A DNA stretch of 64,000 nt, taken from Blautia glucerasea. Lineage in GTDB: Bacteria > Bacillota > Clostridia > Lachnospirales > Lachnospiraceae. Below are positions 1-64,000 of this stretch, one piece after another (position 1 is the stretch's first letter; each line of letters starts with the position of its first letter). Position numbers and translations under genes: made by a program. The DNA lies in NCBI RefSeq assembly GCF_013304385.1, contig NZ_JAAITU010000018.1, positions 1 to 64,000 on the forward strand, written 5' to 3'. The notes beneath the pieces were generated by a model that was not told the DNA's origin, searched no databases, and saw only the letters and a list, made by a program, of their open reading frames with translations.

Positions 1-111
1 CTTGGTATGAGTCACACCCTCCCTCTCTTAGAACTGTCTATTTCCCGACAACCCCTTAGAATAAATAAAAAAGAATATATGTTTGTAAAAAACTCATTGT
101 TTCGTGAGAAA

Positions 112-124
112 TTCTTGATAAGAA
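112..124. promoter_or_regulatory. Candidate operator for the XRE regulator
   Basis: TTCTT-GAT-AAGAA is a perfect 5+3+5 dyad lying on top of the -35 box of the promoter. A repressor bound here would block RNA polymerase, which fits autoregulation by the small HTH protein encoded just downstream. The link is inferred from position only. Confidence 0.4.
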
Positions 125-143
125 CTAATAATAATGATATACT
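115..143 (+). promoter_or_regulatory. Sigma-A promoter of the restriction-modification operon
   Basis: A TTGATA -35 box (115-120) and a TATACT -10 box (138-143) are separated by 17 nt, about 40 nt ahead of the XRE regulator start. It is the only good promoter upstream of the three-gene module and is read in its direction. Confidence 0.65.
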
Positions 144-184
144 GAAATGAACTCATAGAAATAAATACTATTGGGAGATTGGAA

Positions 185-403
185 ATGTCAGTATGTTACG
201 ATAAACTTTGGAAAATGTTGATAGATAAACGAATGAATAAAACAGATTTAAAAGATAAGGCGGGAATTAGCTTTAATGTACTTGCTAAAATGGGTAAGGG
301 AGAGTCTGTTTCTTTAGAAAGCCTTCATAAAATCTGTAAAGCATTAAAATGTGACATTGGAGATATTATAGAATTTTCTGATGAAAAAATTGATATTATG
401 TAA
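185..403 (+). CDS. Small XRE/Cro-type HTH regulator of the R-M module
   Basis: A 72-residue protein made almost entirely of one helix-turn-helix domain of the Cro/C1 type (HTH_26-like): a helix around KTDLKDKAGIS, a turn, and a recognition helix around FNVLAKMGKGE, followed by SLESLHKICKALKCDIGDIIEF, which is typical of this family. The ATG at 185 is preferred over an in-frame TTG at 179 because GGGAG at 173-177 gives 7 nt spacing. It lies 14 nt upstream of the methyltransferase. Small HTH proteins of this kind commonly sit beside Dcm-type methyltransferases and act like the controller (C) proteins of R-M systems, timing endonuclease against methylase. That role is inferred from context. Confidence 0.8.
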   Translation: MSVCYDKLWKMLIDKRMNKTDLKDKAGISFNVLAKMGKGESVSLESLHKICKALKCDIGDIIEFSDEKIDIM

Positions 404-417
404 GAATAGAGGAGGAT

Positions 418-1410
418 ATGTTTGTGCAAAAACCATTAACTTGTGTTGAAATATGTGCAGGAGCTGGTGGTCAGGCTTTAGGACTTGCTATGGCAGGTTT
501 TGTTCATGTAGCACTTGTTGAGTATGAAGCTGATTATTGTAATACGTTAAAACAGAATCGTCCTGAATGGAATGTAATATGTGCAGACGTAAGAAATTTC
601 GATGGAAAACCATATGAGGGAGTGGATCTATTGGCAGGAGGTGTTCCATGTCCGCCATTTTCAATTGCTGGAAAACAGTTGGGAAAAGATGATGAAAGAG
701 ATTTATTTCCTGAAGCACTTAGGTTAATTAAAGAAATAAAACCAAGGGCTGTTATGTTGGAAAATGTGAGAGGTTTTTTGGATAATGGCTTTTCAGAATA
801 TAGACAGTACATTTTAAAATCTATAGAAAAATTAGGTTATGATACACAGATTAAGTTATTGAATGCTTCAGACTTTGGAGTTCCACAACTTCGACCAAGA
901 GTTGTTATTGTGGGAATAAGAAGGGAAGAAAATAGGAATTTTACGTATCCACAAGGAGATTCTCAAATAGCTCCAACAGTTGGAAATACCTTATATGATT
1001 TAATGGCAGAAAATAAATGGAAAGGCGCAAAAAAGTGGGCTCAAAATGCAAATAAAATTGCACCGACGCTGGTTGGTGGATCAAAGAAACATGGAGGACC
1101 GGATCTTGGACCGGTAAGAGCTAGAAATGCATGGGCTGAATTAGGTGTAGATGGTCGTGGTGTGGCTAATATGGCTCCAGAACCAGACTTTGAGGGAATG
1201 CCACGATTAACAAGCAGAATGTTGGCAAGAATCCAGGGATTCCCTGATACATGGACGTTTGGCAAAAAGAAAACAGCTGCGTGTCGTATGATTGGAAATG
1301 CGTTTCCTCCGCCAGTAGCAAAAGCTGTAGGAGAGAAGATAAAGGAGTGTTTAGAAGATGAATGCATTGATTGCGAAAGAGCGGTATCACTTTCACGAAA
1401 GATTGTTTGA
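418..1410 (+). CDS. dcm: C5-cytosine DNA methyltransferase (type II)
   Basis: A 330-residue m5C methyltransferase with the canonical motif order. The SAM-binding motif I is EICAGAGGQALGL (residues 11-23), the catalytic motif IV is GGVPCPPFS with nucleophile Cys78, and motif VI is ENVRG (115-119). Motif VIII is QLRPRVVIVG (157-166). A target-recognition stretch follows at about 175-260, then motif IX RMLARIQGFP (267-276) and motif X GNAFPPPVA (293-301). GGAGG sits just ahead of the ATG. Its last 53 nt overlap the endonuclease gene. It should protect the host at the site cut by the partner enzyme, predicted as GCCGGC because the partner resembles NgoMIV. The specificity is inferred, not read from the target-recognition domain. 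Confidence 0.93.
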   Translation: MFVQKPLTCVEICAGAGGQALGLAMAGFVHVALVEYEADYCNTLKQNRPEWNVICADVRNFDGKPYEGVDLLAGGVPCPPFSIAGKQLGKDDERDLFPEALRLIKEIKPRAVMLENVRGFLDNGFSEYRQYILKSIEKLGYDTQIKLLNASDFGVPQLRPRVVIVGIRREENRNFTYPQGDSQIAPTVGNTLYDLMAENKWKGAKKWAQNANKIAPTLVGGSKKHGGPDLGPVRARNAWAELGVDGRGVANMAPEPDFEGMPRLTSRMLARIQGFPDTWTFGKKKTAACRMIGNAFPPPVAKAVGEKIKECLEDECIDCERAVSLSRKIV

Positions 1411-2233
1411 GACTAATACATTAACATTGAATAAGGCTGGGGTGGCTTCGAATGCAGACACAAGCAGCCGGGGATCAAAAGCAATAGCAAAAAAAGTTGT
1501 AGACATTTTGGTTGAAGAACAGCAACATAAAATTAATATGGTGGAAAAAATCTCAGGGCAAACGATTGGAAAGCAATTTGAGATGCTCACAATGGAGTTT
1601 TTACAGGCTACATTTCCAAATTTACAAAATTTATATCCGGGAAAATGGTCAATATTGCAATTAGGCAATAATAACAAACTTAAGACAAGTGATTTTGAAC
1701 AATATGAGCATTTAGCATATTTAAGTGCATTGACAGCAGAAAATGCACAATTGGCAGCTGCATTGGGAAATGATTATCTTGTAGCACCAGATGTGGTCGT
1801 ATATCGTGAACTTTTTGAGGATGATGAAATAAATCAAAATCAATGTATTGTAGATAACGATGTGAGCAAAATGGCAGATATAAGAAAAGTCAATGGTGGA
1901 AAACCTTTGCTGCATGCTAGTGTATCGGCTAAATATACTATGAGAAGTGATAGAGCACAAAATAGTCGTACAGAGGCATTAAATCTGATTCGTAATAGAA
2001 AAGGACATCTGCCACATATAGTAGTTGTTACTGCTGAACCGATGCCAAATCGTTTAGCGTCTTTGGCTCTTGGAACGGGTGATATTGATTGTGTATATCA
2101 TTTTGCTCTATATGAGCTGATCAGAGCTGTAAAAGAGGTTGGCTCGGAAGATGCAATCGAATTATTGGATACACTTGTAAGCGGGAAAAGACTGAAAGAT
2201 ATTTCGGACTTACCATTGGATTTGGCTGTTTAA
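1358..2233 (+). CDS. NgoMIV-family type II restriction endonuclease
   Basis: A 291-residue protein that matches the NgoMIV family (usual length 286). With a constant offset of +5, the four NgoMIV active-site positions as I recall them (E70, D140, K187, E201) fall on Glu75, Asp145 (in APDVVV), Lys192 (in SVSAKY) and Glu206 (in RTEAL). The spacings D-X46-K and K-X13-E are conserved exactly. The DNA-reading RSDR motif follows the Lys at 196-199, as in enzymes that read a CCGG core. The predicted site is therefore GCCGGC. The ATG at 1358 has AGGAG 10 nt upstream, inside the methyltransferase gene, giving a 53-nt overlap in another frame. The stop codon lies exactly at the edge of an IS3 remnant. 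The gene appears intact. Confidence 0.88.
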   Translation: MNALIAKERYHFHERLFETNTLTLNKAGVASNADTSSRGSKAIAKKVVDILVEEQQHKINMVEKISGQTIGKQFEMLTMEFLQATFPNLQNLYPGKWSILQLGNNNKLKTSDFEQYEHLAYLSALTAENAQLAAALGNDYLVAPDVVVYRELFEDDEINQNQCIVDNDVSKMADIRKVNGGKPLLHASVSAKYTMRSDRAQNSRTEALNLIRNRKGHLPHIVVVTAEPMPNRLASLALGTGDIDCVYHFALYELIRAVKEVGSEDAIELLDTLVSGKRLKDISDLPLDLAV

Positions 2234-2234
2234 A

Positions 2235-2528
2235 CGTAAAATATATTATAGAACTTGGGAATGGGTCAGCCTGTTTGTAAAGTGGTACAACCACGATCAT
2301 CATCACAGTGGTCTAAACTTTCTTACTCCATATCAGCGTCGCAGCGGATTGCCCGACAAGATACTGTCTAAACGTAAAGAAGTTTACGAAGCTGCTAAAG
2401 CAGAGCATCCGGAACGCTGGAATGGACGTGCAACCCGTGACTGGAGTCTTCCGGATACTGTATATCTGAACCCGGATAAGGTACATGAACACTCCGAAGA
2501 AACTGATGAACAGATGGCGGTTTCGTAA
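2235..2528 (+). pseudogene. C-terminal remnant of an IS3-family transposase
   Basis: Reading in the frame that ends at the TAA at 2526-2528 gives EWVSLFVKWYNHDHHHSGL, then NFLTPYQRRSG and a charged tail. This is the hallmark C-terminus of IS3-family (OrfB, DDE rve) transposases, which end in WYN...H.HS.L.F.TP..R. No start codon, no DDE catalytic region upstream and no OrfA are present, because the restriction endonuclease occupies that place. About 98 codons remain. The remnant begins within a few bases of the endonuclease stop, so the R-M module probably entered or replaced part of an insertion sequence. It is non-functional. Confidence 0.8.
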
Positions 2529-2565
2529 AAATTTATTCATTCAAAATGATGGTAATCAGACTGGA

Positions 2566-2630
2566 TTCTGTGCCTGACGTGATTGCCAATAAATGTGGAT
2601 AATTTATTGATACTCACGTCAGGTACAGAA
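2566..2630. repeat. 17-bp inverted repeat around a 31-nt loop
   Basis: The arms at 2566-2582 and 2614-2630 are reverse complements with one mismatch; the core is CCTGACGTGA / TCACGTCAGG. It lies 38 nt after the stop of the truncated transposase. It could be a leftover IS terminal structure, a transcription terminator without a U-tract, or a separate palindromic element. No TG...CA element ends were matched. Confidence 0.6.
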
Positions 2631-2967
2631 CAATATCTGATAACCTGGAAGAACAAAAAATATATATTTTTACTGACAACTGCCTTGACAATCAGCGATA
2701 TATTGAAGAACAAAAATATAAAACGTCATAAAATCTGATAACATTTGATTGATAACAATTTGATAACACCGTTCAGTACAGCCTATGGATTTAGGACAGT
2801 TGAACACATATAAAACCAAATAGAACCATAATGCCAATACTAAAAAGTATAGTAATAAAATTTTATTTGCGACGATGTTTACAAGGAAGTTCTTGAGCAG
2901 GCAGAGAATTTTAAAAAGTATGCTGAATGAATAAGTTGTGATGCCGCATAGAAAGGAGCATGAAAAA
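2631..2967. other. AT-rich intergenic stretch with possible gene debris
   Basis: No convincing gene is present. It is AT-rich with short direct repeats of the type TTGATAACA near 2751-2767. From 2859 to 2930 one frame is open and reads DDVYKEVLEQAENFKKYAE before a stop, which could be the tail of a lost gene, but it is too short to assign. It probably belongs to the same disturbed zone as the IS remnant. Confidence 0.4.
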
Positions 2968-4020
2968 ATGACACAGGAATCACAGACACCGCATAAGAGG
3001 CGGGTTCGATATAAAGGAAAATACCCAAGGAAATTTGAGGAGAAATATAAGGAGCTGCAGCCGGAAAAATATCAGGATACGGTTCAGCGTGTGATCCAGA
3101 AAGGAAATACACCGGCAGGGATGCATATTTCTATTATGGTAAATGAGATTCTGGACTTTTTGCAGATTCAGCCCGGGCAGACTGGCTTTGATGCTACATT
3201 GGGATATGGAGGTCATACCAAGGCTATGCTTAAGTGTCTGAATGGACAAGGCCATATTTATGCTACAGATGTAGATCATGAAGAGGCTGCAAAAACAAAA
3301 AAGAGACTGGAAGAGCAGGGATTTGGAGAAGATCTGCTTACGATACGTTTGCAGAATTTCTGTACGATTGATCAGATTGCAAAGGAAGCAGGCGGTTTTG
3401 ATTTTATTCTGGCTGACCTGGGTGTGTCTTCCATGCAGATCGATAATCCGAAAAGAGGTTTTTCTTTTAAAACAGATGGTCCGCTGGATCTGCGCCTGAA
3501 CCAGGAAGCGGGGATCAGTGCAGCACAGCGACTGGATACAATTACAAAAGAAGAACTGGCTGGTATGCTTGAAGAAAATGCAGATGAACCATATTGTGAG
3601 GAAATCGCAAAGGCTATTACGGATGAGGTGAGAAAGGGAAATCATATAGATACTACTTTTAAGCTTCGACAGGTAATCGAGAAAACCTTGTCTTTTATTC
3701 CTGAGAAGGACAGAAAGGAAACAGTGAAGAAAACCTGTCAGAGGACGTTTCAGGCCTTAAGGATCGATGTTAATAATGAATTTGAAGTTTTATATGAGTT
3801 TATGGAAAAGCTTCCCGGTGCGTTAAAGCCAGGCGGAAGGGCTGCCATCCTTACATTCCATTCCGGAGAGGATAAGCTGGTGAAGAGGGCTTTGAAGGAG
3901 GGATACAAGGCTGGGATTTATGAGGATTATTCCAGGGATGTGGTGCGTCCATCTGCAAAAGAGTGTGCCGGGAATCCAAGAGCACATTCTACTAAAATGC
4001 GCTGGGCGGTGAAGCGGTAG
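2968..4020 (+). CDS. rsmH: RsmH-like SAM-dependent methyltransferase (MraW family)
   Basis: A 350-residue protein of the 16S rRNA (cytosine-1402-N4)-methyltransferase family. Visible landmarks are the SAM motif FDATLGYGGHTK (74-85), DLGVSSMQID (150-159), GFSF...GPLDLRL (164-177) and the C-terminal NPRAHSTKMRW (standard NPRxxSAKLR). Two features set it apart from the usual dcw-cluster enzyme: a basic N-terminal extension of about 45 residues, and HISIMV at position 53 in place of the HxPVLL that normally opens the protein. No cell-division genes are adjacent. Lachnospiraceae often carry a second RsmH-like gene, and this may be that paralogue. The ATG at 2968 is chosen because of AGGAG ending 9 nt upstream; in-frame starts further up have poorer sites. 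Confidence 0.85.
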   Translation: MTQESQTPHKRRVRYKGKYPRKFEEKYKELQPEKYQDTVQRVIQKGNTPAGMHISIMVNEILDFLQIQPGQTGFDATLGYGGHTKAMLKCLNGQGHIYATDVDHEEAAKTKKRLEEQGFGEDLLTIRLQNFCTIDQIAKEAGGFDFILADLGVSSMQIDNPKRGFSFKTDGPLDLRLNQEAGISAAQRLDTITKEELAGMLEENADEPYCEEIAKAITDEVRKGNHIDTTFKLRQVIEKTLSFIPEKDRKETVKKTCQRTFQALRIDVNNEFEVLYEFMEKLPGALKPGGRAAILTFHSGEDKLVKRALKEGYKAGIYEDYSRDVVRPSAKECAGNPRAHSTKMRWAVKR

Positions 4021-4043
4021 TTTTGGCTTTGCCAAGAAAAAAT

Positions 4044-4107
4044 CAGCCTGAGAAGATATCAGCCTGAGAAGATATAAGTCTGAGAAGATATAAGCCTAAG
4101 AAGAAAT
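4044..4107. repeat. Four tandem 16-bp repeats
   Basis: The unit (CAGCCTGAGAAGATAT, or close) occurs at 4044-4059, 4060-4075, 4076-4091 and 4092-4107, with decay in the last two copies and a trace of a fifth to about 4123. It begins 23 nt after the rsmH-like stop and is intergenic. No function is evident; slippage is the likely origin. Confidence 0.75.
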
Positions 4108-4148
4108 AAGTCAGGAAAGTAATTGGCCTTGTATGGAAGAAATGATTG

Positions 4149-4176
4149 TTGATTTTCCTGGATTATAGGGTATAAT
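4149..4176 (+). promoter_or_regulatory. Promoter of the secreted OB-like protein gene
   Basis: TTGATT (4149-4154) and a perfect TATAAT (4171-4176) with 16-nt spacing, 99 nt upstream of the start codon. Confidence 0.65.
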
Positions 4177-4275
4177 AGACACAGGGTCTTTTTGAAAAGA
4201 CACAGTAACTGCCAGGAAGTAAGACAGTTACAAGACACCAACATATCCGTGTAAAACGGGCCAAAGGAGGATATT

Positions 4276-5064
4276 ATGAAGAAACGTATTGCTGTACTGT
4301 TAGCACTTTCATTAACAGCTGCACTGCCGTGTACAGTTATGGCTGAGGACACAGCTGAGGAGGCAACAGAAGCACCGGAGACTGATGCAGAAGCACAGGA
4401 TGAGGCTGCAGAGGAGAAATCTGAAGGCGTAATGACTTATCAGGAGTACATGGATGCTGACCTGGATTCAGAGGTTACTGTAGAGACTTATGTTCAGGCA
4501 AAGCAGAGCTGGTGGGAAGATAAGGCAACCGTTTATACACAGGACAAAGACGGTGCTTACTTTGTTTACAATATGGCCTGCTCTGAAGAAGATTATGATA
4601 AGCTGCTTCCTGGAACAAAGATCAAGGTTACAGGATATAAGGCTGAGTGGTCAGGAGAAGTGGAGATCACAGATGCGACCTTTGAGATCGAGGATGGAGA
4701 ATATGTGGCAGAAGCTCTTGATGTTACAGATCTTCTTGGAAAAGATGAGCTGATCGACCATCAGAATGAGTATGTATCTTTTAAAGGCATGACAGTAGAG
4801 GCTTCTCAGCTTGATGGTGAGGATGTAGCTTTCCTTTACAACTATGATGGATCCGGAAGCCAGGGTGATGACCTGTATTTTAATGTTTCTTACAATGGAG
4901 AGACATATACATTTACTGTCGAGTCTTATCTTTGCGACAAGGATTCTGATGTATACAAGGCAGTTGAGGGTCTGAAGATCGGTGACAAGATCGATATGGA
5001 AGGCTTCCTGTACTGGTATGAGGGTGTGAATCCACACATCATCTCTGTTACACCTGCAGAATAA
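4276..5064 (+). CDS. Secreted protein with OB-fold-like domains, function unknown
   Basis: A 262-residue exported protein. Residues 1-23 form a signal peptide (MKKR, hydrophobic core, cleavage after VMA), followed by an acidic low-complexity linker (about 24-52). Two similar beta-rich units follow, about 58-140 and 148-262. Each runs from a V(T/S)VETYV- or YVSFKG-like strand through a D/G-rich turn to LLPGTKIKVTGYK or LKIGDKIDMEGF, a pattern typical of OB-fold nucleic-acid or ligand-binding modules. No lipobox, anchor or catalytic motif is seen. AGGAGG at 4265-4270 precedes the ATG. It is monocistronic with its own promoter and terminator. The OB assignment rests on pattern recognition only. 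Confidence 0.7.
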   Translation: MKKRIAVLLALSLTAALPCTVMAEDTAEEATEAPETDAEAQDEAAEEKSEGVMTYQEYMDADLDSEVTVETYVQAKQSWWEDKATVYTQDKDGAYFVYNMACSEEDYDKLLPGTKIKVTGYKAEWSGEVEITDATFEIEDGEYVAEALDVTDLLGKDELIDHQNEYVSFKGMTVEASQLDGEDVAFLYNYDGSGSQGDDLYFNVSYNGETYTFTVESYLCDKDSDVYKAVEGLKIGDKIDMEGFLYWYEGVNPHIISVTPAE

Positions 5065-5111
5065 TTGAGGCGGATGATCTCGCTGATCAGGTGATAGCAG
5101 AAGGATAAAAA

Positions 5112-5210
5112 GATATAGCCTCCGGCAGGATTGCAGAGGTGCGCAGGAGAAGTATGTCATGCAATTGCATGACGCGCACCTCGCAGCAAGAATGCCGAGG
5201 CATTCTTGAA
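5112..5210. repeat. 99-bp two-hairpin repeat, copy 1
   Basis: Identical over all 99 bases to 23317-23415. It contains a large palindrome (GAGGTGCGC at 5136-5144 pairs with GCGCACCTC at 5174-5182, enclosing the 18-bp palindrome at 5156-5173 with core ATGCAATTGCAT). A second perfect hairpin, CAAGAATGCC-GA-GGCATTCTTG, lies at 5187-5208. It sits between the stop codon of the secreted protein gene and that gene's terminator, so it would be transcribed in the 3' UTR. It resembles REP/BIME-type or MITE-like elements; no coding capacity. Confidence 0.9.
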
Positions 5211-5258
5211 TTGTAAAAAGAATCTAACAAACAAGAATTAAGATAATAATAAGAATAG

Positions 5259-5302
5259 AAATCCCGTAGCTGTGGCAGTTATGTCAGGCTGCGGGATTTT
5301 TG
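5259..5302. terminator. Bidirectional Rho-independent terminator
   Basis: AAATCCCGTAGC (5259-5270) pairs with GCTGCGGGATTT (5288-5299) with one G-U pair, followed by a T run on the plus strand and preceded by an A-rich stretch. It serves the secreted-protein gene and possibly the converging ABC operon. Confidence 0.8.
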
Positions 5303-5318
5303 TCATTCAGAAAAGGTG

Positions 5319-5366
5319 CAGGCAGGCTGCTAACGCTGCCTGGCATATGAAATCCCTGTAGGGATT
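5319..5366. terminator. Hairpins after the ABC-importer operon
   Basis: CAGGCAG (5319-5325) pairs with CTGCCTG (5336-5342), and a second perfect hairpin AATCCCT-GT-AGGGATT occupies 5351-5366, reaching into the stop codon of the binding-protein gene. On the minus strand the first hairpin is followed by ACCTTTTC, a weak U-tract. Confidence 0.5.
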
Positions 5367-6954
5367 ACTTGCTTTTGCAAAAATGGCGGAGCAGCAGATA
5401 TATAAGAATCAGGATCCAGGCGGCTGCCAGGGAACCAAGAAGCAGCATGGCGGTGCCAGGCAGTGGTCCCAGATCTTTTTTACCTCCGGAAGCGCTATCT
5501 GCCTGGTCCAGATGATACAGGGAAGAAACGTCACTGTACAGCTTCTTTATGAAATCATCATTGACTTCCTGCTTCCTGCGGACAGATTTGGTAACAGTTT
5601 CGATCAGCTGTCCTGCAGCATCTCTAAGAGAAGCAGAGCCGTTAAATACCGGGGTGATAAAGGTGTTAGCCATGTTGTTAAGAAGCAGCCTGGAGGCCTG
5701 GATCTTAATTTTATAGTGGGCGTTATTATCCTCACCAGCTCTGGACAGATAATCCTGGTACTGGTCACTGTTCTGGGCTTTGGATGTAACCGGAACATAC
5801 CCTTCTGTTTCAGAATAGGCAGTCTGCACATCATTGGTTAGAAGATATTGGGTGAACAGCCAGGAAGCCAGTACCTCCTGGGGATCTTTTTTGTTAAAGA
5901 TACATACCGAAGGCCCCTGGGAGATCATGGAAGGATGATCAGGGTCAAACTGTGGAATGGTCATCACTTCTGTGTCAAAGTCTACCAGTGCACTGTCGCT
6001 GATATCACACAATGGAGCATTGGTACCCATCCAGGTAGAGCCTGCAGTGGAATCCACAGCAAAAATACACTGGCCTGCATTCAGGAAATTGGCTGGGTAG
6101 CTGGAAATCTTAAATGTGGAGAAAGCACCTGTTTTGGCATGGGCTGCTATAGTATTTAACAGTTCTTTGGTTGTGTCGTTAAACAGATCGATCTCACCAT
6201 CAGAAGTGGAATATCCTGCCCCTTTTTGCTTCAGCATCTGGATCATCATATTATCCGTAGACTTGTATATGAAAGGAATCATCACATCCTGTCCGTTGAT
6301 CAGAAACTTTCCGTCTGAATCCTTTTTCATAGCTGCTTCGGACACTTCCCATACAAAATCCCAGGTCAGAGTTTCGGGAAGAGTATAGCCAAGGGCTTCC
6401 ACATAGGTCTTATTTACATAGCAGGCTTCTGTGGAGCGCATAAAAGGCAGTGCATAATAATGGCCGTCAAAAGAGCATTCATCCAGGAATTTTGGGATGA
6501 TCTCATCACTGGATGGAGAATCAAAGGCCAGTTTGCTGCCGCCCAGGCCGTAATTTTGATCTGCGATCAGGTCATCCAGAGGGACTACTGTACCTTGTCC
6601 GGTGAGATAAGTGGCAATATGGTCAGGGTAAGTGATACATACATCCGGGGTAGTGTCTGTGGCAATATTGGTGATCACATCATTGTAGATTTTGCCGTAA
6701 TCTGTATACAGACGGATGTTTACAGTAATATTGGGATACAGATCCTGAAAATCAGAGATGGCTTTTTTATAAATATCGGTCTGGGTTTTGTTGGTATCAT
6801 TTTTGGCCCAGAACGTGATCTCATAATCCTTGGAGGTATCAAAGGCTTCCGGTACAGAGAAGGAAGTTTGTTCTTTGGAGCCGTGGCAACCTGCAAAAAG
6901 AGACAGACAGGCTGTCAGTGTAAGAAGAAGCAGGGGCTTTGTATGTAATTTCAT
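5365..6954 (-). CDS. Sugar ABC transporter substrate-binding lipoprotein with C-terminal membrane anchor
   Basis: A 529-residue extracellular solute-binding protein (family 1). The N-terminus is a lipoprotein signal peptide with lipobox LFAGC (lipidated Cys23), followed by the typical ITFWAKND...YPNITVNIRLY opening of sugar-binding proteins. Unusually, the C-terminus carries a strong hydrophobic segment (about 501-523, rich in L, I and A) followed by a positive tail (HFCKSK), so the protein would be tethered at both ends. The gene is last in its operon and overlaps the preceding permease by 4 nt (ATGA), with AGGAGG inside the permease end. Binding proteins are more often the first gene. The substrate is unknown. 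Confidence 0.88.
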   Translation of the reverse strand: MKLHTKPLLLLTLTACLSLFAGCHGSKEQTSFSVPEAFDTSKDYEITFWAKNDTNKTQTDIYKKAISDFQDLYPNITVNIRLYTDYGKIYNDVITNIATDTTPDVCITYPDHIATYLTGQGTVVPLDDLIADQNYGLGGSKLAFDSPSSDEIIPKFLDECSFDGHYYALPFMRSTEACYVNKTYVEALGYTLPETLTWDFVWEVSEAAMKKDSDGKFLINGQDVMIPFIYKSTDNMMIQMLKQKGAGYSTSDGEIDLFNDTTKELLNTIAAHAKTGAFSTFKISSYPANFLNAGQCIFAVDSTAGSTWMGTNAPLCDISDSALVDFDTEVMTIPQFDPDHPSMISQGPSVCIFNKKDPQEVLASWLFTQYLLTNDVQTAYSETEGYVPVTSKAQNSDQYQDYLSRAGEDNNAHYKIKIQASRLLLNNMANTFITPVFNGSASLRDAAGQLIETVTKSVRRKQEVNDDFIKKLYSDVSSLYHLDQADSASGGKKDLGPLPGTAMLLLGSLAAAWILILIYLLLRHFCKSK

Positions 6955-7826
6955 CCTTTGATTCCTCCTTTCGATACACCGGACATGATCTTTTTGCGGA
7001 ATACAAGGAATAAAAGGATCAAGGGCAGGGAAATGACCACAACCGCTGCCATCATGGCAGGGATATTTTCCCGGCCAAAGCCGTTTTCGCGGATTTCCTG
7101 GATCCCGTTGGAAACAAGATAGTAATCCGGATTATCTGTGATCAGTCTGGGCCATACATAGGAATTCCAACACTCGATCACTTTCAGTACCCCAATGGTA
7201 ACCATAGTAGGCTTGCAGATGGGGATCATGACTTTGCAAAGATATTTCAGATCTGATGTACCATCCACCTTGGCTGCTCTGTACAGCTCGTCCGGAACCT
7301 GCTGGAAATTTTCTTTCAGCAGATAAATATAGAATACCGATGTGATAGAGGGCAAGATCAGTCCGGCAAAGGTATTACGCATATCCAGGTTTGTGATCGT
7401 AACAAAGTTGGTGATGATCACAAGTTCATTGGGAATCATCATCAGGGAAAGAAACAGGGTGAACATCAGGTTTTTGCCTGGAAAGGACAGTCTGGCAAAA
7501 GCAAAGGCCGCCAATGTGATCACGATCATCATGATTCCTGTGGTTACAATTGTGAAAAACAGGGTGTTTCCCAGATACCGTGCCAGTGGAACTGAGGTAA
7601 ATGCATCTTTATAGTTCTGAAGGGTAGGCGACAGAGTAAAGAAAGCGGGAATATGCTCACTGTTATAGGAATTATAATTTTTTACTGAAGTTAGAAGCAT
7701 CCAGTAAAATGGAAAAAGTACGATCAGTCCCCAGATGCTAAGCAGTGTATACAGGCATATCTGGCTGAATCTACGTCTGCGCCTGGCAGAAGCTTTGATT
7801 TTTATGTAGTCAATCTGATTTTTCAT
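6951..7826 (-). CDS. Carbohydrate ABC transporter permease (MalG-like)
   Basis: A 291-residue inner-membrane permease with six predicted membrane helices. The first follows a basic cytosolic N-terminus (KIKASARRRRR). The EAA loop that contacts the ATPase reads ELYRAAKVDGTSDLKYLCKV, close to the family pattern EAAxxDGA. The FPFYWMLLTS segment after helix 1 and the short basic C-terminus are typical of MalG/UgpE-type subunits. It begins 2 nt after the stop of the MalF-like gene, so the two are co-translated as a heterodimer. The substrate cannot be read from the sequence. Confidence 0.9.
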   Translation of the reverse strand: MKNQIDYIKIKASARRRRRFSQICLYTLLSIWGLIVLFPFYWMLLTSVKNYNSYNSEHIPAFFTLSPTLQNYKDAFTSVPLARYLGNTLFFTIVTTGIMMIVITLAAFAFARLSFPGKNLMFTLFLSLMMIPNELVIITNFVTITNLDMRNTFAGLILPSITSVFYIYLLKENFQQVPDELYRAAKVDGTSDLKYLCKVMIPICKPTMVTIGVLKVIECWNSYVWPRLITDNPDYYLVSNGIQEIRENGFGRENIPAMMAAVVVISLPLILLFLVFRKKIMSGVSKGGIKG

Positions 7827-7828
7827 GG

Positions 7829-8719
7829 TTATATCCTCTTTTTGCTGGAACTTACAAGCAGGTTGATGCAGGTGATGGTGAGCACGATCACAAAAAGGAT
7901 GATGGCTGCGGCTGAAGCATAGGATGGATAACCGCCTCCATTGCCGTATAGCATGTCATAAACATATCCTACAATGGTATTCATACCTGCTGCGTTCAGA
8001 TCCGTACCAAACAGGGCAACTGCATCGCTATAGGCCTTAAAAGCACCGATAAATCCGGTGATCACCAGATAAAACACCGTAGGTGAGATCATGGGAAGGG
8101 TGATCCTTATAAAAGTACGGAATCTGGAAGTGCCGTCTACCCGGGCTGCATTATAGTAGTTTTTGTCTACAGAAGCCAGGGCGCCTGTCAGGATCAGGAC
8201 CTTAAAAGGCATAACAACCCAGATGGTGTAAAAGCATAGCACAAACATTTTTGCCCAATAAGGGCCGTCAATGAAATCCACAGGCCCTTTGCCAAACCAG
8301 GCCAGCATCAGGTTGATCAGGCCGTCTGTGTAGGCTGTTTTTTTGAAAAGGATCATAAATACAAGTCCCACTGCCAGAGTGTTGGTCACATAAGGCAGGA
8401 AATAAACGGTTTGGAACAGGTTTTTCAGTGCCTTGATACTGCTTACTGCCATGGAGATCAGCAGTGACAAAAGTGTGGACAAAGGTACGGTGATGATCAC
8501 AAGGATAAAGGTGTTTTTCACTGCCTGCAAAAAATAGGTGTCGTGAAGCACGTAGGAATAATTATATAAGCCTGTGCCATAATAGGTCTGGGAGGCAGAG
8601 TTATAACCCTCTTCAAAGGAGTAAATAAATACATCGATGAGAGGATATACCATAAAAACGCCAAGGAATAATATGGCAGGCAGAAGGTACAGCCAGCCTT
8701 TATAATTTCTTTTTTTCAT
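7829..8719 (-). CDS. Carbohydrate ABC transporter permease (MalF-like)
   Basis: A 296-residue permease opening with MKKRNYKGWLYLLPAILFLG, the usual start of MalF/UgpA-type subunits, and about six membrane helices. The EAA motif is YYNAARVDGTSRFRTFIRIT, where an Asn replaces the usual Glu of EAA. It follows the ATPase gene by 12 nt with its own AGGAGG. With the MalG-like subunit it forms the membrane channel of the importer. Confidence 0.9.
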   Translation of the reverse strand: MKKRNYKGWLYLLPAILFLGVFMVYPLIDVFIYSFEEGYNSASQTYYGTGLYNYSYVLHDTYFLQAVKNTFILVIITVPLSTLLSLLISMAVSSIKALKNLFQTVYFLPYVTNTLAVGLVFMILFKKTAYTDGLINLMLAWFGKGPVDFIDGPYWAKMFVLCFYTIWVVMPFKVLILTGALASVDKNYYNAARVDGTSRFRTFIRITLPMISPTVFYLVITGFIGAFKAYSDAVALFGTDLNAAGMNTIVGYVYDMLYGNGGGYPSYASAAAIILFVIVLTITCINLLVSSSKKRI

Positions 8720-8731
8720 AGCTGCCTCCTG

Positions 8732-9835
8732 TCATGCCAGATCTGCAGGGATCCGCGCGTCGGTCGCCCGGTCAAACAGAAAGACCTTGCCTGGTTTTAA
8801 TGCAAAATGAACCACAGAAGAAGAAAGATCCACCTTGTTTTCTGCACTGATAATGGATCGGATGGCCTGATTTTCGCAGGCCGGATGTGTGGATACCACA
8901 CTGATATCCCTGCCCATCACTTCTATTCCCGAAAGCTGGCAGGAGAGAGGTCCATCCTCCCTGAGGATAAATCCTTCCGGCCGGATCCCTATATATAGCT
9001 CCTGATCCGGCAGATTCTTTGCAGAAAGGATTTTCTGATCATTCAGATAAATGCCTCCGTCTTTGCTGAAGCCTTTAAATACATTGATCTGAGGAGTTCC
9101 GAGAAATCTGGCAACAAAAAGATTGCAGGGGTCATCGTATACCTGCTGAGGCTTGCCGGTCTGCTGCACAAGGCCATCTTTCATTACTACGATACAGTCA
9201 GAAATACTCATGGCTTCTTCCTGATCATGGGTAACGAAAACAGTGGTGATCTTTGTAGCTTTCTGGATCTTGCGGATCTCTTCTCTTGTCTGGAGACGGA
9301 GACGGGCATCAAGGTTGGAAAGGGGCTCATCTAGAAGAAGGACATGAGGCATTTTTACAAGTGCCCGGGCAATGGCAACCCTTTGCTGCTGTCCACCGGA
9401 CAGCTCTCCTGGCTTACGGTCCATCAATTCCTGGATCTGTACCAGACGTGCAGCTTCCTGGGCACGATTTAACATTTCCTGCTTGGACAGCTTGTTTTTT
9501 CCTTTCAGATTCTGAAGGGGAAAGAGAATATTCTGCAGTACGGTAAGATGTGGGTAAAGGGCATAGTTCTGAAAGACCATGCCTACACCACGGTTTTCAG
9601 GAGGTAGGCTGGTCACATCCTGATCTCCGAAAAAAATCTGTCCTTCTGTAGGTGTTTCCAGTCCGCAGATCATATTCAGGGTAGTGCTTTTGCCGCAGCC
9701 GGAAGGTCCTAAAAGTCCGATCAGCTGTCCGTCCGGAATCTCAAAGCTGAAATGATCCACAGCAGTAACCGGAGTATGGACGCGGCGTGATCTGGAAGGA
9801 AAGGTTTTGGTAATGTTTTTTAAGATAATTTTCAT
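8732..9835 (-). CDS. Carbohydrate ABC transporter ATPase (MsmX/UgpC type)
   Basis: A 367-residue ATPase. Walker A is GPSGCGKST, the signature LSGGQQQRVAIARAL, Walker B VLLLDEPLSNLDARLR, and the switch His lies in VFVTHDQEEA. A C-terminal TOBE-type beta domain follows (about 240-367). An in-frame upstream extension to 9943 is open, but the ATG at 9835 with AGGAG 9 nt ahead matches the family N-terminus (MKIILKNITKTF). Many Firmicutes share one MsmX ATPase among several importers; here the ATPase is encoded at the head of a dedicated ATPase-permease-permease-binding-protein operon. Confidence 0.92.
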   Translation of the reverse strand: MKIILKNITKTFPSRSRRVHTPVTAVDHFSFEIPDGQLIGLLGPSGCGKSTTLNMICGLETPTEGQIFFGDQDVTSLPPENRGVGMVFQNYALYPHLTVLQNILFPLQNLKGKNKLSKQEMLNRAQEAARLVQIQELMDRKPGELSGGQQQRVAIARALVKMPHVLLLDEPLSNLDARLRLQTREEIRKIQKATKITTVFVTHDQEEAMSISDCIVVMKDGLVQQTGKPQQVYDDPCNLFVARFLGTPQINVFKGFSKDGGIYLNDQKILSAKNLPDQELYIGIRPEGFILREDGPLSCQLSGIEVMGRDISVVSTHPACENQAIRSIISAENKVDLSSSVVHFALKPGKVFLFDRATDARIPADLA

Positions 9836-9864
9836 ATGGGAACTCTCCTGTAGAAAAATGTGGG

Positions 9865-9903
9865 TAACTGTCTGGAAAATATTGTAAATGTACGGAACAG
9901 TTA
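9865..9903. repeat. Dispersed hairpin motif, copy A
   Basis: The arms TAACTGT (9865-9871) and ACAGTTA (9897-9903) are perfect reverse complements, with GTACGGA directly before the right arm. Related elements with the same right half occur at 11898, 18589, 40269, 41413, 42003 and 63234. It is intergenic, upstream of the ABC operon. Confidence 0.55.
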
Positions 9904-9995
9904 TAAATATGAAAAGAAAGGGAAGGTTGTGTGCATACAACATTCCCTTTTTTCAAATACCTGGTATATGGATCTTTGCTGATATGCAGATCACA

Positions 9996-10562
9996 TTATC
10001 GGATAAAGTTGGTCATTATCTTCTTTTCTGTTTCCGGGTGGTGGATCCCTGCTTTTTTGCCTGCCTCAATACAATTTAAAAGCCAGGTCATATTCTGACC
10101 CAGATTACGCATGATCTGAAGACCTTCTGCATCTTTACGTACTTCATCCGGGGTATTGCCGTGAACCATAGGCCAATAATTGGAAGAAACCACTGGCATT
10201 TGGTGATAGGAGAAATATTTCAGCAGTACGTCCAGGGTAGCGGTGGTGCCGGCTCTTCTGGCAGATGCAACAGCTGCAGCAGGCTTGAACAGCAGATCTT
10301 TGCCTGCAAGGGAGCAAAGCTTATCCATAAACTGGATGATCTGGCCGCTTGGGGAAGCCCAGTATACCGGGGAGCCAACTACAAGCCCATCGGATTCTTT
10401 TAATTTCTGAGCAGCAGCTTTTACGTTTTCCTGGGAAGGATCTCCAGCCTGGAAAATCTCTGTTTCAATGCCATTTGCATTTAAAACGCCGGCTACTTCA
10501 CAAAGTGCGGTGTAAGTACAGCCTTCTTTTCTTGGACTGCCATTTAAAAGTAAAACTTTCAT
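9996..10562 (-). CDS. NAD(P)H-dependent FMN reductase / flavodoxin-fold protein
   Basis: A 188-residue flavoprotein. The N-terminus MKVLLLNGSPRKEGCTYTAL is the FMN phosphate-binding loop of the NADPH-dependent FMN reductase family, and the GSPVYWASPSGQIIQFMDKL segment forms the second FMN contact. ARRAGTTATLDVLLKYF and NYWPMVHG further down match the iron-sulfur-flavoprotein-like oxidoreductase subgroup, but the CX2CX2CX5C iron-sulfur motif of true Isf proteins is absent. The ATG at 10562 is chosen because AAGGA lies 10 nt upstream. It is monocistronic. The likely role is quinone, nitro-compound or azo reduction; the physiological substrate is unknown. Confidence 0.88.
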   Translation of the reverse strand: MKVLLLNGSPRKEGCTYTALCEVAGVLNANGIETEIFQAGDPSQENVKAAAQKLKESDGLVVGSPVYWASPSGQIIQFMDKLCSLAGKDLLFKPAAAVASARRAGTTATLDVLLKYFSYHQMPVVSSNYWPMVHGNTPDEVRKDAEGLQIMRNLGQNMTWLLNCIEAGKKAGIHHPETEKKIMTNFIR

Positions 10563-10615
10563 TTGTGATACATCCTTTCTTATATATAGTAGCAAAATAT
10601 TTATAGTCTCTGTTC

Positions 10616-11092
10616 TTAACTGAAAATAGCACCTGCAGCACCAAACAGACCGGCACTGGCAGCACCCATGATCACACTTGCAATCAATACACCCAGCATA
10701 ACTGCCAGAACACTGGATTTAAAATCCATGTCAAGAAGACTGGCTGCAAGGGTACCGGTCCATGCACCTGTACCAGGAAGTGGGATGCCTACGAAAAGCA
10801 TAAGCGCAATAAAAAGTCCTCTTCCAGCTTTTTCCTGAAGCTTTTTCCCGCCTTTTTCACCTTTTTCAAGGCAAAAAGTGAAAAACTTACCGATCACTGG
10901 TTTATCCTTTCCCCAGATCAGGATCTTACGGGCAAACAGATAAATAAATGGCACAGGAAGCATGTTCCCGATAATTGCAATGATGTAGGATGGCACAAGA
11001 GGAAGACCAAATCCAACAGCATAAGGAATGGCACCTCGAAGCTCGATCAGGGGAAGCATGGAAATCAGAAACACAATAAGATAATTTTTCAT
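10616..11092 (-). CDS. Small multidrug-export-like membrane protein (COG2426)
   Basis: A 158-residue membrane protein with about four helices. It matches the Sm_multidrug_ex family: ISMLPLIELRGAIPYA near the N-terminus and GVGIPLPGTGAWTG-like VGIPLPGTGAWTGTLAA in the middle, with a charged cytosolic loop (CLEKGEKGGKKLQEKAGRG) between. AAGGAG lies 7 nt ahead of the ATG at 11092. It lies between the TetR regulator and the flavoprotein, all on the minus strand, so the TetR could control it. Transport activity for this family is a database label with little experimental support. Confidence 0.85.
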   Translation of the reverse strand: MKNYLIVFLISMLPLIELRGAIPYAVGFGLPLVPSYIIAIIGNMLPVPFIYLFARKILIWGKDKPVIGKFFTFCLEKGEKGGKKLQEKAGRGLFIALMLFVGIPLPGTGAWTGTLAASLLDMDFKSSVLAVMLGVLIASVIMGAASAGLFGAAGAIFS

Positions 11093-11222
11093 GGAAATCT
11101 CCTTTTCATAATATTTTCTGCCAAAGATCTGTGTGGCAGCAGTTTTTTCCTTTATGATTATCTGACCGCTATTATACGCCAGGGACAGTGAATTTTCAAG
11201 TGAAAAGGGGGCAGGATCAGCC

Positions 11223-11759
11223 TTATGTGTCTGCGAATACAAGGCGAAGTGCCTTTGCCATTTCTTCAGGAGATTCTCTGGCACCACCCAAAGACCAGTG
11301 GATGTAGGAATTATAAAGTGCACCGCTGAAAGCATGAAGTCTGTAAATATGGTCCAGGCTGTCATCCTCTTTCTTCCAGCGATACATCACATATTGATCA
11401 ATGGCATTCAGGAAAAGGTGACCATATCCGCATTTGAAAAGATTGTCCAGAAATTCATGGTGTTTTTTAACGTAGGTAAAATAATGGGTCAGATTGGATA
11501 CATCATAGTAATTTCCCTTAATGGGAAGGGCCTGGATATCTTTATCATAGAAGATCAGGGCATCCTCCAGGTAGGCTTCAAAAATATCTTCCTTGGAAGA
11601 GTAATTCCGGTAATAGGTCATTCTGGAAACACCAGCTTTCTTGGTAAGTTCGGAAACCGTGATGGAAGAAAAACTCTTTTCTTTCAGAAGCTGACTAAGG
11701 GCAGCTGCAATACACTTCCGCGCTAATAAGTTGGATGGGTTCTTTTTATGGATGTTCAT
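11223..11759 (-). CDS. TetR/AcrR-family transcriptional regulator
   Basis: A 178-residue regulator. The N-terminal HTH reads RKCIAAALSQLLKEKSFSSI, TVSELTKKAGVSRMTYYRNY and SSKEDIFEAYLE, a standard TetR DNA-binding domain. The C-terminal half (about 65-178, with YVKKHHEFLDNLFKCGYGHLF) resembles the TetR_C group of DhaS-like Firmicutes regulators, which respond to small ligands. The ATG at 11759 has AAGGAG 8 nt upstream. It is followed 130 nt later by the small multidrug-export-like gene and diverges from degV. A dyad upstream at 11822-11850 is a plausible autoregulatory operator. Confidence 0.9.
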   Translation of the reverse strand: MNIHKKNPSNLLARKCIAAALSQLLKEKSFSSITVSELTKKAGVSRMTYYRNYSSKEDIFEAYLEDALIFYDKDIQALPIKGNYYDVSNLTHYFTYVKKHHEFLDNLFKCGYGHLFLNAIDQYVMYRWKKEDDSLDHIYRLHAFSGALYNSYIHWSLGGARESPEEMAKALRLVFADT

Positions 11760-11821
11760 GAACAAATCTCCTTACATTGTCACAGTTTGAAAAAAAGAAT
11801 TGAATCTTTATTTGGAAAGTG

Positions 11822-11850
11822 TTACAATTCGTCACATGTGATTATTGTAA
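11822..11850. promoter_or_regulatory. Candidate TetR operator
   Basis: TTACAAT (11822-11828) and ATTGTAA (11844-11850) are perfect reverse complements flanking an inner CACATGTG palindrome (11833-11840), 63 nt upstream of the tetR start. The length and nested dyad suit a TetR dimer pair. No experimental support. Confidence 0.4.
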
Positions 11851-11897
11851 TCAAAAGCCAGCACCGAAGGTGTTTTGAAATGCATTTTCCTGATAGG

Positions 11898-11921
11898 TAA
11901 TTGCAAGGTACTGAACAGTTA
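11898..11921. repeat. Dispersed hairpin motif, copy B
   Basis: GGTACTGAACAGTTA forms the right half; the left arm TAATTGC is an imperfect match to the family arm TAACTGT. It is 24 nt in all and lies upstream of degV. Confidence 0.45.
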
Positions 11922-12060
11922 GGATTATTTTGATTATATCGAAAGCAGGAAAATTTGCAAGATGTTAGATGAGAAGTTAAACCTATGATAACTTACTCCT
12001 TAGAGAAGAGTAATCTTCCTGGTGGAGAGAGCAGAAGGGTTTTGGAAGGGAGCTTAAGGT

Positions 12061-12939
12061 ATGAAAACTGCCGTAATGACAGACAGTAACAGCGGTATCA
12101 CTAAAGAAGAAGCAGACAGGCTGGGGATATTTTTACTTCCTATGCCGGTGATCATTGACGAACAAACATATTATGAAGGAATCAATCTGGAGCAACGCTT
12201 TTTTTATGAAAGTCTTATAGAAGGTCATGATGTATCTACATCCCAGCCTTCCCCTGGTGATGTGATGGATATGTGGAAGCAGATCCTGTCTAAGGGCTAT
12301 GATGAGATCATCCATATTCCCATGTCCAGTGGTTTAAGCAGTTCCTGTGCTACTGCCATTGGACTTGCAGAGGATTTCCAGGGAAAGGTACAGGTAGCAG
12401 ATAACCATCGTATTTCTGTTACTATGCGTATTGCTGTAATGGAAGCACTGCATATGGCAAACGAGGGCAGATCTGCCAGAGAGATCCGTGAGGATCTGGA
12501 AAAAAGAGCCTATGATTCCAGCATTTTTCTTGCAGTTGATGATCTGAAATATCTGAAAAAGGGAGGCAGGATCACGCCTGCAGCAGCCGCTCTTGGTACT
12601 GTGTTTCATATCAAGCCGGTACTTACGATCCAGGGAGAGAAGCTGGATGCCTTTGCCAAAACACGAGGCATGAAGAAGGCAAAAGCCATCATGCTGAAGG
12701 CACTGAAAGAGGATCTGGAAAAACGTTTTCCAGGGATCGATCCTAAATATGTAAGGATCGGGGCAGCAGGGTCAGGTCTGAGTCTGGAAGAGTCCAGAGA
12801 ATGGCAGGCTATGCTCCAGGAGATGTTCCCTGAGGTACAGGTTTATTACGATCATTTGTCCTTCAGTGTAGGTAGCCACACCGGCCCGGGAGTATACGGT
12901 ATGGGATTCAGCATTGTACAGGATCCATCCATTAGTTAA
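12061..12939 (+). CDS. DegV-family fatty-acid-binding protein
   Basis: A 292-residue DegV protein. Family marks are the opening MKTAVMTDSNSGITKEEADR (usual V.DS.sdl..e), the central HIPMSSGLSSSCATAIGLAE and the LKKGGRITPAAAALGTVFHIKPVL segment that lines the fatty-acid pocket. A C-terminal EDD-fold half with LSFSVGSHTGPGVYGMGF follows; the conserved His and Gly of GSHTGPG are intact. DegV/FakB proteins present fatty acids to the FakA kinase for phospholipid synthesis; fakA is not in this window, and Firmicutes often have several DegV paralogues. GGGAG lies 8 nt ahead of the ATG. Confidence 0.92.
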   Translation: MKTAVMTDSNSGITKEEADRLGIFLLPMPVIIDEQTYYEGINLEQRFFYESLIEGHDVSTSQPSPGDVMDMWKQILSKGYDEIIHIPMSSGLSSSCATAIGLAEDFQGKVQVADNHRISVTMRIAVMEALHMANEGRSAREIREDLEKRAYDSSIFLAVDDLKYLKKGGRITPAAAALGTVFHIKPVLTIQGEKLDAFAKTRGMKKAKAIMLKALKEDLEKRFPGIDPKYVRIGAAGSGLSLEESREWQAMLQEMFPEVQVYYDHLSFSVGSHTGPGVYGMGFSIVQDPSIS

Positions 12940-12942
12940 AAT

Positions 12943-12970
12943 GTGCACAGTACGGAACAATCCGTGTAAT
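12943..12970. repeat. 28-bp dispersed repeat, copy 1
   Basis: It matches 18600-18627 with two differences; the shared core is ACGGAACAATCCGTGTAAT. It contains a hairpin ACGGA-ACAA-TCCGT. It lies between degV and the promoter of the cobalamin-riboswitch transcript. Confidence 0.65.
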
Positions 12971-13023
12971 TACTTACATTTTTAAATGACCGTAAATTTA
13001 TATATAAAATTTGGTTTTATGAC

Positions 13024-13051
13024 TTGATTTTTGGTTAGAAGTTGCTATCAT
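13024..13051 (+). promoter_or_regulatory. Promoter of the cobalamin-riboswitch transcript
   Basis: TTGATT (13024-13029) and TATCAT (13046-13051) with 16-nt spacing. Transcription would begin around 13058, just ahead of the aptamer. Confidence 0.55.
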
Positions 13052-13066
13052 ATGAGATGAATATAT

Positions 13067-13237
13067 ATGTTTTCAGTGCCTACGCAGATTAACTGTGAAG
13101 GGTAAAAGAGAATCAGGTGGAAATCCTGAGCGATCCGGTCACTGTAAGCAGGGAGCAATGCCAGTAAATCCATTGGACGACAGTCTGAGAAGGGGGCAAA
13201 GCGATGAACTGCAAGCCAGGAAACCTGCTGGAAATAT
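13067..13237 (+). promoter_or_regulatory. Cobalamin (adenosylcobalamin-class) riboswitch
   Basis: The aptamer shows the conserved blocks in order: GTGCC near the 5' end, AATCAGGTGGAAATCCTGAG, the CGGTCACTGTAA core (13136-13147), and the 3' B12-box-like GCAAGCCAGGAAACCTGC. The closing P1 helix pairs ATGTTTTCAG (13067-13076) with CTGGAAATAT (13228-13237). It is followed by a Rho-independent terminator at 13393-13424 and then by the surface-protein gene at 13566. By family knowledge, cobalamin binding should favour termination and switch the gene off when corrinoid is plentiful. Confidence 0.93.
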
Positions 13238-13297
13238 CCGATGAAAAGCTTCCGATGAAAGCACTTTCACCCAAATAATCAGATCAAAAGGTGGCAG

Positions 13298-13356
13298 GGG
13301 GATTTTTATGCGCCCTGGTACAAGTATTTTTGTATTGCAATAAATCCCCTATTGCA
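13298..13356 (+). promoter_or_regulatory. Mutually exclusive helices downstream of the aptamer
   Basis: GGGGATTT (13298-13305) can pair with AAATCCCC (13342-13349). The same right arm is the loop of a competing hairpin, TGCAAT (13336-13341) with ATTGCA (13351-13356). Such alternative pairings are typical of an expression platform, but the role in relation to the terminator at 13393 is not clear. Confidence 0.45.
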
Positions 13357-13392
13357 GCTTAAATACCACAGAGAAAGATTAAGGATTGAAGG

Positions 13393-13424
13393 AAGTCTGT
13401 TTTCAAATGAAAGCAGGCTTTTTT
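13393..13424 (+). terminator. Rho-independent terminator of the riboswitch
   Basis: AAGTCTGTTTTC (13393-13404) pairs with GAAAGCAGGCTT (13409-13420) using two G-U pairs across a 4-nt AAAT loop. A run of T follows (13419-13424). It stands between the aptamer and the coding region, as expected for transcriptional control. Confidence 0.85.
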
Positions 13425-13565
13425 GTGTGTAAGAGGAGATTACTTTGTAATGTTCCTATTTCACTAAAATTCCACGCAAAGCACAGAAACGTGTATATCC
13501 GATGTAAGCGGACTCCTGCCTCTACAAGCAGCGAGTACCTAATTTTATCAAAGGAGGAAGTAGCA

Positions 13566-16500
13566 ATGAGGAAAAAGTCAAATGCTCTTTTAGCACTTTT
13601 GCTAACAGGAGCAATGACCGTAACATCTGTATCTCCTGCATTTGCGGCAGAGGATTTTTCAGCAGATGCAGAGGTACAGGCTGTTCAGGATGTGACCGAG
13701 GAGGAATTTGACGCTGATGTTTCAGATGTGCAGGGTCAAGATGACCTGGGCGAAGTGGAGGATGTGGAAGATGTATTTACCAGTGGTGAAGAACCTTCTG
13801 ATCCGGATACCGGGGATGCGTCTTTCGGGTTGACAGATGGTAATACAGAGGAATATGTACAGGATGACCTTCTGCTGGCTGCCAGTTCTGAAGAAAAATA
13901 TCAGGACGGAACCTATACTCCAGAATCCTTTACTTTCCAAGGCGGTTCAGGAAAAGTTACGATTACCTGCCCGAAGGTGACCATTACAAGAGGAAAAGTA
14001 ACTGCAACAGTGGTTTTTTCCAGCAGCAGCTATAATAAACTGGTTGTAGATGGAGATGAGTATCTGCCGGTTTCAGGTACAGAATATACAGGATCTGTTT
14101 TTCAGGTTCCTGCAGTTCTCAACCAGGATATGGAGATCACAGGAACTACTGTGGCAATGACAGCTGCTCATGATATTACTTATACCATTCATATTAAGCT
14201 GAATGTGCCTATGGTAACGCCAGCTCCGGACAGACTGGAGGATGGTACCTATCAGGCAGCTGTAAAGGCAGATAGCGGATTTCCGGCAGAAGCCTGCACC
14301 CTGCTTGTAAAGGATGGAGAGATTGATGCAGTTGTCACACTGAAAAACGGGGATTATGACAGACTGTATGTGGGGGATGCACTGGATGCAGTCAATGAAA
14401 AGGATGATAAGCTGATCGCTTACAGACCATCGGAGGATGGTACAAAGCATATTTTCTGGCCGTTGGCTGTAGATAAGCTGGATACCTTATTCCAGGTGGC
14501 AGCCCGAAAAACAGATAAAACCTGGACAGACCATTATGTGAAGATCCTTTCTTCTTCAGTAACCAAGGTAAGCGATGAAGTTCAGGCACCGGACCAGGCT
14601 GCTGAGGCTGCAAAATTCCTTTACAGGAATTATGTGGATGATGTGATTTCAACAACAGGCGGAGTTACAAAAGATGGAAGCACCTATCATGTTGCATATT
14701 ACAATAGCTACAAGGGTGCTGTTTCTGGCATCAGCCTAAAAAGACCAAGTGCAAAAGAGTATAAGAGCGGATGGTTCTTCTCAGACTGGAGCATTTTTAA
14801 ATCTACTGTTAAACAGCAGCCAGCAAAATCCCAGACGTATTCTCTGGATACATCAAAGAGAACCCAGGAGCAGCAGGTAACTGCCACGCTGAAGCTGTAT
14901 GACCCTTCTGTGGAGGATGCAGCCATCAATGATGACAGTGCACAGCCTCTGGCTGAGTACACCTACAAGCTTGTGTTTGCAGCAAAACCGGATACCTGTC
15001 AGGTGACTTTCCGCGCAGTAAACAGTAAGACTGGTGAGGTGATTCCGGAAGCTCAGATCACAGTCACAAACAATACCACCAAGGAAGAAGTGACAGGTAC
15101 AGAAGGCATCTATCAGCTGAAATCCGGACAGAAATATACTGTTCAGGCACAAAGCGAAGGCTATATTGCAGAAGGCACAAAGGGGGATGCTGTTGCAAAG
15201 CAGACTTCCTTTACTGCTGCCTTTGATGAAACTGTTGATCTTTCCCTGACTGCAGAGGCGGACAGCAAGCATAAGGTTACCTTTAAGATCGTAGATGCAG
15301 AAGGTAAGGAAGTTCCGGAGGCAGTGCTTACAATAACAAATGAAGCTCCTGCAGAGGATGGAAGCTATACCTTATGGGATAATTGCACTTATTTTTATAG
15401 AGTAACTGCAGAAGGCTATCAGGTAGTAAGATCAAAATTCATCAAACCTTTGGAGGATCAGGAGGTTGTTGTAACTCTTACAGCACTGAAAAACTACCAG
15501 GCTTCTATTAAGATCCGGGCAAAATCCGGACATCTTGCAGTTGTGAATCCAAAGGTTCTGTCTGTTACCTATAAGAAAAACGGAGCGACATTTACTGTGG
15601 AGCCATCAGAGGACGGTACCTACCCGATGGTGGAAACTGTGGCATATACTTATACATTTGCTGCTGACAACTATCAGAGTGCAACTGCAAACTGGACGGC
15701 AACTGGAACAGAAGGCCCAGTGGAACTGGAAGGTGTGTTAAGTAAGGAAACTGCAAAAGCCCTTCTTGAGGATGCCATTGCAGCTGCAAAGGAGCTTTCT
15801 GATGAAATGACAGAAGGGGATGGTGCCGGACAGTGGGCAGCAGGAAGCAAAGAAACACTGAATGCAGCCATTCAAGCGGCAGAAGAAATATATGCAAAGG
15901 AAAATGCAGCAGACGATGATTATAAAACTGCAAAGGATGCTCTTCAGTCTGTTGTATCAGGTCTTAGCCAGAATGAAAATGCGGAGAGCATAAATATTAC
16001 AGTTTTTGTAAATAAGAATCCAGGGGAAGCACCTGTAAAAATGGCTATGAACGTAACAGCTGATGATGCTGCTAAGGTGACGCCTACCGACTCCAAAAAA
16101 AAAGACAATTACAACAAGTCAAGTGACATGGAAAAGCGTGCAACCGTGATTGACGCACTGGTAGATCTGCATAAGGAACTGTTCGGAGAGGAATATATTG
16201 CAAATCCAACCCAATATCTGATGTGCGGAAGCAGAGGCGCCGGTACAGGCTTCCTTCTTGGCCAGAAGAGCTTCATAAACTTTGTTGGATTCCGTGTAAA
16301 TGGAAAATATGTGGCAAGTGATCCAAGAATGTGCAGGCTGAAAGAAGGAGATGTGCTTTCCGTTTTTTCAGCAACAACGGTGGCAAATCCGGCATACTTG
16401 CAGTTTGAACAGCAGGAGACCACGGTAAACCAGAATGAGGAATTTACTCTTACTCTTACCGGCGATTCCTATTACATGGATGAAGATATCAACAGAACAG

Positions 16501-17711
16501 TAGGTAAGAATGAATTTACACCTGCAGAAGGGTATGATATCACACTTGCAAATGCTGAAACAGGCGAAGAAGTAACAGGTGAAGCAAAAACAGATGCACA
16601 GGGTAAGGTAAGCTTTAAGATCGGTACACCTGGTACCTATGTGGTAAAAACAGTTACAAATGAAAATGTGGAAAGCATTGTACTGCCTTATGCACAGATC
16701 CAGGTTAAGGAAAAAGCACCGGTAATTCTGGAAAATGGTACCTACCTTGTAAAGGTGATCAATAACAACAAAATGTTTAATGTGATCAATAATAGCTGTG
16801 TCCTTAAAGTGGAAAACAGAAAGATGACAGCAGAGATTTCTCTTCACGGAAAAGGCTATGATTACATGTATGCAGGAATAAAAGAGGAGGCAGCGGCAGC
16901 TGGTGAGGCTGCATGGTCCCACTATTATGAAAAAGAAATTGCAGTGAATAACGGAGATAAGGTTGAAATGGGACCATGGTATACCTATTCTCTGGCTGTT
17001 TCAGCACTGGATCAGGAAATTGCTTTTTCTGTTCGTAATATCAGGGATGGTGTCTGGTTTGACCGTAGACTTACTTTCCTTACAGAAGGTATCCAGAAAA
17101 TCAATACCCCACAGCCTACCCCAACTGTAACACCGACTCCAACGGTAGAGCCTACTGCTGCGCCACAGCCTACTGCAGTACCGCAGCCAACAGAGGCACC
17201 AAAGTCTGTAACTGTAGCGGCCAAGAAACTGACGGTCAATACATCCACCATGTATCTGAAAGTCAAGAAATCAGATACCATTGGCGTGATCGTTGCACCA
17301 TCCAATACAACGGATAAGGTAACATATAAGTCCTCCAAAAAATCTGTTGCAACTGTTGATAAAAACGGAAAAGTAACCGCTAAAAAAGCAGGAAAAGCTG
17401 TGATCACAGTAAAAGCAGGAAAGCTTACCAAGAAGGTTACGGTTGTTGTTGGAAAATATGCAAAGAAAGTTACAAAGCTGAAATTTGCAAAGAAATCAAT
17501 GACTTTGAAAAAGGGCAGTATGCAGTTCCTGAAGGTAACTGTGAAACCAAAGAAAGCCACTACAAATCTGAAATGGAAGTCTTCTAATACCAAGGTTGTT
17601 ACTGTTGATAAGAATGGAAAAGTCACTGCTAAAAAAGCAGGAACTGCCTGGATCACAGTCCGTGGCGATGGGAAGAAAGCATCTATTAAGATTAAAGTAA
17701 AATCAAAATAA
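13566..17711 (+). CDS. Giant cobalamin-riboswitch-controlled surface protein with transcobalamin-like domain
   Basis: A 1381-residue secreted protein. Signal peptide 1-27 (ends PAFA); acidic linker to about 110. Beta-rich units opening with (D/N)GTY lie at about 113-212, 225-332 and 1056-1172; they recall NEAT-like ligand-binding modules, not proven. Carboxypeptidase-regulatory/PEGA-like units occupy about 477-722 and a FIVAR-like helical bundle 729-800. A DUF4430 (transcobalamin-like C-terminal) domain spans 808-935, with TVFVNKNPG, RATVIDALVDLHKELFGEEY, VGFRVNGKY and LKEGDVLSVF. An Ig-like unit covers 945-1048, a Pro/Thr linker 1180-1212, and two Lys-rich Big_2 repeats 1215-1381. No LPXTG or final membrane helix. 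The frame is open to 13386, but that stretch holds the riboswitch terminator; the ATG at 13566 has AAAGGAGG and begins the signal peptide. Confidence 0.85.
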   Translation: MRKKSNALLALLLTGAMTVTSVSPAFAAEDFSADAEVQAVQDVTEEEFDADVSDVQGQDDLGEVEDVEDVFTSGEEPSDPDTGDASFGLTDGNTEEYVQDDLLLAASSEEKYQDGTYTPESFTFQGGSGKVTITCPKVTITRGKVTATVVFSSSSYNKLVVDGDEYLPVSGTEYTGSVFQVPAVLNQDMEITGTTVAMTAAHDITYTIHIKLNVPMVTPAPDRLEDGTYQAAVKADSGFPAEACTLLVKDGEIDAVVTLKNGDYDRLYVGDALDAVNEKDDKLIAYRPSEDGTKHIFWPLAVDKLDTLFQVAARKTDKTWTDHYVKILSSSVTKVSDEVQAPDQAAEAAKFLYRNYVDDVISTTGGVTKDGSTYHVAYYNSYKGAVSGISLKRPSAKEYKSGWFFSDWSIFKSTVKQQPAKSQTYSLDTSKRTQEQQVTATLKLYDPSVEDAAINDDSAQPLAEYTYKLVFAAKPDTCQVTFRAVNSKTGEVIPEAQITVTNNTTKEEVTGTEGIYQLKSGQKYTVQAQSEGYIAEGTKGDAVAKQTSFTAAFDETVDLSLTAEADSKHKVTFKIVDAEGKEVPEAVLTITNEAPAEDGSYTLWDNCTYFYRVTAEGYQVVRSKFIKPLEDQEVVVTLTALKNYQASIKIRAKSGHLAVVNPKVLSVTYKKNGATFTVEPSEDGTYPMVETVAYTYTFAADNYQSATANWTATGTEGPVELEGVLSKETAKALLEDAIAAAKELSDEMTEGDGAGQWAAGSKETLNAAIQAAEEIYAKENAADDDYKTAKDALQSVVSGLSQNENAESINITVFVNKNPGEAPVKMAMNVTADDAAKVTPTDSKKKDNYNKSSDMEKRATVIDALVDLHKELFGEEYIANPTQYLMCGSRGAGTGFLLGQKSFINFVGFRVNGKYVASDPRMCRLKEGDVLSVFSATTVANPAYLQFEQQETTVNQNEEFTLTLTGDSYYMDEDINRTVGKNEFTPAEGYDITLANAETGEEVTGEAKTDAQGKVSFKIGTPGTYVVKTVTNENVESIVLPYAQIQVKEKAPVILENGTYLVKVINNNKMFNVINNSCVLKVENRKMTAEISLHGKGYDYMYAGIKEEAAAAGEAAWSHYYEKEIAVNNGDKVEMGPWYTYSLAVSALDQEIAFSVRNIRDGVWFDRRLTFLTEGIQKINTPQPTPTVTPTPTVEPTAAPQPTAVPQPTEAPKSVTVAAKKLTVNTSTMYLKVKKSDTIGVIVAPSNTTDKVTYKSSKKSVATVDKNGKVTAKKAGKAVITVKAGKLTKKVTVVVGKYAKKVTKLKFAKKSMTLKKGSMQFLKVTVKPKKATTNLKWKSSNTKVVTVDKNGKVTAKKAGTAWITVRGDGKKASIKIKVKSK

Positions 17712-17753
17712 AATCAAAATAAAAGATCAAAGAAATCATTTGAAATAGTAAAA

Positions 17754-17793
17754 CCCCTGGAGCCTGATATATCCTATCAGCTCCAGGGATTTT
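17754..17793. terminator. Bidirectional terminator between surface protein and mntP
   Basis: CCCTGGAGC-CTGATA pairs with TATCAG-CTCCAGGG around 17755-17788 with one bulged base, flanked by AAAA before and TTTTT after. It serves both converging genes. Confidence 0.85.
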
Positions 17794-17798
17794 TCGTT

Positions 17799-18383
17799 CT
17801 AAAACATATTGCTGAGGAAGATCTCCACACCTATGGCGATCAGGATGATGCCGCCAAGTATCTCTGCTTTTCCGGCGAGCTTTGTACCGAATTTCTTACC
17901 AAGCTTCAGACCGCCCATACAGATCATGAATGTGACGGCAGCAATAATCAGGGAACAGACCAGTGCCATGACCCAGCCATAATCGGAAATGGTAAAGCCA
18001 ACAGAAAGTGCATCAATGGAAGTAGCTACACCTTGAACCAGCAAAGCCTTAAGGCCAACGACCGTATGGGGATGCTCAGAATCATCTGGCCGTATACCAC
18101 TGATCAGAAGCTGCCCTCCAATGATCACAAGAAGGATCAAAGCAATCCAGGGAATAAATTTACGGAAAGACTGGAAGTAATTGGCAATTGTGTGTACGCA
18201 GATCCATCCGGTCATAGGCATCAGGGCCTGAAAGCCTGCGAATACACCGGCTATGGTAAGCATTTTACCAGGCTTCATGTCCGGCTCTGCCAGACCATTG
18301 GCAAGGGAAACAGAAAAGGCATCCATGGCCAGTCCGACTCCCAGCAGTACGCTGTTAAAAACAAATAGTAAATTCCATTCCAT
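17799..18383 (-). CDS. mntP: Manganese efflux pump MntP
   Basis: A 194-residue membrane protein with six predicted helices, the usual MntP size. The two conserved metal-path motifs are LLGVGLAMDAFSVSLANG near the N-terminus and QGVATSIDALSVGFT in the second half, each with its Asp. The ATG at 18383 is preferred, with AAGGAG 8 nt upstream and the family start MEWNLLFVFN; an upstream in-frame extension lacks a site. MntP exports Mn(II) under manganese excess. The usual yybP-ykoY manganese riboswitch was not recognised upstream; instead there is a structured element at 18412-18461. Confidence 0.92.
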   Translation of the reverse strand: MEWNLLFVFNSVLLGVGLAMDAFSVSLANGLAEPDMKPGKMLTIAGVFAGFQALMPMTGWICVHTIANYFQSFRKFIPWIALILLVIIGGQLLISGIRPDDSEHPHTVVGLKALLVQGVATSIDALSVGFTISDYGWVMALVCSLIIAAVTFMICMGGLKLGKKFGTKLAGKAEILGGIILIAIGVEIFLSNMF

Positions 18384-18411
18384 ATCAGTATCTCCTTTGT
18401 TTAATGATAGA

Positions 18412-18461
18412 TTTACCCATAAAAAATCCCATATACAGTGCAAAAGTTGTATATGGGTAAA
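18412..18461. promoter_or_regulatory. Alternative-pairing hairpin upstream of mntP
   Basis: The segment TGTATATGGGTAAA (18448-18461) can pair either with CCCATATACA (18428-18437, 10 bp, 10-nt loop) or with TTTACCCATA (18412-18421, 10 bp). It lies 29-78 nt upstream of the mntP start. It could be an operator for a DtxR/MntR-type regulator or an RNA switch. It does not show the conserved yybP-ykoY core. Confidence 0.5.
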
Positions 18462-18599
18462 ATAACACTCCCTCACAGGAATTAATTGTATCCATACAAT
18501 AGCAAAAAAGAAGAGCGCTGTCAATTATTTTTATCAATAAGGAATATAAAAGCGGGGTGTTAATCCCGCAATATGCGAATAAAGGGAAGGATTGTGGGA

Positions 18600-18627
18600 G
18601 TGCAAAGCACGGAACAATCCGTGTAAT
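18600..18627. repeat. 28-bp dispersed repeat, copy 2
   Basis: It differs from 12943-12970 at two positions and contains the perfect hairpin CACGGA-ACAA-TCCGTG. Both copies lie upstream of genes for cofactor or metal acquisition. Confidence 0.65.
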
Positions 18628-18659
18628 CATGATTTTGGCAAAAGAAGAAATGGATGTAG

Positions 18660-18688
18660 TTGACAAATGGTTTGATGGGACTTACACT
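18660..18688 (+). promoter_or_regulatory. Promoter of feoAB
   Basis: A perfect TTGACA (18660-18665) and TACACT (18683-18688) with 17-nt spacing, 51 nt upstream of the start codon. Confidence 0.75.
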
Positions 18689-18700
18689 AAAAATTACAAA

Positions 18701-18715
18701 TGATAAAAATTATCA
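18701..18715. promoter_or_regulatory. Fur box controlling feoAB
   Basis: TGATAAAAATTATCA is a 15-bp dyad that matches the 7-1-7 Fur consensus (TGATAATNATTATCA) at all but one position. It covers the expected transcription start just after the -10 box, so Fe(II)-Fur should repress feoAB. Confidence 0.78.
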
Positions 18716-18738
18716 ACTATGAAAAGAGGAAATGCAAT

Positions 18739-21084
18739 ATGACATTAAAGGACTTACCTATTGGAAAAACAGCTACTGTACAGTCCGTAGGAGGAGACGG
18801 GGTTTTACGACAGCATTTTCTGGATATGGGACTGATACCACAGGCTGACGTTACCATGGTGAAATATGCTCCCATGGGAGACCCTGTAGAACTAAGGATA
18901 CATAGCTATGAATTAACCTTGCGCCTGGCAGATGCACAGAAGATCATTGTGGAAAATGTACGGGATGCAAAAGCTGCACCGCCTAATAAAAGAAAGAAAG
19001 CGATTCCTCACCCCGGACTTGGGGAAGGTGGAAAGTTTCACAGCAAAAAAGAAGAAACACCGCTTCCTGAAGGGGAGAAGCTGACCTTCGCCCTTGTGGG
19101 AAACCAGAACTGCGGAAAAACAACTTTATTTAATCAGCTGACAGGTTCTAATCAGCATGTGGGCAATTTCCCAGGGGTGACAGTTGACCGTAAGGATGGC
19201 GTGATCCGGGGAAATGAGAATACGCTTGTGACGGATCTTCCGGGAATTTATTCTATGTCACCTTATTCCAGTGAGGAGATCGTAACAAGAAATTTTGTGT
19301 TGGATGAGCATCCAAAAGGAATCATCAATATTGTTGATGCAACCAACATAGAGCGAAATCTTTATCTTACCATGCAGCTGATGGAGTTAAATATTCCTAT
19401 GGTGCTTGCACTGAATATGATGGATGAAGTAAGGGAAAATGGGGGTTCCATACTTGTGAACCAGATGGAGGAAATGCTGGGAATTCCGGTAGTGCCCATC
19501 TCAGCGGCCAAGAATGAAGGAATCAATGAATTGATCAGCCATGCTATCCATGTGGCAAAGTATCAGGAACGGCCAAGACGGATGGATTTTTGTGATGCAA
19601 ATGAAGATGGCGGTGCTGTACACAGATGCCTGCATTCAGTCATGCATCTGATCGAAGATCATGCGGAACGGACACAAATTCCCCTTCGTTTTGCAGCAAG
19701 CAAGCTGGCTGAGGGAGACCCGATCATACTGGAAAGACTGCAGCTTGATGAAAATGAAAAAGATGCTCTTGAGCATATTGTTTCACAGATGGAAAGTGAA
19801 AGAGGGCTGGACAGGGCAGCAGCGATCGCACATATGCGCTTTGACTTTATAGAAAATGTATGTGATGAGACGGTTGTAAGACCCAGGGAGAGTAAAGAGC
19901 ACTTAAGAAGTGAAAAAATAGACAGGATACTTACCGGAAAATATACTGCACTTCCCTGCTTTGCCGGTATCATGGGGCTGGTGTTCTGGCTCACCTTTGG
20001 TGTGATCGGCAAAGGACTGTCCGATCTTCTGGATATGGGTATTACCAGTTTAACAACTATGGTAGATCATGGACTTGAGGCATGGAATGTTAATAAGGTG
20101 CTTCATTCTTTGATCATTGACGGCATATTTAATGGTGTTGGAAGTGTTTTAAGCTTTCTTCCGATCATTGTCACTTTGTTTTTGTTTTTATCATTGCTTG
20201 AAGATAGCGGATATATGGCAAGGGTTGCTTTTGTTATGGATAAGCTTCTTCGTAAGATCGGGCTTTCCGGGCGAAGCATTGTGCCTATGCTGATCGGATT
20301 TGGATGTACGGTTCCAGGTGTAATGGCCAGCAGAACACTTCCCTCAGAACGAGACAGGAAGATGACCATATTGCTTACGCCTTTTATGAGTTGTTCTGCA
20401 AAGCTTCCGATTTATGCTTTTTTTGCAGCTGCTTTTTTCAAACAGTACGCCGCACTTGTAATGATCCTTTTGTATTTTGGGGGTATTTTTATAGGAATCA
20501 TTATGGCGCTGCTTTTTGGGAAAACCATGTTCAAAGGAGAAGCGGTTCCTTTTGTAATGGAACTTCCTAACTACCGGATGCCAGGAGCTAAGAATGTAGG
20601 CCATCTTCTTTGGGACAAAGCCAAGGATTTTCTTCAGAGAGCTTTCACAGTTATTTTTGTTGCAACCATTGTGATCTGGTTTTTACAGACCTTTGATCTG
20701 CACCTGAACCTGGTAACAGACTCCAGGAACAGTATTCTGGCTGTGGTTTCTGGCTATATTGCACCATTGTTTGCACCTCTCGGATTTGGGGACTGGAGGA
20801 TTTCAACCGCATTGATCACAGGCTTTATGGCAAAGGAAAGTGTGGTTTCTACGCTGTCTGTGCTGCTTGGTAAAACAGCATCCCTGGCCGAGATACTGAA
20901 TCCGCTGGGAGCAGCCAGTCTGCTTGTTTTCTGCCTTTTGTATACGCCATGTGTGGCTGCCATAGCCTCTATTAAAAGGGAATTGGGAGCACGATGGGCA
21001 TCAGGAGTTGTGGTTGGACAGTGTGTGATCGCATGGATTGTGGCTTTTGTTGTAAGAATGATTGGAATTGCCATTGGATTTTAA
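18739..21084 (+). CDS. feoB: FeoA-FeoB fusion, ferrous iron transporter
   Basis: A 781-residue fusion. Residues 1-75 are a FeoA SH3-like domain (LPIGKTATVQSVGG, LRQHFLDMGLIPQADVTM), and 76-114 a basic linker. The cytosolic G domain follows with G1 GNQNCGKTT (121-129; Gln replaces the usual Pro of GNPNxGKT), G3 DLPGI (166-170) and G4 NMMD (226-229). The membrane part carries two Gate motifs (e.g. GLSGRSIVPMLIGFGCTVPG) with the conserved Cys, and ends in the SIKRELGARWA segment and a last helix. The ATG at 18739 has AGAGGA 8 nt upstream. It imports Fe(II) under anaerobic, iron-poor conditions. No FeoC is seen. Confidence 0.95.
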   Translation: MTLKDLPIGKTATVQSVGGDGVLRQHFLDMGLIPQADVTMVKYAPMGDPVELRIHSYELTLRLADAQKIIVENVRDAKAAPPNKRKKAIPHPGLGEGGKFHSKKEETPLPEGEKLTFALVGNQNCGKTTLFNQLTGSNQHVGNFPGVTVDRKDGVIRGNENTLVTDLPGIYSMSPYSSEEIVTRNFVLDEHPKGIINIVDATNIERNLYLTMQLMELNIPMVLALNMMDEVRENGGSILVNQMEEMLGIPVVPISAAKNEGINELISHAIHVAKYQERPRRMDFCDANEDGGAVHRCLHSVMHLIEDHAERTQIPLRFAASKLAEGDPIILERLQLDENEKDALEHIVSQMESERGLDRAAAIAHMRFDFIENVCDETVVRPRESKEHLRSEKIDRILTGKYTALPCFAGIMGLVFWLTFGVIGKGLSDLLDMGITSLTTMVDHGLEAWNVNKVLHSLIIDGIFNGVGSVLSFLPIIVTLFLFLSLLEDSGYMARVAFVMDKLLRKIGLSGRSIVPMLIGFGCTVPGVMASRTLPSERDRKMTILLTPFMSCSAKLPIYAFFAAAFFKQYAALVMILLYFGGIFIGIIMALLFGKTMFKGEAVPFVMELPNYRMPGAKNVGHLLWDKAKDFLQRAFTVIFVATIVIWFLQTFDLHLNLVTDSRNSILAVVSGYIAPLFAPLGFGDWRISTALITGFMAKESVVSTLSVLLGKTASLAEILNPLGAASLLVFCLLYTPCVAAIASIKRELGARWASGVVVGQCVIAWIVAFVVRMIGIAIGF

Positions 21085-21089
21085 AAAAA

Positions 21090-21138
21090 TGACTATTTTT
21101 CATTTTTTAAAAAAATAATATTGACTATTGGTCATTTT
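21090..21138. promoter_or_regulatory. Direct-repeat operator at the MMPL promoter
   Basis: TGACTATT-NNN-CATTTT occurs at 21090-21106 and again at 21122-21138, 32 bp apart. The second copy forms the dyad TGAC-TATTG-GTCA, as seen in TetR-type operators, and overlaps the -35 box. The regulator is unknown. Confidence 0.45.
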
Positions 21139-21148
21139 GCGTTATACT
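21121..21148 (+). promoter_or_regulatory. Promoter of the MMPL transporter gene
   Basis: TTGACT (21121-21126) and TATACT (21143-21148) with 16-nt spacing, just downstream of the feoB stop. Confidence 0.65.
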
Positions 21149-21183
21149 ATTCAACGAAGAAAATCGTTAAGGAGATGACATAA

Positions 21184-23268
21184 ATGGTCAAAGTAGGAAA
21201 GTGGATAGCCAAACATAAGGTACTTGTTCTGCTGATCGGGCTGTTGCTTGTATTCCCGTCTATGATCGGAATTGCGAAGACAAGGGTCAACTACGACCTG
21301 CTCAGTTATCTGCCGGAGACACTGGAGACAGTGAAGGGGCAGGATATCATGGTGGATGAATTCGGAATGGGTGCTTTTTCCATGGTAGTTGTGGAAAACA
21401 TGGAGATGAAGGATATTCAGAAACTGGAAGATGAATTCAGCCAGGTAGAGCATGTGAAAGATGTTCTCTGGTATGATGATGTGGCAGATATCAGCCTGCC
21501 AGTGGAGATGATTCCCCAGGATCTTAGAGAAGCCTTTTTCAAGGGAGACGCAACCATGATGCTGGTGTTGTTTGATAATACCACATCATCGGATGAGGCC
21601 ATGGATGCACTGACAGAGCTTCGGAAGCTTGCCAATAAGCAGTGCTTTATCAGTGGTATGACAGGTGTTGTTACGGATATTAAGAATATTGCCATGAAGG
21701 AACTGCCGATCTACGTGGTGATCGCAGCTGTGCTTAGTTTGGTGGTATTGGAGCTTACATCCGGATCCTTTGTGGTTCCGTTCCTGTTCCTGCTTAGTAT
21801 CGGGCTTGCTATTTTGTATAACCTGGGAAGCAATATCATTTTTGGAGAAACTTCCTATATTACACAGGCACTGACAGCTGTCCTTCAGCTTGGTGTAACA
21901 ATGGATTATTCTATTTTCCTTCTGAACAGTTATGAGGAAAATAAAAAGAGATTTCCGGAAGATAAGAATCGTGCCATGGGTCATGCCATTGCCAATACCT
22001 TCAAGTCTGTAGCCGGAAGCTCTGTAACTACAGTGGCAGGTTTTATAGCCCTATGTGTTATGACCTTTGCCCTGGGCCGTGATCTGGGTATTGTTATGGC
22101 AAAGGGCGTTGTGATCGGTGTTATCTGCTGTGTGACTATTCTTCCTGCCCTGGTGCTTTTCTTTGATAAGCCGATTGAGAAGACACAGCATAAGCTTTTG
22201 CTGGCAAAGATGGATAAGCCGTCTGCATTTATTACAAAGCATTATAAAGCATGGATCCTGGTATTTCTGGTGTTTTTATTACCTGCAATTTACGGAAACA
22301 ATCATACAAAGATTTATTACAATATTGCTGAATCCCTTCCAGCTACATTGGACAGCAATGTGGCTAACGATGAGCTGAAGAATGTTTTTGACATGAGTAA
22401 TATCCATATGATTATGATGGATAAGAACATGGATTCCAAAGAAAAACAGAAAATGCTGAATGAAATCGATCAAGTGGATGGTGTGAAGTGGAGCATCAGC
22501 ATGAATTCCCTGATCGGTCCTACCATACCGGATTCTATGATCCCTGAAGATATTAAGAAAATCTTCAAGGGAAAAGATTATGAGCTTGCATTTATCTGCT
22601 CCGAATATGGTTCTGCTACAGATGAGGTAAATGCACAGATCAAAGCCATTGACAAGATCGTGAAAAGTTATGACAAGAGTGGTATGGTGATCGGAGAGGC
22701 ACCTCTTATGAAAGACCTTCAGGATACTACAGATGCAGACCTGGTAAGGGTAAATGTAATCTCTATTGGAGCTATTTTCCTGATCATTATGTTCCTGTTT
22801 AAGTCCATTTCCCTGCCAATCATTTTGGTAGCAGTGATCGAATTTGCTATTATGATCAATATGGCGATTCCGTTCTACCAGGGCGTCAGCCTTCCGTTTG
22901 TGGCAAGTATTGTGATCGGTGCGATTCAGCTGGGAGCTACAGTTGACTATGCGATCCTGATGACCACCCGTTATCAGAGGGAACGTCAGCGTGGTAAGGA
23001 CAAAATGGAATCCATCAGCATCGCTCATAAGACCAGCATGCCGTCTATCATCAGCAGTGGACTGAGCTTCTTTGCTGCCACCTTTGGAGTATCCTGTTAT
23101 TCTCAGGTTGAGATGATCGGGTCTATCTGCACACTGCTTGCACGTGGAGCCATTATTAGTATGATCGTTGTTCTGTTTGTTCTGCCGGCTATGTTTATGA
23201 TCTTTGATAAGCTGATCTGCAAAACATCTATCGGATTTCTTGGTGACAGAAAAGCAGCAGTAAAGTAA
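21184..23268 (+). CDS. MMPL/RND-superfamily membrane exporter
   Basis: A 694-residue transporter built as two similar halves, each one helix, an extracellular domain, then five clustered helices (12 in total). The first half opens with MVKVGKWIAKHKVLVLLIGL, an extracytosolic part with LLSYLPETLETVKGQ, and helix 4 with the DYSIFLLNSYEE proton-relay region (VTMDYSIF). The second half repeats this with VDYAILMTTRYQRE. Both Asp-Tyr pairs, typical of MMPL proteins, are kept. GGAG precedes the ATG. Firmicute members export lipids or drugs under TetR/MarR control; a dyad overlies its promoter. The substrate is unknown. Confidence 0.9.
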   Translation: MVKVGKWIAKHKVLVLLIGLLLVFPSMIGIAKTRVNYDLLSYLPETLETVKGQDIMVDEFGMGAFSMVVVENMEMKDIQKLEDEFSQVEHVKDVLWYDDVADISLPVEMIPQDLREAFFKGDATMMLVLFDNTTSSDEAMDALTELRKLANKQCFISGMTGVVTDIKNIAMKELPIYVVIAAVLSLVVLELTSGSFVVPFLFLLSIGLAILYNLGSNIIFGETSYITQALTAVLQLGVTMDYSIFLLNSYEENKKRFPEDKNRAMGHAIANTFKSVAGSSVTTVAGFIALCVMTFALGRDLGIVMAKGVVIGVICCVTILPALVLFFDKPIEKTQHKLLLAKMDKPSAFITKHYKAWILVFLVFLLPAIYGNNHTKIYYNIAESLPATLDSNVANDELKNVFDMSNIHMIMMDKNMDSKEKQKMLNEIDQVDGVKWSISMNSLIGPTIPDSMIPEDIKKIFKGKDYELAFICSEYGSATDEVNAQIKAIDKIVKSYDKSGMVIGEAPLMKDLQDTTDADLVRVNVISIGAIFLIIMFLFKSISLPIILVAVIEFAIMINMAIPFYQGVSLPFVASIVIGAIQLGATVDYAILMTTRYQRERQRGKDKMESISIAHKTSMPSIISSGLSFFAATFGVSCYSQVEMIGSICTLLARGAIISMIVVLFVLPAMFMIFDKLICKTSIGFLGDRKAAVK

Positions 23269-23288
23269 CATCATAATATATACAATTT

Positions 23289-23321
23289 ATATCAGCTGGG
23301 AGTCAATCCCCCAGCTGATAT
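23289..23321. terminator. Perfect 12-bp hairpin after the MMPL gene
   Basis: ATATCAGCTGGG (23289-23300) pairs with CCCAGCTGATAT (23310-23321) over a 9-nt loop. No U-tract follows; its last bases run into copy 2 of the 99-bp repeat. Confidence 0.6.
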
Positions 23322-23415
23322 AGCCTCCGGCAGGATTGCAGAGGTGCGCAGGAGAAGTATGTCATGCAATTGCATGACGCGCACCTCGCAGCAAGAATGC
23401 CGAGGCATTCTTGAA
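23317..23415. repeat. 99-bp two-hairpin repeat, copy 2
   Basis: Identical to 5112-5210, including both hairpins. It stands between the MMPL stop codon and a Rho-independent terminator (23420-23462), in the same orientation relative to the upstream gene as copy 1. Confidence 0.9.
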
Positions 23416-23419
23416 AACC

Positions 23420-23462
23420 GGGAGCTGTCTGGTAAGATATACTGTGGCAGCTCCCATTTTTT
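23420..23462 (+). terminator. Rho-independent terminator
   Basis: GGGAGCTG (23420-23427) pairs with CAGCTCCC (23448-23455) and is followed by ATTTTTTT. It closes the MMPL transcription unit after the repeat. Confidence 0.8.
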
Positions 23463-23464
23463 TA

Positions 23465-23493
23465 TTGAACAACAGACATGGAATATGTATAAT
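23465..23493 (+). promoter_or_regulatory. Promoter of larB
   Basis: TTGAAC (23465-23470) and a perfect TATAAT (23488-23493) with 17-nt spacing. Two similar segments with TTCACAGG follow at about 23503 and 23527 and may be a regulator site. Confidence 0.65.
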
Positions 23494-23620
23494 GATTACT
23501 GTTCACAGGAATTTATAAACTGTTGTTCACAGGCTGATTTATGTGAATAGAAATACGTATCATATGGTTCGTAAGACAGGAAAGCATAAGACTTTGCCGG
23601 AACATGAAGGGATAGATAGA

Positions 23621-24373
23621 ATGACATTAACAGAAATACTGAAGCAGGTTCAGGAGGGTACTCTTTCTCTGGAAGATGCCCAGCGGATCTTAAAACAGGA
23701 TGGATATAAGGAAATGGATTATGCAAAGCTGGACACAGGGCGGAAGGCCCGTACAGGCTTTGCAGAGGTGGTATATTGCAGTAACAAGGCAGATGAACAT
23801 CTGCTGAACATATACGAAAGACTGTATCAGGAAGAAGGGCAGGTGCTTGGCACACGAGCCAGTGAGAAACAGTATCTGCTGGTAAGGGAAAGACTTCCTC
23901 AGGTACAGTATGACCCGGTTTCCCGGATCCTGAAGATTGAAAAGCCGGATAAGCTTCACGAAGGCCGGGTAGCTGTGTGCACAGCAGGTACTGCTGATAT
24001 TTCTGTAGCAGAAGAAGCTGCCCAGACCGCAGAGTTTTTCGGAACCTATGTGGATCGGATCTATGATGTAGGGGTCAGTGGGATGCACCGGCTTTTTTCA
24101 AAAATGGATATGATACAGAAGGCGAACTGTGTAGTAGCTGTGGCCGGGATGGAAGGGGCACTTGCAAGTGTGATGGGCGGTCTGGTATGCAGACCTGTGA
24201 TCGCTGTGCCTACCTCTGTAGGATATGGAGCGAATTTCCATGGCCTGTCTGCACTTCTTACTATGATCAATTCCTGCGCTAACGGTATTGCTGTAGTGAA
24301 TATTGATAATGGATACGGTGCAGGCTATCTGGCAACCCAGATGAACCGGCTTGCCCTGGGAAAGGACAGATAG
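23621..24373 (+). CDS. larB: LarB, pyridinium-3,5-biscarboxylic acid mononucleotide synthase
   Basis: A 250-residue LarB. The N-terminal helical part (EILKQVQEGTLSLEDAQRIL) is followed by DTGRKARTGFAEVVYCSNK and the C-terminal AIR-carboxylase-like (PurE-fold) domain: VAVCTAGTADISVAEEA, YDVGVSGMHRLF, AVAGMEGALASVMGGL and PTSVGYGANFHGLSALLTM. LarB carboxylates nicotinic acid adenine dinucleotide, the first step to the nickel-pincer cofactor. The ATG at 23621 fits the family length; an upstream in-frame ATG at 23543 would add 26 atypical residues. LarC, LarE and the lactate racemase LarA are not in the window, so the gene stands alone. Confidence 0.9.
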   Translation: MTLTEILKQVQEGTLSLEDAQRILKQDGYKEMDYAKLDTGRKARTGFAEVVYCSNKADEHLLNIYERLYQEEGQVLGTRASEKQYLLVRERLPQVQYDPVSRILKIEKPDKLHEGRVAVCTAGTADISVAEEAAQTAEFFGTYVDRIYDVGVSGMHRLFSKMDMIQKANCVVAVAGMEGALASVMGGLVCRPVIAVPTSVGYGANFHGLSALLTMINSCANGIAVVNIDNGYGAGYLATQMNRLALGKDR

Positions 24374-24390
24374 CCGGCTTTTTACAACCG

Positions 24391-24419
24391 TTGCAACCAG
24401 TCTGATAATATGCTACAAT
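24391..24419 (+). promoter_or_regulatory. Promoter of the surface-polymer operon
   Basis: TTGCAA (24391-24396) and TACAAT (24414-24419) with 17-nt spacing and a TGC extension directly before the -10 box. No other clear promoter was found before the end of the operon at about 37.5 kb. Confidence 0.65.
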
Positions 24420-24470
24420 ACTATGACGGTTCAGGAAACCAAAAAAGACATAAGATGGAGCAAAGTAAAA

Positions 24471-25247
24471 ATGAAGAAATACATCGACAATCTTATACAG
24501 TACAAATTTCTGTTAAGTGAGCTTGTAAAAAAAGGAATCAAACTGAAATACCGGCGTTCGTATCTTGGTATTGTGTGGTCTCTTCTGGAGCCGCTGCTTA
24601 CCATGATCGTTCTGACCATTGTATTTGGTACTCTGTATGGCAATACAGACAAAACCTTCCCTGTTTATATTCTGACAGGGCGTCTGATCTACAGCTATTA
24701 TTCCACAGCTACCAAGTCAGCACTGAAGTCCATACGTGCCAATTCAGCCATGATCAAGAAGGTATATGTGCCTAAGTACCTGTACCCCTTATCAACAGTT
24801 ATTTTTAACTATATTATATTCTTGATCTCTTTGATCGTACTGGCTGCAGTAAGCATTGTTCTTGGGATCAAGCCTACTATCTATCTGCTTCAGGCACCTA
24901 TCGCACTGATTCTGGTTCTGATCCTTTCCTATGGATGCGGCATGATCCTTGCTACCATTGGCGTATTCTTCAGGGATATGGAGTATTTATGGTCTGTTTT
25001 GCTGATGATCATCATGTATACCTGTGCCATTTTCTATTATCCTGAGAAGCTTCTGAAGAGCGGATGGTTCTGGATCCTGAAATACAATCCTCTTTACGGG
25101 ATCATCAAGATCTTCAGGGATTCTGTGTTTGGAAAGCCTATCAATATGCATTATCTGATGTATACAACAGCATTCAGTCTTTTATGCCTGGTGATCGGCC
25201 TTGTATGCTTCAAGAAAAAGCAGGACGATTTTATTCTTCATATTTAA
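24471..25247 (+). CDS. ABC-2 polysaccharide/teichoic-acid exporter permease (Wzm/TagG type)
   Basis: A 258-residue permease with six predicted helices. The N-terminal amphipathic part ends in KKGIKLKYRRSYLGIVWSLL, the hallmark of Wzm/TagG proteins (L..R...RYK.S.LG..W..L.P), and the C-terminus has FYYPEKLL...YNPLYGIIKIFRD. The ATG at 24471 is preferred because the family starts close before LLSELVKKG; the frame is open further up with no supporting site. With the next gene it forms an ABC exporter that carries a finished lipid-linked glycan or glycerol-phosphate polymer across the membrane. Confidence 0.93.
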   Translation: MKKYIDNLIQYKFLLSELVKKGIKLKYRRSYLGIVWSLLEPLLTMIVLTIVFGTLYGNTDKTFPVYILTGRLIYSYYSTATKSALKSIRANSAMIKKVYVPKYLYPLSTVIFNYIIFLISLIVLAAVSIVLGIKPTIYLLQAPIALILVLILSYGCGMILATIGVFFRDMEYLWSVLLMIIMYTCAIFYYPEKLLKSGWFWILKYNPLYGIIKIFRDSVFGKPINMHYLMYTTAFSLLCLVIGLVCFKKKQDDFILHI

Positions 25248-25267
25248 GAGGTAAGGAGTAAGAGAAG

Positions 25268-26011
25268 ATGAGTGATAAACCGGCGATCATTGTAGATCAC
25301 GTAAGCATGAAATTTAACCTTAGCAAAGAAAAAGTAGACAGCCTGAAGGATTATGTAATAAAGATGATAAAAGGCCAGATCCAGTACAATGAATTCTGGG
25401 CTTTGAAGGATGTTACCTTTACTGTGAATAAAGGAGACCGGGTAGGGATCCTTGGATTGAACGGAGCAGGGAAAAGTACCCTTTTAAAGGTGATTTCAGG
25501 AGTGTTTAAACCTACAGAAGGGACTGTGACAAAAAATGGGAAGATCGTTCCGCTTCTGGAACTGGGAGCAGGCTTTGATCCTCAGTATACAGGTCAGGAG
25601 AATATTTTCCTGTATGGTGCAATGCTTGGATATTCCAAAGCTTTTATCCAGGAAAAATATCAGGAGATCGTAGACTTCTCAGAGCTGAAAAACTTTATGG
25701 ATGTACCTGTGAAGAATTATTCATCTGGTATGAAATCCAGGCTTGGTTTTGCTATTGCTACAGTGGTATCTCCTAAGATCCTGATCCTGGATGAGGTGCT
25801 TTCAGTAGGAGACGCCAAGTTCCGTAAGAAAAGCGAGAATAAGATATTAAGCATGTTTGATTCAGGAGTGACGGTGCTTTTTGTATCCCACTCCCTGGAG
25901 CAGGTAAAGCGCCTTTGCAATAAGGCCATTATCCTTGAAAAAGGAAAAGTAGTATCTTATGGAGATATTGATACGATTTCCGAACAGTATGAACAGATGA
26001 TCGGAGGTTGA
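25268..26011 (+). CDS. Polysaccharide/teichoic-acid exporter ATPase (Wzt/TagH type)
   Basis: A 247-residue ATPase. Walker A GLNGAGKST (63-71), the Wzt/TagH-specific signature YSSGMKSRLGFAIA, Walker B ILILDEVLSVGD and the switch His in LFVSHSLEQV. The segment between strands, DSLKDYVIKMIKGQIQYNEFWAL, is the gate-helix region typical of polymer exporters. It ends right after the ATPase domain, so it lacks the carbohydrate-binding C-terminal domain found in O-antigen Wzt proteins of the chain-terminator type, resembling TagH-like or short Wzt forms. It lies 20 nt after the permease. Confidence 0.93.
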   Translation: MSDKPAIIVDHVSMKFNLSKEKVDSLKDYVIKMIKGQIQYNEFWALKDVTFTVNKGDRVGILGLNGAGKSTLLKVISGVFKPTEGTVTKNGKIVPLLELGAGFDPQYTGQENIFLYGAMLGYSKAFIQEKYQEIVDFSELKNFMDVPVKNYSSGMKSRLGFAIATVVSPKILILDEVLSVGDAKFRKKSENKILSMFDSGVTVLFVSHSLEQVKRLCNKAIILEKGKVVSYGDIDTISEQYEQMIGG

Positions 26012-26050
26012 TCAGAGGTCACTGTTTGATGGTCATAGTATGGAGGGAAT

Positions 26051-27145
26051 ATGGGAGAAGGGTTAAAAAAAGAAGATTCTGCTGCATTAAAGGGGATTGC
26101 TATTTTGATGATGGTATTCCATCATTGCTACCGCACAGAGAAGAAGTTTGCAGGATATGAGATCCTTTTTACACCGTTTACAGCAGAGAATGTGATTCAT
26201 CTGGCCCTTTATATGAAAATCTGCGTCTGTATTTTTGCTTTTGTATCAGGATACGGACTAATGTATGGATATTTAAGAAACCAGAATCCTGATAACCGGA
26301 TTTCTGACAGTGCCTTTGTAAAAAGGCATCTGTTCAGTACTTGTTCAGGCTACTGGTTTCTTGTTGTTCCTGCCTATCTTGTGTATGGAGTCAGAAATGG
26401 CTTTTCCTATGGCAAATGGGGAATTACCCTTTGGGAGAAGATTGCGGGGATCCTGACAGATGCGCTTGGGCTTTCTGAGATTCTTGGTACCAAAAGTGTA
26501 AATGGAGCCTGGTGGTATATGGGAGCAGCCATTACCTTTATCATTTTGGTGCCGGTTCTGGGACAAGTAATCCTGAAAATGGGCAGCTTGACCTGCATTG
26601 GTCTTGTTTTTCTTCTGCCAAGGCTTCTTAATATTGGCTTTCAGGGAGGCAGATCTCCTTTGTCTTTTTTAATGGCACTGGTTGTGGGAATGGTATGCTG
26701 CAAGAAGGACGTGTTTGCCAGGTTTCATAGCTGGGTTCCTTTTGGCAGCAGGTATGCAGGCGGCTTTCTGAAGTTTGTGCTGCTTGCAGCTCTGGTTTTG
26801 TGGGGATATCAAAGCTATCGGCTTCTGCCCTTTTCCTATTGCTGGGAATATCAGTTTGCATTGATCCCATTTATCCTGATCCTTTTCCTTAAGGAATATG
26901 TGTTTCGGATCCCCGGCCTTAAAAGGCTGCTTGGCTTCCTTGGCAAGCATTCTTTAAATATCTGGCTTGTACATACCTTTGTGAGAGATTACCTGAAGTC
27001 CTATCTGTGGTCTTTAAAGTATTTTGCACTTGTGCCGCTGGCAATCCTATTGATCTCTCTTGTACTTAGTGTGGTGATCAATGCATTGAAGAAATATACC
27101 GGCTATGATGGCCTGATCAGGAAAATAAGCAGGAGTTTTGTATGA
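26051..27145 (+). CDS. Membrane acyltransferase, family 3 (O-acetylation of the polymer)
   Basis: A 364-residue integral membrane protein with about ten helices. The N-terminus KGIAILMMVFHHCYR carries the conserved catalytic His of acyltransferase-3 proteins (LRGIAILLVVxxH), and IFAFVSGYGLMYG is the second family motif. Late motifs include LGKHSLNIWLVHTFV. Proteins of this family transfer acetyl or other acyl groups to extracellular sugars. GGAGGG precedes the ATG, and its end overlaps the next gene by 4 nt (ATGA). Within the operon it most likely decorates the exported polymer. Confidence 0.88.
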   Translation: MGEGLKKEDSAALKGIAILMMVFHHCYRTEKKFAGYEILFTPFTAENVIHLALYMKICVCIFAFVSGYGLMYGYLRNQNPDNRISDSAFVKRHLFSTCSGYWFLVVPAYLVYGVRNGFSYGKWGITLWEKIAGILTDALGLSEILGTKSVNGAWWYMGAAITFIILVPVLGQVILKMGSLTCIGLVFLLPRLLNIGFQGGRSPLSFLMALVVGMVCCKKDVFARFHSWVPFGSRYAGGFLKFVLLAALVLWGYQSYRLLPFSYCWEYQFALIPFILILFLKEYVFRIPGLKRLLGFLGKHSLNIWLVHTFVRDYLKSYLWSLKYFALVPLAILLISLVLSVVINALKKYTGYDGLIRKISRSFV

Positions 27146-28239
27146 AAGTATTACAGATCGGCATGGGGAATAACCCAGGCGGAGTGGAAGCCTTTGTAAT
27201 GAATTATTACCGGCAGCTTTCCTTAAAGGGGATCCGGTTTGACTTCGTTTCCATGTATGGAGAGATCGCCTTTCATCAGGAGATACTATCTTTGGGTGGA
27301 CAGGTTTTTCTGGTGCCAAATGTAAAAAAAGATTATTTCGGCTATGTAAAAGCCATGAAGGAAATCCTTGCAGAGGGCAGATATGACGTGGTGCATGTAA
27401 ATATGCTTTCCGCAGCCAATATCCTTCCCCTTCGTCTGGCAAAAGAGGCAGGCGTGGGCAAGGTGATCGCACATTCCCATAATGCTTCTGCACCGGGGAT
27501 GCTGCGCAGGATACTGGATCAGTGGAACAGACCTAAGATCAGCCGGTATGCGGATGTGCTGGCTGCTTGTGGTGAAAAGGCCGGAAGATGGCTGTTTGGA
27601 GATCAGGCTTATGAACAGGGGCAAGTGGTTTTGCTTTCCAATGCGATTGACGTAGACCGTTTTCTGTTCTCTGAAGAGAAACGAAAAGCAGCCAGGGCAA
27701 AACTGGGACTTACAGATGGTTTTGTAATCGGCCATGTAGGGAGATTTCAGCTTCAGAAGAATCATGAAAGGATTCTTGAGATTTTCAGACAGATCCAGGA
27801 AATGGAGCTAGATGTAAGGCTTTTACTGGTGGGAGAAGGAGAGCTTCTTCCAAGGATCCGTGAAAAAGCCAGAGAGTATCAGCTTGAGAAGCAGATTATC
27901 TTTGCAGGCGTGCGGTCAGATGTGGAAGACTGTCTTTGTGCTATGGATGTGTTCCTTTTTCCATCTCTGTTTGAGGGGCTTCCCTTTACTCTTGTGGAAG
28001 CACAGGCCAATGGACTGCCCTGTGTGATTTCAGACAGGATTACAAGAGAGGTGGTTCTGGATGAAGAAAGGGTATGCTGTCTTAGCCTTGAGAACAGTAA
28101 TACAGCCTGGGCAGCAAAAGTGCTGTCTTACAAGGGGTGTGGCAGGGAAGAACCACAAATAACAAAAAAAAGACTGGTGGCAGCTCATTTTGATATACAT
28201 AATGAGGCAGACAGGCTTTTAGAACTGTATAACCGTTGA
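27142..28239 (+). CDS. GT-B glycosyltransferase (family 4, EpsF-like)
   Basis: A 365-residue glycosyltransferase. The N-terminal acceptor half starts VLQIGMGNNPGGVEAFVMNYYRQL, with the Gly-rich loop and FDFVSMYG as in EpsF-type enzymes, and contains AHSHNA. The donor half contains HVGRFQLQKNH, LLLVGEGEL and FPSLFEGLPFTLVEAQANG, whose E-X7-E motif (E-GLPFTLV-E) marks GT4/GT1 retaining enzymes. No membrane anchor is seen. It starts inside the stop of the acyltransferase gene, so it is co-translated. The sugar is unknown. Confidence 0.9.
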   Translation: MKVLQIGMGNNPGGVEAFVMNYYRQLSLKGIRFDFVSMYGEIAFHQEILSLGGQVFLVPNVKKDYFGYVKAMKEILAEGRYDVVHVNMLSAANILPLRLAKEAGVGKVIAHSHNASAPGMLRRILDQWNRPKISRYADVLAACGEKAGRWLFGDQAYEQGQVVLLSNAIDVDRFLFSEEKRKAARAKLGLTDGFVIGHVGRFQLQKNHERILEIFRQIQEMELDVRLLLVGEGELLPRIREKAREYQLEKQIIFAGVRSDVEDCLCAMDVFLFPSLFEGLPFTLVEAQANGLPCVISDRITREVVLDEERVCCLSLENSNTAWAAKVLSYKGCGREEPQITKKRLVAAHFDIHNEADRLLELYNR

Positions 28240-28285
28240 AAACAGACTGTCTTTAATGATTTGTGAACAGGAAGTGAGAGTGCAG

Positions 28286-29278
28286 ATGGATAAAATCGAT
28301 TTTGTGATTCCATGGGTAGATGGCAATGATCCTGCCTGGATCGCACAGAGAAAGAAATATCAGCCGGATACCAGGGATGATGACGGAGAAAGCCGTTACA
28401 GAGACTGGGAGAATCTGCAGTACTGGTTCCGTGGCGTGGAAAAGTTTGCACCATGGGTAAATAAGGTTTATTTTCTTACCTGGGGGCATGTACCGGTCTG
28501 GCTGGATACTTCTAATCCCAAGCTGCAGATCGTCAGGCATGAAGATTATATTCCTAAAGATTATCTGCCTACCTTCAGCAGCCATCCGATTGAGATGAAT
28601 ATGCACAGGATCCAGGAATTAAGTGAACATTTTGTATATTTTAATGATGATATGTTTCTGATCCGTAAGGCAGCGCCTGAGGACTTTTTCAAAAATGGGC
28701 TGCCCAGGGACTGCTGTATTGAAACAGCACTGGCACAGGACAATATTGATGATCCCTTTGCCCATATTCTTATGAACAATACTGCTTTGATCAATATGCA
28801 TTTCAACAAAAAAGAAGTGATCCGTAAAAACTGGAAAAAATGGTTCAGCCCTGCATATGGAAAAATGGTGCTTCGTAATGTACTGATGTATCCATATCAG
28901 GAGTTTTCCGGATTTAAGTATACCCACATGCCAAGCCCTTTTTTGAAAAGCTATTTTGAAAAGCTTTGGCAGGCAGAGGGAGACAGACTTGATAAGCTGT
29001 GCCATAATCGTTTTCGCACAGCTTTTGATGTGAACCAGTATGTGGTCAAGCACTGGCAGTGCATGGAAGGTATGTATGAGCCTCAGTCTCCGGGAATCGG
29101 CCGGTTCTGCGTGATGGGCAGAGATGACGAGATGCTTTTTGATACCATGGAGCACCAGTCAGCTAAAATGATCTGTATTAATGATGACGCAAGGCTGGAG
29201 GATTTTCCAGGAATGAAACAGAAGGTGATCCAGGCTTTTGACCGGATTCTGCCGGAGAAATCTTCATTTGAAAAATAA
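28286..29278 (+). CDS. Stealth-family sugar-phosphate transferase
   Basis: A 330-residue protein with the Stealth conserved regions in order: CR1 DFVIPWVDGNDPAW near the N-terminus; CR2 with RYRDWENLQYWFRGVEKFAP, then VYFLTWGHVP and HEDYIP...FSSHPIEM up to FVYFNDDMFL; CR3 around FTHMPSPF-like YTHMPSPFLKSYF; and CR4 around INDDARL near the C-terminus. Stealth proteins move hexose- or hexosamine-1-phosphate onto an acceptor, producing phosphodiester-linked sugars, as in meningococcal capsule and the human GlcNAc-1-phosphotransferase. The ATG at 28286 fits the family start; 28256 is an alternative. Beside three CDP-glycerol-type transferases, it suggests a polymer with both sugar-phosphate and glycerol-phosphate links. 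Confidence 0.9.
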   Translation: MDKIDFVIPWVDGNDPAWIAQRKKYQPDTRDDDGESRYRDWENLQYWFRGVEKFAPWVNKVYFLTWGHVPVWLDTSNPKLQIVRHEDYIPKDYLPTFSSHPIEMNMHRIQELSEHFVYFNDDMFLIRKAAPEDFFKNGLPRDCCIETALAQDNIDDPFAHILMNNTALINMHFNKKEVIRKNWKKWFSPAYGKMVLRNVLMYPYQEFSGFKYTHMPSPFLKSYFEKLWQAEGDRLDKLCHNRFRTAFDVNQYVVKHWQCMEGMYEPQSPGIGRFCVMGRDDEMLFDTMEHQSAKMICINDDARLEDFPGMKQKVIQAFDRILPEKSSFEK

Positions 29279-29287
29279 GGGGATAGA

Positions 29288-30568
29288 ATGAATCTGAATG
29301 CCATAAAAAAGAAGATCAGGGATGAAGGCCTGATGAAAAGTGCAGGATATTATTCTAACCGGGTGATATCCAAGCTGTCTATGCATGTGGTGGGAAGACT
29401 TGCGGCCAGGCATGGACAGGCAAAAAAGAATAGGATCGTGTTTAAAAACAGGGAAATGCTGGATTTTACAGATAATCCAAGAGCATTGTTTGAATATTTG
29501 GAAGAAAAAGGGTATAATGAAAAATACCAGATTATATATATGGTTTCTGAAAAGAAGAATTTCAGGAGCCGGCATTATAAAAATGTAAAATTTGTTACAG
29601 CAGAAAGTCCGGGTGGATTTTCCAGCCCTGCTGCTTTCTATTATGGAGCAACTGCCGGTTATTTCTTTTATTCCCACAATTCCGCTGATCTGAACCGTTT
29701 CCACAGAAAAGGCCAGATCACAGTGAATCTGTGGCATGGCTGCGGATATAAAGGGGCGTCTCTGGATAATAAGAATATTCCACATAGTACTACCATGTCA
29801 GCCTTTGATTACTGTCTGGTTCCGGGACAGGTTTTTGCCAGGTCAAAGTCTGAGTGTTGGAACTGGCCAAAGGAAAAGATCCTGTGCATGGGATATCCAA
29901 GATATGACTGGATGCTGGATCCGGGAAATGACCGGAAGGAAATCCTGGAAAGACTGGGATTTCATGTGGAACCGGATACCAAGGTGGTGGTCTGGATGCC
30001 TACTTTCCGTAAAAGTGTGCTTACTGGTTATGGTGAGAATGAGATTTCTCTGCCTTACCAGCTTCCAGGAATAGAGGATCCTGCTCAGATGGCACAGCTG
30101 GATCGGCACTGTGGCAAAGAGAAGATTCTGCTGCTGATCAAGAAGCATCCTCTTCAGACGGGATGGGAGCAGGAGAATTGTTATAAGAATATTCGGTATG
30201 TAACAGATGAAATGTTTGCAACTGCAGATGTTGTGCTGTATCGTCTTCTTGGAGTATGTGATGGACTGATTTCAGATTATTCTTCAGTTGCAGTGGATTA
30301 TATGCTGCTGGATCGTCCTATGGCATTTGTACTTACAGACCTGCCTGCTTATGGACAGCTGCGTGGTTTTGTATTTAAGGATCCACTTGCTTACATGCCA
30401 GGAGAAAAGGTGTATGATTTCGGGCAGCTTCTTACTTTCCTCACTCATGTAAGAGAAGGAAAGGATCTGTTCGCCAAGGAGCGGCAGCTGCTTCTTTTGG
30501 AGATGCATAATCCCTGTAAGGATTACAGGGGAAGGCTGCTGGACTTTTTAAATATCAGATGTATGTAA
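29288..30568 (+). CDS. CDP-glycerol glycerophosphotransferase, TagF/TagB family (1)
   Basis: A 426-residue protein. The N-terminal amphipathic and basic segment (MNLNAIKKKIRDEG) suits peripheral membrane binding. The first Rossmann-like half has RALFEYLEEKGYNEKYQIIY and ITVNLWHGCGYKG with the conserved WHG. The second half has YPRYDWML, VVWMPTFRKS, LLIKKHPLQ and DGLISDYSSVAVDYMLLDRP, the donor-binding SDYSS motif. All hallmark residues are present. It adds glycerol-phosphate from CDP-glycerol to the growing polymer or its linkage. It lies 9 nt after the Stealth gene and is a clear paralogue of the protein at 31060. Confidence 0.9.
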   Translation: MNLNAIKKKIRDEGLMKSAGYYSNRVISKLSMHVVGRLAARHGQAKKNRIVFKNREMLDFTDNPRALFEYLEEKGYNEKYQIIYMVSEKKNFRSRHYKNVKFVTAESPGGFSSPAAFYYGATAGYFFYSHNSADLNRFHRKGQITVNLWHGCGYKGASLDNKNIPHSTTMSAFDYCLVPGQVFARSKSECWNWPKEKILCMGYPRYDWMLDPGNDRKEILERLGFHVEPDTKVVVWMPTFRKSVLTGYGENEISLPYQLPGIEDPAQMAQLDRHCGKEKILLLIKKHPLQTGWEQENCYKNIRYVTDEMFATADVVLYRLLGVCDGLISDYSSVAVDYMLLDRPMAFVLTDLPAYGQLRGFVFKDPLAYMPGEKVYDFGQLLTFLTHVREGKDLFAKERQLLLLEMHNPCKDYRGRLLDFLNIRCM

Positions 30569-30588
30569 AATATAAGTTGGAGAGAAAA

Positions 30589-31005
30589 ATGGGAAAATTA
30601 ATCGGTTATACACAGGGCACCTATGATATGTTCCATATTGGGCACCTGAATCTGATCAAGAATGCTAAAAGACGGTGTGATTATCTGATCGTTGGGGTAA
30701 ATACAGATGAATTGGTTGAAAGCTACAAGCATAAAAGACCTATCATCCCACTTGCTGAAAGGGCTGAGATCGTAAGGGCGATCCGGTATGTGGATGAAGT
30801 GCTGATCACAGATACCCTGGACAAAAAAGCAATATGGGATAAGATACGTTTTGATGAGATCTATATTGGTGATGACTGGAAGGGGAATGAACGTTGGGAG
30901 AAGACCGGTAAAGAGATGGAAGCCCTTGGGGCAAAGCTGGTATATCTGCCATATACGAAGGATACTTCCTCTACTATGCTTCGTGAAAAGCTGAAAGACT
31001 ATTAA
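30589..31005 (+). CDS. tagD: Glycerol-3-phosphate cytidylyltransferase
   Basis: A 138-residue nucleotidyltransferase matching TagD. The N-terminus carries GYTQGTYDMFHIGHLNLIKN with the catalytic HIGH motif, then RCDYLIVGVNTDELV and KHKRPIIPLAERAEIV. The C-terminus has IYIGDDWKGNERWEKT and the RTEGISTT-equivalent TKDTSSTMLREKL. It makes CDP-glycerol from sn-glycerol-3-phosphate and CTP, the donor for the flanking TagF-like enzymes. The ATG at 30589 with GGAGAG upstream is preferred over one 30 nt earlier. Its presence between two TagF-like genes makes glycerol-phosphate in the polymer very likely. Confidence 0.94.
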   Translation: MGKLIGYTQGTYDMFHIGHLNLIKNAKRRCDYLIVGVNTDELVESYKHKRPIIPLAERAEIVRAIRYVDEVLITDTLDKKAIWDKIRFDEIYIGDDWKGNERWEKTGKEMEALGAKLVYLPYTKDTSSTMLREKLKDY

Positions 31006-31023
31006 GTAAGAAACTAGGGAAGG

Positions 31024-31062
31024 AAAGGAGCCGTTCGTCGGCAAAACGGTTTTGATAAGATG
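31024..31062 (+). promoter_or_regulatory. Ribosome binding site separated from its start by a hairpin
   Basis: AAAGGAG (31024-31030) lies 29 nt before the ATG at 31060, too far for normal use. CCGTT (31031-31035) pairs with AACGG (31045-31049); folding of this hairpin would bring the effective distance to 10 nt. No closer ribosome binding site or alternative in-frame start was found. Confidence 0.5.
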
Positions 31063-32334
31063 AGTATTGTCACAAAGATAAAGAATGTAACAGGAAAATT
31101 TAATAAAATCCGGAAGGAACAGGGAACCAGGGCTGCTTTTGACGAAGTCTGGGCGCTGGGTACTTATGTGATTTATGACAGATGGAAGATCCACCGTCTG
31201 AAGAAATTTCCGCCGGCACTTCATCCAAACCGGATGCTGTTTGAAACAAATGATGATTTTACAGACAATGGACGTGCTTTATTCGATTATCTGGTAGAGA
31301 ATGGATACAATCAGAAATATGAGCTGGTATGGCTTGTCCATGATCCGAAGAAATATGAAAAGTACCAGGCCCCCAATGTAAAGTTTGTTCAAAGCTTTAA
31401 GAAAGGATCCACGATCCGAAGGGCAATTGCCTATCGTTATGCCCTTACTTCAGGTTATATTTTTTATACCCAGGCATTTAACTGGATCGGCATGTCAAGA
31501 AAGAACCAGCTGTTTATCGATCTGTGGCATGGCTGCGGTTATAAGGCAAATAAGAATAACCGAAAAGTGTTTTTTGATTATTGTCTTGTTCCGGGAGACG
31601 TTTTTATTGAGACGAAGAAAGAGTTCTTTGCCTGCAGTTCCAAAAAAATCCTGCCCCTTGGGTATCCCAGGTATGATCTGATGCTGAAAGGAAGTGCCGG
31701 GGCAGACAGATTTAAAGAGAGACTTTTGAAGGACTCCGGAAGTGATAAACTGGTGCTGTGGATGCCTACCTATCGTCATGCCACCAGCGAGAGACTGAAT
31801 GAAGAAACATTGAACAATGAATTTAATATTCCTATTATTGATGACAGAGAGAAGCTTCTGGATCTGAATAAGTTCTGTAAGGAGAACCATATCCTGGTGG
31901 TGATCAAGCGTCATTATCTTCAGATCCCTTATGATTTCGGGGAAAATGTGCTTACCAATATTGTATATCTGGAGAACAGTGACCTGGAAAAAGAAGGCCT
32001 TCAGCTTTATGAATTTATCCATTGTGCAGATGCATTGGTATCTGATTATTCATCGGTTGCCATTGATTATCTGCTCCTTGACCGGCCGCTTGGCTTTACA
32101 CTGGATGATTATAAAGAATATACACAATCAAGAGGCTGGGTTTTTGAGGATCCTCTGGAGTATATGCCAGGAGAGCATATTTATGATGTAAAGCAGTTTG
32201 AGCAGTTCCTTCTGGATGTGAAGGATGGCAGAGATGAATATGCTGCAAAAAGAAAGGCAGTACGAGAGAAGACTCATAATGTGTGTGATAATTACTGTCA
32301 GCGTGTACTGGATTATTTCCACATCACAAAATAG
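31060..32334 (+). CDS. CDP-glycerol glycerophosphotransferase, TagF/TagB family (2)
   Basis: A 424-residue paralogue of the enzyme at 29288, with aligned landmarks throughout: RALFDYLVENGYNQKYELVW, LFIDLWHGCGYKA (WHG), YPRYDLMLKG, LWMPTYRHA, VVIKRHYLQ and ADALVSDYSSVAIDYLLLDRP (SDYSS). It has a basic N-terminus (MSIVTKIKNVTGKFNKIRKE). Both paralogues end with a MPGE(H/K)(I/V)YD segment and a C-terminal helix, so the whole gene was duplicated, with tagD now between the copies. One may be a primase and the other a polymerase, as with TagB and TagF, but the sequence does not say which. Confidence 0.9.
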   Translation: MSIVTKIKNVTGKFNKIRKEQGTRAAFDEVWALGTYVIYDRWKIHRLKKFPPALHPNRMLFETNDDFTDNGRALFDYLVENGYNQKYELVWLVHDPKKYEKYQAPNVKFVQSFKKGSTIRRAIAYRYALTSGYIFYTQAFNWIGMSRKNQLFIDLWHGCGYKANKNNRKVFFDYCLVPGDVFIETKKEFFACSSKKILPLGYPRYDLMLKGSAGADRFKERLLKDSGSDKLVLWMPTYRHATSERLNEETLNNEFNIPIIDDREKLLDLNKFCKENHILVVIKRHYLQIPYDFGENVLTNIVYLENSDLEKEGLQLYEFIHCADALVSDYSSVAIDYLLLDRPLGFTLDDYKEYTQSRGWVFEDPLEYMPGEHIYDVKQFEQFLLDVKDGRDEYAAKRKAVREKTHNVCDNYCQRVLDYFHITK

Positions 32335-32343
32335 GAGGGGTAA

Positions 32344-33534
32344 ATGAAGATCTGTATCTGGGTGACGAAAATATTTGATCTGGGAGGCACCAAGCGTGTA
32401 GTTACGCTTCTTGCCAATGAGCTTGTAAAGGAACATGACGTGACGATTATGGTTTATCAGGACCGCTTCAGAGAAGACCGCACCATGTACCATATGAGCG
32501 AAGACATTAAAGTGGATTTTATTGACAATGATGCTTTTGTGGACAGACACTGGACCCCTGCATTTGGTGCCAGGTTTGTGATCAAGAAATTAAACGAGAA
32601 TTACGGTATTTTTAATAAAAAATGCTTCAATCATATTCTGGGAGATGCACTTTTTCCCAAAAAAACAAGGGATAGATGGGTAGAATACTTAAACCAGCAG
32701 GATTATGACATCATTATTACCACTGCTGCATTAAGTCTTCGTCTGGGGATGATCGCACCAAGGCTGAACGCAAAGACCATTGGCTGGCAGCACAATTGCT
32801 ACAGCGGATATGTGGATGTACCGAAGGTTGTTTTCTGGAAACAGGAGTGCTTGCTTCAGGAATATCTGCCACAGCTTGACCGTTATATTGTGCTTAGCGA
32901 CTATGATAAACGGGATTACCAGAAATTCCTTGGGATCGATACAGAAGTTAAGATCAATCCAAGAAGCTTTGTCAGCGAAAAGAAATGTAATCCGGATGCC
33001 AAGCGTTTTCTGATGGCTACCCGTTTTGTATATGCAAAAGGGCTTGATCTGATGATGCAGTCTTTTGAAGAATTCTGTAAGCAGGATGATGAATGGGAGC
33101 TGGATATTATCGGAGATGGGGAGCTGTGGGATGAGATCCTGGCAGAGGCCAGGAAACGCCATGTAGATAAAAGGGTTCATTTTATCGGCTATACCAATGA
33201 GCCGGAGAAATACTATCTGAATTCTTCTGTATTTCTGCTTCCATCCAGATGGGAAGGCTGGCCTATGGTGATCATGGAAGCCTTTGAATTTGGTCTTCCT
33301 GTGATCGCTTATCATATGGGGGCAATGGATCTGATCATTGATGACCAGAAGACAGGCTTCCTTCCGGAAGCCTTTGATACCCACAAGTTTACAGAAGCAA
33401 TGCTGAAGCTGGCTCATGATGATGAACTGCGCCATCAGATGCATAGGAATGCTATTGAAAAATCAGCAGATTTTAATATTGATAAAGCTGTGGTAGCATG
33501 GAACGATCTGTTTAACCGGTTGATGAAAGAGTAG
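32344..33534 (+). CDS. GT-B glycosyltransferase (family 4)
   Basis: A 396-residue glycosyltransferase. The N-terminal half begins MKICIWVTKIFDLGGTKRVV, with the Gly-Gly loop of GT4 enzymes, and has AKTIGWQHNCYSGY in the acceptor region. The donor half contains FLMATRFVYAKGLDLMMQSF, LDIIGDGELWDEI and LPSRWEGWPMVIMEAFEFG, whose E-GWPMVIM-E spacing is the E-X7-E motif. It lies 9 nt after the second TagF-like gene, with GGAGGGG ahead of the start. The sugar donor and linkage are unknown. Confidence 0.9.
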   Translation: MKICIWVTKIFDLGGTKRVVTLLANELVKEHDVTIMVYQDRFREDRTMYHMSEDIKVDFIDNDAFVDRHWTPAFGARFVIKKLNENYGIFNKKCFNHILGDALFPKKTRDRWVEYLNQQDYDIIITTAALSLRLGMIAPRLNAKTIGWQHNCYSGYVDVPKVVFWKQECLLQEYLPQLDRYIVLSDYDKRDYQKFLGIDTEVKINPRSFVSEKKCNPDAKRFLMATRFVYAKGLDLMMQSFEEFCKQDDEWELDIIGDGELWDEILAEARKRHVDKRVHFIGYTNEPEKYYLNSSVFLLPSRWEGWPMVIMEAFEFGLPVIAYHMGAMDLIIDDQKTGFLPEAFDTHKFTEAMLKLAHDDELRHQMHRNAIEKSADFNIDKAVVAWNDLFNRLMKE

Positions 33535-33545
33535 GAGCGTAGCAG

Positions 33546-35825
33546 ATGAAGGGGTTTGGACAATTAAAGAAACTGTTAGGCTTTGGGAAAAACAGTGTTA
33601 AAGAAGCAAAGAAAGAGGATAAAACATCAGGGCTTGAACAGGCAATCGAAGATGCAAGGGAAGAGGGCAGGCTGAACCTGAACGAGGAAATGCGTGCAGT
33701 TTATGTGGATTTTTGGCAAAACAGCCCGATCAAAGAAAAATGTATTTTATATGAGGCATTTGGGGGCAGGGGCATGACCTGCAGCCCTTATGCTTTGTTT
33801 CGGTATTTATTGACCCAGGCGGACTTATCAGAGTATGTCCATGTCTGGGTCATTGACGATTTTCAGGATAATCAGTACCAGATGGAGCTTTACAAAGAGT
33901 ATGAAAATGTAAAATTCATTTCCCGCCAGTCTGTAGAATACAGAGAATATCTGGCAACTGCCAAATATCTGATCAATAATGTAAGCTTTCCTGGATTTTT
34001 TACAAAAAGAGAGGGGCAGATCTACCTTGATACCTGGCATGGGATCCCGTTAAAGACTCTTGGCTTTGACATACCTGCAGGTAAGGTAAGCGCAGGGAAT
34101 ACAGCCAGGAATCTGCTGGCAGCGGATTATCTGATCTCACCTAATCCATTTATGACTCAGATCTATCAGCAGGCTTTCAAGATGGAAGGGCTTTATCAGG
34201 GAAAGATCCTGGAAGAGGGACAGCCCAGAAATGACCGCTTTTTCCATACAGACCGTAAGATTATTATGGACAAATTGTCAAAAAGCGGTGTAAAGATCGA
34301 TCCATCCAAGAAGCTGATCTTGTATGCACCTACTTGGAAAGGTAGCAAATACAGCAGTCCGGATACCAGTCTGGATGCTTATTTTGAACTGATCCATACA
34401 GTAGAGGCAAATATTGATACCAGTAAGTATCAGGTGCTTGTAAAGCCTCATCAGATCGTATATTACCATATTAAGAAAAACCAGGGGATCACCGGGCAGT
34501 TTATCCCGGCAACCATTGACACCAATGAACTGTTATCAGCAGTGGATATTCTGATCTCTGATTATTCCAGTATTTATTTTGATTTTCTTGTTTCCGGACG
34601 TCCTGTGCTTTTCTTTATCCCGGATCTGGATGAGTATTTGGGCTATCGGGGACTCTATTTTGGGATTGACAAGCTGCCGGGCCCGATTGCAAGGAATCAC
34701 AGGCAGCTGGGGGAAATGATCCATGATGTGGACAAGGCGATGGAGACTTATATGGATAAGTACCAAAGGGAAGCTGCATGGGCATGTCCAAGGGATGACG
34801 GGGATGTGTGCAGCCGTATTGTGGATGTGGTATTTCGGGGAAAAAGCTCTGAGCATGCCATTTCCTGCGGGGAAATCAATAAAAAACGGCTGTTGCTTTA
34901 CCCGGGAGAAATGGAAGAAAATCATGGCACATTTTCCTTTATGGAGCTATTGCAGCTTCTGGATTACAACAAATATGATGTAACCCTGCTTACCGGAGGT
35001 TCCGGAGATGAGCCGGAACAGCGGATCTGCAGTCTGGATCAAAGAGCCCGTGTGTTATATCGGGGACAGCCGGAAAACGGAACCTATGAAGAAAAAGGTC
35101 TTTATGCTTTTTCTAAAGGAAAGGATCCTTCTCTTGCTGCCTTTTATAAAAGGGAGGCAAAACGGCTTTTGGGAGATGCCAGGTTTGACTATGTGATCAA
35201 TTTATCCAGTGAAAAAAATGTGATCACAGCAATGCTTCCGTTTGTAGAGCATGCAGTTTATGCAGAATATGGGACAAGCTTTGTGGACATTACCAGGATC
35301 AGCCAGGATCTTGGAAAACAACAGCAGATCCATTACCAGGGCCAGGACTTTTATATAGCAGAAAGACAAAAGACCGGGGAGGCAGGACCGGCTTTAAAAT
35401 TGCTTCTGGTACCGGATCCTGGGAAAAAGAATTATGCTGCTATGGGGAGTCTGAAAAAAGAGCAGGATTTTCAGGGACTGATCCGTAATTTTAAAGCGTA
35501 TGTCCATGAAAATGAAAATAGTCATCTTTATATCCTGGGTGATGGTAACGAAAGAAAGGATTTGGAAAAGCTGCTTCTGGAAGAGGGGCTTACCGAGTGT
35601 GTTACCATGACCGGCTATGTGGCGGAGCCATTCGGATTTCTGAAGTTGTGCACAGCTTTTGTGCATACACATACACAGGGGGCTGATTCACTTCCTGTCC
35701 TGGAGGCAAAGGCTTTAAAGCTTCCCATGCTGGATGGGAATTTCAGGGAAGAAGCTTATCCAGAGTTTGAGCCCCAGGCATATAATCAGAATGTTTACGC
35801 AGAGTTTGAGAGGGCAATCCTATGA
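33546..35825 (+). CDS. Fused CDP-glycerol glycerophosphotransferase and GT-like protein
   Basis: A 759-residue protein with two parts. Residues about 55-430 are a TagF-type domain: ILYEAFGGRGMTCSPYALF, YLDTWHGIPLKTLGF (WHG), LYAPTWKGSKYSS, LVKPHQIVYY and DILISDYSSIYFDF (SDYSS). Residues about 445-759 form a GT-B-like half: RLLLYPGEMEENHGTFSFME, RVLYRG, AMGSLKKEQDFQGLIRNF, LYILGDGNERKDL and TGYVAEPFGFLK. The final GADSLPVLEAKAL stands where E-X7-E normally lies, but the first Glu is not evident. Long TagF proteins with such tails occur in Firmicute polymer clusters. The last 4 nt overlap the next gene (ATGA). Confidence 0.85.
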   Translation: MKGFGQLKKLLGFGKNSVKEAKKEDKTSGLEQAIEDAREEGRLNLNEEMRAVYVDFWQNSPIKEKCILYEAFGGRGMTCSPYALFRYLLTQADLSEYVHVWVIDDFQDNQYQMELYKEYENVKFISRQSVEYREYLATAKYLINNVSFPGFFTKREGQIYLDTWHGIPLKTLGFDIPAGKVSAGNTARNLLAADYLISPNPFMTQIYQQAFKMEGLYQGKILEEGQPRNDRFFHTDRKIIMDKLSKSGVKIDPSKKLILYAPTWKGSKYSSPDTSLDAYFELIHTVEANIDTSKYQVLVKPHQIVYYHIKKNQGITGQFIPATIDTNELLSAVDILISDYSSIYFDFLVSGRPVLFFIPDLDEYLGYRGLYFGIDKLPGPIARNHRQLGEMIHDVDKAMETYMDKYQREAAWACPRDDGDVCSRIVDVVFRGKSSEHAISCGEINKKRLLLYPGEMEENHGTFSFMELLQLLDYNKYDVTLLTGGSGDEPEQRICSLDQRARVLYRGQPENGTYEEKGLYAFSKGKDPSLAAFYKREAKRLLGDARFDYVINLSSEKNVITAMLPFVEHAVYAEYGTSFVDITRISQDLGKQQQIHYQGQDFYIAERQKTGEAGPALKLLLVPDPGKKNYAAMGSLKKEQDFQGLIRNFKAYVHENENSHLYILGDGNERKDLEKLLLEEGLTECVTMTGYVAEPFGFLKLCTAFVHTHTQGADSLPVLEAKALKLPMLDGNFREEAYPEFEPQAYNQNVYAEFERAIL

Positions 35826-37495
35826 GAGAGATGGATAGATATCTGAAAGAAAATATAGAGGATTATGAATCTGTAAAAAGGTCTGCCCTGAAATATATTA
35901 AGGAAAACGGGGAAGAACTGAAAAAACGTTATCCATACAGCAAAGAACTGGAAAAGGATATACAGGAAAACCGAATCCTTTTTGTGTGGGACAGTAAGAC
36001 AGGCAAATCAGGAGAACTGCCTCATAAGATGTTTCAATATGTGGAGCACACATACGGAAAACAGTATGACTGCATTTGCTGTCAGAAAGGCTCCATGAAG
36101 CTTACTTCCGGGGGGAATAGTGTAAAACATGATTCTCCTGGATTCTGGGAAGCGGCAGCCAGTGCCGCATATATCGTAAGCAGCATTCCATTTCCTGTTG
36201 CTTTTGTAAAAAGAAAAGGACAGAAATATTTTTATACAGGCTCCCAGCTTTGGGAAAAGGATAACCGGATGGATGTGGAAGGGGTATCTATGCTTGCAAG
36301 GGAAATACTAAAAGCAGATTATATCCTTGCACAGGATGAAAAAACAGCTGTAAAAGGGCTGAAAGAGGATACCAGGCTTGCAGGTATTTATGAAGGAAAA
36401 GTTCTGGTATGCCAGGATCCGGAACATGCAGTAGGAGAATTGACAGAGCTTTTGCTTGGAAAAGAAGATGGCTCACAGAAAGTGTCTGTGCTGTCTCTTC
36501 GTGAAAGAGCGAGAAAAAAGCTTCTGGTGCTTACCAGCTGGAAGGATAGCAGAGAACATATATTTATAACCAGACAATTGCTTAATAGGCTTCAGGAAAA
36601 AGATATGGATACTGTGATCCTTTCTTCTTGGACAGCAGACGAAGAAGAATTCAGGGATTTTGTTTCCGGAGAAGATGCCCTTGTCCGGGTGATGTACAGA
36701 GGCCGTATGACCATGGACGAAGAGGATTTCCTTTTTTACCGATGTATGGAAAAGAATCCGGATGTGTACAAAAGCTGTGCTCCTGCGAAGGAACATATGG
36801 ATCTGCTGATGGAACGGGAATGGCACAGGATCTGGGGAAGCCAGACCTTTGATACCTGCCTGGTACTGGGAAGTCAGGGATATCAGCAGTATTATATGGC
36901 AATGACCTGCCCTGCAAAAGAAAAGATCCTGGTGGATCTGGATTTTCTGCCTGTATTAAAAGAAAAGGATTCAGGCAAATGGATCAAAGGCCTGTCTTTA
37001 TTTGACCAGATTTTTTATCCGGCTGTCATTCCAGGCACAGGCGGTTATGGAATGGAGAATCAGGGAAAGGTAAGGCCTCTTCCTGTAATGATCCAACAGC
37101 AGCAGACAAATGGAGAGCTGGTAGAACTGGATGGCAGGAAATATCTGGTATGTGACAGTGTGAAAGATAAGAATAACAGCATGGATGTTAAGCTTATGCT
37201 TTACCCGGAAGATGGAAGTATCTTGGTGAATGCAGATCTGGCTCCGGATGAAGTGGTAAAAGAGAAGCTTAACAAAGTTAAGGGCAGGATCTATCTTCTT
37301 GGTCCCTGTGCACAAAGCTATCGATTATTTTTGAAGGATGCAATTGTTCTGGATGAATATGTACGTAATATCCTGTATCTTCTGCCTGTAGCAGGATTTT
37401 ACTGGAAGCAGTTCAAGGCATATGTGCCTGCAGCAGATACAAAGTCAGATCCGCTGGGGGAGATCTGCCGCCTGTTTGGGGTAGAAACCCTTTGA
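35822..37495 (+). CDS. Degenerate paralogue of the TagF-GT fusion, probably non-catalytic
   Basis: A 557-residue protein that follows the layout of the preceding gene but lacks its catalytic centre. Residues 107-135 (AAYIVSSIPFPVAFVKRKGQ) parallel KYLINNVSFPGFFTKREGQ, and 161-196 (EILKADYILAQDE, LAGIYEGKVL) parallel LLAADYLISPNPF and LYQGKILE. The WHG motif is replaced by YTGSQLWE, and the whole donor-binding half with SDYSS is missing. The C-terminal GT-like half is recognisable (KKLLVLTSWKDS, VRVMYRG). It is in frame and co-translated on both sides, so it is probably a retained scaffold or regulatory partner rather than decay. The relationship is my own alignment by eye. Confidence 0.65.
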   Translation: MREMDRYLKENIEDYESVKRSALKYIKENGEELKKRYPYSKELEKDIQENRILFVWDSKTGKSGELPHKMFQYVEHTYGKQYDCICCQKGSMKLTSGGNSVKHDSPGFWEAAASAAYIVSSIPFPVAFVKRKGQKYFYTGSQLWEKDNRMDVEGVSMLAREILKADYILAQDEKTAVKGLKEDTRLAGIYEGKVLVCQDPEHAVGELTELLLGKEDGSQKVSVLSLRERARKKLLVLTSWKDSREHIFITRQLLNRLQEKDMDTVILSSWTADEEEFRDFVSGEDALVRVMYRGRMTMDEEDFLFYRCMEKNPDVYKSCAPAKEHMDLLMEREWHRIWGSQTFDTCLVLGSQGYQQYYMAMTCPAKEKILVDLDFLPVLKEKDSGKWIKGLSLFDQIFYPAVIPGTGGYGMENQGKVRPLPVMIQQQQTNGELVELDGRKYLVCDSVKDKNNSMDVKLMLYPEDGSILVNADLAPDEVVKEKLNKVKGRIYLLGPCAQSYRLFLKDAIVLDEYVRNILYLLPVAGFYWKQFKAYVPAADTKSDPLGEICRLFGVETL

Positions 37496-38457
37496 GCGGA
37501 TGGTCTTATGTGCTTACGGAAGGGGATGCCGGGAAAAGTGCAGGTCAGCTTTTAAAAGAAGCAGGCTTTACAAAGAAGCAGATCAGCAGACAGAAGTTCC
37601 TGCCATCCGGGATCTGCCTGGATGGAGAAAAGTGCCGTGTTACGGATTCGGGTAAGCCGGGGCAGCTTCTGGAGGTAAATTTCAGGGAAGCACACAGTCC
37701 GGAACAGGCTTCAGCAGGAGAAGAAGCTGCAAGAGAAATTGTTGCAGCAGAACCCTTTGAGAAAGAAAAGAATAAGGAATTTACGGATTTTCCGGATTTG
37801 GAGATCCTTTATGAGGATGAATATCTGCTGGCAGTGAACAAACCGTCAGGGCTTGCCTGCCACAAGGGCAGGGGACATTATACGGATCATCTGGGAAATC
37901 AGGTGGTTCGGTATTTTCTTCAAAAAGGAAGAAATATTACTGTGCGTCAGATCGGTAGACTGGATCTGGATACTTCCGGGATCGTTCTTTTTGCCCTTGA
38001 TCCTGTAACTGCCCAGAGACTTTGGAAGCAAAGGCAGGAAGGGCAGCTGGTAAAGACTTATTATGCTCTTGTGCACGGCAGGATGGAACAGGAATCAGGA
38101 CAGATTACTTTGCCTTTAGGAAAGAAACCAGGCTGCAAAAATCAGATGTGTGTACTTCCAAAAGGGGAAGGGCTGTCAGCAGAAACCTTATATTCCCTGC
38201 TCTGGGAGAAAAAGCTTTCAGAAGAATATATCTCTTGTGTAAGCTGTCATCTGAAAACAGGACGCACCCACCAGATCCGTGTGCATTTTTCTGCAACAGC
38301 ACATCCACTGCTTGGCGATAAAGTTTATGGTAAAGAAGATGGGGCAAAACGGCTAATGCTTCATGCAGGAGAGCTTTGCTTCATACATCCTTATACAAGA
38401 CAGATCGTAAAACTGCAGGCTCGGATACCCTGGCAATGCATATCTTATCTTAAATAA
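37492..38457 (+). CDS. RluA-family pseudouridine synthase
   Basis: A 321-residue RNA-modifying enzyme. The N-terminal part (about 10-65, SAGQLLKEAGFTKKQISRQK) resembles an S4-type RNA-binding domain. The catalytic domain has YLLAVNKPSGLACHKGRG, GRLDLDTSGIVLFALD (catalytic Asp of RLDxxTSG), YYALVHGRM and LKTGRTHQIRVHF. The start is a TTG at 37492 within TTGA, overlapping the stop of the preceding gene by 4 nt, so translation is coupled to the polymer operon; a later GTG is possible. The last 13 nt overlap the converging sigG. The target uridine (23S rRNA or tRNA) cannot be told from the sequence. Confidence 0.88.
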   Translation: MSGWSYVLTEGDAGKSAGQLLKEAGFTKKQISRQKFLPSGICLDGEKCRVTDSGKPGQLLEVNFREAHSPEQASAGEEAAREIVAAEPFEKEKNKEFTDFPDLEILYEDEYLLAVNKPSGLACHKGRGHYTDHLGNQVVRYFLQKGRNITVRQIGRLDLDTSGIVLFALDPVTAQRLWKQRQEGQLVKTYYALVHGRMEQESGQITLPLGKKPGCKNQMCVLPKGEGLSAETLYSLLWEKKLSEEYISCVSCHLKTGRTHQIRVHFSATAHPLLGDKVYGKEDGAKRLMLHAGELCFIHPYTRQIVKLQARIPWQCISYLK

Positions 38458-39221
38458 TTTTTCATTATTTTTAAGGCACTTTTTTCCAGGCGGCTGACCT
38501 GCGCCTGGGAAATGCCCACTTCTTCAGCTACCTCCATCTGGGTTTTTCCTTCAAAAAAGCGAAGATTGATAATATGCCGTTCTCTTGTTCCAAGGTGTTC
38601 CATGGCTTCCTGAAGAGCCAGATTTTCTACCCAGTGCTCTTCTTTATTTTTTTTATCACTGATCTGATCCATAACGTAAAGAGTATCTCCGCCTTCCGTA
38701 TAAACAGGCTCAAACAGGCTTACCGGATTCTGGATGGCATCCAGCGCATAGACAATGGTTTCTTTATCTATTCCGATCTCTTTGGCGATTTCTGTAATGG
38801 TAGGCTCCTTCAAATTCTGTTTCACATAATTTTCTTTGGCATAGATAGCCTTGTAGGCAATATCACGAAGGGAACGGCTGACCCGGATGCTGTTGTTATC
38901 ACGAAGATATCTGCGGATTTCCCCTACGATCATAGGCACTGCATAAGTGGAGAATTTTACCTGCAGGGAGGTGTCAAAGTTGTCAATGGCTTTGATCAGA
39001 CCAATGCAGCCAATCTGAAAAAGGTCATCAGGATTTTCGTTGCTGTTCTGGAATCTGCGGATCACACTGAGTACAAGGCGCAGGTTGCCTTTGATGTAAC
39101 GCTCTCTGGCAGCAGCATCCCCATCCTTGATCCGATGAAAAAGCTCTTCTTTTTCTTCTGACGTAAGTACCGGAAGCTTCGCTGTATTGACCCCGCAAAT
39201 TTCTACTTTGTTAAGTGCCAT
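38445..39221 (-). CDS. sigG: RNA polymerase sporulation sigma factor SigG
   Basis: A 258-residue sigma-70 family factor. The N-terminus NKVEICGVNTAKLPVLT is diagnostic for sigma-G, the forespore late factor, and holds the CsfB/SpoIIAB-interacting region. Region 2 contains GNLRLVLSVIRRF, DLFQIGCIGLIKAIDNFD and KFSTYAVPMIVGEIRRYLRD; region 3 EPTITEIAKEIGIDKETIVYALD; region 4 ends in GKTQMEVAEEVGISQAQVSRLEKSAL. AAGGAGG lies 9 nt ahead of the ATG. It indicates an endospore former. The sigG-ylmC-nrdR order is common in clostridia. Confidence 0.96.
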   Translation of the reverse strand: MALNKVEICGVNTAKLPVLTSEEKEELFHRIKDGDAAARERYIKGNLRLVLSVIRRFQNSNENPDDLFQIGCIGLIKAIDNFDTSLQVKFSTYAVPMIVGEIRRYLRDNNSIRVSRSLRDIAYKAIYAKENYVKQNLKEPTITEIAKEIGIDKETIVYALDAIQNPVSLFEPVYTEGGDTLYVMDQISDKKNKEEHWVENLALQEAMEHLGTRERHIINLRFFEGKTQMEVAEEVGISQAQVSRLEKSALKIMKNYLR

Positions 39222-39279
39222 TTATGCATCCTCCTTATTGTCTTTGGTTACTACAGATGATTCCACCAAGGAGGATAAA

Positions 39280-39298
39280 TATACTTTTTCCGGAAAAA
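39280..39298. terminator. TTTTTCCGGAAAAA palindrome between ylmC and sigG
   Basis: A perfect 14-bp palindrome in an AT-rich stretch, within the 125 nt separating ylmC and sigG. It could be a weak terminator or an operator; the T-rich flanks exist on both strands. Confidence 0.35.
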
Positions 39299-39346
39299 TA
39301 TAAAAAATATAAGACCTTGACAAAAGAGGGCAAGGCAGAGTAAGAA

Positions 39347-39601
39347 TTACTGTTTACGCAGGCATTTGTCCTCCTGTATTTCCACCAGGATAATGTCTTC
39401 GCCAATCTGGCGGATACATTCCCAGGGGATCACATATTCGCTTTCATGACCAAAAAAACTACAGAATCTGCAGGGACCAGGCACTACAAGTGCAGTCAGA
39501 CGACTGGAGCAGCAGTCAAATTCCACATCTGTGGCACAGCCCAGGCTTTTACAGGTACAGGTGTTGATGATCTCCTTTTGTTTTAATTCACAGATACGCA
39601 T
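39347..39601 (-). CDS. YlmC/YmxH-family sporulation-associated protein
   Basis: An 84-residue PRC-barrel-like protein. The start MRICELKQKEIINTCTCKSLG fits the family pattern (M..sdL..KeVINi.dGrrLG), followed by DVEFDC, a GRL-equivalent SSRLTALVVPG, and IPWECIRQIGEDIILVE, a beta-rich pattern. It is unusually rich in cysteine (eight), including CTCKSLGC and CCSS clusters. It lies upstream of sigG in the same direction. YlmC/YmxH genes are conserved in spore formers near sporulation genes; molecular function is unknown. Confidence 0.85.
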   Translation of the reverse strand: MRICELKQKEIINTCTCKSLGCATDVEFDCCSSRLTALVVPGPCRFCSFFGHESEYVIPWECIRQIGEDIILVEIQEDKCLRKQ

Positions 39602-39687
39602 ATAAAATCACTTTTTCTTACAATATATGCATAAATGAAAGGGTTATGAATCTAATCATCAACCTAATCATCAGGTACGGATATATA

Positions 39688-39717
39688 TTGACAGAATTCT
39701 TGAAAATAAAGTATAAT
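39688..39717 (+). promoter_or_regulatory. Promoter of nrdR
   Basis: A perfect TTGACA (39688-39693) and a perfect TATAAT (39712-39717) with 18-nt spacing, 100 nt upstream of the GTG start of nrdR. Confidence 0.7.
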
Positions 39718-39816
39718 TCAGGAAAGAACAGAAAAAAGTGTTATTGTTTAATATGTACGTAATATATGTAAATAACGAAAGAAAACTACATATCAGAGGA
39801 GAGAGGGGGAGCACCT

Positions 39817-40266
39817 GTGAGATGTCCATATTGTAATCAGGATAATACCAGAGTAGTTGATTCCAGACCTGTAGAGGATATTAATGGCATTCGCCGCCGT
39901 CGTCTTTGTGATTCCTGCGGCAGAAGATTCACCACCTATGAAAAGGTGGAGAATATACCGCTGACTGTGATCAAGAAGGATCAGAACAGGGAGCAGTACA
40001 GCAGAGCCAAGATCCAGGGAGGGGTATTACGTGCCTGTTATAAGCGGCCCATCCCTATTGGCAAGATAGAAGCTATGATGGATTCCATTGAGGCTGCTAT
40101 TTTTAATACAGAGGATAAGGAGATTTCCAGTACCAGGATCGGTGAGATCGTTATGGAGCATTTGAAGGATCTGGATGCAGTAGCATACGTGCGTTTTGCT
40201 TCTGTATACAGGGAATTTAAGGATGTAAGTACCTTCCTGGATGAACTTAAGAAGTTTATGAATTAA
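39817..40266 (+). CDS. nrdR: Transcriptional repressor NrdR
   Basis: A 149-residue regulator of ribonucleotide reductase genes, at full family length. The N-terminal zinc ribbon is MRCPYCNQ...RLCDSCGRRFTTYE (two CxxC pairs, with the usual DSRP segment between). The ATP-cone domain (about 49-139) opens with LTVIKKDQNREQYSRAKIQGG and contains RIGEIVMEHLKDLDAVAYVRFASVYREF. The start is a GTG at 39817, with GGGGGAG 5 nt upstream. It senses ATP/dATP and represses nrd operons; no nrd gene is in the window. Confidence 0.96.
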   Translation: MRCPYCNQDNTRVVDSRPVEDINGIRRRRLCDSCGRRFTTYEKVENIPLTVIKKDQNREQYSRAKIQGGVLRACYKRPIPIGKIEAMMDSIEAAIFNTEDKEISSTRIGEIVMEHLKDLDAVAYVRFASVYREFKDVSTFLDELKKFMN

Positions 40267-40268
40267 TG

Positions 40269-40311
40269 TAGCTGTTTAGCAGGCAGTATGTGAGGAGAGC
40301 CTGAACAGTTA
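40269..40311. repeat. Dispersed hairpin motif, enlarged copy
   Basis: TAGCTGT (40269-40275) and ACAGTTA (40305-40311) form the arms, with a longer loop than in other copies. It starts 3 nt after the nrdR stop. Confidence 0.5.
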
Positions 40312-40320
40312 TGGACTTAA

Positions 40321-40356
40321 AGGCGGTCGGCATAATTGAATGCTGGCCGCTTTTAT
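40321..40356 (+). terminator. Rho-independent terminator of nrdR
   Basis: GCGGTCGGCAT (40323-40333) pairs with ATGCTGGCCGC (40340-40350) with two G-U pairs and a 6-nt loop, followed by TTTTAT. Confidence 0.88.
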
Positions 40357-40419
40357 GACGGGGCATTCTTGTGTAAATCTACAGGAATTTCCTCATGAAA
40401 AAAGGGGAAGACGATATTT

Positions 40420-41391
40420 ATGAAGGATACAATTGAATTGCTTCAGGATCTGTTGGAACAGCATCAATTCGAGCTTCTGATTCCGGAAAATGAAAATACA
40501 GATCGGCTTCGGCTGGTTTACCTGATGAATGATGCAGTAGAAAGCTTTCTTGTTTTTGTGAATGCAGGAATTACAGGCTTATATCAGAAAGACTATGAAG
40601 GAGAACTGGATTATTCTCTGAGCAGGGAAGGCCAGGGATATGTATTGTCAGTATGGCAGGGAAAGAACGTAGTTACCCTGTTTTTCCGTAAGCTGGAACT
40701 GGAAGTACATTTGTATGATTACGGAGAGATTGGGCATTTCTGGGTGAAGGGATATGAATATCTCAGGCAGCTGGAGTACAGGATTGCCATTATCAGGGAT
40801 AAGCTGGAGTATCTGGGAGAAGAATTCTGCACAGAGGAAGAAATCTGTCTGGCACATCTGGCCAACTTCCCTCCTTTGAATTATTGCTGCTATCCAGCTG
40901 TACCGGAGCAATACATTGTTCCGGGAGAAAATCCCTGGATGCCATCAGAGGCTGCATTTAAAGTGATGGATAACCTGTCAAAGGAAATACAGGATGCCTC
41001 CCTGCTCAGGCTTCTCAAGTTGTATAAACGCTTGCCTTATCCTTTTATGGCCAGGATGGTAGCTGGGGCGCTTCATAAAAGAAAGCATCAGGCAGTGGTA
41101 CGTCTTCTTACAGAGAAAATAAAGCATGCAGCCGGTACTTATCCTGCCCGCTCTTTTGGGGCAGAGGCAGATAATAAACTAAAAAAATTGCTGGAAAAAG
41201 CTGAACAAATAAAAAGGAATATGAGCATCAGGGATCAGGATATCCAGGTGGATATATTGCGGGAAGAGCCATTTACTACTGCCCAGGATGATGTGGATTT
41301 CCATGTTTACCTGATGATCTGGGACACGAAAGGGATAAATTGCAGGGTTAAAATACTCAGGATACCGGGAGCAAAGAAATTTGTATTGTAA
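40420..41391 (+). CDS. Uncharacterised protein (possibly DUF3878)
   Basis: A 323-residue soluble protein without signal peptide or membrane segment. I do not recognise a functional motif. It is rich in acidic and aromatic residues; the N-terminal half (to about 130) alternates strands and helices (YLMNDAVESFLVFVNAG, VVTLFFRKLELEVHLYDYGE). The middle contains NFPPLNYCCYPAVPEQYIVPG and the C-terminal half is helical and basic (KLKKLLEKAEQIKRN), ending in a beta stretch. Size and style recall the Lachnospiraceae-restricted DUF3878 family, but this is a guess. A GGGGAAG site precedes the ATG. It is monocistronic, between nrdR and a small unknown gene. Confidence 0.7.
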   Translation: MKDTIELLQDLLEQHQFELLIPENENTDRLRLVYLMNDAVESFLVFVNAGITGLYQKDYEGELDYSLSREGQGYVLSVWQGKNVVTLFFRKLELEVHLYDYGEIGHFWVKGYEYLRQLEYRIAIIRDKLEYLGEEFCTEEEICLAHLANFPPLNYCCYPAVPEQYIVPGENPWMPSEAAFKVMDNLSKEIQDASLLRLLKLYKRLPYPFMARMVAGALHKRKHQAVVRLLTEKIKHAAGTYPARSFGAEADNKLKKLLEKAEQIKRNMSIRDQDIQVDILREEPFTTAQDDVDFHVYLMIWDTKGINCRVKILRIPGAKKFVL

Positions 41392-41412
41392 ACAATGTAA
41401 CTATTCAGAAGA

Positions 41413-41437
41413 TAACTGTGAAAGTACGAAACAGCTG
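41413..41437. repeat. Dispersed hairpin motif, compact copy
   Basis: TAACTGT (41413-41419) and ACAGCTG (41431-41437) are the arms around GAAAGTACGAA. It lies between two uncharacterised genes. Confidence 0.55.
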
Positions 41438-41481
41438 CTAAACAATTACATATTCACATGGAGAAGGAAGAGGATAAGTAT

Positions 41482-41808
41482 ATGGACAAATATGCACGAT
41501 CCCTTGCAGGACAGGGGCAGAAAATCTCGCCGGAGGATAGCGATTACAAAGAGAAACTGATTCATGTTGTACAGTCCTTCAGAACTTTTGATGTGGCTTT
41601 GGATGATTTTATTTTACATCATGGTTATACAGGGGAACTTTCGGATATTAACACTTTTATTGAAACAATGGAAGAGTTCGGGGACATTTGGACAGTGGAA
41701 CAGGTGAAGGACGTGTATAGCAAAAAGACCCTGGAAGAAGCTATTGCAGATCGGCAGTCTTCCCATGCAAAGTTTGCAGACATTATCAGAACTGTTATTA
41801 ACCGATAA
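41482..41808 (+). CDS. Uncharacterised small protein
   Basis: A 108-residue predicted cytosolic protein, strongly acidic and mostly helical (SDYKEKLIHVVQSFRTFDVALDDFILHHGY, IETMEEFGDIWTVEQVKDVYSKKTLEEAIADRQ). I do not recognise the family. The ATG at 41482 is preferred over 41458 because GGAAGAGGA lies 8 nt upstream of it and nothing supports the earlier one. It stands alone between the unknown gene at 40420 and hisH. Confidence 0.65.
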   Translation: MDKYARSLAGQGQKISPEDSDYKEKLIHVVQSFRTFDVALDDFILHHGYTGELSDINTFIETMEEFGDIWTVEQVKDVYSKKTLEEAIADRQSSHAKFADIIRTVINR

Positions 41809-42090
41809 TCTTACAGTAAGATATGGAATCATTTGAAATTACTACATATATATAGTTTTTTATTTGTTGCAGATACCTTTCGCCAAGAATTCACCGAAAT
41901 TAATTGCACAGCTGGTACAATATCTAAGTATTTGCATTGCGTGGATAATATCGACAAAGTGTTTTTCATGTGTTATGATATTCAACGAATAAATGGTTCT
42001 TATAGCTGTGAAGATACGGAACAGTTAATTTTTTGATAATAACCGACGGTGGCTTGTAACAGAATTGACTGAAATCGAGGAGAAAATATT
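41809..42090. other. Intergenic region upstream of hisH
   Basis: This 282-nt stretch has no convincing gene. It holds a compact copy of the dispersed hairpin (42003-42027). No T-box or histidine attenuator could be recognised. Confidence 0.5.
42003..42027. repeat. Dispersed hairpin motif, compact copy
   Basis: TAGCTGT (42003-42009) and ACAGTTA (42021-42027) flank GAAGATACGGA. It has the same size and layout as the copy at 41413, with T-rich sequence directly after. Confidence 0.6.
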
Positions 42091-42708
42091 ATGATTGGTA
42101 TTATTGATTATGACGCTGGCAACATACGCAGCGTTGAAAAAGCACTGCATTATCTGGGACAGGAAACGGTGGTATCCAGAGATCCGGATACATTATTGAA
42201 TGCTGATAAAGTGATACTGCCCGGAGTGGGCAGCTTTGGAGATGCAATGGAGAATCTTAACCGTTATGAACTGGTTCCTGTGATCCGACAGATTGTACAG
42301 GAGAAGACCCCTTTCCTTGGAATCTGTCTTGGACTGCAGCTTCTATTTGAAAGCAGTGAGGAGACACCGGGGGTGCCAGGTCTTGGGATCCTGAAAGGGA
42401 AGATTCTACGTATCCCGCCATGTCCGGGACTGAAGATCCCGCACATGGGATGGAATTCCCTTCATCTTCAGCATGAAGGACGGCTTTTTAAAGGAATCCC
42501 GGAGGATACATACGTATACTTTGTTCATTCCTATTATCTGCAGGCTGATGAGCCGGAGATTGTAAAGGCTGTAACGGATTACAGTACCTGTATCCATGCT
42601 TCTGTAGAGAAGGATAATGTATTTGCATGCCAGTTTCATCCGGAGAAAAGCAGCCGCTTTGGACTGGAGATCCTTAAGAATTTTGCACAGATTGGAAGGG
42701 AGGACTGA
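42091..42708 (+). CDS. hisH: Imidazole glycerol phosphate synthase, glutaminase subunit HisH
   Basis: A 205-residue class I glutamine amidotransferase. The start IGIIDYDAGNIRSVEKAL is typical, the nucleophile Cys lies in TPFLGICLGLQLLFE, and the His-Glu pair of the triad in CQFHPEKSS near the end. The oxyanion-strand loop reads PGVGSFGDAM. It supplies ammonia to HisF for the step from PRFAR to IGP and AICAR in histidine synthesis. GAGGAG precedes the ATG. It is followed 3 nt later by hisF; the rest of the his pathway is not in the window. Confidence 0.96.
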   Translation: MIGIIDYDAGNIRSVEKALHYLGQETVVSRDPDTLLNADKVILPGVGSFGDAMENLNRYELVPVIRQIVQEKTPFLGICLGLQLLFESSEETPGVPGLGILKGKILRIPPCPGLKIPHMGWNSLHLQHEGRLFKGIPEDTYVYFVHSYYLQADEPEIVKAVTDYSTCIHASVEKDNVFACQFHPEKSSRFGLEILKNFAQIGRED

Positions 42709-42711
42709 CGT

Positions 42712-43470
42712 ATGTTTACAAAAAGAATTATTCCCTGTCTGGATGTAAATAAAGGCCGTGTTGTAAAAGGAGTAAATTTTGTAGATCTTCGGGATGCAGG
42801 AGATCCGGTGGAGATTGCAAAAGCCTATGATGCGGCAGGAGCAGATGAATTGGTATTTCTTGATATTACAGCCTCCTGTGAGGACCGTGATACAGTGGTA
42901 GACATGGTACGTCAGGTAGCAGCAAGCGTATTTATTCCTTTTACTGTAGGAGGCGGTATTCGTACAGTTGAGGATTTTCGGAAGCTTCTTCGGGAAGGCG
43001 CAGATAAGATTTCAGTTAATTCCGCTGCCATTGACCGTCCGGAACTGATCCGGGAAGCAGCACAGAAGTTTGGCAGCCAGTGTGTAGTGCTTGCCATAGA
43101 TGCAAAGCGCCGTCCGGATGGAGGATGGAATATTTATAAGCATGGCGGCAGGCTGGATACAGGGATCGATGCTGTATGGTGGGCAAAAAAAGCTCAGGAA
43201 CTGGGAGCAGGGGAGATTCTTCTTACCAGCATGGATTGTGATGGTACAAAGGCAGGATACGATATAGAGCTTACAAAAGCTATATCACAGGTCGTATCTA
43301 TCCCTGTGATTGCATCAGGTGGTGCAGGTACACTGGAGCATTTTTATGATGCTTTAACTGAAGGCGGTGCAGACGCAGCACTTGCTGCTTCGCTGTTCCA
43401 TTATAAAGAACTGGAGATCCGTCAGGTAAAGGATTATCTGGCAGATCGTGGGATTTCTGTGAGACGGTAA
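42712..43470 (+). CDS. hisF: Imidazole glycerol phosphate synthase, cyclase subunit HisF
   Basis: A 252-residue TIM-barrel enzyme at the usual length. [19 protein letters not shown] carries the first catalytic Asp (about position 11), [22 protein letters not shown] the first phosphate site, VLAIDAKRR the middle strand, [16 protein letters not shown] the second catalytic Asp (about 130 in the family), and [15 protein letters not shown] the second phosphate site. It pairs with HisH to form the heterodimer. Confidence 0.97.
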
Positions 43471-43491
43471 ACAGACAGAAGGAAAAAAGAC

Positions 43492-43529
43492 GAATTAAAT
43501 AAACAGTTAAATAAACGAATTAAATAAAC
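43492..43529. repeat. Three tandem 12-13-bp AT-rich repeats
   Basis: GAATTAAATAAAC (43492-43504), AGTTAAATAAAC (43505-43516) and GAATTAAATAAAC (43517-43529) stand head to tail between hisF and ung. Slippage is the likely source; no function is evident. Confidence 0.65.
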
Positions 43530-43586
43530 ATGAACAAACTTATAGAAAAAGATTTTTGTGAAAAACTATGAGAGAGAGGTAGGAAA

Positions 43587-44273
43587 ATGGGGGCAATTTC
43601 AGGCGCATGGCTGGAAGCACTGAAAGATGAATTTCATCAGCCGTATTATGCTAAACTGTATAAGACTGTAATGAATGAATATCAGACAAGAAAAATATTT
43701 CCACCGCCGCAGGATATGTTTAATGCTTTTGACTTTACACCACTGGATCAGGTAAAGGTGGTGATCCTGGGACAGGATCCATATCATAATGATGGGCAGG
43801 CCAATGGCCTTTGTTTTTCTGTGCGTAAGGACGTAGATATCCCTCCGTCTCTGGTCAACATTTATAAAGAACTGCACAACGACTGCGGATGCTATATTCC
43901 GGATAATGGATGTTTGGAAAAGTGGGCCAGACAAGGGGTGTTGCTTTTGAACACAGTACTTACAGTACGCGCTCATCAGGCTAATTCCCACAGAGGGATC
44001 GGATGGGAGCAATTTACGGATGCGGTGATCCGTACACTGAATGAGCAGGACAGACCCATTGTGTACCTGTTATGGGGCAGACCTGCACAGACCAAGCAGT
44101 CTATGCTTGACAATCCAAAGCAGCTGGTTTTGACTGCTCCCCATCCCAGTCCTCTGTCTGCATCCAGAGGCTTTTTCGGGTGCGGCCATTTCAGCAAGAC
44201 AAATGAATTTCTTGAGAAAAACGGACTTTCCCCCATTGACTGGCAGATCGAGAACGTTTCTGCCGGGGAATAA
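43587..44273 (+). CDS. ung: Uracil-DNA glycosylase, family 1
   Basis: A 228-residue DNA repair enzyme. The water-activating motif GQDPYHNDGQANGLCFSV (catalytic Asp) and the DNA-intercalating HPSPLSASRGFFGCGHFSK are both complete, with VLLLNTVLTVRAHQANSHRG and VYLLWGRPAQTK between them as in family-1 UDG. It removes uracil from DNA. AGAGAGGTAGG precedes the ATG. It is followed 21 nt later by the flippase gene, probably as one transcript. Confidence 0.97.
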   Translation: MGAISGAWLEALKDEFHQPYYAKLYKTVMNEYQTRKIFPPPQDMFNAFDFTPLDQVKVVILGQDPYHNDGQANGLCFSVRKDVDIPPSLVNIYKELHNDCGCYIPDNGCLEKWARQGVLLLNTVLTVRAHQANSHRGIGWEQFTDAVIRTLNEQDRPIVYLLWGRPAQTKQSMLDNPKQLVLTAPHPSPLSASRGFFGCGHFSKTNEFLEKNGLSPIDWQIENVSAGE

Positions 44274-44294
44274 ATTTAAAGGAATATAGATACT

Positions 44295-45917
44295 ATGAGT
44301 AAAAAGAACGATAATACACTTGTAAAAAATGCATCTTTTCTTATGGTGGCAGCACTGATCTCCAAGATTATTGGAATGCTGTATAAAAGCCCTTTGTCCA
44401 GTACTCTGGGAAGCAACAGCTATGCAATGTTTTCCTATGCACAGAATATTTATTTTATTCTGCTGATGATTGCATCTTTTAGTATTCCGCAAGCTGTATC
44501 AAAGATCATGGCTGAAAAGATCGCGTTTAAACGATATAAGGACGCACAGAAGGTTTTTAAATGTGCTTTGATCTATGTATCTCTGGCAGGCGGAGCTGTT
44601 GCACTATTATGTTACTTTGGGGCTCCTATACTGGTACCTGATTCCATGTCCGGTGCAAGACTTCCTCTTCGCATGCTGGCACCTACTATTTTTCTGTCCG
44701 GTATTCTTGGCGTATTCAGAGGATATTTTCAGGCCTACCGAAATATGATGCCTACTTCCCTTTCACAGATCATTGAACAGATTTTTGTGGCTGTGATGGC
44801 GCTTGCGATGTCAAGAGTTATGATCAGCCATTTCAGCGGACAAAGTGATGTGGTTGTTCAGTCCTGGGGAGCTGCAGGTGCTACGATGGGTACAGGTGCA
44901 GGTGTGTTTTCAGCACTGATCTTTATGCTTCTTGTTTATCAGCTTAACCGGAGAACGATTAATAAAAGGATTCAGAATGATCATGCTTCCGAAAGCAGCA
45001 GCACAGGGGATGTGATGCGGAATATTATCCTTGTGGTAATGCCTATTGTGCTCAGTGCGTTTATTTACAATGTAAATGGAACCATTAACAGTTATATGTA
45101 TTCTGGTATTGATGGACTGAAGGGATTGGATGACCATACTATTCAGACTATGTATGCAGAGTACAGCTTTTATATGACTTTGATCAATATTCCTCTTACT
45201 CTGGCAAGTACAGCACCGACTTCCATGATCCCTGAAGTATCCGCTCATTATGCAATGCGTGATATGAATGGAGCAAGAGAGAAGATTGATAAGGCCACCT
45301 GGCTGAGTATGTTTATTTCCATTCCCTGCTCTGTTGGGCTGGCAGTGCTTGCAGGACCTATCACAAGACTTTTGTTCCCAAGGACCAATGGTGTGGCAGG
45401 GGAGCTGATGATCCTTGGCGTGATCACCATTATCCTGAATGGCAATTCCAATATTTCCAATGGTGTGCTTCAGGGAATCGGAAAGCCGAATATTCCTATG
45501 TTCCATGCAGCTATTGCTCTTGTGGCAGATGTGATCGTGATGGCTGTGCTGATGTTTGTTACAAATCTTGGGGTATATACCATTGTGATCGCAATGATCG
45601 TGTATGCCATTGTAATGTGTATTTTAAATGAACGGGCGATGAAGCAGTACATGGGTTATAAGAATCCATGGAGAAAAGCCTATCTGTATCCGCTGCTGGC
45701 AAGCGTACCGATGGCAGTTGCAGCCGGTGGGGTTTACTATCTGGTATATGCAGTAGTTCATTCTAATGTGATCAGTCTTGGGCTGGGCGTGCTTGCAGGT
45801 ATGGCAGTGTATTTTGTATTCTATCTGAAAGTAAGTCATCCTTCTGATGCAGAGTTTGCCATGATGCCGGGAGGACGTTATCTGAAAAAGATGGCTGTGA
45901 AATTCAGACTGGTATAA
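44295..45917 (+). CDS. SpoVB/MurJ-like polysaccharide flippase (MOP superfamily)
   Basis: A 540-residue membrane protein with about 14 helices. It opens KNASFLMVAALISKIIGMLYKSPL, the family hallmark (..as.L..a.lisrilGf.r...l), and keeps MLAPTIFLSGILGVFRGYFQA, MPTSLSQIIEQIFV and NGVLQGIGKPNIPM. Such proteins flip lipid-linked sugars, as lipid II flippases (MurJ), or act in spore cortex synthesis (SpoVB). The sequence does not separate these roles. It is not in the polymer operon, which has its own ABC exporter. Confidence 0.88.
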   Translation: MSKKNDNTLVKNASFLMVAALISKIIGMLYKSPLSSTLGSNSYAMFSYAQNIYFILLMIASFSIPQAVSKIMAEKIAFKRYKDAQKVFKCALIYVSLAGGAVALLCYFGAPILVPDSMSGARLPLRMLAPTIFLSGILGVFRGYFQAYRNMMPTSLSQIIEQIFVAVMALAMSRVMISHFSGQSDVVVQSWGAAGATMGTGAGVFSALIFMLLVYQLNRRTINKRIQNDHASESSSTGDVMRNIILVVMPIVLSAFIYNVNGTINSYMYSGIDGLKGLDDHTIQTMYAEYSFYMTLINIPLTLASTAPTSMIPEVSAHYAMRDMNGAREKIDKATWLSMFISIPCSVGLAVLAGPITRLLFPRTNGVAGELMILGVITIILNGNSNISNGVLQGIGKPNIPMFHAAIALVADVIVMAVLMFVTNLGVYTIVIAMIVYAIVMCILNERAMKQYMGYKNPWRKAYLYPLLASVPMAVAAGGVYYLVYAVVHSNVISLGLGVLAGMAVYFVFYLKVSHPSDAEFAMMPGGRYLKKMAVKFRLV

Positions 45918-45958
45918 AAGAAACAAGATAAAGAAAGACAGGCAATAAAGAATAGCAG

Positions 45959-45997
45959 AAAAAACCAGGAATCACCTGCAGGGCGATTCCTGGTTTT
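45959..45997. terminator. Bidirectional terminator
   Basis: AACCAGGAATC (45963-45973) pairs perfectly with GATTCCTGGTT (45985-45995), with an A run before and T run after. It separates the flippase from the converging activase gene. Confidence 0.9.
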
Positions 45998-46002
45998 TTG
46001 CT

Positions 46003-49000
46003 TCAGGCTTCTTTATCCTGTTGTTTTTTCAGGTTTTTCTGGGCTGTGGAAAGCATCAGCTTGATACGGTTCAGTTGGTTTACTTCGCTGGCTCCTGGAT
46101 CATAGTCAATGGCAACAATATTTGCTTCCGGATGTTCCCTACGGATCTCTTTAATAACACCCTTTCCTACGATATGGTTAGGCAGACAGCCGAAAGGCTG
46201 GATGCAGACAATATTTGGAACATCACCGTGGATCAACTCCATCATCTCTCCTGTAAGGAACCAGCCTTCACCGGTCTGGTTACCGGCAGAAACGATAGGC
46301 TCTGCCATCCGGGCAAGATCACGGATATCTGCGGTAGGATGGAAGTGCCGGCTCTGGGCAAGGGCTTCATTAGCGGCTTTACGCATCCAGTCGATAGCCT
46401 TTATTCCTACATTGCCCCAGAAAGCTTTGGATTTCTTAAAGCCAAGGTTGTCTGCTTTGAAATTCTGGTTATAGAAGCAGTAGCTCATAAAGTCGATCAG
46501 ATCCGGAACAACCGGCTCCGCACCTTCAGACTCCAGAAGGTCTGCCAGATGATTATTGGCAGCAGGAAGAAATTTGACCAGAATCTCGCCTACAATACCT
46601 ACTCTTGGTTTCTTTTCATCACTGATAGGGATGGTATCAAAATCATGAACCATTTCCCTGCACATTTTCTTGAACTGACTGTGACTTAAAGAACTTCCGG
46701 ATACAAAGGCAATCACTCTCTGCTCCCAGATTTTGTGCTTTCTGTTTACGATTCCCTTTTCAAGCTCATATGGACGCATCCTGTAAATACATTTCATCAG
46801 GATATCACCAAATACAGCTGCATAAACGACGGCTTTTACAAGGGGATATGTAAGCTTAAAGCCAGGATTGCTTTCCAGACCGCTTAAGTTCAGGGAAATA
46901 ACCGGAATCTGTTCCATGCCGGCTTTTTTCAGTGCCCTGCGGATGAAGGCAATGTAATTGGAAGCACGGCAGCCACCACCGGTCTGAGTCATGACTACGG
47001 CTGTTTTATTCAGGTCATATTTACCGGAAAGAAGGGCATCCATGATCTGGCCTACTACGATCAGGGAAGGGTAGCAGGCATCATTATTTACATATTTCAG
47101 GCCTACATCTACAGCATGCTTATTGTCATTCGGAAGGATCTCCAGATGATAGCCGTTAGCATTAAAGGCAGCCTGAAGAAGTGAAAAATGTACCGGTGAC
47201 ATCTGCGGGCAAAGAATGGTGTAATCCTTGCGCATTTCTTTTGTAAATACTACCTTTTCGATAGAGGAAGGCTGAATCTGGCGAGGTTTTTTCTGTGCAT
47301 CCTTTGCACGAAGTGCTGCCAGAAGAGAGCGGACACGGATCCTTGCTGCTCCCAGATTATTGACCTCATCGATCTTCAGACAGGTGTAGATCTTGTCATT
47401 CTTATCAAGAATCTCATATACTTCATCAGTGGTAACTGCATCCAGTCCGCACCCAAAGGAATTCAGCTGGATCAGATCCAGGTCATCTCTTGTCTTAACA
47501 AAGTTGGCAGCTGCATACAGACGTGAGTGATACATCCACTGGTCGTTCACACGGATAGGACGTTCTACAGGAACCAGGTGGGATACAGAGTCTTCTGTCA
47601 GTACAGCTACACCATAGCTGTTGATCAGATCCGGGATGCCATGGTGGATCTCCGGGTCGATATGGTATGGACGGCCTGCAAGAACGATGCCTCTGTGGCC
47701 TGTTTCTTCCATATATTTCAGTGTTTCTTCCCCTTTGCGGCGTACATCTTCACGGACAGCAGCCATTTCCGCCCAGGCTGCATGGGCTGCGGCTTTTATT
47801 TCATTTGCAGGAATATCCTTGAAGATTTCTGTCAGACGTTTGGTAACGATCTCTTCAGAAGTCAGGGAAAGGAACGGGTTCATGAACTTAATGGAAGGAT
47901 CATGAAGCTCATCCACATTGTTTTTGATATTTTCTGCGTAAGAGGTAACGATGGGACAGTTGTAGTGGTTGACTGCATCTGGGAATTCGTTCCTCTCGTA
48001 GGGAATACATGGGTAGAAAATGAATTTTACGCCATTTTTCAGTAACCAGCTTACGTGACCATGAGCTAACTTGGCTGGATAGCATTCTGATTCACTAGGG
48101 ATAGATTCGATACCAAGCTCATAAATCTTACGCGTGGAAGTTGGAGAAAGCACTACCTGGTACTTCAGCTGTGTAAAGAAGGTAAACCAGAAAGGATAAT
48201 TCTCAAACATATTCAGCACACGGGGAATACCTACCTGGCCACGTTCTGCCTTGTCTGCAGATAATGGCGCATAGGAAAAGATCCGTTTGTATTTATATTC
48301 ATAAAGGTTTGGAATGTGGTCCTTGTTCTTTTCTTTGCCGATACCACGTTCACAGCGGTTGCCGCTTACGAACTGACGGCCACCACTGAATTTGTTGATA
48401 GTAAGTCGGCAGTTGTTGGTACACCCATGGCAGTTAGCCATAGCTGTAGTATATTTTAATTCGTTGATCTTCTGGATGGAAAGCATGGTGGTTTCTTTGC
48501 CTTCCTGATAACGTTCCCTGGCAATAAGGGCAGCACCAAAGGCACCCATAATACCAGCGATATCCGGTCGGATAGCTTCACAGTCTGCAATACGTTCAAA
48601 GCTGCGAAGTACTGCATCGTTATAGAAGGTACCTCCCTGTACTACGATATGGCGTCCAAGCTCTGTTGCATCGGAAACTTTGATAACCTTATAAAGGGCG
48701 TTTTTGATAACAGAGTAGGCAAGACCTGCGGAAATATCAGCAACAGATGCCCCTTCCTTCTGAGCCTGTTTTACTTTTGAATTCATGAAAACAGTACATC
48801 TTGTACCAAGGTCAATGGGATGTTCTGCAAAAAGAGCGGCTTTTGCAAAATCCTGTACAGAATAGTTTAGGGATTTGGCAAAGGTTTCAATAAAAGAGCC
48901 GCAGCCTGAGGAGCATGCTTCATTCAACTGTACGCTGTCCACAGTATGGTTGCGGATCTTGATACATTTCATGTCCTGCCCGCCGATATCCAGGATACAG

Positions 49001-50244
49001 TCAACATCTGGATCAAAGAAAGCAGCTGCATAATAATGGGAAACAGTTTCTACTTCACCTTCATCCAGAATCAGGGCTGCCTTAATAAGTGCTTCACCAT
49101 AACCGGTGGAGCAGGAGTAGGCAATGTGTGCATCCTTTGGCAAAAGAGAATAAATCTCCTGGATAGAGCGTATGGCTGTTTTTAACGGGCTGCCGTTATT
49201 ATTACTGTAGAAAGAATAAAGAAGGGTGCCATCCTCGCCTACAAGTGCAGTCTTAGTGGTGGTAGATCCTGCATCAATGCCCAGGTAACAATTGCCTTTG
49301 TAAGAGGACAGATCGCTTTTTTTGACCTGATAAGCACTTTGACGCTGATTGAAGGTATCATAGTCATCCTGTGTGGCAAAAAGAGGCTCCATACGTTCTA
49401 CCTCAAAGTCCATATGTATGGATCCGTGGAGCCGGTCCTTTAACTGGGTAAGGGATACGGAAGTCTCTTCCTTTGCATTCATGGCAGATCCCATGGCTGC
49501 GAAAAGGTGGGAGTTCTCAGGCAGGATGGCATGTTCATCATCCAGCTTCAGAGTACGGATAAAGGCCGCCCGCAGTTCGGAAAGAAAGTGGAGAGGGCCG
49601 CCAAGGAAAGCTACATGTCCACGGATCGGCTTTCCGCAGGCCAGGCCGGAAATGGTCTGGTTTACCACTGCCTGAAAAATGGAAGCAGAAAGGTCTTCTT
49701 TGGTAGCGCCTTCGTTGATCAGCGGCTGGATGTCTGTTTTTGCAAAAACTCCGCATCTGGCAGCGATAGGATAGAGGGCTTTGTAATTCTTAGCATATTC
49801 ATTCAGACCTGTAGCATCTGTCTGCAGAAGGGAAGCCATTTGGTCAATAAAGGAGCCTGTACCTCCTGCACAGATCCCGTTCATACGCTGTTCAATATTG
49901 CCACCTTCAAAATAAATGATCTTGGCATCCTCGCCGCCAAGCTCAATGGCAACATCTGTCTGAGGCGCAATCTTCTGAAGAGCAGTGGAAACTGCAATGA
50001 CCTCCTGGACAAATGGAATCTCCAGATGGTTGGCCAGTGTGAGACCGCCGGAACCAGTGATCACCGGATGGAGAGTCAGCTCTCCAAGTTTGTCATAAGC
50101 CTTCTGTAAAAGGTCTGCAAGTGTTTCCTGGATATTGGCAAAATGACGTTCATAATCTGCAAACAACAAGGTTTCGTTTTCATCAAGGATCGCAATCTTG
50201 ACAGTGGTAGATCCAATGTCAATTCCCAAGGTGTATTTACTCAT
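46003..50244 (-). CDS. Giant 2-hydroxyacyl-CoA dehydratase activase / CoA-substrate enzyme activase
   Basis: A 1413-residue protein. Two ASKHA ATPase modules come first: [19 protein letters not shown] at the N-terminus with [15 protein letters not shown], then [19 protein letters not shown] (about 320) with [15 protein letters not shown]. The Cys of each GGTGSF/GCGSF loop is the position that binds the [4Fe-4S] cluster in HgdC-type activators. A Cys cluster [13 protein letters not shown] (about 600), a DUF2229-type region and HgdB-like domains follow (e.g. [26 protein letters not shown]). Such fused proteins are widespread in clostridia, substrate mostly unknown; no dehydratase subunits are adjacent. 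ATG at 50244 with GAGGAGG about 14 nt upstream; the frame is open to 50400. Confidence 0.88.
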
Positions 50245-50364
50245 AAAATTAATATAAGCCTCCTCGTTTTTCGTAAAAAATATCAAAGGCTGATGAACGG
50301 GATATCCCTCATCAGCGGAATCTGTGTGATCATACGTTTGCTTTGTAAAAATGCGTTTCATATT

Positions 50365-50393
50365 ATTATACGATATGGGTAAAAAATACGCAA
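50365..50393 (-). promoter_or_regulatory. Promoter of the activase gene
   Basis: On the minus strand TTGCGT (50393-50388) and a perfect TATAAT (50370-50365) are separated by 17 nt, about 120 nt upstream of the preferred start. This argues against translation from starts above 50365. Confidence 0.65.
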
Positions 50394-50455
50394 CGGACAA
50401 CTTTCACAAAAACAGTGGCAGGGAAAGGTGGAAATATGGTAATGGAAATCATGGA

Positions 50456-51604
50456 TCAGCAAAGAATTTTTAAAAGTTTTCCAAAGGAAAAAGCAGGGTG
50501 CTGGTCCAAAAGTTCTTCCATTTTGTTCAGGTTTGGGTCTGAATGCTCCAGTTCTCTGGAAAAAAGATAACAAATCCGGATCTGATCCTTAAGAGCAAGG
50601 GGCTGCCTGGATTTCTGGTACATACCTACACTTAAGTCCTGGATCATCAGAGTACACACAAGGGCAAGCTTTACTTTGGCAAAAATCTGGTCATCGTATA
50701 CTGCACCACAAAAATAGGTATATAGCCAGTAAAGTACCAGCTGTTCAGCCTGAATCTGCCATTTTGGCATGGTTTTCTTAAAATCCTTATATAATTGCAG
50801 GATTTCCTGGTCATTGTATTTTGTATGAAAGATCAGGTTTTCTTTTAAAAAGCTGTGCCAGGAAGGAGAAAGTACTTCCATCTCAGGTATCAGAATGCTC
50901 CAGAAATCACGGATCAGTTCCGGGGGGGATTTGCTATCGTCTGACCACTGTTTAACTTTTTCCAGAAAATCCGGACCGGTTCCGGTTTGGATATGTTTTC
51001 TGCGTATGCCTTCCCAGCGGTACAATTCATTTCTGTCAAGGCATAGCTGAAAATCATGTCCCATGGCCAGAAGCTTCAGAAGGCGGGCATTCAAAGATAT
51101 ACTTCTGTCCTGCAAAATGGATAACATCTGCTCACGGGTATCCATCAGCTCAGTAAAGAGAAGATAATCAAAAGAATCATAAGTTTCTTCTGAAGATGGT
51201 TTTTCTTTTGTGATAAAGGCTATAGGCTCCTGCCTGGAAAGAAGCAGCCTGGCGGCCTCTGGACAGGAGAGGGAAAGAGATAATTCACGAAGCCCTTCAA
51301 ATTCTTCGATATGTCTGGGATACTTGCGGCAGGTATCACACAGCATGTGCGGACCCGCTTCGGCGTAAATGTCACACAGGTTTTCTTCATTTAAAAAAGC
51401 ACATCTGTGATGGTATTGGCGGAAGACCTGTTCGTTCCAGTTAATATCATTTTTCAACCGGTTTGCGAATGGACCTTTATGGTGAGAATACCGTTTCAGG
51501 CTTTTTTTATCAATCACAATCTGCCATCCGGCACAACAGGTAGCCGGACATTCTCCTGCGATACAGGAAAACTTCTTATAAAAATCAGGTGCTGTAATCT
51601 GCAT
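50456..51604 (-). CDS. FliB-like lysine-N-methylase family protein
   Basis: A 382-residue protein. The N-terminus carries the Cys cluster FSCIAGECPATCCAGW, then HRCAFLN...LCDIYAE and MLCDTCRKYPRH, the eight-cysteine arrangement of FliB/flagellin lysine-N-methylase proteins. A long helical C-terminal part follows, with YWLYTYFCGAVYDD near 310. In Salmonella FliB methylates lysines of flagellin; here no flagellar gene is in the window, and many non-motile Lachnospiraceae have such proteins, so another substrate is likely. The ATG at 51604 has AGAGG 8 nt upstream. It diverges from tgt. Confidence 0.85.
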   Translation of the reverse strand: MQITAPDFYKKFSCIAGECPATCCAGWQIVIDKKSLKRYSHHKGPFANRLKNDINWNEQVFRQYHHRCAFLNEENLCDIYAEAGPHMLCDTCRKYPRHIEEFEGLRELSLSLSCPEAARLLLSRQEPIAFITKEKPSSEETYDSFDYLLFTELMDTREQMLSILQDRSISLNARLLKLLAMGHDFQLCLDRNELYRWEGIRRKHIQTGTGPDFLEKVKQWSDDSKSPPELIRDFWSILIPEMEVLSPSWHSFLKENLIFHTKYNDQEILQLYKDFKKTMPKWQIQAEQLVLYWLYTYFCGAVYDDQIFAKVKLALVCTLMIQDLSVGMYQKSRQPLALKDQIRICYLFSRELEHSDPNLNKMEELLDQHPAFSFGKLLKILC

Positions 51605-51707
51605 ATATCTGACCTCTTTTTTGGTAAATTTTCTGCAGGCTATTATACCTTTTTGAAAGGCCAGGTGCAAGCAATTACAGAACAGGCTGGAGGAAAATAA
51701 GTAATTC

Positions 51708-51736
51708 TTGTTTTTTTTATGTATTCAGGATATAAT
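51708..51736 (+). promoter_or_regulatory. Promoter of tgt
   Basis: TTGTTT (51708-51713) and a perfect TATAAT (51731-51736) with 17-nt spacing, 55 nt before the start codon. Confidence 0.6.
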
Positions 51737-51791
51737 TGCCAGATAGGCGGGACTTTTGTCCCTAACAATATTAGAAAAAAGGGAGCAGCAT

Positions 51792-52946
51792 ATGGCTGAA
51801 TACAAAATTTTAAAAACAGAAGGCCGGGCGAAGAGAGCAGAATTTAAAACTGTTCATGGTACCATCCAGACGCCGGTCTTTATGAATGTAGGTACGGTAG
51901 GGGCGATCAAAGGGGCTGTATCCACCATGGACCTGAAAGAGATCGGCACACAGGTAGAGCTGTCCAATACTTATCACCTTCATGTACGTACAGGAGACAA
52001 GCTGATCAAAGAATTTGGAGGCCTTCATAAGTTTATGGTCTGGGATCGGCCTATCCTTACAGACTCCGGTGGATTCCAGGTGTTTTCCCTGGCAGGACTG
52101 CGTAAGATCAAAGAAGAAGGGGTATATTTCCAGTCTCATATTGACGGACATAAGATTTTTATGGGACCTGAAGAAAGCATGCAGATCCAGTCCAATCTGG
52201 GGTCTACTATTGCCATGGCCTTTGACGAGTGTCCAAGCAGCGTAGCAGACAGAGGTTATGTACAGCGTTCTGTAGACCGGACCACCAGATGGCTTGCAAG
52301 ATGCAAAGAAGAAATGCAGCGTTTGAACAGTCTTGAGGACACGATCAATAAAGAACAGCTGTTATTTGGTATCAACCAGGGTGCTATTTATGAAGATATC
52401 CGTAAGAATCATGCAGATGCCATTTCACAGATGGATCTGGACGGTTATGCAGTAGGTGGACTGGCAGTAGGAGAAACCCATGAGCAGATGTATCATATTC
52501 TGGACGAAGTGGTTCCCCATCTTCCACAGGATAAGCCTACTTATCTTATGGGCGTAGGAACGCCTGCCAATATCCTGGAGGGCGTGGAAAGGGGCATTGA
52601 TTTCTTTGACTGTGTATATCCCAGCAGGAACGGCCGTCATGGTCATGTATATACCAACCATGGCAAGATGAATATGTTTAATTCAAAATACGAGATGGAT
52701 CCACGGCCAATTGAAGAAGGATGTCAGTGTCCGGCCTGCCGTCATTACAGCAGAGCTTATATCCGCCATCTTCTGAAAGCAAAAGAGATGCTTGGTATGC
52801 GGCTTTGCGTACTGCACAATCTTTATTTTTATAACCATCTCATGGAAGAAATCAGGGACGCACTGGATGCAGGAAACTTTGCAGAATATAAGAAAATGCG
52901 TCTGGAAGGCTTTGAAGAGGGCAGGATCAACAGTAAAAGAGGATGA
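51792..52946 (+). CDS. tgt: tRNA-guanine transglycosylase
   Basis: A 384-residue TIM-barrel enzyme. TDSGGFQVFSL carries the general-base Asp, GINQGAIYEDIR and VGGLAVGE the substrate pocket, and DFFDCVYPSRNGRHG the nucleophilic Asp. The zinc site is CQCPACRHYSRAYIRHL with the later His in LHNLYFYNHL. It exchanges guanine-34 of certain tRNAs for preQ1 on the way to queuosine. The ATG at 51792 with GGGAG 6 nt upstream matches the family start (AEYKILKTEGRAKR); a start 36 nt earlier has no site. yajC follows, the usual Firmicute order. Confidence 0.97.
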   Translation: MAEYKILKTEGRAKRAEFKTVHGTIQTPVFMNVGTVGAIKGAVSTMDLKEIGTQVELSNTYHLHVRTGDKLIKEFGGLHKFMVWDRPILTDSGGFQVFSLAGLRKIKEEGVYFQSHIDGHKIFMGPEESMQIQSNLGSTIAMAFDECPSSVADRGYVQRSVDRTTRWLARCKEEMQRLNSLEDTINKEQLLFGINQGAIYEDIRKNHADAISQMDLDGYAVGGLAVGETHEQMYHILDEVVPHLPQDKPTYLMGVGTPANILEGVERGIDFFDCVYPSRNGRHGHVYTNHGKMNMFNSKYEMDPRPIEEGCQCPACRHYSRAYIRHLLKAKEMLGMRLCVLHNLYFYNHLMEEIRDALDAGNFAEYKKMRLEGFEEGRINSKRG

Positions 52947-52991
52947 TTTAGTTATTTTTAAAGGATGATTTAGTTATATTAAAAAAATAAC

Positions 52992-53020
52992 TTGATGAAA
53001 TTATGTATTTTGTGTATGAT
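52992..53020 (+). promoter_or_regulatory. Promoter of yajC
   Basis: TTGATG (52992-52997) and TATGAT (53015-53020) with 17-nt spacing, in the gap after tgt. Confidence 0.5.
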
Positions 53021-53107
53021 ATACTTTAGGCTTCGGTATGAATAAAGAAGAAGCAGGGTGCCGGGGTTTGGGACCCGTTATAACAAACGCACAGGAGGTA
53101 TTTTTAA

Positions 53108-53404
53108 ATGGACCAGAGCAGTGGAATGGGACTTGGTTTTACTATCGTATGGCTGGTAGTCCTTTTCGGAATTATGTATTTTCTGATGGTAAGACCACAG
53201 AAAAAGGAGCAGAAGAGAATCCAGGCTATGCTCAATGACATGGCAGTAGGAGACAGTGTGGTAACAACTGGTGGCTTTTATGGCGTGATCATTGATATGA
53301 CAGACGAGGATGTGATCGTAGAATTCGGTAATAACAAGAACTGTCGTATTCCAATGAGAAAGCAGGCTATTGCTGAGGTTGAAAAGGCCGAGCAGGCAGA
53401 ATAA
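53108..53404 (+). CDS. yajC: Preprotein translocase accessory subunit YajC
   Basis: A 98-residue protein with one N-terminal membrane helix (about 8-28, FTIVWLVVLFGIMYFLMV). It is followed by the family signature RPQKKEQKRIQAMLNDMAVGDSVVTTGG split around a short link, and IVEFGNNKNCRIPMRKQAI near the end. It associates with SecDF in the membrane. AGGAGG precedes the ATG. It is encoded after tgt as in many bacteria; secDF does not follow here. Confidence 0.94.
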   Translation: MDQSSGMGLGFTIVWLVVLFGIMYFLMVRPQKKEQKRIQAMLNDMAVGDSVVTTGGFYGVIIDMTDEDVIVEFGNNKNCRIPMRKQAIAEVEKAEQAE

Positions 53405-53418
53405 GTATGAAATTAGAA

Positions 53419-53452
53419 GGCGGCAGCTCCTGGTGAGTCTGTCGCCTTTTGT
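53419..53452 (+). terminator. Rho-independent terminator of yajC
   Basis: GGCGGCAG (53419-53426) pairs with CTGTCGCC (53439-53446) with one G-U pair, followed by TTTTG. Confidence 0.8.
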
Positions 53453-53459
53453 TTTGCAA

Positions 53460-53534
53460 CACTCTGTTGTGTTTTAGATTTTTGAGTCTGTTGACTTTTA
53501 CACTTTAACAGTCTGTTGTCTTTTATGCTTTAAT
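53460..53534. repeat. Three degenerate tandem 25-bp repeats ahead of leuB
   Basis: The units 53485-53509 and 53510-53534 share AGTCTGTTG-N-CTTTTA and CTTTAA, with four differences; 53460-53484 is a more decayed unit (CACTCTGTTGTGTTTTAG). They lie in the leader between the yajC terminator and a TATAAT box at 53564-53569. Confidence 0.65.
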
Positions 53535-53563
53535 AGGTTGAAATCTGTTGAAAAGTGCGTTAT

Positions 53564-53569
53564 TATAAT
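53564..53569 (+). promoter_or_regulatory. Possible -10 box for the leuB operon
   Basis: A perfect TATAAT 45 nt upstream of leuB. No well-spaced -35 hexamer is present (TTGAAA lies 20 nt upstream of it), so the promoter may need an activator. Confidence 0.4.
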
Positions 53570-53613
53570 GACAATTACCTGTCCAAGGCAGGAGAGTAAG
53601 AGAGGAAATTATT

Positions 53614-54699
53614 ATGAATTATAACATTTCGCTGATTCCGGGAGATGGGATAGGACCGGAAATCGTCTCTGAGGCAAGAAAAGTTCTGGACAAAGTATGC
53701 GAAGTTTACGGACATACTTTTTCGTATTCCAAGGTGCTTCTTGGGGGAGCATCTATTGATGTACATGGTGTGCCTCTTACAGAAGAAGCCATTGCAACAG
53801 CAAAAGCATCAGATGCAGTACTTATGGGTTCTATTGGCGGAGATGCAAAAACATCACCCTGGTACAAACTCGAACCATCCAAACGGCCGGAGGCCGGACT
53901 TCTGGCTATCCGTAAGGCACTGAATCTGTTTGCCAATTTAAGACCTGCATATCTTTACAATGAATTGAAAGATGCCTGCCCGCTTAAAGAGCAGATCATC
54001 GGGGACGGATTTGATATGATCATTGTAAGGGAACTGACAGGAGGCCTTTATTTCGGAGCAAGAAAAACTACCGAAGAAAATGGGGTAAAGACAGCAGTAG
54101 ATACTCTTTCCTACAATGAAAATGAGATCCGCAGGATTGCTATCAAAGCTTTTGATATTGCTATGAAACGCCGCAAAAAAGTAACAAGCGTAGATAAGGC
54201 AAATGTACTGGATTCTTCCAGATTGTGGCGAAGTGTTGTGGAGGAGGTCGCCAGGGATTATCCGGAGGTAACGCTGGAGCATATGCTGGTAGACAACTGT
54301 GCAATGCAGCTGGTACGTGATCCTAAGCAGTTTGATGTGATCCTTACAGAGAATATGTTTGGAGATATCCTTTCAGATGAAGCCAGTATGGTGACAGGCT
54401 CGATCGGAATGCTTTCTTCAGCCAGCTTAAATGAGACAAAGTTTGGTCTTTATGAGCCCAGCCATGGTTCAGCACCTGACATTGCAGGCCAAAATAAAGC
54501 CAATCCTATTGCAACGATCCTGTCTGCAGCTATGATGCTGCGCTATTCCCTGGATCTGGACAAAGAAGCAGATGCAGTAGAGGCGGCAGTACAGAAGGTA
54601 CTTACAGACGGATATCGTACAGGAGACATTATGTCAAAGGGCTGTACCCTTGTTGGAACAAAAGAAATGGGCAACCTGATCGCAAAAGAGATCCGGTGA
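53614..54699 (+). CDS. leuB: 3-isopropylmalate dehydrogenase
   Basis: A 361-residue enzyme. [20 protein letters not shown] opens the fold, [16 protein letters not shown] and [14 protein letters not shown] bind substrate (Arg, Tyr), [14 protein letters not shown] holds the catalytic Lys, and [19 protein letters not shown] the metal-binding Asp residues. [12 protein letters not shown] contacts NAD. It oxidises 3-isopropylmalate in leucine synthesis. The AGAGAGG site precedes the ATG. It leads a run of amino-acid genes; leuA and leuCD are not in the window. Confidence 0.96.
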
Positions 54700-54726
54700 T
54701 CCGTTAAGATAAAGGAGAGAACAGAT

Positions 54727-56400
54727 ATGAGAAGCGATGCAGTAAAGAAGGGGTCCCAGCAGGCACCTCACCGTTCACTGTTTAATGCACTTGGAATGAC
54801 TAAGGAAGAAATGGAAAGACCATTGGTAGGTATTGTTAGTTCCTACAATGAGATCGTTCCGGGACATATGAATCTTGATAAGATCGTAGCTGCTGTAAAG
54901 CAGGGAGTAGCAATGGCTGGCGGTACACCGGTTGTTTTCCCGGCAATTGCTGTCTGTGATGGGATTGCTATGGGACATATAGGGATGAAATATTCCCTTG
55001 TGACAAGGGACCTGATCGCAGATTCTACAGAGTCCATGGCCCTTGCACATCAGTTTGATGCACTGGTTATGGTGCCTAACTGTGATAAGAATGTACCGGG
55101 ACTTCTCATGGCAGCAGCCAGGATCAATGTTCCTACTGTATTTGTCAGCGGAGGGCCTATGCTGGCCGGTCATATCAATGGACACAAAACAAGCCTTTCC
55201 AGCATGTTTGAGGCTGTAGGTGCATATGCAGCGGGCAAGCTGGACGAGGAAGGCCTTACAGAATATGAGAACAAAACATGTCCTACCTGTGGTTCCTGTT
55301 CCGGTATGTATACTGCCAACAGCATGAACTGCCTGACAGAGGTTCTTGGCATGGGACTTAAGGGCAACGGTACGATCCCTGCTGTATATTCTGAGCGTAT
55401 CCGTCTTGCAAAGCATGCTGGTATGCAGGTTATGGAAATGTACAGGAAAAATATCCGCCCCAGAGATATTATGACAAAAGAGGCATTACTGAATGCTTTG
55501 ACTGTAGATATGGCACTGGGATGCTCTACAAACAGCATGCTGCATCTGCCAGCTATTGCCCATGAGATTGGTTGGGATTTTGATATCAGTTTTGCAAATG
55601 AGATCAGTGAAAAAACACCAAACCTGTGCCATCTGGCTCCTGCAGGTCCCACCTATATGGAAGACCTGAATGAAGCTGGTGGCGTATATGCTGTGATGAA
55701 CGAACTGAATAAAAAAGGACTTCTCCACACAGAATGTATGACTGTTACAGGAAAGACGGTAGGTGAAAATATTAAGGACTGCATCAATCTGAATCCGCAG
55801 GTGATCCGCCCAATTGACAATCCTTACAGTCAGACCGGAGGACTTGCTGTACTAAAGGGAAATCTTGCACCGGATGGCAGTGTTGTAAAGCGTTCTGCAG
55901 TTGCACCCGAGATGATGGTACACGAAGGTCCGGCAAGAGTATTTGACTGTGAAGAAGATGCTATTGCTGCTATCAAAGGCGGAAAGATCAATGCAGGTGA
56001 TGTGGTTGTGATCCGTTATGAAGGACCAAAAGGCGGTCCGGGCATGCGTGAGATGCTGAATCCTACTTCTGCAATTGCAGGTATGGGACTTGGCTCATCT
56101 GTAGCACTTATTACAGACGGACGGTTCAGCGGTGCGTCAAGAGGTGCATCTATTGGACATGTATCACCGGAAGCAGCAGTAGGCGGACCGATTGCTCTTG
56201 TAGAAGAGGGTGATATGATCTCCATCAATATTCCGGAGCTTTCCCTGAGTCTGAAAGTATCAGAGGAGGAACTGGAAGCAAGAAAAGCAAAATGGCAGCC
56301 AAGAGAGCCAAAGGTTACAACCGGATATCTTGCAAGATATGCAGCAATGGTAACATCCGGCAACAGAGGAGCCATTCTGGAAGTGCCAAAGGCAAAATAA
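54727..56400 (+). CDS. ilvD: Dihydroxy-acid dehydratase
   Basis: A 557-residue enzyme at family length. Iron-sulfur cysteines are visible in [10 protein letters not shown] and [30 protein letters not shown] [33 protein letters not shown] and the final [16 protein letters not shown] are family landmarks. It makes 2-oxoisovalerate and 2-oxo-3-methylvalerate for valine and isoleucine. It is 27 nt after leuB with AGGAGAG. The cluster would be oxygen-sensitive, in keeping with anaerobic life. Confidence 0.97.
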
Positions 56401-56433
56401 AAGAAATACGATAAGGCAGCAGGAGGAATAAAC

Positions 56434-58125
56434 ATGCAGCTTACAGGTGCTGAGATCATTATAGAATGTCTTTTGGAACAGGGTGTGGACACTGTGTTCG
56501 GTTATCCGGGCGGAGCCATCCTGAATGTATATGACGCCTTGTACAAATACAGCCATAGGATCAGACACGTACTTACCTCCCATGAGCAGGGAGCGTCCCA
56601 TGCAGCAGATGGTTATGCCCGTGCTACCGGCAAGGTAGGTGTATGCCTGGCTACATCCGGACCAGGAGCTACCAATCTTGTGACAGGTATTGCAACTGCG
56701 CAGATGGATTCTGTGCCGGTGGTAGCCATTACATGCAACGTAGGTACAGCCCTCCTTGGGAAGGATTCTTTCCAGGAGGTGGATATAGCCGGGATTGTTA
56801 TGCCGGTAACAAAACACAGCTACATTGTCAAAGATGTGACAAAACTTGCGGATACCATCCGTAAAGCTTTTGAGATTGCAGGCAGCGGGCGTCCGGGACC
56901 TGTTCTTGTGGACGTTCCAAAGGATGTAACAGCAGCATCCTGCGAATATATCCAGCATAAGATCACAAAACCGGAACCAGTGACAGGTACCATTCGCAAA
57001 GAGGATGTAGAGCAGGCCGTTCAGATGATCAGCCAGTCTAAGAAGCCATTTCTATTTGTTGGCGGCGGTGCTGTGATCTCTGATGCATGGCAGGAAGTAA
57101 GAGAGCTTGCCCACAGGATCCAGGCACCTGTATGCGACAGTCTGATGGGAAAGGGTGCTTTTTCAGGCGAGGACGATCTTTACACAGGACCAGTTGGAAT
57201 GCATGGCACCAAAACATCCAATTATGCTATGTGTGAATGCGATCTTTTGATTGCTCTTGGCACAAGATTCAGTGATCGTGTAACCGGAAATACACAGACC
57301 TTTGCACCAAATGCAAAGATCCTTCAGATCGATATTGATGCAGCAGAGATCAACAAGAATGTTCAGGTGGATGCCTGTGTAACAGGAGACCTGAAAATGG
57401 TTCTTAAGCAGATCCTTGAAAAGCAGGAAAAAATGGATCATTCCCAGTGGGTGGCACATATCATGGAAATGAAAGAAAAGTATCCGTTGAATTATGATCA
57501 TACCCAGCTGACAGGCCCTTATGTGATTCAGAAGCTTTATGAGCTGACTGGTGGAGATGCAATTATTTCTACTGATGTTGGACAGCATCAGATGTGGGCA
57601 GCACAATATTTCAAATTTAAAGAGCCAAGGACATTCCTTACATCCGGAGGCCTTGGGACTATGGGCTATGGCCTTGGGGCAGCCATTGGTGCCCGTATGG
57701 GATGTCCGGATAAAACTGTTGTGAATATTGCGGGAGATGGATGCTTCCGCATGAATATGAATGAGATTGCCACAGCTGTACGGTGCAAAAAGCCACTGGT
57801 ACAGATTGTGTTAAATAACCATGTTCTTGGAATGGTGCGCCAGTGGCAGACACTGTTTTATGGACAAAGATATTCCCAGACCATTCTGGATGATGCGGTG
57901 GATTTCGTAAAGCTTTCAGAAGCAATGGGGGCAAAGGCAATCAGGGTTACCAGGACAGAAGAAGTGGAACCGGCACTTAAAGAAGCTCTTTCCAGCAAGG
58001 GAACAGTGGTTCTTGACTGCTGGATCGACCAGAATTTAAGTGTATATCCAATGGTTCCCGCAGGTGCAAGCCTGGATGATGTATTTGACGAGGAGGATAT
58101 GAAAGAAAATGAGCAGAGTATTTAA
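56434..58125 (+). CDS. ilvB: Acetolactate synthase, large catalytic subunit
   Basis: A 563-residue thiamine diphosphate enzyme. GVDTVFGYPGGAILNVYDAL and SHEQGASHAADGYARATGKVG hold the catalytic Glu, TSGPGATNLVTGIATAQMDS follows, and the central FAD-binding domain contains GGGAVISDAW. The TPP motif is GDGCFRMNMNEIATAV with ...QIVLNNHVLGMV. It condenses pyruvate units to acetolactate. No regulatory small subunit (ilvN) is beside it. Its 3' end overlaps serC by 17 nt. Confidence 0.95.
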   Translation: MQLTGAEIIIECLLEQGVDTVFGYPGGAILNVYDALYKYSHRIRHVLTSHEQGASHAADGYARATGKVGVCLATSGPGATNLVTGIATAQMDSVPVVAITCNVGTALLGKDSFQEVDIAGIVMPVTKHSYIVKDVTKLADTIRKAFEIAGSGRPGPVLVDVPKDVTAASCEYIQHKITKPEPVTGTIRKEDVEQAVQMISQSKKPFLFVGGGAVISDAWQEVRELAHRIQAPVCDSLMGKGAFSGEDDLYTGPVGMHGTKTSNYAMCECDLLIALGTRFSDRVTGNTQTFAPNAKILQIDIDAAEINKNVQVDACVTGDLKMVLKQILEKQEKMDHSQWVAHIMEMKEKYPLNYDHTQLTGPYVIQKLYELTGGDAIISTDVGQHQMWAAQYFKFKEPRTFLTSGGLGTMGYGLGAAIGARMGCPDKTVVNIAGDGCFRMNMNEIATAVRCKKPLVQIVLNNHVLGMVRQWQTLFYGQRYSQTILDDAVDFVKLSEAMGAKAIRVTRTEEVEPALKEALSSKGTVVLDCWIDQNLSVYPMVPAGASLDDVFDEEDMKENEQSI

Positions 58126-59191
58126 TTTTTCAGCTGGTCCGGCAGTTCTTCCAGAAGAGGTTCTGAAAGAAGTTGCTGATGAGATGTTAGACTATAATGG
58201 AACTGGCATGTCCGTTATGGAAATGAGCCACAGGAGTGCTGCCTTTCAGGAGATCATTGATACAGCAGAAAAAGACTTACGGGATTTGATGAATATTCCT
58301 GATAATTATAAGGTGCTGTTTCTTCAGGGAGGTGCTTCCCAGCAGTTTGCCATGATTCCTATGAACCTGATGAAAAACAAAGTAGCAGATTATATTGTTA
58401 CAGGACAGTGGGCTAAAAAAGCATATCAGGAAGCACAGAAATATGGAAAGGCTAATAAGATTGCATCTTCCGAGGATAAAACCTTTTCCTACATCCCGGA
58501 TTGTAGTGATCTTCCTATCAGTCCGGATGCAGATTATGTATATATTTGCGAAAACAATACCATCTATGGAACAAAATACAAAAAGCTTCCAAATACAAAA
58601 GGGAAAACACTGGTGGCAGATGTTTCCTCCTGCTTCCTGTCAGAGCCGGTAGATGTAAGCAAATACGGACTGATCTATGGTGGTGTACAGAAAAATATCG
58701 GACCTGCAGGCATGGTGATCGTGATCATCCGTGAGGATCTGATCTCAGAGGATGTACTTCCGGGAACACCTACCATGCTTACATACAAAACACATGCAGA
58801 CGCAGGCTCTTTATATAATACTCCTAATGCTTACTGCATTTATGTATGCGGAAAAGTATTCAAATGGTTGAAATCCATGGGCGGACTTGAGGAAATGAAG
58901 AGACGTAACGAGGAAAAAGCAAAGATCCTTTATGACTTCCTTGACAGCAGTTCTCTGTTTAAAGGCACAGTTGTGCCAGAGGACCGTTCCCTTATGAATG
59001 TTCCTTTTGTTACCGGAGATAAGGAAATGGATGCAAAATTTGTAAAAGAGGCTACAGCCGCAGGCCTGGTAAACTTAAAAGGCCACAGAACTGTAGGCGG
59101 TATGCGTGCCAGCATTTATAATGCAATGCCGAAGGCTGGGGTAGAGGCTCTGGTTGCGTTCATGAAGAAGTTTGAGGAGGAAAATAAATAA
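58109..59191 (+). CDS. serC: Phosphoserine aminotransferase
   Basis: A 360-residue PLP enzyme. RVFNFSAGPAVLPEEVLKE is the typical start, MSHRSAAFQEI and FLQGGASQQFAMIPMNL bind the cofactor phosphate, and YGGVQKNIGPAGM holds the PLP Lys. HRTVGGMRASIYNAMPKAGV near the end has the substrate-binding Arg. It makes phosphoserine from 3-phosphohydroxypyruvate. It starts inside ilvB (17-nt overlap) and its stop overlaps the next start by one base, so the genes are tightly coupled. Confidence 0.97.
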   Translation: MSRVFNFSAGPAVLPEEVLKEVADEMLDYNGTGMSVMEMSHRSAAFQEIIDTAEKDLRDLMNIPDNYKVLFLQGGASQQFAMIPMNLMKNKVADYIVTGQWAKKAYQEAQKYGKANKIASSEDKTFSYIPDCSDLPISPDADYVYICENNTIYGTKYKKLPNTKGKTLVADVSSCFLSEPVDVSKYGLIYGGVQKNIGPAGMVIVIIREDLISEDVLPGTPTMLTYKTHADAGSLYNTPNAYCIYVCGKVFKWLKSMGGLEEMKRRNEEKAKILYDFLDSSSLFKGTVVPEDRSLMNVPFVTGDKEMDAKFVKEATAAGLVNLKGHRTVGGMRASIYNAMPKAGVEALVAFMKKFEEENK

Positions 59192-60354
59192 TGTATCAGT
59201 TTCATTGTCTGAATCCGATTGCCAGTAAAGGTCTGGATATTTTTGATGAGAATTACCGTAAATCCGATACAATGGAGGACTGCAATGCAATTTTGGTCCG
59301 CAGTGCCAAAATGCATGATATGCAGCTTCCTTCCACAGTTTCCGTGATCGCAAGAGCCGGAGCCGGAGTTAATAATATCCCGGTAAAGGAATGTGCAGAA
59401 AAAGGAATCGTTGTTTTCAATACACCAGGCGCCAATGCAAATGGTGTAAAAGAACTGGTTCTGGCAGGTATGCTGCTTGCATCCCGTGACATTGTAGGCG
59501 GTATTGAGTGGGTTCAGAAGGAAAAAGATAAAGAAGATATCGATAAGCTGGCTGAGAAGCAGAAAAAACAGTTTGCAGGCTGTGAGATCATGGGCAAAAA
59601 GCTGGGTATCATAGGACTTGGAGCGATTGGCAGCATGGTTGCAAATGCAGCCACAGGCCTTGGCATGGAGGTTTATGGATATGATCCTTATCTGTCTATT
59701 GATGCAGCTTGGAATCTGTCCAGAACCATTCATCACAGCAAAACACTGGATGAGATCTACAGCCAATGTGATTATATTACCATTCATGTTCCACTTCTGG
59801 ATACAACTACCAGAATGATCAACCAGGAAGCATTTGCAAAGATGAAAGACGGAGTTGTAATCCTGAACTTTGCAAGAGACCTGTTAGTAGATGAGGATGC
59901 ACTGATCGCAGCTCTTGACAGTGGAAAAGTAAAGAAATATGTGACAGACTTTGCAAATCATACAGTAGCAGGCCACGAAGGCATTCTGGTTACTCCTCAC
60001 CTGGGAGCTTCCACAGAGGAGTCCGAGGAGAACTGTGCAGTGATGGCAGTGAAGGAAGTGCGTGATTTCCTTGAAAACGGAAACATCAAAAACTCTGTGA
60101 ACTTCCCCAATTGTGATATGGGCACCTGTGTGGCAGTTGGCAGAATTGCGATTACCCATAAAAATATCCCAAATATGATCAGTCAGGTAACTAAGATCCT
60201 TGGAAGTGAAGGATTGAATATTGCAGATATGACCAATAAGAGCAAAGGTGAGTATGCATACACTCTCATTGATCTGGAAAGTGCAGCTTCCCAGGAATCA
60301 CTGGAAGCACTGGAAAGTATTGAAGGTGTTTCAAAAGTAAGGGTTGTAAAATAA
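59191..60354 (+). CDS. serA: D-3-phosphoglycerate dehydrogenase with ACT domain
   Basis: A 387-residue enzyme. The N-terminal substrate domain has VIARAGAGVNNIPV and FNTPGANANGVKELVL, the NAD domain KKLGIIGLGAIGSMVANAA, and the catalytic Arg-His residues lie in LNFARDLLVDEDAL and VTPHLGASTEESEENCA. A C-terminal ACT domain (about 318-387, NMISQVTKILGSEGLNIADM) suggests serine feedback. The catalytic loop reads NFARDLLVD rather than the usual N.aRG..vde, as seen in the shorter clostridial SerA group. It follows serC directly, so serine synthesis is encoded here apart from serB. Confidence 0.94.
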   Translation: MYQFHCLNPIASKGLDIFDENYRKSDTMEDCNAILVRSAKMHDMQLPSTVSVIARAGAGVNNIPVKECAEKGIVVFNTPGANANGVKELVLAGMLLASRDIVGGIEWVQKEKDKEDIDKLAEKQKKQFAGCEIMGKKLGIIGLGAIGSMVANAATGLGMEVYGYDPYLSIDAAWNLSRTIHHSKTLDEIYSQCDYITIHVPLLDTTTRMINQEAFAKMKDGVVILNFARDLLVDEDALIAALDSGKVKKYVTDFANHTVAGHEGILVTPHLGASTEESEENCAVMAVKEVRDFLENGNIKNSVNFPNCDMGTCVAVGRIAITHKNIPNMISQVTKILGSEGLNIADMTNKSKGEYAYTLIDLESAASQESLEALESIEGVSKVRVVK

Positions 60355-60357
60355 TCC

Positions 60358-61491
60358 ATGAATACAAAAGAATGCAGATCCCGGATAGTAGATGAATTTA
60401 TTGAACTCACTCAGATTGATGCAGTCAGCTACCGGGAAAGAAAAATCGCAGATGTACTGAAAGAAAAGCTGCTGCAGCTTGGGTTTGAAGTACAGGAGGA
60501 TCAGGCCGGTACTGCTTATGGAAGCAGTACCGGGAATTTATATGGATTTTTAAAGGGGAGTCTGCCTGGTGGGGCGATTCTCCTTTGTGCGCACATGGAT
60601 ACTGTGGAACCAGGACTTGGAAAGCATGCTGTATTTCATGAGAATGGCAAGATCACTTCCTCCGGAGACACCATTCTGGGGGCAGATGATGTATGCGGAC
60701 TTGTGGAGATCCTGGAAGCTGTGCGGATCCTTAAGGAAAAACAGATTCCTCACAGGGATATAGAGGTGGTTTTTCCTATTGCTGAAGAGGTATTCATTAA
60801 GGGAACCGATCAGCTTGATTTTACAAAGTTAAGGGCAAAAGAGGCTTATGTGCTGGATTTAAGTGGTGCCCCTGGATCAGCAGCCCTGCGTGCCCCTTCC
60901 CTTATTTCTTTTTCTGTTACAGTAAAGGGAAAAGCAGCACATGCAGGTTTTAATCCGGAAAAAGGAATACATGCCATTCAGATCATGAGCCAGGTGATCG
61001 CTGGTCTTCCTATGGGACATGTTGGAGATGATACCACTTTTAATATTGGTACAGTAGCAGGTGGAAAGCTTGTGAATATTGTGCCTGAGGAATGTACCTG
61101 TAAAGGGGAGATCCGCAGTTACAGCCATCAAAAAGCCTTGGAATTGTTGGAAAAGATAAGGGCTTCCTTTGAAAAAGCAGTCAGGGAAAAGGGAGGAAGC
61201 TTTTCTATGGAGCATGAAGTAAACCTTCATGCTTATGAAACTGACAGAGAAACGCCGGTTGTGAAACGGTTTGAAAGAGCCTGCGAAAGGCTGTCTCTGC
61301 CGTGCACATTGACCGAAACCTTTGGTGGCAGCGACAATAATAATTTTGCTTTACACGGAATTTCGGGGCTTGTGATCTCCTGTGGCATGTACCAGTGTCA
61401 TTCCACTTTGGAATATACGTATGAGAAAGATCTTAAGACGGGTGCTGCACTGGTAGCTGCGCTTGTGTCAGAAAGGGAAACAGAGTTATGA
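60358..61491 (+). CDS. M20-family metallopeptidase (tripeptidase T-like)
   Basis: A 377-residue zinc peptidase. Metal ligands are visible in LLCAHMDTVEPG (His, Asp), ILGADDVCGLVEILEA (Asp) and PIAEEVFIKGTD (catalytic Glu-Glu), with DLSGAPGSA and the final His in QCHSTLEYTYEKD. A central dimerisation domain (about 178-290) has AHAGFNPEKGIHAI and the swapped-in HAGxxP motif. It likely cuts tripeptides or dipeptides in the cytosol. It is 3 nt after serA and overlaps the next gene by 4 nt (ATGA). Confidence 0.9.
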   Translation: MNTKECRSRIVDEFIELTQIDAVSYRERKIADVLKEKLLQLGFEVQEDQAGTAYGSSTGNLYGFLKGSLPGGAILLCAHMDTVEPGLGKHAVFHENGKITSSGDTILGADDVCGLVEILEAVRILKEKQIPHRDIEVVFPIAEEVFIKGTDQLDFTKLRAKEAYVLDLSGAPGSAALRAPSLISFSVTVKGKAAHAGFNPEKGIHAIQIMSQVIAGLPMGHVGDDTTFNIGTVAGGKLVNIVPEECTCKGEIRSYSHQKALELLEKIRASFEKAVREKGGSFSMEHEVNLHAYETDRETPVVKRFERACERLSLPCTLTETFGGSDNNNFALHGISGLVISCGMYQCHSTLEYTYEKDLKTGAALVAALVSERETEL

Positions 61492-62111
61492 AAACACCTC
61501 TTCGTTATCAAATGACTGAATATGATTGCGGGCCAACCACAATGATGAATGCCATCAGCTGTCTTTTTGACAGAGAGGATATTCCGCCGGAAATCGCAAG
61601 AAATATTATGCTGTATTGTCTGGATTGTTATGGAGAAGGAGGTGAACCTGGGAAAAGCGGTACCTCCAGGATGGCTATGCTTTTTTTAAGCAATTGGATC
61701 TGCCAGTTCGGACGGATCGGGAATCTTTCCATCCGTACCAGATACCTTTCCGGCAGCTGTGTTTATATCGGACCGGAAAGCAGGATCAATGATGCCCTTC
61801 ACAGAGGAGGGGTAGTAGTATTGCGTCTGTTTTATGAAGTGGAGCATTACGTACTTCTTACAGGAGAAAAAGACGGTCTGATCTATATGTTTGATCCTTA
61901 TTATGAGGATGAAAATACATATGAAGAGGATGATATCCTGATGGTGGATGATCATCCCTGTGAATATAACCGTTTGGTACCAGCAAAGTACTTTAATTGT
62001 CAGGGATGTTCTACCTATGCACTGGGTCCGAAAGCTGACAGGGAGGCAGTTCTTCTTTTTAATTCAGAAACAGAGCTTACACCTGAAAAAACCATTGAAT
62101 ATTTTATCTGA
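61488..62111 (+). CDS. Peptidase C39-like protein
   Basis: A 207-residue cytosolic protein, with no signal peptide. The start MKTPLRYQMTEYDCGPTTMMNAISCLF has the C39/papain-like Cys motif (QxxxYDCGPTTxxNAL), and VEHYVLLTGEKDGLIYMFDPYYED has the partner His and the Asp. The C-terminal part (YNRLVPAKYFNCQGCSTYALG) is unlike bacteriocin-processing ABC peptidases, and there is no transporter domain. It is co-translated with the M20 peptidase, suggesting a joint role in peptide turnover. The actual substrate is unknown. Confidence 0.75.
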   Translation: MKTPLRYQMTEYDCGPTTMMNAISCLFDREDIPPEIARNIMLYCLDCYGEGGEPGKSGTSRMAMLFLSNWICQFGRIGNLSIRTRYLSGSCVYIGPESRINDALHRGGVVVLRLFYEVEHYVLLTGEKDGLIYMFDPYYEDENTYEEDDILMVDDHPCEYNRLVPAKYFNCQGCSTYALGPKADREAVLLFNSETELTPEKTIEYFI

Positions 62112-62138
62112 TGAATATCAGGACAGGATTTAAAATAA

Positions 62139-62178
62139 GGGCGTGTGAAAATGAGATACCATTTTCACGCGCCCTTTT
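62139..62178. terminator. Strong bidirectional terminator
   Basis: GGGCGTGTGAAAATG (62139-62153) pairs with CATTTTCACGCGCCC (62160-62174) with one G-U pair and a 6-nt loop, followed by TTTT. It ends the amino-acid operon and the converging kinase gene. Confidence 0.92.
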
Positions 62179-62204
62179 GACGGCTATAATGGGAATTTAA
62201 AAGC

Positions 62205-63179
62205 TTAACGGCCTGATGAAGCAATAAATTCCAGCACTTCTTCACGGCTGGGCATCACTCTTAAAGCTCCTTTTTTGGTGGTAATGAGAGATGCTGCTCC
62301 GTTGGCAAAGGTAAGCATTTCCGTAAGATTCTCTTCTGTAAGGTCTGTAAGTCCATGATCCAGCACGTAATTCAGCATACTTGCACAGAAAGTATCTCCG
62401 GCACCTGTAGTCTCAATGGTGTTCTCCTGAAGGAAAGGAGCCACTTCTACACGAAGGTCTTTGTAATAAACACGGCTGCCTTCCTTGCCAAGGGTGATAC
62501 ATACAAGAGGAATATTGTATTTCTCACGGATCAGGGTTGCACCTTTGTCATAATCGGTAGTGCCAAAAAGAAATTCAACTTCATTATCAGAAATCTTCAG
62601 CACATCGCACTTGGTCAGACCATACTCGATCTCACGCTTTGCATCATCCAGGGATTTCCACAGAGGTGGACGCAGGTTAGGGTCAAAAGAAATGATACAG
62701 CCAGCTTTTTTTGCAAGATCGATGGCATATCGTGTGGCTTCCCTTACACCTTCATGAGTGGAGGAAAGGGTGCCAAAATGAAAAATACGGGAGTTTGCGA
62801 TCAGATCACTGGAAATCTCCTCTTTTTTCAACATCATGTCTGCACCTGGATTACGATAAAAAGAGAAATCCCTGTCTCCATCCGGATAGGTGTGAACAAA
62901 TGCCAGTGTGGTATGTACTTCTTCATCGGTTATAAGATTATCAGTATTAATGCCAACTTCTTCCACGGCCTTGCGAAGCTGGTCACCAAACATGTCTTTT
63001 CCTACTTTTCCAATGAAGGCTGTTTTCTTGCCAAGGCGTTCCAGCATGGCAAGTACATTACAGGGAGCACCACCTGGGTTGGCTTCCAGAAGAGGATTCC
63101 CCTGGGGGCTGATGCCGTTTTCTGTGAAATCGATCAGCAGCTCGCCTAAAGATGTTACATCATAAAGTCTGTTTTCCAT
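62205..63179 (-). CDS. PfkB-family sugar kinase (fructokinase type)
   Basis: A 324-residue carbohydrate kinase. DVTSLGELLIDFTENG opens the protein, LEANPGGAPCNVLAMLERLG and FIGKVGKDMFGDQL form the first PfkB signature, FDPNLRPPLW is family-typical, and ETTGAGDTFCASMLNYV the second signature with the catalytic Asp. The start pattern LGE.LIDF, with the NPGGAPCNVA-type motif, is that of bacterial fructokinases (ScrK), so fructose is the likely substrate. The ATG at 63179 has AGGAGG 6 nt upstream; an earlier in-frame start is unsupported. It diverges from glgB. Confidence 0.92.
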   Translation of the reverse strand: MENRLYDVTSLGELLIDFTENGISPQGNPLLEANPGGAPCNVLAMLERLGKKTAFIGKVGKDMFGDQLRKAVEEVGINTDNLITDEEVHTTLAFVHTYPDGDRDFSFYRNPGADMMLKKEEISSDLIANSRIFHFGTLSSTHEGVREATRYAIDLAKKAGCIISFDPNLRPPLWKSLDDAKREIEYGLTKCDVLKISDNEVEFLFGTTDYDKGATLIREKYNIPLVCITLGKEGSRVYYKDLRVEVAPFLQENTIETTGAGDTFCASMLNYVLDHGLTDLTEENLTEMLTFANGAASLITTKKGALRVMPSREEVLEFIASSGR

Positions 63180-63452
63180 AAAGAACCTCCTAAGTTCAAA
63201 ATAGTCAGTTTCACCCATTTGGGAAACTGCAGCAACTGCTCAATAGGAAGTAACCCGCAAGGGCACTGAACAGTTACAAACTGTAAACAGTGTATCCCAG
63301 AGGTATTTTTTTGTCAAATAAATTCCTTCTTTTTTCTTCCTTTATTTTTAGTGATAAAGATGGTAAAATTATGTACAGAAACAGATTTTCGTGCAGGGAG
63401 ATATCCCTGTAGAATAATACACAGAAAAGAATACAGCGAAGGAGCGAAAAAT
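63180..63452. other. Divergent region between sugar kinase and glgB
   Basis: It contains AACTG (63234-63238) and CAGTT (63271-63275) with GCACTGAACAGTTAC, a loose copy of the dispersed hairpin motif, then a T-rich stretch. No confident promoter was fixed; a TAAAAT box lies at 63364. Confidence 0.4.
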
Positions 63453-64000
63453 ATGAACGAGAAAGCATATAGTTATATGGACTGGCCCAGGATCGAGGCG
63501 ATTGTGTATGCAGAGGAGGCATCCCCAAAGGATGTGATGAGTCCAAGACTTACACCGGATGGAATACTTATCCAGGGCTTTTTCCCGGGGGCAGAGGAAG
63601 CCGCCGTTCTTGTTGGAAATAAAGAATATCCTATGGAACAAGAGGATGAGGCAGGATATTTTGCTGCAATGATCCCAGGACGGAAGATCCCTGCTTATCA
63701 GTTCCGTGTAAAGACAGGGGGAAAAACAGAAGTTTTCTATGATGCGTATGCTTTTCCGGGAATGCTTACAGAAGAGGACGAAAAGGCTTTTGTAGCAGGC
63801 GTATATTACAATGCTTATGAGAAATTAGGAGCGCATCCGGTGATAAAGGATGGCATAGAGGGCACCAGCTTTGCGGTATGGGCACCTAATGCTGTGCGTG
63901 TCAGCGTAGTAGGAGATTTTAATCACTGGGATGGCCGCAGGCTTCCTATGCACAGGATGCCCATGTCTGGTATTTTTGAATTGTTTGTTCCAGGAGTTCA
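63453..64000 (+). CDS. glgB: 1,4-alpha-glucan branching enzyme, 5' part (cut by window end)
   Basis: The first 182 codons are present and open to the end of the window. After MNEKAYSYMDWPRIEAIVYA comes a beta-rich N-terminal module with GILIQGFFPGAEEAAVLVG and FYDAYAFPGMLTEED, then YEKLGAHPVIKDGIEGTSFA and VWAPNAVRVSVVGDFNHWDG, the CBM48-type glycoside-hydrolase-13 N-terminal domain of GlgB. GGAG lies 8 nt ahead of the ATG. It forms alpha-1,6 branches in glycogen. The catalytic barrel lies beyond the window. Confidence 0.9.
   Translation, partial: MNEKAYSYMDWPRIEAIVYAEEASPKDVMSPRLTPDGILIQGFFPGAEEAAVLVGNKEYPMEQEDEAGYFAAMIPGRKIPAYQFRVKTGGKTEVFYDAYAFPGMLTEEDEKAFVAGVYYNAYEKLGAHPVIKDGIEGTSFAVWAPNAVRVSVVGDFNHWDGRRLPMHRMPMSGIFELFVPGV

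Follow-up and report, generated by a model that had tools for sequence, protein, structure and literature searches.

The window analysed here is a stretch of 64,000 nt from Blautia glucerasea (GCF_013304385.1, contig NZ_JAAITU010000018.1, positions 1-64,000, forward strand), in which a cobalamin riboswitch is followed on the plus strand by a single very large gene (locus C85). The aptamer, which the initial annotation had recognised from the letters, was matched by the covariance model RF00174 at 13057-13246 (+), the score of 98.4 bits (E 2.3e-23) exceeding the gathering cut-off of 31.5 bits and so placing it within the family. The terminator proposed to follow it corresponds to a strong terminator-like hairpin at 13389-13424 (+; 16 bp, -18.4 kcal/mol, z -4.97), presumed to be the expression platform; none of 200 shuffled sequences was equally stable. 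A ribosome-binding site, AAAGGAGGAA, can be read directly at 13550-13559 (+), the gene itself extends from an ATG at 13566 to 17711 (+) and, as had been claimed, encodes one secreted-type surface protein of 1381 residues (hereafter Q), and a direct reading finds a second hairpin with a T-run 3' of the stop codon at 17755-17788 (+); the Q gene looks monocistronic. Both Q orthologues (L094 and L095) also carry an RF00174 aptamer 5' of the gene, and the terminator hairpin is kept in their leaders as judged by eye from the alignment. The 13389-13424 hairpin did not appear in the output of a consensus scan of the aligned leaders, probably because the T-run was counted as stem. The link between Q and the riboswitch is firm. 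Immediately 5' of the riboswitch, positions 12943-12973 resemble by eye the 3' end of a Clostridiales-1 RNA, perhaps a remnant, and a Clostridiales-1 RNA (RF01699, 53.5 bits) lies at 18448-18629 (+) of the window, between the MntP and FeoB genes.

The architecture of Q is that of a long chain of beta-rich units, all encoded on the plus strand. Behind an N-terminal signal which appears by eye to be of the Sec type lie two NEAT-like domains, A (residues 111-213; 13896-14204), with M198, H202 and Y206, and B1 (residues 221-340; 14226-14585; profile A6 E 6.7e-8, and alignment), followed by CarboxypepD_reg-like beta units (residues ~480-720; 15003-15725) matched by PF13620 in three stretches (E 1.8e-10, best 485-538). 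A spacer (residues 734-800; 15765-15965) resembling a solved hyaluronoglucosaminidase segment (2jnk_A, E 9.5e-6) leads to a DUF4430-like, transcobalamin-beta-like domain (residues 806-939; 15981-16382) and an Ig/SdrD_B-like beta domain (residues 951-1048; 16416-16709) with weak Pfam matches under the cut-off. The third NEAT-like domain, B2 (residues 1051-1178; 16716-17099; profile A6 E 2.2e-8), precedes the two Lys-rich Big_2 domains of the earlier description (residues 1217-1381; 17214-17708), which PF02368 matches in two C-terminal stretches (60.8 bits, E 1.2e-16). The C-terminus reads KIKVKSK and has no LPxTG sortase signal, again as first described.

Near full-length matches to Q outside the window were limited, among the 98 genomes searched, to the two orthologues, with 85% and 61% identity. 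B2 is found in the former and missing from the latter, and no alignable B2 is present in three Q relatives lacking flanking DNA (P0002-P0004); the B2 of Q shares 37% identity (E 3.9e-17) with a 921-codon, riboswitch-led protein encoded at another locus of the same genome, C32. The scanned neighbours of Q are DegV, MntP (manganese efflux), FeoA/B (iron) and MMPL. Two of these are metal transporters, and Pfam found no B12 transporter or B12 enzyme among them, in keeping with the absence of transporter and synthesis genes reported initially. The orthologue at L094 is likewise flanked by ORFs which, by eye, start like DegV and FeoB.

One claim which had to be given up is the presence of a Pfam DUF4430 domain. 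PF14478 (cut-off 23.8 bits) gave no match in whole Q at E<=1 or in residues 795-965 at E<=10, and a genome-wide search at E<=10 found four other DUF4430 domains, none of them at Q; the assignment by Pfam was dropped on these grounds, and a missing match was among the outcomes which the initial annotation had named as refuting its proposal. The transcobalamin-like character ascribed to the same region fared better as a prediction of fold. Profile-profile comparison (hhalign) of residues ~806-939 with DUF4430 gave a probability of 74-82%, and the top Foldseek matches of the predicted model (mean pLDDT 76) are transcobalamin and haptocorrin beta domains, with a narrow lead over MoaD-like and other beta-grasp folds. 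The region is probably a remote DUF4430 relative, predicted to be closest by a small margin to these beta domains; the beta domain of transcobalamin, haptocorrin and intrinsic factor belongs to PF14478, whereas Q 806-939 has no Pfam match. According to the title of structure 5np4, the transcobalamin beta domain binds cyanocobalamin.

Elsewhere, DUF4430 domains were met in several settings. True DUF4430 genes from other families of the order (L294, L302) have a strong cobalamin riboswitch match nearby, and these support a wider link between DUF4430 and B12. A DUF4430 lipoprotein-like gene at L016:4580-5164 (+) adjoins genes which look by eye like thiamine synthesis, and DUF4430 may thus not be confined to B12. 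A cobalamin riboswitch of 88.5 bits at L011:7421-7625 (-) points at a leucine-rich-repeat protein gene, with genes resembling cbiMQO (by eye) on one side and a giant bearing DUF4430 on the other. Two copies of a cluster of MoxR, DUF58, transglutaminase-like, DUF4430 and giant surface protein genes were also seen (L012, L017; DUF4430 by Pfam, other names by eye), of which the first comes after an ECF-type operon whose riboswitch match is weak, and the stretch containing the second ends in a weak partial riboswitch match (28.5 bits).

The NEAT-like units offer a stronger clue than the DUF4430-like domain. The initial annotation had noted three (D/N)GTY-type units, and these are indeed present, starting with DGTY or NGTY at residues 114, 226 and 1057; their kinship with NEAT domains had not been named. 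PF05031 (NEAT) gave no match to the isolated fragments A, B1 and B2 at E<=10, a search of the whole genome at E<=1 was equally negative, and Pfam NEAT membership for the domains of Q itself was rejected accordingly. The connection is made through an intermediate family, here termed B-A, using its profile A6: 49 of 52 members match PF05031 at E<=0.1, with L108 reaching 38.3 bits, over the cut-off of 32.8, and L082 36.3 bits. That the three units are remote relatives of NEAT is well supported by these profile comparisons. The NEAT fold was also found, and every solved NEAT structure matched belongs to a protein that acquires heme or hemoglobin; no NEAT emerged when PDB sequences were searched with the B-A profile or with a single A-only protein. 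The heme-ligand motif of NEAT domains is YxxxY. Domain A of Q reads HxxxY at this place; 50 of the 52 relatives likewise have His at the axial position, the other two having the Tyr of classical NEATs, whilst domain B reads YxxxV in nearly all relatives, with the Tyr replaced by Thr or Phe in B1 and B2 of Q. One scan confirmed at least 475 relatives.

The same domains reappear in the B12 regulon of this genome, which contains six RF00174 matches (C97, C21, C32, C85, C142 and C98). Apart from C85, the riboswitch of C97 heads a microcompartment-type operon (gene names by eye), that of C21 is followed by a secreted-type CbiK and a NEAT-B protein, that of C142 faces a leucine-rich-repeat protein gene, and that of C98 is weak (32 bits) and near an ECF-type operon (by eye). 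Under the C32 riboswitch stand genes for two surface proteins with NEAT domains, together with those for a Peripla_BP_2 protein, a FecCD permease and an ABC ATPase. Matches to profile A6 in the genome are restricted to C21, C32, C85 and C157, the last a paralogue cut by the contig edge and without leader sequence. In the whole genome PF01497 (Peripla_BP_2) matches the C32 binding protein alone; the sole NCBIfam match of this protein is a weak one to the heme-binding protein IsdE (20.6 bits), and a PDB sequence search with it returned nothing at E<=0.001. The best match of the permease is BtuC, under the cut-off (212.7 versus 334). This BtuC/BtuD-like importer is the likely partner of Q.

A broader view was obtained from loci retrieved with the B-A family, mostly titled as Lachnospiraceae or its genera, with a few labelled otherwise. 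The best 80 of these are considered here; having been found through NEAT, chosen as the best of more and being mutually related, they are not independent. A riboswitch lies on the same strand, 5' of the NEAT gene, in 76/80 at a median distance of 1.76 kb. In the four loci without one (L123, L137, L150, L163) the sequence upstream runs to less than 1.3 kb, the smallest distance seen being 1.48 kb, and the model supplied by Rfam confirmed the riboswitch in all seven loci checked. Within the fetched stretches of these best 80 loci, CbiK is present in 70, a binding protein in 78, BtuC in 70 and an ABC ATPase in 68; the gene order CbiK-NEAT-SBP-BtuC-BtuD is kept in 58, with five more showing the same order without an adjacent CbiK call. 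NEAT is fused to the binding protein in seven loci and to CbiK in seven.

Across the 98 genomes, a riboswitch stands upstream of 38/60 NEAT-type loci and of 1/40 Big_2 or DUF4430-like surface loci (p 6.7e-11), where the NEAT-type set comprises 60 of the 62 domain-A matches (hand count) that remain once the window's own genome and the Q orthologues are set aside, and the 40 controls were hand-picked from the Big_2 and DUF4430-like matches rather than being all of them. In both sets some upstream stretches were cut short by the end of a contig, and the figures are uncorrected for this. In the sole positive control locus the riboswitch is 6.6 kb away. The 22 NEAT-type loci with no upstream riboswitch within <=7 kb include some on short contigs and others which are A-only genes. 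Surface giants with the DUF4430-like module have a riboswitch upstream in 0/4 loci (<=7 kb examined, one shortened by the contig). It is the three NEAT-like domains that tie Q to the B12 regulon. Small A-only NEAT-like genes were also seen at L092, L097 and L114, divergent beside an ABC ATPase and a gene looking by eye like CbiL (cobalt-precorrin-2 methyltransferase), those of L092 and L097 having no upstream riboswitch; the A-only gene of L098 adjoins an ABC ATPase.

In the sister operons (L079-L098, L099-L178) most NEAT genes are preceded by, and sometimes fused to, a CbiK, and most of the CbiK N-termini inspected are, by eye, of the Sec or lipoprotein type. Six His columns, including those within the GHG and GDHA motifs common to Salmonella CbiK, are invariant in all 58 aligned sequences, and chelation in the CbiK enzyme class is described as being mediated by a pair of histidines (PMC7689651). 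The best solved relative of these proteins is the heme-binding FetB, a protein said to swap the metals of porphyrins in P. gingivalis (PMC13402209); IhtB, a further CbiK homologue, is thought to strip iron from heme (PMC10913741). The sister-operon CbiK resembles this extracytoplasmic type in having FetB as its nearest solved relative, but differs in being led by a cobalamin riboswitch and in having NEAT as its neighbour or fusion partner. Given the conserved histidines and the kinship with FetB, it is possible that CbiK loads cobalt outside the cell.

We propose, with a probability of roughly 0.58, that Q is a B12-repressed surface protein which captures corrinoids and feeds the C32 importer, much as if an Isd heme relay had been retargeted to B12. 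This keeps the initial annotation's idea of corrinoid capture at the surface under B12 shortage. OFF-switch behaviour is described for cobalamin riboswitches (PMC11477304), and scarcity of adenosylcobalamin would permit read-through past the terminator. The three NEAT-like beta-sandwiches and the transcobalamin-beta-like domain would be the candidate binding modules, whilst the Ig, CarboxypepD and Lys-rich Big_2 units may form a stalk and make contact with the wall. The corrinoid, the likely ligand of Q, would then be handed on, by way of co-regulated NEAT proteins and the Peripla_BP_2 protein, to the C32-encoded importer with its BtuC/BtuD-like parts. This handover is modelled on the Isd NEAT proteins, and NEAT proteins are reported to relay heme through the wall of Gram-positive bacteria to an ABC-type importer (PMC13402209). 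The patchy occurrence of B2, the 22 NEAT-type loci without a riboswitch, the BtuC score of the permease short of the cut-off and the modest pLDDT and narrow lead of the DUF4430-like model count against this proposal.

The proposal should also be considered alongside the view, which we rate as rather unlikely, that the NEAT/CbiK/BtuFCD-like system including Q works on heme or a different porphyrin, in which case control by B12 would reflect the supply of metal or tetrapyrrole for corrinoid synthesis and not the capture of B12. The heme-type origin of the solved NEAT matches, the FetB- and IhtB-like CbiK and the weak IsdE match of the C32 binding protein all speak for it and against a corrinoid ligand, and the genome-wide lack of Pfam NEAT matches, together with the classical Tyr (YxxxY) kept in two of the 52 A domains, shifts the balance slightly in the same direction. 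However, such a system does not readily account for a cobalamin riboswitch in nearly all of the best 80 loci, the remainder being short of upstream sequence, for a permease nearest BtuC, for the altered heme motif in Q and most of its relatives, or for the additional transcobalamin-like domain of Q.

Capture by Q of corrinoid precursors, cobalt-free or cobalt-bearing, with the co-regulated secreted CbiK inserting or swapping cobalt outside the cell before import, would suit the frequency, fusions, N-termini and invariant histidines of CbiK and the finding that C21, with a secreted-type CbiK, has the sole CbiK match of this genome, but neither the window nor the C32 operon contains a CbiK, and this version appears improbable. 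It is just as doubtful that Q is an adhesin or wall protein with structural NEAT-like folds and incidental B12 control since, despite its many Ig-like, Big_2 and CarboxypepD units and the existence of related giants without an upstream riboswitch, the riboswitch tracks NEAT-type domains rather than Big_2 or DUF4430-like genes and NEAT is fused to the binding protein in some loci.

Under the corrinoid-capture reading, the closest parallel to Q and the C32 importer is the Isd heme relay (IsdA/B/H, IsdX1/X2, Hal, IsdDEF), from which the present system differs in its cobalamin riboswitch leader, linked CbiK, added transcobalamin-like domain and altered heme-motif residues, and in that Q has no LPxTG and the genome no Pfam NEAT match. 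BtuG, BtuH, BtuJ and BtuK of Bacteroides are described as surface B12-binding proteins in riboswitch-regulated loci (PMC6143338, PMC8941943, PMC12751083), BtuJ as a beta-jelly-roll (DUF4465); going by these descriptions they are outer-membrane lipoproteins, whereas Q is a Gram-positive giant. Three Firmicutes are mentioned as having predicted btuH homologues, one of which lies close to an ECF-like cobamide transporter (PMC8941943). Among the titles listed in searches of the open literature, with few subscription journals and no bioRxiv, none describes a NEAT-type system under a cobalamin riboswitch. What is proposed here is B12-controlled capture by NEAT-like proteins, with Q not assigned to Pfam NEAT, DUF4430, Isd or BtuG/H/J.

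More tentatively, the Lachnospiraceae as a group may possess an Isd-like corrinoid relay in which extracellular capture of cobamides or their precursors by NEAT-like and transcobalamin-like domains, cobalt loading or exchange by secreted CbiK and BtuFCD-like import are all riboswitch-controlled, with Q as a giant, long-reach member; we hold this to be possible rather than probable. Q itself is a good candidate for the B12-capture arm of a Gram-positive bacterium. If this is true, NEAT domains would be used beyond heme and iron, and a system built on them, linked to the riboswitch and counting hundreds of relatives (at least 475), would make the answer a testable one.
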